A DNA stretch of 22,677 nt, taken from NCBI GenBank assembly GCA_025997215.1, contig BNUH01000043.1, positions 1 to 22,677 of the forward strand, read 5' to 3'. This DNA is from Clostridia bacterium (GTDB lineage Bacteria > Bacillota_A > Clostridia > Christensenellales > Aristaeellaceae). Of the stretch, positions 1 to 22,677 are shown in pieces (position 1 is the stretch's first letter; the number at the start of each line of letters is the position of its first letter). The notes under the pieces were generated by a model. The model saw only the letters and a list, made by a program, of their open reading frames with translations, made no database searches and was not told where the DNA came from. The position numbers and the translations under genes were made by a program.

Positions 1-1
1 G

Positions 2-244
2 TCCAGGGTGGTGGAGCTTGAGGAAAAGGTCCGGCAGGAATACTACCGCGCGAATCTGGCCGAAGCAAAGGTACGCGACCTGGAAGAGCGTCAGTGGAAC
101 CAGATTTACCATCGCGACAGTATCATCAACGCGCTCAAAGCCCAGGTGCGCTCGCTCCAGGGCCGGCTGGGCCACGTGGCTATATCGGACGACTTCCCGG
201 ACGAGGCCAGCGGCATCACCGCGCCGTTGCAGGGTGATACTTGA
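2..244 (+). CDS. C-terminal part of an unknown coiled-coil protein (5' end outside window)
   Basis: The frame is open from the first base of the window, so the gene probably starts upstream; the GTG codons at 8 and 11 have no ribosome binding site visible before them. The about 80 residues seen are rich in E, R, K, Q, A and L with heptad-like spacing (for example VELEEKVRQEYYRANLAEAK), which suggests a long coiled coil, followed by an acidic, likely unstructured tail after residue 58. I do not recognise the family. It could be a phage or a host protein. It ends at TGA 242-244, followed by about 270 bases without a convincing gene. Confidence 0.5.
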   Translation, partial: SRVVELEEKVRQEYYRANLAEAKVRDLEERQWNQIYHRDSIINALKAQVRSLQGRLGHVAISDDFPDEASGITAPLQGDT

Positions 245-517
245 TAGGTGAAGATTCTGGCAGCGCATTGTGCCTGATATCGTGCCCAAGGATAATGCGC
301 TGATAATCCTCGCCCATTTGATCGTTTACCCTGTATTGTAATATGCAAATACACTGCTTACTGGCAGCTCCAACCTTTACACATACTAAGGCATTGGCAC
401 TTATTTCCATGGTAATTATTTGCCAATAATGTAGCCGTAATAAAACATATATTGTTAGTATGTAATAGCGCATCTCTTTCCTGGCGCGCGTAAGAACGCG
501 GAGAGGAGGAGTGCGTC
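245..517. other. Non-coding stretch upstream of the leader region
   Basis: No gene on either strand is convincing here. An inverted repeat ATTGGCA (393-399) / TGCCAAT (421-427) may be an operator. The right end holds a strong Shine-Dalgarno-like run, GAGAGGAGGA (501-510), which belongs to the short leader ORF described next. I see no clean sigma-70 promoter; a TTGGCA at 394-399 lacks a good -10 at the right distance. Confidence 0.35.
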
Positions 518-562
518 TTGCATTATATCCGAGCACAACCACCTGGGTTAAGCCTCTGTTGA
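518..562 (+). CDS. Candidate 14-residue leader peptide
   Basis: A TTG at 518-520 lies 8 nt after GGAGG (505-509), one of the strongest ribosome binding sites in the window. The frame encodes MHYIRAQPPGLSLC and stops at TGA 560-562, one base before a stable hairpin. It contains Pro-Pro-Gly, a sequence known to slow ribosomes that lack EF-P help. Position, size and the mutually exclusive hairpins downstream are what one expects of a regulatory leader peptide. A GTG at 511 in another frame could start a 23-codon ORF instead, but it is too close to the GGAGG. Expression is inferred only. Confidence 0.4.
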   Translation: MHYIRAQPPGLSLC

Positions 563-651
563 AGCCAGCAAGCGATTTTTAGCTTGCTGGCTGGCCAAAA
601 ACCTTTCAGCTTAAAATCGCTTGCTTAATAACGATTGTTAAGTTAGAAAGG
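563..651 (+). promoter_or_regulatory. Candidate attenuator with a hairpin that hides the ribosome binding site of the next gene
   Basis: Three pairings can be read directly. Hairpin A pairs 563-573 with 582-592 (11 perfect pairs, loop 574-581). Hairpin B pairs 602-619 with 632-651 (18 pairs including one G-T, with single bulges at 637 and 645); its base pairs CCTTTC (602-607) with GAAAGG (646-651), the ribosome binding site of the gene at 660. A competing pairing joins 567-579 to 613-625 (13 perfect pairs) and cannot coexist with A or B. So A plus B would block translation of the 660 gene and the competitor would expose it. The leader ORF ending at 562 abuts hairpin A. The trigger is unknown. 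Confidence 0.5.
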
Positions 652-659
652 GTTTGACT

Positions 660-1010
660 ATGGTAGTTATCGATCCTACACTTCGCGAGTACACCTCGCT
701 GGAAAATATGCGCAAACTGTTCTTAGAACAGCCGCTGCCGTTTGAGGTGGTCGCGTCTGACGTTATCCGGCTGCTCGAATGGAACAGCGAGGACTTCACC
801 GCCCACACCGGTTTGGGCAAAGATACATATTTCAGGATCACGAAAGGTAAACAGCATTGCTGGGATCCTGATACCATTTACGCCTTCTGCAAGGGCGCGC
901 CGATTGGCCCGCTGCTGGCTATCTACTTGCTGGGTAAGGCCCACATAGCCATTAATCCGTGGGTCGATGCCGACAGCTTCGACGATGCGTACATGGTGCT
1001 GATGAAGTAA
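660..1010 (+). CDS. Small helix-turn-helix-like phage regulator
   Basis: A 116-residue protein. I chose ATG 660, 7 nt after AAAGGG (647-652), over the in-frame TTG at 654. The centre (about residues 38-72) reads like a helix-turn-helix unit: LLEWNSEDFTAHTGLGKDTY, then FRITKGK and a helix starting at WDPDTIYAFCKG. The same pattern (W-S/N-x-x-DF-x-x-x-T then K-x-x-F/Y-x-I) recurs in the protein encoded at 1560-2132, so the two look like diverged paralogues with a Cro/C1-like fold. A DNA-binding role is inferred from this pattern, not from a confident family match. Translation may be controlled by the upstream hairpins. A hairpin follows the gene. Confidence 0.55.
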   Translation: MVVIDPTLREYTSLENMRKLFLEQPLPFEVVASDVIRLLEWNSEDFTAHTGLGKDTYFRITKGKQHCWDPDTIYAFCKGAPIGPLLAIYLLGKAHIAINPWVDADSFDDAYMVLMK

Positions 1011-1049
1011 GTGTTACCTATGCAAGAACGGATCAAGGAGTAACAATCA

Positions 1050-1077
1050 TTGCGCACATCTTACGGGATGTGCGCAA
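1050..1077 (+). terminator. Perfect 11-bp hairpin after the first regulator gene
   Basis: TTGCGCACATC (1050-1060) pairs perfectly with GATGTGCGCAA (1067-1077) across a 6-nt loop. The following bases (ATGTTAAATTTT) are AT-rich but not a clean T-run, so it may be a weak intrinsic terminator or a processing/protein-binding hairpin. Confidence 0.45.
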
Positions 1078-1221
1078 ATGTTAAATTTTCGACTTATAAT
1101 CGCAGAACAGAGAGTAACTGATTTCACTCGAACGGGTAGCGACATTATCCCGACACTCATTCAATTTTCATTCTTAACAGAATCACTCGCAGCACTGCGA
1201 TTTTCGCTCCTTCACCATATA

Positions 1222-1250
1222 GTGACAGGTTATACGCATCATCGTATCAT
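1222..1250 (+). promoter_or_regulatory. Candidate sigma-70/sigma-A promoter for the Cys-rich gene
   Basis: GTGACA (1222-1227) and TATCAT (1245-1250) each match consensus in 5 of 6 positions and are 17 nt apart. The predicted start near 1257 leaves a 5' leader of about 28 nt to ATG 1285. No other gene lies between. Confidence 0.5.
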
Positions 1251-1284
1251 TTGTTCGACACACAAACGGAAGGGATGATACACA

Positions 1285-1566
1285 ATGGAAACACCGAAAA
1301 GACGCCAGTTTTGTAAGAATTACGGCAGTCAGGAATGTCCCAAATACATCTACTCCCCTCGCCTGCAGTACAGCTGCAATGGTTGCGCCCATGGCGACTT
1401 TGTCGAGGACTTGGAGTGTGGCAATTGCCGCCACTTGTTCTATAGTTTTGGATCCACTCTCTGCCTGAAGAACCAAAACTGTTGCGGCGATGAGCCGCAG
1501 AGGAGTGTCCAGTGTTTACGCTTTGACTGGAAGGAGGATAAAAAATCAAGTCGCCACGCATGGTAG
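1285..1566 (+). CDS. Cysteine-rich small protein, likely metal-binding
   Basis: A 93-residue protein that I cannot assign to a family. The ATG follows AAGGGA (1269-1274). Ten cysteines occur in pairs or near-pairs: C10, C18, then CNGC (31-34), CGNC (45-48), C60, the doublet CC at 66-67, and C77, with H36 and H50 also available. This spacing fits one or two zinc-binding knuckles. There is no signal peptide or membrane segment, so a cytoplasmic role is likely. Its last 7 bases overlap the start of the next gene (ATGGTAG), suggesting translational coupling with the HTH-like protein. The pair may act together as a regulator, but that is inference. Confidence 0.55.
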   Translation: METPKRRQFCKNYGSQECPKYIYSPRLQYSCNGCAHGDFVEDLECGNCRHLFYSFGSTLCLKNQNCCGDEPQRSVQCLRFDWKEDKKSSRHAW

Positions 1567-2132
1567 TCAAGACGAAATGTGCTCGAAACGGCGCCAAAAA
1601 GACCGCCGTACTGCGCCATGCCTGGATTCATAACGATCATACAAACGAAACAGTCGCCTCAACACGGCGGCTGATCAATGGGTTTATTCCGAACGCAAAT
1701 ACCGTTGACGGCGAGCCTTCCGATGAGATACGCAAGGTCTATGAAGACTTGGCGCTTGAGGAAGGTTTTCGCCGTCTTGCGACAAATAATCTTAATCATG
1801 CCATCACGTTCCTCATCCTTGTCAGGGGCTGGAGCTGCTCGGATTTCTGCGAAAAGACACATCAATCGAAGACTGCATTTTATAATATTATTCATAATGA
1901 AGCGCCGAGACCGAAGTTGGACAGTTTGCTGTGTATCATCTTTGGCACTGATTGTGGCGGGATAATCGGGATTCAGCTTATTGAGCTGTCACATGTCATG
2001 CTAATCAGCATACCGCCAATATGCATAAAACTGATGTTTTTATACAGGCATCATTCGGTATACGAGGTGGACTATATCATCCGTGCGCATGGAGCGAATT
2101 CCATATGTGAAGATGAATATCCTGTCGAATAA
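1560..2132 (+). CDS. HTH-like regulator paralogous to the 660 gene
   Basis: A 190-residue protein beginning with a basic stretch (MVVKTKCARNGAKK). Residues about 88-125 (RGWSCSDFCEKTHQSKTAFY, then a helix ending near LLCIIFG) carry the same W-S-x-x-DF...K-x-x-F-Y-x-I pattern as the gene at 660. The C-terminal 60 residues are unusually hydrophobic for a phage regulator. The annotated ATG at 1560 is 22 nt from the nearest Shine-Dalgarno (GGAAGGAGG, 1529-1537), while an in-frame ATC at 1545 sits at an ideal 7 nt; initiation may be at that non-AUG codon or by coupling to the upstream gene. The function in the phage is unknown. Confidence 0.5.
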   Translation: MVVKTKCARNGAKKTAVLRHAWIHNDHTNETVASTRRLINGFIPNANTVDGEPSDEIRKVYEDLALEEGFRRLATNNLNHAITFLILVRGWSCSDFCEKTHQSKTAFYNIIHNEAPRPKLDSLLCIIFGTDCGGIIGIQLIELSHVMLISIPPICIKLMFLYRHHSVYEVDYIIRAHGANSICEDEYPVE

Positions 2133-2273
2133 AAAACTCGTTCGACTTTCCTTTTATAATGTACTTTTTATTATCAAACGCCGTCGAATAATCGACGCGG
2201 TTTGACCTGATTTTCCAGCATTTGATAAGGAATCATATCGAATAGACCTCTATTTCGACAATAAAAAGTACAT
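2124..2273. promoter_or_regulatory. Nested inverted repeats: operator cluster or structured RNA
   Basis: This stretch before the replication operon is dense in dyad symmetry. An outer 14-bp perfect inverted repeat, ATGTACTTTTTATT (2159-2172) / AATAAAAAGTACAT (2260-2273), encloses two more: an imperfect 12-bp hairpin 2176-2187 / 2192-2203 with core CGTCGA-ATAA-TCGACG, and TCGAATAGA (2238-2246) / TCTATTTCGA (2249-2258). A further GTCGAA (2124-2129) / TTCGAC (2141-2146) straddles the stop codon of the upstream gene. The motif TCGAA recurs in each. A TATAAT (2155-2160) overlaps the left outer arm but lacks a good -35; TTGACC (2202-2207) with GATAAG (2224-2229, 16-nt spacer) is another weak promoter candidate. 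Either a repressor binds several TCGAA half-sites, or the region folds into a three-way junction. Confidence 0.5.
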
Positions 2274-2275
2274 CG

Positions 2276-2308
2276 GAAATGGGCGATTTTAGCCCTTTTC
2301 TTCTGTTA
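2276..2308 (+). terminator. Probable intrinsic terminator or attenuator before the replication operon
   Basis: GGGC (2281-2284) pairs with GCCC (2292-2295), extended across one T-T mismatch by GAAA (2276-2279) with TTTC (2297-2300). A T-rich run (2296-2308) follows. No promoter is visible between it and the ribosome binding site at 2344, so transcription of the operon may need read-through or antitermination. Confidence 0.45.
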
Positions 2309-2360
2309 CCATTCTCACGTCAACAGCACACACCCGACCGATGAAAGGAGGATTCATGCT

Positions 2361-2633
2361 CTGAAACACCTGTATAACCTGGTAACCCATCTGCGCGAGA
2401 TCGCGGACGACATCGAGTCTCTCGCAGAGAAGATCGAAGTGGATCACACGGCACCACCCGATGTCCCAAACGTCACCCTCGAACAAGTCCGAGCGGCAAT
2501 GGCTAACAAAAGTCGCACCGGACACACCGAGCAGATGCACGCGCTGCTCGAAAAGCACGGCGCATCAAAACTAAGCCTGATCGAACCGTCGCGTTACCCT
2601 GCACTTCTTGCGGACGTGGAAGCGGTCAAATGA
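2361..2633 (+). CDS. Small conserved phage protein (of the kind often annotated 'rrp5-like')
   Basis: About 90 residues. The N-terminal helix LKHLYNLVTHLREIADDIES is followed by a conserved C-terminal block (VTLEQVRAAMANKSRTGHTE, then ALLEKHGASKLS and YPALLADVE), which I recall from Bacillota prophages at this same place, where it is sometimes labelled 'rRNA biogenesis protein rrp5'. That name is not supported by function. The start is odd: AAAGGAGG (2344-2351) is followed at 4 nt by ATG-CTC-TGA, a dead end, and at 9 nt by an in-frame CTG (2361). Either CTG initiates, or a 2-base CT duplication has shifted ATG-CTG-AAA out of frame. The ATG at 2439 would give only 64 residues and lose the conserved helix. 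It overlaps the next gene by ATGA. Confidence 0.6.
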   Translation: MKHLYNLVTHLREIADDIESLAEKIEVDHTAPPDVPNVTLEQVRAAMANKSRTGHTEQMHALLEKHGASKLSLIEPSRYPALLADVEAVK

Positions 2634-3760
2634 GCGGACAACACTCGCCGCTAGGCGGCTCGAACTCCCACCGTTGGCTCCACTGCACTCCATCCGCGCG
2701 TCTCGAAGAGAAGATCGCGTACACAGCTGGTGAGGCTGCCAAGGAAGGCACCGCCGCGCACGCGCTCCTCGAATGGAAACTGAAACGGCGGCTGGGGCTT
2801 CCAGCCAAGGACAATAGACCGGCTTCCCAGTACGACTGTGCCGAGATGGACGGCCACACAGAAGACTGCGCCGACTACATAGCGGAACAAGTAGCCACCG
2901 CTCGTACCACGCTCGAATACCCGACGATCTGCATTGAGCAGAAGGTCAGCTTCACCCGATGGGTGCCGATGGGATTCGGTACAGCAGATTTCGTGATGGT
3001 CACTGACGGCGTGCTGTACATCCTCGATTTCAAGTATGGTGCTGGCATCGTGGTGGATGCGAACGAGAACACCCAGCTCATGCTGTATGCGCTCGGCACG
3101 TTGACCATGTTCGATGGGATCTACGATATCGAGCGTGTGGTCATGACCATCTACCAGCCGCGCCGTGAGAACATCAGCGTATATGAGATGACCGCAGACG
3201 AGCTCCTCCGCTGGGCAGAGGATACCCTGAAACCCATCGCCGCACTTGCGTATGCAGGTAAAGGCGACTTCGTACCCGGCGAACACTGCCGATTCTGCCG
3301 CGCCGCAATGACATGCCGTGTGCGTGCCGATGAGCAACTATCCCTCGCAAAGGATGAGTTCCGTTTCCCTCCACAACTGTCGGACGATGAAATCAGCAAA
3401 ATTCTTCCCCGATTGGATGGCCTGATAGACTGGGCGAGCGACATGAAAGAGTATGCGCTACGCTCGGCGGTCGGCGGTAAGGCATGGCCTGGATACAAGC
3501 TTGTGGAGGGTCGCTCCAACCGTCGGTACGCAGACGATGCGAAGGTCACAAACGCCGCCATCGCCGCTGGTTACTCCGACATCTACAAGCAAACGCTCCT
3601 GCCCGTCACGGACATGGAACGGTTGCTGGGTAAGAAGCGGTTCAGCGACATCCTCGGTACCTTGATCATCAAGCCACCGGGTAAACCCTCCCTCGTTCCC
3701 GACACCGACAAACGCCCCACACTGGATCGCACCAGCGCAGCAGACGATTTCGCTGATTAA
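2630..3760 (+). CDS. DUF2800 family protein, PD-(D/E)XK (RecB/Cas4-like) nuclease
   Basis: A 376-residue protein. The nuclease fold is shown by H44 in the motif GTAAHALLEWK, by D120 in FGTADFV, and by LDFKYG with D133-x-K135, the PD-(D/E)XK active site. A [4Fe-4S]-type cysteine set is visible: C19 near the N-terminus and C220-x2-C223-x5-C229, as in AddB and Cas4 nucleases. DUF2800 proteins sit next to DUF2815 and phage polymerase A in many Bacillota prophages and are thought to process DNA ends during recombination or replication. The start overlaps the previous stop (ATGA). The C-terminal 50 residues are polar and probably flexible. Confidence 0.88.
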   Translation: MSGQHSPLGGSNSHRWLHCTPSARLEEKIAYTAGEAAKEGTAAHALLEWKLKRRLGLPAKDNRPASQYDCAEMDGHTEDCADYIAEQVATARTTLEYPTICIEQKVSFTRWVPMGFGTADFVMVTDGVLYILDFKYGAGIVVDANENTQLMLYALGTLTMFDGIYDIERVVMTIYQPRRENISVYEMTADELLRWAEDTLKPIAALAYAGKGDFVPGEHCRFCRAAMTCRVRADEQLSLAKDEFRFPPQLSDDEISKILPRLDGLIDWASDMKEYALRSAVGGKAWPGYKLVEGRSNRRYADDAKVTNAAIAAGYSDIYKQTLLPVTDMERLLGKKRFSDILGTLIIKPPGKPSLVPDTDKRPTLDRTSAADDFAD

Positions 3761-3769
3761 GGAGTATTT

Positions 3770-4333
3770 ATGCCAGAAACAAAACCGATCCCAGCGACCA
3801 AGGTGATCACCGACGCAGTCCGGCTGTCCTTCGCACACGTGTGGGAACCGCAGTCCATCAACGGCGGCCCCGCGAAGTACGGCGCGAGTTTGATTATCTC
3901 GAAGGCCGACACAAAGACCATCGCGGCTATTAACAAGGCAATCGATGCCGCAATCGAGGCGGGCAAGGCAAAATGGGGCGGAAAAACCTTGCCACGCACC
4001 GCACTCAAGCTCCCGATGCGCGACGGGGACATCGATAGGCCGGACGATGTGGCTTACGAAAACAGCTACTTCGTCAACGCCAATTCTCAGACTGTGCCGC
4101 AGATCGTGGACAAGGCACGTAACCCGATCACAGACCAAGCCATGGTGTACAGCGGTTGCTACTGCCGTGTCTCGCTGAACTTCTATGCGTTCAACACAAA
4201 CGGCAATCGCGGCGTCGCCTGCGGCCTGGGTAATATCCAGTTCGTCCGCGATGGCGAGCCTCTCGGCGGCCGCACGAACGCCCGCGACGACTTTGACGAC
4301 GACTTCAGCGGAGAGGATGACTTCCTCGCATGA
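3770..4333 (+). CDS. DUF2815 family single-stranded DNA-binding protein
   Basis: A 187-residue protein typical of DUF2815 in length and motifs: an N-terminal VITDAVRLSFAHVWEPQ, a central NSYFVNANSQ, then YSGCYCRVSLNFYAFN and GVACGLGNIQ. It ends in a strongly acidic tail (ARDDFDDDFSGEDDFLA), a hallmark of ssDNA-binding proteins such as T7 gp2.5 that use the tail to contact polymerase and helicase. It is preceded by AAGGAG at 3760-3765 and overlaps the polymerase gene by ATGA. The likely role is coating single-stranded DNA during phage replication. Confidence 0.88.
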   Translation: MPETKPIPATKVITDAVRLSFAHVWEPQSINGGPAKYGASLIISKADTKTIAAINKAIDAAIEAGKAKWGGKTLPRTALKLPMRDGDIDRPDDVAYENSYFVNANSQTVPQIVDKARNPITDQAMVYSGCYCRVSLNFYAFNTNGNRGVACGLGNIQFVRDGEPLGGRTNARDDFDDDFSGEDDFLA

Positions 4334-6276
4334 AACGCCTCTATCTGGACATCGAAACTTTTTCCGGTATCGACCTCGCATCAAGCGGGGTCTACCGGTA
4401 CTCCGAAGCGCCTGACTTCCAGATCCTGCTCGTCGCGTACAGCGTTGATGGGGATCCCGTGCAGGTGGTCGATCTGGCGAGTGGCGAGAAATTGCCTACC
4501 GAAATCAGAGCCGCTCTGGAAGACGATTCCGTTGAGAAATGGGCCTACAACGCGCAGTTCGAGCGTGTCTGTTTCACGCGGTTTCTGGACTACGACGATG
4601 ATGAATTCCTCGATCCCGAATCATGGCGCTGTGCGATGGCGGTTGGCGCGTACATCGGTCTGCCGCTCGGTCTGGAAGCCGCCGCCCATGTCTCCGGCGC
4701 GCTCGCCCAAAAGATGACCGAAGGCCGTACCCTGATCCGCTACTTCTGCAAGCCATGCGCGCCAACGATGGCAAACGGTGACAGAACGCGCAACCTGCCT
4801 GAACATGATCCGGAAAAATGGGAAGTATTTAAAGAATATTGCACCCGCGACGTCGAGGTCGAGATGGCTCTCCTCAAGCGAGTTGAGAAGTACCCAATGC
4901 CTAGGGAGGAATGGGAGAACTACTGGCTCGACCAGCGGATCAATGACAACGGCATCAAGCTCGATACGCGACTTATGGAACAAGCCATCTTGTGCGACGA
5001 GCAGTCCCGCGCACGGCTGACCGACGCATTGAAAAACCTCACCAATCTGGACAACCCAAATTCTGTCGCACAGATGAAGGCATGGCTTGCTGATCAGGGG
5101 ACTGAAGCCAACTCCCTCAACAAAGCGATGGTTCATGAACTGCTCCAGGTTGCGCCTGACGATGTGGCGAAGGTTCTCACGCTCCGTCAAGAGTTGGCAA
5201 AATCCAGCGTGCGCAAATATCAGGCGATGCGTAATGTGGTATGCAATGACGGTCGTGCGCGCGGGCTGATCCAATTCTACGGTGCGCCGCGCACAGGAAG
5301 GTTCGCTGGACGGCTCATTCAGGTTCAGAATCTGCCTCAGAACCACCTTCCCAACCTTGAACAAGCGCGAGTACTGTTGCGTGACGGCGACTTCGACGCG
5401 CTGGAGGCTCAGTTCGATTCCATACCAATCGTGCTGTCAGAATTGATCCGCACAGCTTTCATCTCAAGGCCTGGTATGAAATTGGTTGTCGCCGATTTCT
5501 CCGCCATCGAAGCCCGTGTATTATCCTGGCTTGCCGGGGAGGAATGGCGCAATCAGGTGTTCAGCGGCGACGGCAAAATCTACGAGGCGACCGCGGCGCG
5601 CATGTTCCGCGTACCCATCGATTCAGTTACCAAGGACAGCGAGTATCGCCAGAAAGCGAAGCAAACGGAACTCGCCTGTGGTTATGGCGGCGGTGTCGGA
5701 GCGCTAAAGAAGATGGGCGCATTAGCCGCCGGTATCAAAGAAGAGGAACTCCAACCGTTAGTCGATGCGTGGCGGCAATCCAATCCGCACATCGTCCGAT
5801 TCTGGCACGATGTCGACCGCGCAACGAAGAAGGCGGTCTCCGAGAAAACCTATGTTGATCTGCGCAATCTCAGCTTCGATTACAGGGGTGGGATGCTCCA
5901 GATCACACTTCCATCAGGACGCAAACTCTCATACATCCGCCCTCGGATCGAGCCTAATCGGTTCGAGAACGAGAGTGTTACCTACGAGGGTGTCGATGCC
6001 AAACACAAATGGAGCCGCCTGGAAAGCTACGGCGCGAAGTTCGTGGAGAACATCGTCCAAGCCACCAGCCGCGATATCCTTTGCGAGGCGATGCAGCGGC
6101 TGTGGGGTGCGGGATTGTCCATCGCGATGCATATCCACGACGAAATCGTGATGGAGGCATCACCAAAGGTTTCGGTCGATGCAGTCTGCCAACTGATGAG
6201 TCGATCCCCGCAATGGGCAAAAGAGCTGAACCTTCGCGCCGACGGATTCCAGTGCCAATTCTATCAGAAGGGCTAG
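4330..6276 (+). CDS. Phage family A DNA polymerase with 3'-5' exonuclease
   Basis: A 648-residue replicative polymerase. The exonuclease domain (about 1-190) shows Exo I LDIETF (D7, E9), Exo II NAQFE (74-78) and Exo III YCTRDV (D174). The polymerase domain carries motif A VVADFSAIEARVLSW (D389, E394), motif B RQKAKQTELACGYGGG (R440 to G454) and motif C IHDE (H603, D604, E605). All catalytic residues are present, so the enzyme should be active. Length and domain order match the polymerases encoded beside DUF2815 and DUF2800 in Bacillota siphophages. It is translationally coupled to the ssDNA-binding protein upstream through an ATGA overlap. Confidence 0.95.
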   Translation: MKRLYLDIETFSGIDLASSGVYRYSEAPDFQILLVAYSVDGDPVQVVDLASGEKLPTEIRAALEDDSVEKWAYNAQFERVCFTRFLDYDDDEFLDPESWRCAMAVGAYIGLPLGLEAAAHVSGALAQKMTEGRTLIRYFCKPCAPTMANGDRTRNLPEHDPEKWEVFKEYCTRDVEVEMALLKRVEKYPMPREEWENYWLDQRINDNGIKLDTRLMEQAILCDEQSRARLTDALKNLTNLDNPNSVAQMKAWLADQGTEANSLNKAMVHELLQVAPDDVAKVLTLRQELAKSSVRKYQAMRNVVCNDGRARGLIQFYGAPRTGRFAGRLIQVQNLPQNHLPNLEQARVLLRDGDFDALEAQFDSIPIVLSELIRTAFISRPGMKLVVADFSAIEARVLSWLAGEEWRNQVFSGDGKIYEATAARMFRVPIDSVTKDSEYRQKAKQTELACGYGGGVGALKKMGALAAGIKEEELQPLVDAWRQSNPHIVRFWHDVDRATKKAVSEKTYVDLRNLSFDYRGGMLQITLPSGRKLSYIRPRIEPNRFENESVTYEGVDAKHKWSRLESYGAKFVENIVQATSRDILCEAMQRLWGAGLSIAMHIHDEIVMEASPKVSVDAVCQLMSRSPQWAKELNLRADGFQCQFYQKG

Positions 6277-6285
6277 GTAAACACA

Positions 6286-6525
6286 ATGTTTTATGCCAAG
6301 ACGACCATGCCTGACGGAGCCGAAATTTCGGTTCCGGTTACTACACACAATGTATACACTCACTGCCCTAGCTGCGGCGTTGAGCTGGCTGTCAACTTGG
6401 ACAACGTACTGGGCGATGGCGTCGGAAATCTGGAAGACACCTGGATTTTCTGCCGGAATGGTGCGTGCGGTGGTAAGACCATATCCGTCTGCATCCCCAA
6501 CCACCGTAATGGAGGCGGAGCATGA
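6286..6525 (+). CDS. Small zinc-ribbon-like phage protein
   Basis: A 79-residue protein with two cysteine pairs, CPSC at 27-30 and C56-x4-C61, separated by about 25 residues, consistent with a zinc ribbon. A further C69 may not bind metal. I do not recognise a named family. The gene sits in the polymerase to DUF932 gap, as small zinc-finger proteins often do in such operons, and overlaps the next gene by ATGA. Its ribosome binding site is weak (AGG near 6275), so it may depend on ribosomes finishing the polymerase gene 9 bases upstream. Confidence 0.6.
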   Translation: MFYAKTTMPDGAEISVPVTTHNVYTHCPSCGVELAVNLDNVLGDGVGNLEDTWIFCRNGACGGKTISVCIPNHRNGGGA

Positions 6526-7574
6526 AAAGCGGGATGACAATCCAAGAGTTGGCCAGCGAGTTGGCTCGTCAGCAGGGTACAAAGCGTGACTTCATCGTAA
6601 ACACGCGCTCCCTGTCGTTCTCACCCGATGCCGATCGGCTGGAGTTCATGCCTAACAGCGGCGAAGGTACCCCTTCGCACACGTTTGGGATGACGGACTT
6701 GTTTCAGCGCCAGCTTGCGGACGCGGTCAGTATCCCGACAAAGTATTACGACCGGCTGCGCCGAGAGGACGAGCGCGAGCTGCTTAGCCTTAACGTAAAC
6801 CGACTGCTGTTTAAGCGTGAGGCGAAGCAGACCGTCCGCACGCTGGATGGCGTAGCGCGGGCGTTCCTCTCGGATCGGTATCGCCGGATCGATAACGATC
6901 AGGTTACCGCGACCATCCTGCCGATTTTGAACCAGATACCGGACGCCCGTGTTGAGTCATGCGAGATCACATCTGCACGGATGTACATCAAGATTGTCAA
7001 CCCACGCCTCGAATCCGAGGTGCGTAAAGGCGATGTGGTGCAAGCGGGAGTGATCGTCAGCAACAGCGAGATCGGTCTCGGCAGTCTGTCAGTGATGCCG
7101 CTGGTGTATCGGCTGGTCTGCAAGAATGGCCTCATCGTGAACGATCTGGGGCACCGCAAGTATCACTTCGGACGCGAACAGGAGGAGTGCTGGGATCTGT
7201 ATGGCGACGATACCCGCCGAGCAGACGACGATGCGTTCCTCATGAAAGTCGCGGATGTCGTGAAGATCGCGGCGGACGAAGCCCGCTTCGGTATGGTCGT
7301 AGACAAGCTCCGTGACGCCGCTGACACCAAAATTACCGCACCGATCGACGACGTGATCGAACTGACCGCCGAGCGGTTCTCCTTCAACAAAACAGAGACC
7401 AGTGGCATCCTCCAGCATCTGATCGAGGGCGGCGACCTGACCATGTACGGGTTGTCCAACGCTGTCACCCGCACATCGCAGGATGTGGACGACTATGACC
7501 GAGCGACGGAACTGGAGCGCGTTGGCTGGCAAATCATCACGCAAGGGCCGAAGCTTCTGAGCGAGGTAAAGTGA
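6522..7574 (+). CDS. DUF932 domain protein
   Basis: A 350-residue protein matching the DUF932 phage/plasmid family. Diagnostic segments include YYDRLRREDERELLSLNVN, ARAFLSDRYRRIDNDQV and LVYRLVCKNGLIVND, followed by H-R-K-Y-H-F-G. It starts at ATG 6522 with GGAGGCGGAG just upstream. The family occurs in many plasmids and phages; its biochemical role is not settled, though its constant location among replication genes suggests DNA replication or recombination. It overlaps the next gene (GTGATG). Confidence 0.9.
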   Translation: MKSGMTIQELASELARQQGTKRDFIVNTRSLSFSPDADRLEFMPNSGEGTPSHTFGMTDLFQRQLADAVSIPTKYYDRLRREDERELLSLNVNRLLFKREAKQTVRTLDGVARAFLSDRYRRIDNDQVTATILPILNQIPDARVESCEITSARMYIKIVNPRLESEVRKGDVVQAGVIVSNSEIGLGSLSVMPLVYRLVCKNGLIVNDLGHRKYHFGREQEECWDLYGDDTRRADDDAFLMKVADVVKIAADEARFGMVVDKLRDAADTKITAPIDDVIELTAERFSFNKTETSGILQHLIEGGDLTMYGLSNAVTRTSQDVDDYDRATELERVGWQIITQGPKLLSEVK

Positions 7575-7918
7575 TGTGTAATAACCGCCAGCGCTATCCG
7601 CCCGTGTATATATGTTCACCATACAGGGATGATACATATAACAATATCGCCAATGCGATCCGGTATTGCAAACAGGCGATTGATCAGGGCTACATGCCCA
7701 TCGCAACGCATCTGTACTTCCCGCGGTTCCTCAACGATGAAGACCTCGTTGAACGTGAGCTGTGCCTGTCGTTTGGTCTGCGGCTCATCGACCACTGCGA
7801 AGCCTTCTGGGTATGTGGCGATCGTGTCAGCGAAGGCATGCAGCACGAGATCGATTACGCCCAACAGAATGGAATCCCCATCCAGTATAACGAAAGAGAG
7901 GTTGCTCACCATGAGTAA
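7574..7918 (+). CDS. DUF4406-like (nucleoside 2-deoxyribosyltransferase-fold) protein
   Basis: About 114 residues. The N-terminal VYICSPYRDDTYNNI, the central PIATHLYFPRFL and the C-terminal WVCGDRVSEGMQHEI are the signature of DUF4406/DUF7768-type proteins, small relatives of nucleoside 2-deoxyribosyltransferases found in many phages. They may act on nucleotides, but the activity is not established. I chose ATG 7574 (overlapping the DUF932 stop as TGATG); the GTG at 7571 is one codon earlier. Its 3' end overlaps the next gene by 8 bases. Confidence 0.75.
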   Translation: MCNNRQRYPPVYICSPYRDDTYNNIANAIRYCKQAIDQGYMPIATHLYFPRFLNDEDLVERELCLSFGLRLIDHCEAFWVCGDRVSEGMQHEIDYAQQNGIPIQYNEREVAHHE

Positions 7919-8726
7919 GAAGCATCGTAACCAGTCTCCGTTCAATCCGCAGCAGAAATGCATCCCTATGACCATCGTCCAGCTCCCTATTGAGAAACTG
8001 TTCGTCGAGGGTGAATTCCAGCGCGACCTGCGCGAGTATAACGTGAACCTGATTGTCGAGAACTTCGATGAAATGCAGGTCAACCCGATCAAGGTTCACA
8101 AGGAGCCGAAGGGCTATTCGATTCTGAACGGCCAGCACACGTCAAATGCTTTGATCCGTAAGGGTTACACCCACGCGCCGTGCATTGTGTACTCAGGCCT
8201 AACCCTGCAGGAGAAGGCGCACTTGTTCCGGACGCAGGACGAGTTCAAGAATCGGATTACACTTTTTGAACAGTTCAAGGCGGCTGCTGTCGAAGGCGAT
8301 CCAGATTGCGTCACGCTTAAGCAGGTGATGGAAACTGCCGGTATCCCTGATGGCCGTGTAAACGCAGTTGCCGCCTTGAAGAAACTGGCGATTGTCTACA
8401 ACCCGCAGGATCTTGCAGCAGGCCTCAGGCTCGCGGTTGTTACTTGGCCAGACAAGGTACGTTCCATCCGCGCTGAGGTGTTCGGCGGGATAATCGAACT
8501 GGCCAGCTTCTGCAACCATCGCAGCTTTGAGATTCCCGAAACCCGCTTTGCGGAGCGTGTCGGCAAGAAAACCATGAAAGAGCTCATCTCTTCGCTGACG
8601 AACGATTACCCGGCGCTTGGCTTCTCTCGCAACGCAACCGCCACGGCAACGTGCACGGCTATGCGCGAGATATTAACTGACGCTTACAACCATCAGTTAC
8701 GGAACGGTCGCATTCCGCGTTCCTAG
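7911..8726 (+). CDS. ParB/sulfiredoxin-fold phage protein (DUF6551-like)
   Basis: A 271-residue protein starting at ATG 7911 with GAAAGAGAGG upstream; the open frame runs 94 codons further upstream, but that part is an out-of-frame copy of the previous gene. Residues 25-85 have the ParB/Srx-like pattern: IEKLFVEGEFQRDL, then a strand ending NPIKVH, and YSILNGQHTSNAL, where NGQH replaces the usual GERR/NGHH box. The rest is helical. DUF6551 proteins have this layout and are common in Bacillota prophages. A second ParB-fold protein follows directly, so the two may work as a pair on phage DNA; that is inference. Confidence 0.7.
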   Translation: MSKKHRNQSPFNPQQKCIPMTIVQLPIEKLFVEGEFQRDLREYNVNLIVENFDEMQVNPIKVHKEPKGYSILNGQHTSNALIRKGYTHAPCIVYSGLTLQEKAHLFRTQDEFKNRITLFEQFKAAAVEGDPDCVTLKQVMETAGIPDGRVNAVAALKKLAIVYNPQDLAAGLRLAVVTWPDKVRSIRAEVFGGIIELASFCNHRSFEIPETRFAERVGKKTMKELISSLTNDYPALGFSRNATATATCTAMREILTDAYNHQLRNGRIPRS

Positions 8727-8745
8727 CATTAGGAGGGAGAACCAT

Positions 8746-9765
8746 ATGGCTAACAAGGAGTATACCCGACTGCAGGTGGTTGGCATTACCGTAGAAGATC
8801 GTGTGCGCAAGGACTTCGGCGATCTGTCCGAGTTGACGGAGAGCATGCGCGAGGGCGGTCTGGTCAACCCAATTTGTGTCATGATACGCGAGGATGATTC
8901 TCGGCTGCTGCTATGCGGTGAACGTCGTCTGCGCGCTGCCCGCGAGCTGGGCTGGGAGCACATCGATGCCATCGTGTACGACGCGATGGACGCGGAAGAG
9001 GCGATCAAACTGGAGTTTCGCGAAAATCTGGGCCGCAAGGACTGGGACGACAGTGAGCGCGTGGCGTGGGGATTGAAGCTAGAAGACGTGATCGCTGAGA
9101 AAGCCAAGAAAAACAGCCAGATAAACTTACGTCAAGGCGACCATGCTCCCGATGTGGACCCAGAGCCACATCGGGAAAGCGGGAGAACGCGTGATCTCGT
9201 AGCAAAGGCTGTGGGGTATCAGTCGGGGCGTCAGTATGCCCGTGCGAAGGAAGTCGTGACAAAACGCCCCGACCTTGCAGAGCAAGTAAAGCAGGGTAAG
9301 GCCAGCCTTACAGGGGCGCAGCGTCAGCTGCGTGCGGATGAAGGTCGACCGCTCAGTCCGCGTAAGTCGTACCCTGCGCCGGTGGCTTCCGTACCGAATC
9401 CGAATCGGCGACCGAATGCCGTCATCAATCTTCCCGAAGGCGACGAGCCGGTTAATGTCAGCAAATATGGGTTGGTGCGGCAGGAGACCATCCCTATCTC
9501 AGTGCCTAGCGCATACTTCCCGACTGCGATCGAGGCGAAGGGCGATCCGGACAGCGTCAAAGGCGCGAACCACGAGAAGTTGATGACCAATCCGATATAT
9601 TCGGGACTGTTTGCGAAGTATCAGGAGATGCAGCTGTACGCCGCCAGCCTGCGCGACATGCTGACCAATAAACTTCGTACCCTGCGCTCTATCGAACAGA
9701 ACAACGTAGACCTACAGCGCAGACTGGGTATCGACGGCAACAAAGGAGAATTTGAGCAGCAATGA
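8746..9765 (+). CDS. ParB-like nuclease-domain protein
   Basis: A 339-residue protein with a clear ParB N-terminal domain: a strand near VEDRVRKDFGDLSELTESM, NPICV, the GERRLRAA box at 58-65, and FRENLGRKDWDDSE at 91-104, the usual ParB 'ENL-R' helix. A helix-turn-helix-like segment lies near 150-200 (VAKAVGYQSGRQYARAKEVV). The C-terminal third is not conserved ParB and ends in a short coiled coil (LRTLRSIEQNNVDLQRRL). No ParA partner is present, so a chromosome-style partition role is unlikely; regulatory or CTP-switch DNA binding is more plausible. A strong ribosome binding site (AGGAGGG) precedes ATG 8746. It overlaps the primase-helicase gene by ATGA. Confidence 0.85.
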   Translation: MANKEYTRLQVVGITVEDRVRKDFGDLSELTESMREGGLVNPICVMIREDDSRLLLCGERRLRAARELGWEHIDAIVYDAMDAEEAIKLEFRENLGRKDWDDSERVAWGLKLEDVIAEKAKKNSQINLRQGDHAPDVDPEPHRESGRTRDLVAKAVGYQSGRQYARAKEVVTKRPDLAEQVKQGKASLTGAQRQLRADEGRPLSPRKSYPAPVASVPNPNRRPNAVINLPEGDEPVNVSKYGLVRQETIPISVPSAYFPTAIEAKGDPDSVKGANHEKLMTNPIYSGLFAKYQEMQLYAASLRDMLTNKLRTLRSIEQNNVDLQRRLGIDGNKGEFEQQ

Positions 9766-12080
9766 AAATCGCCTACGGCAACTCCCGTCTCTCCCGCAAG
9801 TGGAGCAACAAGGAGATCACCTTCGAGGAACTGTGCGGACGGGTGGCGACACCCATCCGTACCAGTGAGACCATGGTGGAGTACGCCCGCATGCCCAAAG
9901 CCCAGCGCGACAATGTCAAGGACGTAGGCGGCTACGTCGTTGGGCACCTGCGCGGCGGCCAGCGTAAGAAAACAAACGTCGAGTGCCGCTCCGCCATCAC
10001 GCTGGACGCAGACTTCGCGGACACAGGGTTCCTCCAGCGGGTGAGCGACGCGGGGCATATTGCGCTGATCTACTCAACGCACGGGCACATCCCTGACGCG
10101 CCGCGCTTCCGGTTGATCCTGCCACTTTCGCGTGACATCACTGCCGACGAATACTCATGCGTCGCGCGAATGGTCGCGCATGACATCGGTATGGACGCAT
10201 TCGACGATTCCACATACGAACCGTCCCGCCTGATGTATTGGCCGAGCACGCCACAGGACGGAGAGTATATCTGCGAGACGATTGACGGTGCGGCGGTCGA
10301 TCCTGACACGTGCCTCCAGCGGTTAACTGACTGGACGGATTGTACGCTGTGGCCTACTTCGACGAGGCAATCGAGCGTCATCGAACACAACGCCCGCTCG
10401 CAAGCAGACCCATTGGCAAAGGAAGGTGTGGTCGGCGCGTTCTGCCGCGCTTACTCGGTTGAGGATGCTATAGCAGAATTTCTCCTAAATGTGTATACGC
10501 CTGCTGTCATATCGGGCAGATACACATATCTCCCAGGCAGCACTTCTGCCGGCGTCGCGATATACGGCGACGGACGCTGGGCGTACTCGCATCATGGAAC
10601 CGACCCAGCCGCTGGTATGTTACTCAATGCTTTTGACCTCGTCCGCGTCCATAAGTTCCCAGGCTTGGACGACAAGGAAGGCTACAAAGCGATGTGCTCA
10701 CTCGCGGTGCAGAATGATCGCGTCAAGGAACAGTTGTCTGAAGAACGCTTAGCCGAGGCTGCACGGGAGTTCGCGCCGAATGAGAAGTGGACGAAGGCGC
10801 TGGAGTACGATAAGTCTGGCAAGCTGAAGGACACGCTGGATAACCTGATCCTAATATTACAGCATGATCCAAACCTGAGCGACATCCGCTATAATGTCCT
10901 CCGGCGCGGCATCGACTTTACAGGCGAACCGCCGTGGGACCCAGTGCTGTATCCCACGTGGGCAGAGAACGACTTTGCGCAGCTCCTTGCGTACATAAGC
11001 GCACGGTATGGTGGGCTGTACTCACCCAGTAAGACGACTTACGCGCTGGACGCCGTCATCGCCAGACGCAAATATCATCCGGTGCGGGAATACCTGCAAG
11101 CCCTCCCGCCTTGGGATGGCGTACCAAGGGTGGATACTTTGCTTGTGGATTACCTTGCTGCGGAAAACACTGATTACGTACACGCGGTTACTCGAAAAAC
11201 ACTGTGCGCCGCGGTGGCGCGGGCGTTTGTACCCGGCATTAAGTTCGACCATGTGCTGGTGATGAACGGGCCGCAGGATAAGGGGAAATCCACCCTGTTC
11301 AACAGATTGGCGGGTGACGATTTCTACAACGACGGTCTCACGCTTACGGACATGCAGACGAAAGCGGCGTCCGAGAACCTACAGGGTTATTGGATCATGG
11401 AGATCGGCGAGCTGACTGGCATGCGCAAAAGTGACGTTGACGCGGTGAAATCGTTCATCTCGCGCCGCGACGATAAGTACCGCCCGTCTTATGGGCGTGT
11501 AGTGGAGAATCATCCGCGTCAATGCATCATCGTGGCGACTGTCAACGGTCCCGGCGGTTTCCTGCGCGACATTACGGGCAACCGCCGCTTCTGGCCGGTG
11601 TCCACCCCTGGAGACGCGGCGCGTAAGCCATGGGAACTCGCCGATGAGGAAGTAGCCCAGATATGGGCAGAAACGTTGTTATACTGGCAGAATGGCGAGA
11701 AGCTGTTCCTCGAAGGCGATCTGCGCGAAGCCGCGCAGCGTGAGCAGAATGCAGCCATCGAGATGGATCCGCGCGAAGGCGCGATAGCTGAATACCTCGA
11801 AATGTTACTGCCTGAAAAGTGGTATGTGATGGACATATATCAGCGGCGCGACTATCTTCGCGGCGGCAAACTGAATCCGGTTGGTGTCATGAAACGTGAC
11901 TTCGTCTCTACAACCGAGGTTTGGGCGGAATGCCTTGAGAAGGATGTAACCTCCATTAAGAAAATGGATGGGTACGAGGTTGGTTTGATCCTTCGCAGGT
12001 TAGGCTGGGATCAGACTGAGGAGCGTAAACGCATACCCGGATATGGCCAGCAACGGATATGGAGAAGGATGAGCTGGTAG
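9762..12080 (+). CDS. VapE-type primase-helicase (virulence-associated E family)
   Basis: A 772-residue fusion. The N-terminal part (about 1-190) looks like a primase-polymerase domain: the metal-binding LDAD (81-84), STHGH (105-109), APRFRLILP (113-121) and PSRLMYWPS (154-162). A zinc-finger-free linker with YSHHGTDPA (275-283) follows. The C-terminal VapE helicase domain has the Walker A box GPQDKGKST (503-511), a Walker B-like WIMEIGEL (544-551), and the GNRRFWPV arginine-finger block (606-613). These proteins prime and unwind phage DNA at replication forks. All key residues are present. A repeat-rich region begins at its stop codon. Confidence 0.93.
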   Translation: MKIAYGNSRLSRKWSNKEITFEELCGRVATPIRTSETMVEYARMPKAQRDNVKDVGGYVVGHLRGGQRKKTNVECRSAITLDADFADTGFLQRVSDAGHIALIYSTHGHIPDAPRFRLILPLSRDITADEYSCVARMVAHDIGMDAFDDSTYEPSRLMYWPSTPQDGEYICETIDGAAVDPDTCLQRLTDWTDCTLWPTSTRQSSVIEHNARSQADPLAKEGVVGAFCRAYSVEDAIAEFLLNVYTPAVISGRYTYLPGSTSAGVAIYGDGRWAYSHHGTDPAAGMLLNAFDLVRVHKFPGLDDKEGYKAMCSLAVQNDRVKEQLSEERLAEAAREFAPNEKWTKALEYDKSGKLKDTLDNLILILQHDPNLSDIRYNVLRRGIDFTGEPPWDPVLYPTWAENDFAQLLAYISARYGGLYSPSKTTYALDAVIARRKYHPVREYLQALPPWDGVPRVDTLLVDYLAAENTDYVHAVTRKTLCAAVARAFVPGIKFDHVLVMNGPQDKGKSTLFNRLAGDDFYNDGLTLTDMQTKAASENLQGYWIMEIGELTGMRKSDVDAVKSFISRRDDKYRPSYGRVVENHPRQCIIVATVNGPGGFLRDITGNRRFWPVSTPGDAARKPWELADEEVAQIWAETLLYWQNGEKLFLEGDLREAAQREQNAAIEMDPREGAIAEYLEMLLPEKWYVMDIYQRRDYLRGGKLNPVGVMKRDFVSTTEVWAECLEKDVTSIKKMDGYEVGLILRRLGWDQTEERKRIPGYGQQRIWRRMSW

Positions 12081-12250
12081 TTGTCACAGCAAAAAGCCTT
12101 ATACTGTCTCGTTTTTGGCAGATGTGTGACGACAGTGACAACTCCCTATATAGAGGTCTTGGGAATATATATAAGGGAGTAGTCGTCAGCGCGAATACGC
12201 GCACGCGCGCTATAGGAAAACCTGTCACTTCGTCACAGTTGTCACAGGGG
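12079..12250. repeat. TGTCACAG repeats and composite inverted repeat between vapE-like and VRR-NUC genes
   Basis: An 11-bp direct repeat AGTTGTCACAG occurs at 12079-12089 (on the vapE stop codon) and at 12237-12247, with related TGTCAC (12223-12228), CGTCACAG (12231-12238) and an inverted AGTTGTCACTG copy (12133-12143, minus strand). Between them lies a bipartite inverted repeat: TGACGAC (12127-12133) with GTCGTCA (12182-12188), and ACTCCCTATATA (12141-12152) with TATATAAGGGAGT (12168-12180, one extra A). A GC-only hairpin AGCGCG (12188-12193) / CGCGCT (12206-12211) follows. I recall similar TGTCACA-flanked TATATA dyads after vapE genes of other Bacillota prophages. It may be a replication origin or an operator. 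Confidence 0.6.
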
Positions 12251-12256
12251 GATGGA

Positions 12257-12583
12257 ATGCTAGAAAAAAACATCGAGCGCCGTTTGGTCGCCGCAACAAA
12301 GAAGATGGGAGGTCTATGCCTGAAATTTGTGTCGCCTGGTAACGATGGAATGCCCGATCGAATCGTATTGCTGCCAGATGGAAAGCTCGGATTCGTCGAG
12401 GTAAAGAAGCATGGGCTGCGCCCACGCCCCTTGCAACTTCACAGGCATAAACAACTGATGGCGCTCGGGTACCAAGCGCATGTTCTGGATGACCCGAACC
12501 AGATACCAAAGATATTATCCCGCATCGGAGGTGAGGCAAACGCAGATATTCCAACCGCACCCGTATCAGGAGTATGCGATTGA
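12257..12583 (+). CDS. VRR-NUC domain nuclease
   Basis: A 108-residue single-domain VRR-NUC protein. The catalytic pattern is visible: E3-x2-IE7, GMPDRIVL (D34), FVEVK (E48-x-K50) and the Q60/H62 region of LRPRPLQLHRHKQ. The family acts on branched DNA such as replication or recombination intermediates. I chose ATG 12257 with AGGGGGAT immediately upstream; the frame stays open back to ATG 12059, but that part translates the repeat region and overlaps the vapE gene. The 3' end overlaps the SNF2 helicase gene by about 50 bases. Confidence 0.88.
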   Translation: MLEKNIERRLVAATKKMGGLCLKFVSPGNDGMPDRIVLLPDGKLGFVEVKKHGLRPRPLQLHRHKQLMALGYQAHVLDDPNQIPKILSRIGGEANADIPTAPVSGVCD

Positions 12584-13898
12584 TTTCGTCGAGAAACACC
12601 CAATCAGCGCGTTATTTCTGGACTGCGGGCTCGGCAAAACTGTTATAACTCTATCAGCCATCTGGGATTTGCTGTTCGATTCCTTTGAGATCCGCCGCGT
12701 GCTGATCGTCGCGCCATTGCGTGTGGCTCGCAATGTCTGGCCGAACGAGATACGCAAATGGGAACATCTGTCAGGTTTGACATTCTCATGCGCGGTTGGC
12801 ACGGAAGCGCAACGACGACTCGCGTTGAGGCAGCCTGTTGACATTGTGATGATCAACCGTGAGAACGTTGCGTGGCTGGTCGAGGAGAGCGGTATTCCGT
12901 TGGACTTTGACATGGTGGTGCTGGATGAACTGTCGTCATTCAAGCGGCGTGGCACAGAGCGATTCAAAGCGATGTTGAAGATCAGGCCGAGAGTCAAACG
13001 AATCATAGGGTTGACGGGGACGCCGGCGCCGAACAGCCTGATGGATCTTTGGGCAGAGTTCAGGTTATTGGATATGGGTGTTCGACTTGGACGGTTCATC
13101 GGGAGATTCCGCGATGAGTACTTCGTACCAGATAAACGAAACGGGCAGGTGATCTTTACGTACAAACCGCGACCTGGTGCCGAGGAAACGATCTATCAGC
13201 GCATTGGTGATATAACAATCAGCATGCGCGGCTCGGATCATCTGCGGTTGCCAGAGCTGGTGATGAATGAGATACCGGTTTGGCTATCCGCAAAGGAGCA
13301 ATCAGTGCTGGAGGGGTTCCGTGAAAACTTGATTACTACGATCAAGGACGAGGAGATCACCGCCGTCAACGCCGCTGTGCTTGCCAACAAATTACTACAA
13401 ATGGCGAACGGCGCTATCTACAGCGACGACAAACAGACGCTCCTGATCCACGATCAGAAGCTGGACGCGCTGGAGGATCTGATCGAGGCGGCGAATGGGA
13501 AGCCGGTGCTAATATCTTATTGGTTCAAACATGACCTCCAGCGGATACGTGATCGGTTCCCTGTCGAAACGCTGGACGATGACGATTCCATCCAGCGATG
13601 GAACGCTGGCGATATCCCTGTCGCCGCTATCCATCCAGCATCCGCCGCCCATGGACTGAATCTTCAAGCTGGAGGTTCCACACTTATATGGTTTGGCTTG
13701 ACGTGGTCACTCGAATTATATCAACAGACAAACGCCCGTCTCTGGCGGCAGGGACAAAAGGAGACTGTGGTGATCCATCATCTGGTGGCGCAACAGACCA
13801 TCGACCAGGATGTTTTGAAAGCACTCCAACGGAAGGACAAAACCCAGTCCGCGCTGATCGATGCGGTTCGGGCTGACTTGAGGGGGTTGAATCGGTGA
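12531..13898 (+). CDS. SNF2-family phage DNA helicase
   Basis: About 455 residues with all SNF2 helicase motifs: PHPYQEYAIDF (Q-motif-like), Walker A DCGLGKT (31-37), LIVAPLRV (motif Ia), LDELSSFK (motif II, 131-138), LTGTPAPN (motif III, 161-168) and the C-terminal RLWRQGQ (motif VI, 403-409). It belongs to the phage subgroup found next to VRR-NUC. The start is uncertain. GTG 12531 has its GGAG directly adjacent, too close; GGAGGTGAGG (12527-12536) points instead to an ATA at 12546, which would give IFQPHPYQ, matching the short N-termini usual in this family. ATG 12480 would lie deep in the upstream gene. Confidence 0.9.
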   Translation: MRQTQIFQPHPYQEYAIDFVEKHPISALFLDCGLGKTVITLSAIWDLLFDSFEIRRVLIVAPLRVARNVWPNEIRKWEHLSGLTFSCAVGTEAQRRLALRQPVDIVMINRENVAWLVEESGIPLDFDMVVLDELSSFKRRGTERFKAMLKIRPRVKRIIGLTGTPAPNSLMDLWAEFRLLDMGVRLGRFIGRFRDEYFVPDKRNGQVIFTYKPRPGAEETIYQRIGDITISMRGSDHLRLPELVMNEIPVWLSAKEQSVLEGFRENLITTIKDEEITAVNAAVLANKLLQMANGAIYSDDKQTLLIHDQKLDALEDLIEAANGKPVLISYWFKHDLQRIRDRFPVETLDDDDSIQRWNAGDIPVAAIHPASAAHGLNLQAGGSTLIWFGLTWSLELYQQTNARLWRQGQKETVVIHHLVAQQTIDQDVLKALQRKDKTQSALIDAVRADLRGLNR

Positions 13899-14344
13899 TT
13901 AAGGCTGACTTCGATATCCAAACGGTAAAGACGTACCTTAGCCAAGCGTTCAGGATCGACCAGAGAATCCAATCCAAACTCGAACAGGTGGAATCCCTGA
14001 AACATTTGGCAGCCATGGCAAATGCGGCGCTATCCGATATGCCGCGCAGTCCTAGCCCTAACCTCCAGCCGATGGAGTCCACAATTGTAAAGATCACCGA
14101 TCTGCAAGCGGAGATCAATAATGACATTGATATGCTGGTTGAGCTGAAGCGGGATTTGGTGTCGCTGATCAGGCAGGTGCAGAATACAGAGGAACAGACC
14201 TTGCTGGAGCAGCGGTACCTGTGCTTCAAGAAATGGGAGAAGATTGCTGTAGACATGAACTATAGCGTTCAGCACGTTTTCCGTTTGCATGACGCGGCGA
14301 TTTTAAGCGTAGCGCGCGACATGAGAGTAAATGTGATTGTTTGA
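13895..14344 (+). CDS. DUF1492 / sigma-70 region 4-like late regulator
   Basis: A 149-residue protein of the DUF1492 type: YLSQAFRIDQRIQSKLEQV, then a spacer, then a coiled-coil core (IVKITDLQAEINNDIDMLV), and a C-terminal helix-turn-helix like sigma region 4: LEQRYLCFKKWEKIAVDM, then YSVQHVFRLHDAAI. Such proteins (ArpU-like in position) close the early/replication operon of many Bacillota phages and are thought to switch on late genes. It starts at GTG 13895, overlapping the helicase stop (GTGA). A hairpin and a strong terminator follow, in keeping with the end of a transcription unit. Confidence 0.85.
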   Translation: MIKADFDIQTVKTYLSQAFRIDQRIQSKLEQVESLKHLAAMANAALSDMPRSPSPNLQPMESTIVKITDLQAEINNDIDMLVELKRDLVSLIRQVQNTEEQTLLEQRYLCFKKWEKIAVDMNYSVQHVFRLHDAAILSVARDMRVNVIV

Positions 14345-14399
14345 GAGGCTCCGTCAATGTTATTATTAGACTGCAGGCATTGAACCTGTGGTGAGCCTC
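14345..14399 (+). other. Closed 55-nt stem-loop element, start of late region
   Basis: GAGGCTC (14345-14351), starting right after the TGA of the DUF1492 gene, pairs perfectly with GAGCCTC (14393-14399). Inside, CAGG (14374-14377) pairs with CCTG (14385-14388), extended by two G-T pairs. The 7-bp closing stem and inner arm recall a tRNA shape, but it is too short and lacks D and T arms. It may be a regulatory RNA element next to the terminator. Confidence 0.4.
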
Positions 14400-14409
14400 C
14401 TCCTTTCGG

Positions 14410-14446
14410 GACCCGCGCTTAACTGGCAGCGCGGGTCTTTCTCTTT
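14410..14446 (+). terminator. Strong intrinsic terminator
   Basis: GACCCGCGCT (14410-14419) pairs perfectly with AGCGCGGGTC (14428-14437) over an 8-nt loop, followed by TTTCTCTTT (14438-14446). It separates the replication operon from the packaging/structural genes. Confidence 0.85.
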
Positions 14447-14467
14447 GCCAGCGTACAGGAGGGCGAC

Positions 14468-14767
14468 ATGACCGCACTCGACGGACTGAAACTCCGGCTC
14501 CAGATATTTGATGACGCGTTTGACGACGCGTTGAATAGCAGCCTTGACTCCGCTGCGGATTTCATTTGCATGTACACTGGCAGGGATTCAGTTCCTGAAG
14601 CGCTCAGCGTTGAACTGGTGCGTGTGGCGGCGATCATGTTTCGCCGACGCAACTCGCACGGATCGATCCCGCGCGGCAGCCTGGCAAACATACTCCCTGA
14701 CGACCTACACAAGGTGCTGAACCAATGGCGTGTACCAGTTGCCGGACGATTACGCCGCAGAGGTTGA
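14468..14767 (+). CDS. Head-tail connector-like protein (gp6 family)
   Basis: A 99-residue helical protein: LDGLKLRLQIF..DDALNSSLDSAADFICMYTGRDSVPEAL..VRVAAIMFRRR. The pattern of a first helix, a short acidic helix, a 'D/E-x-x-A-D-x-I' helix and a final arginine-rich helix matches the small gp6-like head-tail connector (Phage_connect_1) family. It has a good ribosome binding site (AGGAGGGCG). The next gene looks like a diverged copy. Connectors normally lie after the capsid gene, so their position before the HNH and terminase genes is unusual, and another role is possible. Confidence 0.55.
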   Translation: MTALDGLKLRLQIFDDAFDDALNSSLDSAADFICMYTGRDSVPEALSVELVRVAAIMFRRRNSHGSIPRGSLANILPDDLHKVLNQWRVPVAGRLRRRG

Positions 14768-14772
14768 TTGAT

Positions 14773-15012
14773 ATGTGTTCTTTGGATGCACTAAAGAAAC
14801 GGCTGGGTATTACGTCTGACAATGACGATCACGTGTTGATCCGCTGTATCGAAAGCGCAACAGCAATCGTTCGCGGACAATTTGAGGATATACCTGAAAC
14901 AAATAATAATTCGATACTCCAGGTGGCCGCTCTACTCTACCAGCGGCGCGCGATGTACTGTAGTGCTGAGCCACAAGAAGAATTGTTGTTAGGGAGTGAA
15001 CGCGGTGCCTAA
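14773..15012 (+). CDS. Second head-tail connector-like protein
   Basis: A 79-residue protein starting at ATG 14773 with AGAGGTTG upstream; the frame is open to 14725 but that part overlaps the previous gene. The sequence LDALKKRLGITSDNDDHVLI, then IESATAIVRGQFEDIP and QVAALLYQRRA, parallels the previous protein helix for helix (LDGLKLRL, LDSAADFI, VRVAAIMFRRR). This suggests tandem duplication within the gp6-like family. It overlaps the HNH gene by 8 bases. The exact role is uncertain, as for its neighbour. Confidence 0.55.
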   Translation: MCSLDALKKRLGITSDNDDHVLIRCIESATAIVRGQFEDIPETNNNSILQVAALLYQRRAMYCSAEPQEELLLGSERGA

Positions 15013-15352
15013 CAAACCGAAACACCCATGCAATTACCCAGGTTGCCCAGCGCTGACACACGATCGTTTCTGCGACACCCATGCAGTAACGAACGCGCGG
15101 CAGTATGAGCAGTATAACCGTTCTCCCGATACATGGAAGCTATACGGTAGGACGTGGCGCGCGGTACGCAAGCGGTTCCTGATCGAACACTCGTTATGCG
15201 AAGAGTGCGAGCGGAGAGGGCGGTTGGCACCAGCACATGAGGTTCATCACAAGATCCCGCTGCGCGATGGCGGTACCCATGATCCGATGAACCTCGCTGC
15301 GTTATGTAAACCGTGTCACAGTGCGATTACGATTCGGGAGTCACGATTGTAA
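15005..15352 (+). CDS. Phage HNH endonuclease (packaging type)
   Basis: A 115-residue HNH enzyme of the kind encoded just before terminase in HK97-like phages. It opens with PNKPKHPCNYPGCPALTHDR and a zinc-like set of cysteines (C9, C14, C23 and later C65, C68, C101, C104). The active site is VHHKIPL (H81-H82), N96 and H105 of CKPCHSAI. GTG 15005 is favoured: it gives the family's usual MPN...KPC-YPGC beginning and is 9 nt from AGGGAG; GTG 14996 is too close. In related phages this nuclease works with terminase at the cos site, which fits the G-rich element found downstream, now separated by a toxin-antitoxin module. Confidence 0.92.
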   Translation: MPNKPKHPCNYPGCPALTHDRFCDTHAVTNARQYEQYNRSPDTWKLYGRTWRAVRKRFLIEHSLCEECERRGRLAPAHEVHHKIPLRDGGTHDPMNLAALCKPCHSAITIRESRL

Positions 15353-15364
15353 TGATTGTGTCGA

Positions 15365-15814
15365 TCAAACCTCTGAGTTGACGTCTGTCTCCAAGGCAAT
15401 CTCAGCAAGCCGCTTGACAAAAACATCAGGATGGATTGAGGTCACTGGTGAATTGACATAGTCTTTCTCGTTGCGAGTAACGATACAATCTACTTTATGC
15501 CGTTTTGCGCATTGAGCTAAAACGGCGTCCTCATAATCATGCATCGATAGATCGAAAGCTAAATCGCAGTCGGATGCGGTTACATCCAGCACAGGCAGCA
15601 GCATGATTATCTTGCGCACGGCTTCTCTCGTATTGTTACGATCTTTGAGATGCCGGCGCAGTAAGTAATAAATATCTGTGACACTCGTTGCTGTAACGTG
15701 AGCGTCAATCTTATGCTCCGCCGCTAGCAGGATGATATCCTGCGCCGCGCGATTAAACGGTTCACGATTTTCCAACGCGTCTATCACGATGTTCGTATCA
15801 AGTAAGACGTTCAT
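15365..15814 (-). CDS. PIN-domain toxin (VapC-like ribonuclease)
   Basis: A 149-residue PIN protein. It starts with MNVLLDTNIVIDAL, giving the acidic residues D6 and D12; the central HDYEDAVLA gives E95 and D96; the C-terminal IVTRNEKDY gives D118. These are the metal-binding positions of PIN ribonucleases of the PIN_3/COG1569 type. The gene overlaps the upstream Phd-like antitoxin by 17 bases, the classical arrangement of a toxin-antitoxin pair. It runs opposite to the surrounding phage genes, so it is an insertion or a moron gene pair. The target RNA is unknown. Confidence 0.85.
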   Translation of the reverse strand: MNVLLDTNIVIDALENREPFNRAAQDIILLAAEHKIDAHVTATSVTDIYYLLRRHLKDRNNTREAVRKIIMLLPVLDVTASDCDLAFDLSMHDYEDAVLAQCAKRHKVDCIVTRNEKDYVNSPVTSIHPDVFVKRLAEIALETDVNSEV

Positions 15815-16028
15815 GCCGCGCGAGACGCTCCTCTCTCACTTGATTGAGCGAGACACCGTCGTTTGGAATGATTCCAAATAGCGACTTAGCCATGGATACG
15901 CGGTCATCTTCGCAGTTGGATACCTTTGCGATGCACTTACCGTTCTTTGTGATAAAGACTTCTTGCATTGCAACCATTGCAAGATACTTACCCATGTTGT
16001 TCTTGAACTCCGTGGCGGTAACCTGCAT
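15798..16028 (-). CDS. Phd/YefM-like antitoxin
   Basis: A 76-residue antitoxin: MQVTATEFKNNMGKYLAMV followed by EVFITKNGKCIAKVSN, the standard Phd/YefM DNA-binding N-terminal fold, then a polar C-terminal toxin-binding tail ending in RLARHERLT. The ribosome binding site on the minus strand is AAGGGGGAA (16034-16042). The gene is first in a two-gene operon with the PIN toxin. Antitoxins of this fold usually repress their own promoter, and paired operator-like repeats lie at the promoter described next. Confidence 0.87.
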   Translation of the reverse strand: MQVTATEFKNNMGKYLAMVAMQEVFITKNGKCIAKVSNCEDDRVSMAKSLFGIIPNDGVSLNQVREERLARHERLT

Positions 16029-16069
16029 GCCGATTCCCCCTTACCATATCGATAGACATAGCTTATTTT

Positions 16070-16115
16070 AGTATAGCTGAATCGAACGGTTTATTCAAGG
16101 TTAATCGAACGGTTT
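16070..16115 (-). promoter_or_regulatory. Toxin-antitoxin promoter with two operator-like repeats
   Basis: On the minus strand TTGAAT (16098-16093) and TATACT (16075-16070) form a promoter with an exact 17-nt spacer, each hexamer matching consensus well. A 13-bp direct repeat AATCGAACGGTTT (plus strand) lies at 16080-16092, filling the spacer, and at 16103-16115, just upstream of the -35. The 23-bp period places both on about the same face of the helix, as expected for cooperative autorepression by the antitoxin. Confidence 0.75.
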
Positions 16116-16212
16116 GTTTTTTTTGGGGGTAGGGGTGGGGGTATCAGATCTCCAGAAACTTCCAATCCGGACAACGCGTCGGCGTCGCGCATGTGAAAAC
16201 GCCGATTCAAAC
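16116..16212 (+). other. Candidate phage cos/packaging-site region, left half
   Basis: A G-rich tract (GGGGGTAGGGGTGGGGGTATC, 16125-16145 approx.) is followed by AGATCTCCAGAAACTTCCAATC. I recall a similar G-tract followed by GGTATCAAATCTC between the HNH and terminase small subunit genes of related prophages, where cos is expected. The element would continue at 18107 on the other side of the IS110 insertion. No coding sequence is convincing here. Assignment as cos is inference. Confidence 0.4.
16209..16212. repeat. IS110 border, right-end side (shared core AAAC)
   Basis: Plus-strand CGATTCAAAC (16203-16212) is phage target sequence up to and including the core. It is identical to the right target guide of the bridge RNA (minus strand at 17980-17971). 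ACCTGCT (16211-16217) is core plus element end and is identical to the left donor guide region. Confidence 0.75.
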
Positions 16213-16258
16213 CTGCTATTAAAGGTCAAGCGGAAATTGATGGAAAGGAACGCTAATA

Positions 16259-16276
16259 TCGCTCCTACGGGAGCGA
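16259..16276. other. UACG-capped hairpin in the IS110 right end
   Basis: TCGCTCC (16259-16265) pairs with GGAGCGA (16270-16276) around TACG, a UNCG-type tetraloop closed by C-G and thus very stable as RNA of the plus strand. Its role is unknown. Confidence 0.5.
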
Positions 16277-16337
16277 GAGTTTATCGCTTCTACGCCTGCC
16301 GGTTTGTTCCCGTTGCATAATGAGAATAAATAGAAAC

Positions 16338-16361
16338 GGGGTAAGCATAATTACTTACCCC
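16338..16361. other. Hairpin in the IS110 right end
   Basis: GGGGTAAG (16338-16345) pairs perfectly with CTTACCCC (16354-16361) over an 8-nt loop. It may stop transcription entering or leaving the element; no clear T-run follows on either strand. Confidence 0.4.
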
Positions 16362-16546
16362 AAACCGACTAGGCGGCTGAGCGCGCTCGGGTCGCTCTCC
16401 AGCGTTTCCCTATCCTCGCGCAGCAACCTTAGTATGTGTGTTTAAGATAATGCGTATGCTGAAAATTCTGAAAGGGGATTGAAAATGAATTGTGTATAAT
16501 ATATAGCAAAGCTAAGCGGCACATATATCGTTTTTACCACTTTAGC

Positions 16547-16564
16547 GGATGGCATTAGCCATCC
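16547..16564 (-). terminator. Hairpin downstream of the IS110 transposase
   Basis: GGATGGC (16547-16553) and GCCATCC (16558-16564) form a perfect 7-bp stem with a 4-nt loop, 33 bases after the transposase stop on its strand. The sequence after it has no strong T-run, so it is a weak terminator or a mRNA-stabilising hairpin. Confidence 0.45.
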
Positions 16565-16596
16565 TTATCGCCTACAACGCTGTGAGTAGGGATTAA

Positions 16597-17823
16597 TTAA
16601 GCTTCAGCCTTAACCTCAACCTCCAGTTGTTCTAGGTACTCCTTGACACGTGCATAGTAAATGCGTAAGAATTTCGTACATCCCGCGGTCATATAGCAGT
16701 AGTAATTTTTACCCTCAGCGCGTTTCCGGTCAAGGAAGTTAAAGACCGGATCATCTGCGTTTCCACGTTGCAGTTGACCGATCATTACTTGAAATAGAGT
16801 CCTTCGCAAGTGTGGTGACCCTTTCTTGCTTACAGAGCGGGATTTGGCCTCAAATTTCCCAGATTGGAATGGAGGGCTTTCAAGACCCGCATAGCACACC
16901 AGCGACCCTTTCTTATTAAAGCGCCGGATGTTACCGATCTCAGCCATCAACTGTGGTCCCAATAGCTCGCCAACTCCTTGCATGCCCATTACTATGGGAT
17001 ATTCGGGCAACTGTTCCGCGATAGATTTCATATGTTCGGCAAACGCGGCTTTGCTTTCCGACACAGCGTTCAGCTGTTTGATAGCGTGTTGGATCAGAAA
17101 CTGGGTCGTATCATCTTTAGGCAGAAGACAAGGGTGACCACAAGCGGCCATATAGATGTCCTCGGCTTTACTCTTTTTGTAGCTATAATGGTTCGCTTTG
17201 CACCACGCTAGGTAGCGTTCGTCAAACTCACCTGGGCTTCCGTTGCGCACGCACTCACAGTGCCAGAATTCCATAGCGAAATCATGCCATTTCTCATGGC
17301 CGTCGCTTTTTCGAGGTCCTGATGTAAATAGATCCGATACTCCCGGAAATGTTTGTTCGACCAGGATCTTGAAGTTGTTAATCAGCATTGCACGCAGACT
17401 ACTGTACTTCCAGTACTGACGCGTTACCAGTTTTAATTGCTTGCGAAGATCCTCCTCTGGCAACCAGCGGCGTAGTTTGAGCCACTTATCCAGACCATAG
17501 TTGGCGATCTTAAGAGCATCTTTTGGATCTGTCTTGATCCTGCGTATGGTGTCATTGTTGTAGTCGTGAATGAGCTTTGAATGCACGATACTAACAAACA
17601 TCCCAGCCTCGTGTAACGCTGCTGCAATCGGATAGAAATACATACTCGTGTACTCCATGACTACCTTGGTTTCGCCCGATAAAGTGCCCAACCTTTCCAC
17701 CAGTCTTGTGATTGCGTCAGTGGTATGTGCAACCTCGTACGGTGAGATCACAACTTTACCTAACGGCTGCACGGCTGCTGCAGTGCTTTTACCTTTTGAT
17801 ACGTCAATGCCAACCACGTTCAT
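16597..17823 (-). CDS. IS110-family transposase (bridge-RNA-guided recombinase)
   Basis: A 408-residue protein. The N-terminal RuvC-like DEDD domain shows D7 (VGIDVSKGKS), E57 (VMEYTS), D99 and D102 (KTDPKDA). A helical coiled part follows. The C-terminal Transposase_20 domain begins at MQGVGELLGPQLMAEIGNIR (281-300) and holds YAGLESPPFQSGKF with S321, the likely catalytic serine, then KKGSPHLRR. All catalytic residues are present, so it should be active. The start ATG 17823 has GGAGGGAAC upstream on the minus strand; the 10 extra upstream codons are non-coding. The bridge RNA lies upstream of the gene, as in the IS110 subgroup rather than IS1111. Confidence 0.95.
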   Translation of the reverse strand: MNVVGIDVSKGKSTAAAVQPLGKVVISPYEVAHTTDAITRLVERLGTLSGETKVVMEYTSMYFYPIAAALHEAGMFVSIVHSKLIHDYNNDTIRRIKTDPKDALKIANYGLDKWLKLRRWLPEEDLRKQLKLVTRQYWKYSSLRAMLINNFKILVEQTFPGVSDLFTSGPRKSDGHEKWHDFAMEFWHCECVRNGSPGEFDERYLAWCKANHYSYKKSKAEDIYMAACGHPCLLPKDDTTQFLIQHAIKQLNAVSESKAAFAEHMKSIAEQLPEYPIVMGMQGVGELLGPQLMAEIGNIRRFNKKGSLVCYAGLESPPFQSGKFEAKSRSVSKKGSPHLRRTLFQVMIGQLQRGNADDPVFNFLDRKRAEGKNYYCYMTAGCTKFLRIYYARVKEYLEQLEVEVKAEA

Positions 17824-17879
17824 CTTGTTCCCTCCTAAGATTGATTGTCGCAATCGGCTGCCACCGTGTTTCTTGTTGC

Positions 17880-18088
17880 CTATTCAATTTGCTGGGTTAC
17901 TCGAACGCAGGGCAGTGCCCTATGGTTCCACCTGCTGAATACGAACGCCGCAATAAGAGGGTGGCTGGCAGTTTGAATCGCGGACGCTTATGTCCAACAC
18001 CCGTATACGCCAGGCCAATTGCCCTCTTATTATGGCTTAGGCTTGTAAAATGAATCAGCGCACGGCTGGATGTCGCGTTCTGTTTCAC
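17880..18088 (-). ncRNA. Candidate IS110 bridge RNA with readable target and donor guides
   Basis: Minus-strand folding shows two internal-loop hairpins. Target loop: closing stem AATAAGAGGG/CCCTCTTATT (10 bp; 18031-18022 with 17961-17952), an inner stem with one bulge, guide GGGTGTT (18002-17996), apical GGAC/GTCC, and guide CGATTCAAAC (17980-17971). Donor loop: stem TATTCA/TGAATA (17941-17936 with 17886-17881), guide AGCAGGT (17936-17930), apical AGGGC-ACT-GCCCT (17921-17909), and guide AGCAAA (17893-17888). The target guides equal the flanks at 18110-18104 (minus) and 16203-16212 (plus); the donor guides match the element's ends. The 5' and 3' boundaries are estimates from the promoter and fold. 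Confidence 0.85.
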
Positions 18089-18094
18089 TGATAT

Positions 18095-18100
18095 ATAGTA
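18095..18100 (-). promoter_or_regulatory. -10 half of a promoter completed only in the IS110 circle
   Basis: TACTAT (18100-18095, minus strand) lies at the left end. TTGACC (16229-16224, minus strand) lies near the right end. When the ends join at the core in a circular intermediate, the two are exactly 17 nt apart. This is the junction-promoter arrangement known for IS110-type elements and would drive the bridge RNA and transposase. Confidence 0.75.
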
Positions 18101-18145
18101 GCAAACACCCCATTAACCCCAGCCCCCGACTAGGAGATGAGTTTT

Positions 18146-18601
18146 ATGGCTAAAGACGGCACCAATCGAGGCGGTCGGCGAGTAAAAGCGGGCACGAAAC
18201 CAGCCACTCTGGTTGATAAGCTCGCCTCTGGTAAATCTGCAAAGGCGCTCAAGCCATACTCGTTTCAGCCTGATACATTACCCGAAGCAGACGATTTGTC
18301 CGATGCCGCTGATCTTATCGGCACAGATATGCCGCCACCAAGCGAATATCTGTCTGCACGCCAAAAGGACGGTAAGCCGCTAGGTGCGGACGCATTGTAT
18401 GCTGAAACTTGGCAGTGGCTGAAGGAACGTGGTTGCGAAAAGTTCCTCAGTCCCAGGCTCATTGAAGCGTACTCGCAGGCGTTTGCTCGTTACATCCAAT
18501 CAGCTGCGGGTCCGCCTTCGACGAAAGTACCAGCTGGGTTAATGAGAATCACATCTTCGCTCGGCAAGTCGAAGTCCTCAAAACATGGCATACCGGACTG
18601 A
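18146..18601 (+). pseudogene. Terminase small subunit (P27-like), truncated by a chimeric join
   Basis: I chose ATG 18146, 9 nt after AGGAG (18132-18136); ATG 18137 is too close. The start MAKDGTNRGGRRVKAG and the motifs DMPPPSEYLSARQKDG and TWQWLKERGCEKFLSPRLI, ending ARYIQ at about residue 117, are typical of the phage terminase small subunit that binds the packaging site. After ARYIQ the expected C-terminal part is missing; the frame runs 33 unrelated codons (antisense to nothing known, but overlapping metK sequence in another frame) to TGA. So about a third or more of the protein is lost and packaging should fail. The IS110 element lies 40 bases upstream. Confidence 0.85.
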
Positions 18602-19026
18602 CCGGACGCAAGCTCATGTGTGACACTTACGGTGGCCTCGCCCGTCATGGCGGCGGCGCGCTAAGCGGTAAGGATCCAACCAAGGTCGACCGTACCGGCG
18701 CGTACATGGCGAGGCATATCGCTAAGGCTATCGTGATGGCTAAGCTCGCCCATCGGTGTGAAGTGGCGTTGTCATACGCCATTGGAAAGGCATGTCCTGT
18801 TGCCGTTGATGTAACTACGTTCGGTACAGGCACTGTTCCCGACGATAACCTTCGCCAGGCGATTCTTTCCGTATTCGATTTGCGTCCGGCGGCTGTCATA
18901 GACCGCTTTCACCTGCGAAAATTCGACTACGCCAAGACCGCTGAAAACGGACACTTCACGTGCCATGATTACCCATGGGAGCGAGTAGACGAAACAACGA
19001 TGTCGGCGCTATGGAGGTGTGTATGA
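18513..19026 (+). pseudogene. metK: C-terminal half of phage-type S-adenosylmethionine synthetase
   Basis: From about 18513 the frame (different from the terminase frame) reads FDESTSWVN, then a degenerate stretch, then clear Met[65 protein letters not shown] and DYPWERVD. MetK makes S-adenosylmethionine from ATP and methionine. The N-terminal half with the ATP loop is absent, and the segment between VN and TGL does not match the family, so the product is dead. Phage metK genes, usually near a DNA methylase and terminase, have the LMCDTYGGL variant seen here, so I take this as a phage gene and not the host copy. It stops at TGA 19024-19026. Confidence 0.85.
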
Positions 19027-19143
19027 CCACAACTGAGCGACGCTGACTTCGACAGATTTGTGGCGCAATACATGGCCGACGGTGGTCAGGCTATGAAGGA
19101 TGAGATGAACGCGTGGGCGAAGGAAAACCCGTTCGCGTTCTAG
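19027..19143 (+). pseudogene. Short C-terminal fragment, possibly of an ABC solute-binding protein
   Basis: Directly after the metK stop and in the same frame comes PQLSDADFDRFVAQYM, then ADGGQAMKDEMNAWAKENP and a stop at 19141-19143. The pattern 'FD-x-FV-x-x-Y-x-x-x-GG-x-x-x-x-x-E-x-N-x-W' resembles the end of LplA/YtcQ-type sugar-binding proteins. It has no start codon or ribosome binding site, and a terminator follows at 19160. I infer that a deletion fused prophage DNA to the last bases of a host gene. Identity is tentative. Confidence 0.4.
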
Positions 19144-19159
19144 ACTGTGACGACCAAGA

Positions 19160-19190
19160 GGGAGGCGTTTCGCGCCTCCCTTATACTTTG
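19160..19190 (+). terminator. Intrinsic terminator at the prophage/host border
   Basis: GGGAGGCG (19160-19167) pairs perfectly with CGCCTCCC (19173-19180) over a 5-nt loop, followed by TTATACTTT. It probably served the gene whose 3' fragment lies just before it and may also protect the convergent minus-strand operon. Confidence 0.75.
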
Positions 19191-19299
19191 AATTGATACT
19201 ACTTCATTAATAGGCAGGGCTAACGATGCATACGATCCCATTCGACATAAACATAATGATTGTATCAGCGCAACCCTTGTAAAAAACTACGTCTATCCA

Positions 19300-20688
19300 T
19301 CAGGCTTTCGTCATTGTTAAAGAAGGCTCCTTTTGAGGTAAGTAGGCGCCATTCACACGCAGGGTTTCTACCAAAGTTTTAGTGTTCAGGTTATTGGCTT
19401 TTTGCCCTGTTTGGATTGACTGCACCGCAGCGCTCCCGGCTGCCTGACCCATCATACCACACGCAGGCATTACACGAATCGATCCGTGCACCATAACATC
19501 GCTTGAATTACAACGCCCCGCCGTCCACAAATTTCGGAACCCTTTGGGCACAATTATGGAATATGGTATACCAAAACACTCACCATGTCCCAATATCGCC
19601 GTTTTAGTCTTCTCTTCCATCATGCGGTCATAGGCCTCGCGCGAGCAATCATACATGTGGATATCAACGAACTTGTTAAACACCCCTATCTGATCCAGAA
19701 ACTGACGACGTGCGATGTAGTCCGCGAAAGTCAACTCATACTCACCCACGATGCGGCGAGACTCACGCACACCCATCAATGGCGCGGTCGATACCAGCTC
19801 CAGATTCTCACAATTAGCGAAATATTTCTTCAGGAATGCCTCATACTGGCGCGCGGTACGCCGACCTGTCGCCATACCATCTGACAACGAACGGACGCTT
19901 GTAGAGATTAAGTCAAATATATGTCCGCCATTCATGTAACCCGTTGTTTCGCCATGATTCCACAACCCCACGAATAGCCGATCGCATTGTTCAAAATTGC
20001 CTAACGCGAACTCCTCTTCCAGTTTCTTCACACCTTCAAGCGATTGACTGCCGAACGCGGGCTCTTTCGACCAATCGACGCCCGCGAACAACGCGCATAG
20101 CGTCGCCGGCATGGCATGCGGCGTATCCCGCCCGGCTTCTCGATACTCGGCGCCAGCCAGCTGCGATAATACGGCGTCGCCAGTCGCATCGATGAATGTC
20201 TTTGCCTTTATATATTTATAGCCTTCTATGCTGTTGGTTACGATACCGCGCACCTCGCCAGATTGTGCCGACGAATCAGCGTCTATTACCTTCGTGAAGA
20301 AACGTACCTCAACTCCTGCGGACGCCGCCATTTCATCCAGCACCAGTTTCAGCCCTTCCACCCGAAACCCCGACCATTTGTGGTAATGCTTCCGCCAGCT
20401 ATCCGGATCAATGCCTGGTACCATAAACCCACGGCTGTAAAGCGTCTCGACCAGCTCGCGAATAAACCCGCCAACCAATGATTTTTCACCGTCAGCCATC
20501 GGGTCGAACGCCGCCACATACCCTGACGTACCCATTCCACCCAGGCAGCCCATCGCCTCAACAAGCAGAACCTTTGCACCTAACCGCGCGGCGCATATCG
20601 CAGCAGCGGAACCTGCAGGTCCTCCACCCGCGACTACCACATCCCAACCATCCTCGACAGGTATATCACGCACCAGCTGATAAGTCAT
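19300..20688 (-). CDS. FAD-dependent oxidoreductase (FAD_oxidored family)
   Basis: A 462-residue protein with an N-terminal Rossmann FAD site VVVAGGGPAGSAAA (GGGPAG at 21-26) and the acidic E44 at the end of the second strand (VLLVEAMG), followed by CLGGMGTSG, typical of FAD_oxidored (PF12831) proteins. A second conserved dinucleotide-fold block FIDATGDAVLSQLAG lies near 170, and the C-terminal block WTAGRCNSSDVM near 410. The substrate is unknown; relatives are found in sugar or polyol catabolic clusters. ATG 20688 is preceded by GAGGAGG at 9 nt; the ATG 18 bases earlier is less favoured. It lies 14 bases after the second permease gene, so it is in the same operon. Confidence 0.85.
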   Translation of the reverse strand: MTYQLVRDIPVEDGWDVVVAGGGPAGSAAAICAARLGAKVLLVEAMGCLGGMGTSGYVAAFDPMADGEKSLVGGFIRELVETLYSRGFMVPGIDPDSWRKHYHKWSGFRVEGLKLVLDEMAASAGVEVRFFTKVIDADSSAQSGEVRGIVTNSIEGYKYIKAKTFIDATGDAVLSQLAGAEYREAGRDTPHAMPATLCALFAGVDWSKEPAFGSQSLEGVKKLEEEFALGNFEQCDRLFVGLWNHGETTGYMNGGHIFDLISTSVRSLSDGMATGRRTARQYEAFLKKYFANCENLELVSTAPLMGVRESRRIVGEYELTFADYIARRQFLDQIGVFNKFVDIHMYDCSREAYDRMMEEKTKTAILGHGECFGIPYSIIVPKGFRNLWTAGRCNSSDVMVHGSIRVMPACGMMGQAAGSAAVQSIQTGQKANNLNTKTLVETLRVNGAYLPQKEPSLTMTKA

Positions 20689-20702
20689 AATGTTTAACCT
20701 CC

Positions 20703-21605
20703 TCAACCTTTTACAGAGCCTACCATAACGCCCTTTATGAAGTATTTTTGCACAAACGGGTAGATAGCCAGTATAGGCAGTGTTGACGCGACAATAGTTG
20801 CGGAACGTACCCCTTCGGGCAACATGTTCATCAGATCATCCGAGCTTTTACTGGACATATCTTCCATGTTATCCACAATGATGTCGCGCAGGTATATGGG
20901 CAGCGTTTTGACCGAGCTCTTCGTGTTATAGATCATTGCGGAGAAATAGTCATTCCACAGCCCGACAGCCGTGAACAGGCAAACGGTCGCAATCACTGGC
21001 AGCGCTAGGGGAAGTATTATTCTCAACAGTATCGTGATATTGGTCGCGCCGTCGATTCGTGCGGACTCTTCGAGACTTTCCGGTATTGACTCATAATAAT
21101 TCTTAATCAGGAGCATATTATACACGTTGATCGCGCTGGGCAGTATCAGCACCCATAGCGAGTTGGTCAGCTGCAGATCCTTCATTAGCAGGTATGTGGG
21201 GATCATTCCGCCGGAAAACAGCATCGTGAACACAAACGCGACCAGCAACGGTCTCCTTAGCGGCAGGCCGCGCTTTGACAGCGGATACGCCGCCAAGCAG
21301 CATGTTACAATGGACACAACTGTGCCAACGACAGTAACAAATACAGAATTACGGAACGACAGTGTAAATAAACTGGAGCGCAGTACATACCTCATTGTAC
21401 CAAACTGAATATCCAGCGGATAGAACGTGACCCGATTCGAGATCAACGCCCATTCCGCGCTGAACGCTTTTGAAACCACATTCAAGAAAGGCAGTAATGT
21501 AACAATCGCAAACACAGTCATCAAACCGTACGCGAATATGTCGACTACCCAGTCCTCAACCGTGCGGTGAATACCGCGCTTCATGCCTTTCACCGCCCTC
21601 ACCAT
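20703..21605 (-). CDS. Carbohydrate ABC transporter permease (LplC/YtcP type)
   Basis: A 300-residue inner-membrane permease with about six membrane helices; the first is at about 23-43 (DIFAYGLMTVFAIVTLLPFL). The EAA loop that docks the ATPase is at about 178-198 (SLEESARIDGATNITILLRI). The family partners with LplB and a separate solute-binding protein; the shared MsmX-type ATPase is usually encoded elsewhere. It overlaps the upstream permease gene by 7 bases and is followed by the oxidoreductase, suggesting that an imported sugar or polyol-like compound is oxidised by the latter. This link is inference from the operon. Confidence 0.92.
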   Translation of the reverse strand: MVRAVKGMKRGIHRTVEDWVVDIFAYGLMTVFAIVTLLPFLNVVSKAFSAEWALISNRVTFYPLDIQFGTMRYVLRSSLFTLSFRNSVFVTVVGTVVSIVTCCLAAYPLSKRGLPLRRPLLVAFVFTMLFSGGMIPTYLLMKDLQLTNSLWVLILPSAINVYNMLLIKNYYESIPESLEESARIDGATNITILLRIILPLALPVIATVCLFTAVGLWNDYFSAMIYNTKSSVKTLPIYLRDIIVDNMEDMSSKSSDDLMNMLPEGVRSATIVASTLPILAIYPFVQKYFIKGVMVGSVKG

Positions 21606-22543
21606 ATACTGGAACCCGTAACGCGGCGAGAGAGTGTGTTACCCGTCATCACCAACAGGAATCCCACTGCGGAGTTGAACAACCCAACGGCTGTGCCAAA
21701 GCTGTAATCCATCTTTCCCAATCCAATCCGATATACATATGTCCCAATAACGTCCGCGACTGAATACACGACAGGGTTATAAATAGCCAGAATCTGCTCA
21801 TTGCCGGCATCCAACAGAGAACCTATGCGCAGTATGAACATCAGCACTATAGTCGGCGCGATGCCTGGCAGCGTGATGTGCCAGATCTGGCGCAACCGAC
21901 CCGCGCCGTCTATCCTCGCTGCTTCATATAATTCCTGCGAAACACCTGCAATAGCCGCTATAAACACGATGGCGTTCCAACCAGCTTCTTTCCAGCCGCC
22001 TGAAAATATTATCACTGACCGAAACCATCTGGTAGAGGTCAGAAATGTGATCGGCTTACCGCCTAGGCTGATAATCGCCTTGTTAACCAGACCGGAACTG
22101 CCGCTTAGCAGCGTTGTGAATATACCGGCCACCACGATCCAAGAGAAAAAGTGAGGTATGTACACGATTGTTTGAGTGATCTTTTTGAAAGGCATCCAGC
22201 GGCACTCGTTCAGGAGCAACGCTACAAATATCCCCAGCGGGAACAGCACCGATATGCGGATAGCGCTGATGAGCAGCGTATTGCGCAGTACGATATAGAA
22301 ATCCTTAGAATGGAACAAACGTTCAAAGTTGGCCCAACCGACCCAGGGACTGCCTGCAATCCCGCGGAATATATTAAACTTCTGGAAAGCAATCTGGATG
22401 CCCCACATGGGCATGTACTTGAACACAACCAGCGCGGCAAGCGCGGGCAACAGCAACAGATACATATCCCAGTTCCGAGCCAAGCGTTTGAACCACGCAG
22501 CCACGCGTGGATTCTTTCGGGCTTGGGTGTCAAACGCAGTCAT
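21599..22543 (-). CDS. Carbohydrate ABC transporter permease (LplB type)
   Basis: A 314-residue permease with the LplB start RLARNWDMYLLLLPALAALV and MPMWGIQIAFQKFNIFRG, and the EAA loop SQELYEAARIDGAGRLRQIW. It forms a heterodimer with the LplC-type partner encoded next. I chose ATG 22543, which has GAGGAGGGAATC upstream on the minus strand; the frame is open to 22672 but the extra 43 codons lack a start signal. No solute-binding protein is visible on this side within the window. The operon runs from here to the oxidoreductase at 19300. Confidence 0.92.
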   Translation of the reverse strand: MTAFDTQARKNPRVAAWFKRLARNWDMYLLLLPALAALVVFKYMPMWGIQIAFQKFNIFRGIAGSPWVGWANFERLFHSKDFYIVLRNTLLISAIRISVLFPLGIFVALLLNECRWMPFKKITQTIVYIPHFFSWIVVAGIFTTLLSGSSGLVNKAIISLGGKPITFLTSTRWFRSVIIFSGGWKEAGWNAIVFIAAIAGVSQELYEAARIDGAGRLRQIWHITLPGIAPTIVLMFILRIGSLLDAGNEQILAIYNPVVYSVADVIGTYVYRIGLGKMDYSFGTAVGLFNSAVGFLLVMTGNTLSRRVTGSSIW

Positions 22544-22589
22544 CCGATTCCCTCCTCGTATGATAGTATTTGCGGATGAAATCCCAGTC

Positions 22590-22615
22590 GTTTCCAACTC
22601 CGCAAGATTGGAAAC
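22590..22615. promoter_or_regulatory. Inverted repeat upstream of the transporter operon
   Basis: GTTTCCAA (22590-22597) and TTGGAAAC (22608-22615) form an 8-bp perfect inverted repeat 47 bases upstream of the LplB-type start. It may be an operator for a sugar-responsive regulator. The rest of 22544-22677 shows no convincing gene. Confidence 0.4.
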
Positions 22616-22677
22616 AGGAGCATTCCAGGCCGAGGAACGTTCGCCGGGGATAGGCGCGCTGGGGACGCGCAAGGAGG

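Follow-up and report, generated by a model that had tools for sequence, protein, structure and literature searches.

A predicted bridge-RNA loop matches both sides of the insertion site of an IS110-type element beside a phage terminase gene

As described in PMC11208160 and PMC11208158, IS621 of E. coli combines a RuvC-Tnp recombinase bearing the residues D, E, D, D and S with a left-end RNA that contains a 5' stem-loop, a target loop and a donor loop, the guides of which overlap at the core. Promoter-like boxes lie across its joined ends. Mutation of D11, E60, D102, D105 or S241 abolished recombination, while GT, AT and TT cores also supported it (PMC11208158). For the seekRNA elements of the IS1111/IS110 type, PMC11187229 describes an RNA that originates in the noncoding region and in which two stretches match the target; in the IS1111 type this RNA usually lies downstream of the gene, and the inverted repeats are subterminal. 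Bridge RNAs, the covariation of targets and donors and the readability of targets in natural IS110 elements are already published (PMC11208160, PMC11187229).

Here we analyse a 22,677-nucleotide stretch of a Clostridia bacterium contig (the window). Its positions 16211-18104, minus strand, constitute a complete IS110-type element with an intact recombinase and a bridge-RNA-like hairpin upstream. In its predicted features the element resembles IS621 (recombinase residues, left-end RNA with overlapping guides, boxes across the joined ends) and the seekRNA elements (two target-matching stretches). Unlike IS621, it has a distant recombinase, a likely TT core instead of CT, a right target guide that matches 8 nt (10 with the element's own GT) instead of the native 4, and a phage motif as its target. 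Strands of the predicted bridge-RNA loop match both sides of the site, and the element was very probably inserted by RNA-guided recombination. Direct sequence support comes from the intact recombinase, the covarying stems, the matches to the element's own flanks and own ends, and the uninterrupted sites in other phages. The guide RNA would have chosen the current site, as is known for other family members: its target loop would read the two sides of the site, and its donor loop would do likewise with the joined ends. New here are the predicted target, which is a motif that phages conserve between their HNH and terS genes, and a relative (L006) with three target loops. The element and its predicted RNA comprise the following features.

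16211..18104, minus strand: IS110-type element, left end 18104, right end 16211, one core dinucleotide counted
16597..17823, minus strand: IS110 recombinase, 408 aa, intact (Pfam, NCBIfam, alignment)
18048..18089, minus strand: 5' stem-loop of the predicted bridge RNA (minimum-energy fold)
17943..18037, minus strand: target-binding-loop hairpin (78.8 bits to covariance model R1; compensatory changes)
17996..18002, minus strand: left target guide GGGTGTT, identical to the left flank
17971..17980, minus strand: right target guide, CGATTCAA plus constant AC, identical to 16203-16212 of the plus strand
17930..17936, minus strand: left donor guide AGCAGGT of the predicted donor-binding loop, identical to the right end at 16217-16211 (minus)
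17889..17893, minus strand: right donor guide AGCAA, reverse complement of the left end TTGCT at 18104-18100 (minus)

The recombinase matches the Pfam families PF01548 (E 8.3e-27) and PF02371 (E 4.6e-17) and reaches 179.7 bits with the NCBIfam IS110 model NF033542, passing the cut-off of 140. It has the domains of the IS110 group, a DEDD RuvC-like N-terminal domain and a C-terminal Transposase_20 domain with the catalytic Ser. Residues D7, E57, D99, D102 and S321 align to D11, E60, D102, D105 and S241 of IS621 (we counted a two-residue offset between the structure chain and the numbering of the paper), and all five positions are invariant among 32 aligned sequences, the window included. A phmmer comparison with the IS621 structure 8wt6 gives E 3e-11. 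The closest recombinases reach 50-55% identity in the collections of phages, plasmids, viruses and species genomes and 66% among proteins, where P0003-P0010 are 62-66% identical. The TIGR-Tas model NF052498 matches the C-terminal domain weakly, at 32.7 bits, below its cut-off of 100. One homologue of 606 aa (P0002) contains a large internal tandem duplication of the N-terminal part of the recombinase, which is either real or an assembly error.

Searches of the phage, plasmid, viral and species-genome collections returned no close DNA copy of the element. The nucleotide collections gave two partial phage matches (L023 and L024), the plasmid collection no nucleotide match, and the phage collection no match for window 14000-16210; a scan of viral-contig proteins with the window recombinase as single query found nothing. 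The suggestion of the first-pass annotation that the element is undescribed holds for its DNA in these collections, but not for the mechanism.

The two target guides are the facing strands of one internal loop of the 78.8-bit hairpin. Over both strands of the window, CGATTCAAAC occurs twice, at 17980-17971 (minus) and 16203-16212 (plus), and GGGTGTT seven times, 18002-17996 and 18110-18104 (both minus) included; the strings and the loop are as the first-pass annotation had placed them, and its interpretation, an IS110 element carrying at its left end a bridge-RNA-like structure with a target loop that reads the element's own site, is supported. The constant AC of the right target guide faces the element's own GT. 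The donor-loop strands, absent from that annotation, match the element's own ends, and the left donor guide is GCAGGT-like in relatives as well. The predicted RNA has two internal loops, target and donor, with a left and a right guide each, the pairing being read from sequence.

Relatives were gathered through a genome scan, a viral scan with alignment, two phage records and genome searches. The 54 parsed loci, several of them copies from one genome or sister genomes, encode recombinases 29-55% identical, and most share the RNA architecture and ends. Their cores, as read here, are CT or TT, and the window's target was not seen among them. Their right end reads TTGACTTTTnTTAGCAGG(T) followed by the core and is conserved clade-wide as GCAGGT. 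We set the element's ends by this conserved right end and by the match between donor guide and left end. An exact empty site of one relative confirms the rule, with the GT before the core belonging to the element. Since both lines of evidence assign this GT to the element, positions 16212-16211 of the window are element and not flank. The 10-nt identity on the right side, proposed earlier as a flank match, stands as an identity but includes these two element bases; the flank matched by the right guide would be GAATCG plus the core, and the true right match TT+GAATCG. The core had been placed within the GTT overlap of the guides; given the right-end rule from relatives, it is most likely TT (16210-16209 and 18104-18103), with a register uncertain by one base because of a TTT run. 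Such a core is not strange, since IS621 tolerates it. The 14-nt target would be GGGTGTTTGAATC, and the uninterrupted form of the site GGGTGTTTGAATCG.

18103..18104, minus strand: likely core TT at the left junction (right donor guide AGCAA complements TTGCT)
16209..16210, minus strand: likely core TT at the right junction (directly after the conserved GCAGGT)
18105..18110, minus strand: left target flank GGGTGT (sequence)
16203..16208, minus strand: right target flank GAATCG (sequence)
16224..16229, minus strand: -35-like TTGACC at the right end (predicted from sequence)
18095..18100, minus strand: -10-like TACTAT at the left end (predicted from sequence)

Joining the ends would place the -35-like box opposite the -10-like box, giving TTGACC-17 nt-TACTAT across the circle junction, which by eye is promoter-like. 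Compared with 15 relatives whose right end could be read, the noncoding stretch behind the recombinase gene (16231-16596) has about 240-260 nt more, and its fold is unusually good (z -4.2). Rfam gave no match for window 16200-18110 at E 1, and none anywhere in the window at gathering scores.

The empty site comes from a group of five copies in one genome (G150), which differ by 0-2 bases in 1592 and have identical guides, the left GACTCCTTTCTT and the right reading GTCTCACGTAC. Their flanks are as follows.

L025: left TCCTCCTTTCCT, right GTCTCATGCG
L064: left CACCCCCTTTCT, right GTCTCGCGTC
L068: left CGCTCCTTTCAT, right GTCTCACGTA
L069: left TTCCTCCTTTCT, right GTCTGAGGAG
L070: left TCTCCTTTCTCT, right GTCTCACATG

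Copies with the same loops are not found at unrelated flanks here. CYCCTTTC is present in all five left flanks, which the left guide fits, and the right guide fits four of the five (GTCTCRC or GTCTCAT), L069 having only GTCT. The uninterrupted site of L070 is found in the sister genome G393 as CTCCTTTCT-CT-CACATGG, with the left 600 nt 99.7% and about 600 nt on the right 94.5% identical to the L070 flanks. The comparison leaves one shared CT core and gives the preceding GT to the element, and the correction of the window's right end rests on this assignment. For the empty site of L069, no left-flank homologue was found in G393-G396, and only short matches in G397 and G074. Among the near-identical copies L025, L062, L068 and L070, the core is shifted by 0-2 bases away from the left-guide match, and AT takes the place of CT at one left junction; these shifted junctions are possibly natural slips in register.

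The element appears to be embedded in a bacteriophage remnant, on the minus strand between two phage genes.

14996..15352, plus strand: phage HNH endonuclease gene (PF01844, E 1.6e-14)
18137..18601, plus strand: phage small terminase (terS) gene beside the target (tblastn to phage relatives, one annotated as terminase small subunit)

The terS gene has no Pfam or NCBIfam match. Its homology to phages stops at residue 122, the frame after it (18503-19026) encodes only the C-terminal domain of MetK, and the frames beyond resemble, by eye, an oxidoreductase and transport permeases; the prophage is therefore likely truncated at 18503-19026. Between the HNH gene and the target, 15365-16029 of the minus strand contains a PIN-domain gene (PF13470), preceded by a short frame that by eye is antitoxin-like.

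At the corresponding place, terS relatives without the element carry TCAAAC/G. A first phage set used nine of 13 terS loci (L078 and L088 seem to repeat L077 and L086; L082 and L087 have no such motif in the stretch examined). When the right flank was slid along the nine contigs, the best score was at zero offset (69/144; next 40); the wrong join, which reads on into the element's right end, also scores 69/144, the true join being favoured by L076, L077, L079 and L086 and the wrong one by L080, L081, L083, L084 and L085. The left side scores 97/198, a value reached in 2 of 5000 shuffles, versus 66 when read back into the element.

A larger set was obtained with the pattern RTTCAAACNCCCNATTAACCC, which is present in 23 viral contigs, about 1 being expected by chance in our estimate. 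A terS homologue (62-67% identity) starts within about 130 nt downstream in every one of them, an HNH homologue lies upstream in 21, and a recombinase relative was found in none within up to 3 kb on either side. Ten contigs read 13 of the 14 target bases, ten read 12 and three read 11, an agreement due partly to selection, since most of the target is contained in the pattern, which has no bearing on the outer flanks or on the neighbouring terS and HNH genes. Over 19 distinct sequences, the left 40 nt outside the pattern give a mean of 18.3 matches versus 10.9 +/- 2.2 when shuffled (a score reached in 2 of 2000 shuffles) and 13.0 with the wrong join. On the right, 30 nt with the pattern included give 15.6 versus 11.2 for the wrong join, and the 17 nt beyond the pattern 3.8 matches, which is about chance. 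In L155, the best among six of these contigs, CGCGGATTCAAAC and ACCCGATTAACCCCA stand on the two sides of the junction where the window has CGCCGATTCAAAC and ACCCCATTAACCCCA. The borders expected for insertion at one core dinucleotide are found in both cases: the empty site of L070 is exact and shares CT, and the uninterrupted phage versions of the window's site are diverged but collinear at both junctions. A viral contig (L022) recovered with a 19-nt pattern of the joined flanks, for which we estimate about 0.4 chance matches assuming about 60 Gb, was set aside, as there is no meaningful homology around its match.

Judged from these alignments, phages conserve the target between HNH and terS as the plus-strand motif RTTCAAACnCCC, of which the guides would read the local version. 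The cos site is usually placed between the HNH and terS genes, and the motif is likely a part of this packaging region, its identity as cos being suggested by analogy. In HK97, according to PMC11331095, the small terminase requires 15 bp of sequence that begin 15 bp from the point of cos cleavage, a cleavage which the HNH protein stimulates.

The rearranged look of the phage remnant beyond terS would suit a different history, in which guided movement was lost and prophage recombination brought the element here, its guide matching an old site in another genome. However, the recombinase is intact, and the collinearity of both junctions with uninterrupted phages next to terS indicates that the insertion happened in this phage locus, which makes such a history very unlikely.

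The plan of the target-loop hairpin is common to relatives: an outer stem, an inner stem (CTGRC/GYCAG-like), the left guide, a small GGAC/GTCC-like hairpin and the right guide. Model R1 was trained on 28 elements, the window sequence among them, and a check with it, as the first-pass annotation had proposed, bears the structure out. Compensatory changes are present in the 28 elements, 15 of the 22 target-loop pairs having changes on both sides. Of 613 cells, 91.7% are paired, versus 80.6 +/- 0.8 when shuffled, and the covariation score of the target-loop part is 0.446 versus 0.213 +/- 0.013 shuffled and at most 0.138 in slid controls. This part of the RNA has the conserved, covarying secondary structure of a bridge RNA. 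Within the window R1 finds the known hairpin alone, the next match having 12.8 bits. It matches 46 of 70 sources, the window included; the other 24 are 16 partial or distant recombinase loci and 8 phage loci without the element. Among 391 genomes from the same class as G001, which is titled as a Clostridiales MAG, it has at least 39 matches in at least 23 genomes, a lower bound because few candidates were scored per genome.

The position of the RNA also bears on whether the element is of the seekRNA (IS1111) type instead. A 5-nt inverted pair, TAGCA/TGCTA, seen by eye at the circle junction, speaks for this assignment, but the RNA region sits upstream of the gene (loop 17943-18037, ATG at 17823), which is the IS110 arrangement in PMC11187229. 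The single target-loop match in the window, with a model trained on IS110-type loops, is this upstream one, and the NCBIfam IS110 model is above its cut-off. We regard an IS1111 assignment as highly improbable and treat the element as IS110-type.

Across the relatives, in a test that the first-pass annotation had proposed, the agreement of guides with their own flanks is far above that with swapped ones. Beyond the core, the right guide matches its own flank at 108 of 174 bases (62%) in 29 elements, the window included, versus 32.5% +/- 3.4% with swapped flanks (maximum 44.8% in 2000 shuffles). This test comprised 41 elements, 37 of them distinct and 29 scored; L002, L008, L017, L025, L062, L064, L069 and L070 were unreadable by regular expression, several of which match well by eye, while L069 does not. 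The left guide matches its own flank at a mean of 7.89/10 versus 5.29 +/- 0.19 swapped (maximum 5.96; 45 distinct elements, window included). The right donor guide finds an exact 5-mer in its own left end in 28 of 38 distinct elements (window included), versus 7.0 +/- 2.2 swapped (maximum 15). The window's pair AGCAA/TTGCT follows this rule and occurs in no other row of the donor-guide test. Poor matches are found on the right side in L024 (0/6), L061 and L065 (1/6) and L011, L015 and L032 (2/6), and on the left side in L008 (3/10), L072 (4/10) and L029 (5/10).

L030, L038, L042, L059 and L073 were left out of all three tests as misparsed or partial. L006 was excluded from the left-guide and donor-guide tests and lacks a readable right end for the right-guide test; L002 has no placed left end in the left-guide test, nor L031 in the donor-guide test. 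The donor-guide search stretch was shortened for a few loci (e.g. L027 and L028), which counts against a match. Left-end positions in the left-guide and donor-guide tests were set by motifs chosen after reading the loci and are not blind, the swapped controls being equally free.

In the learnt register, the window's right guide matches 6/6 bases beyond the core, the best of 44 other right flanks reaching 5. Its left guide reaches 7/10 with its own flank, against a maximum of 5 with those of other elements; the left guides of three other elements likewise reach 7 with the window's left flank, which means that the left match is not unique by itself. Together, the two matches go beyond chance, as the first-pass annotation had argued. 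A chance similarity between hairpin and neighbourhood, to which the equal scores of these three guides and a left match just 7 nt long (the word has seven occurrences in the window) would lend themselves, is hardly credible against a 10-nt right match in fixed register, near-identical copies at matching sites and dozens of relatives far above swapped controls that already contradict it.

With RNA-guided insertion as the preferred reading, it is conceivable, if doubtful, that the element is naturally programmed to a packaging motif common to a large group of phages, homing into incoming or resident phages and riding in or disabling them, and that relatives with several target loops such as L006 might address more than one site. 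Three viral-contig patterns yielded no second element with this target: the one for other elements with the same right guide retrieved seven contigs, all of one unrelated sequence without a recombinase relative, and those for a further IS110 copy at this phage site retrieved none. Among the titles and abstract starts listed for open-licence literature, no report was found tying IS110 guides to a phage terminase region. The conserved target motif next to the terminase gene points to a role in phage biology that can be tested.

In this IS110 lineage, which is far removed from IS621, the locus provides a guide-target pair that can be read, and its relatives add dozens of natural guide-flank pairs, an exact empty site and a searchable structure model. 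The natural pairs are raw material for pairing rules beyond IS621, including guide length, TT versus CT cores and register slips.

The viral contig L006 carries three target-loop hairpins around one recombinase gene, at 1171-1264, 1342-1433 and 2770-2866 (61.0, 49.4 and 26.7 bits), one of them downstream of the gene. The first is apparently not followed by a donor loop, and the usual right end is missing; the arrangement is either a guide array or the nested remnants of several elements. By eye, the left flanks of many relatives are ribosome-binding-site-like (antisense CACCTCCT and CTCCTTTC) or terminator-like (a hairpin followed by GCTTTTT). Because so many relatives sit in such sequences, many guides of the window's IS110 clade seem to address generic expression signals.
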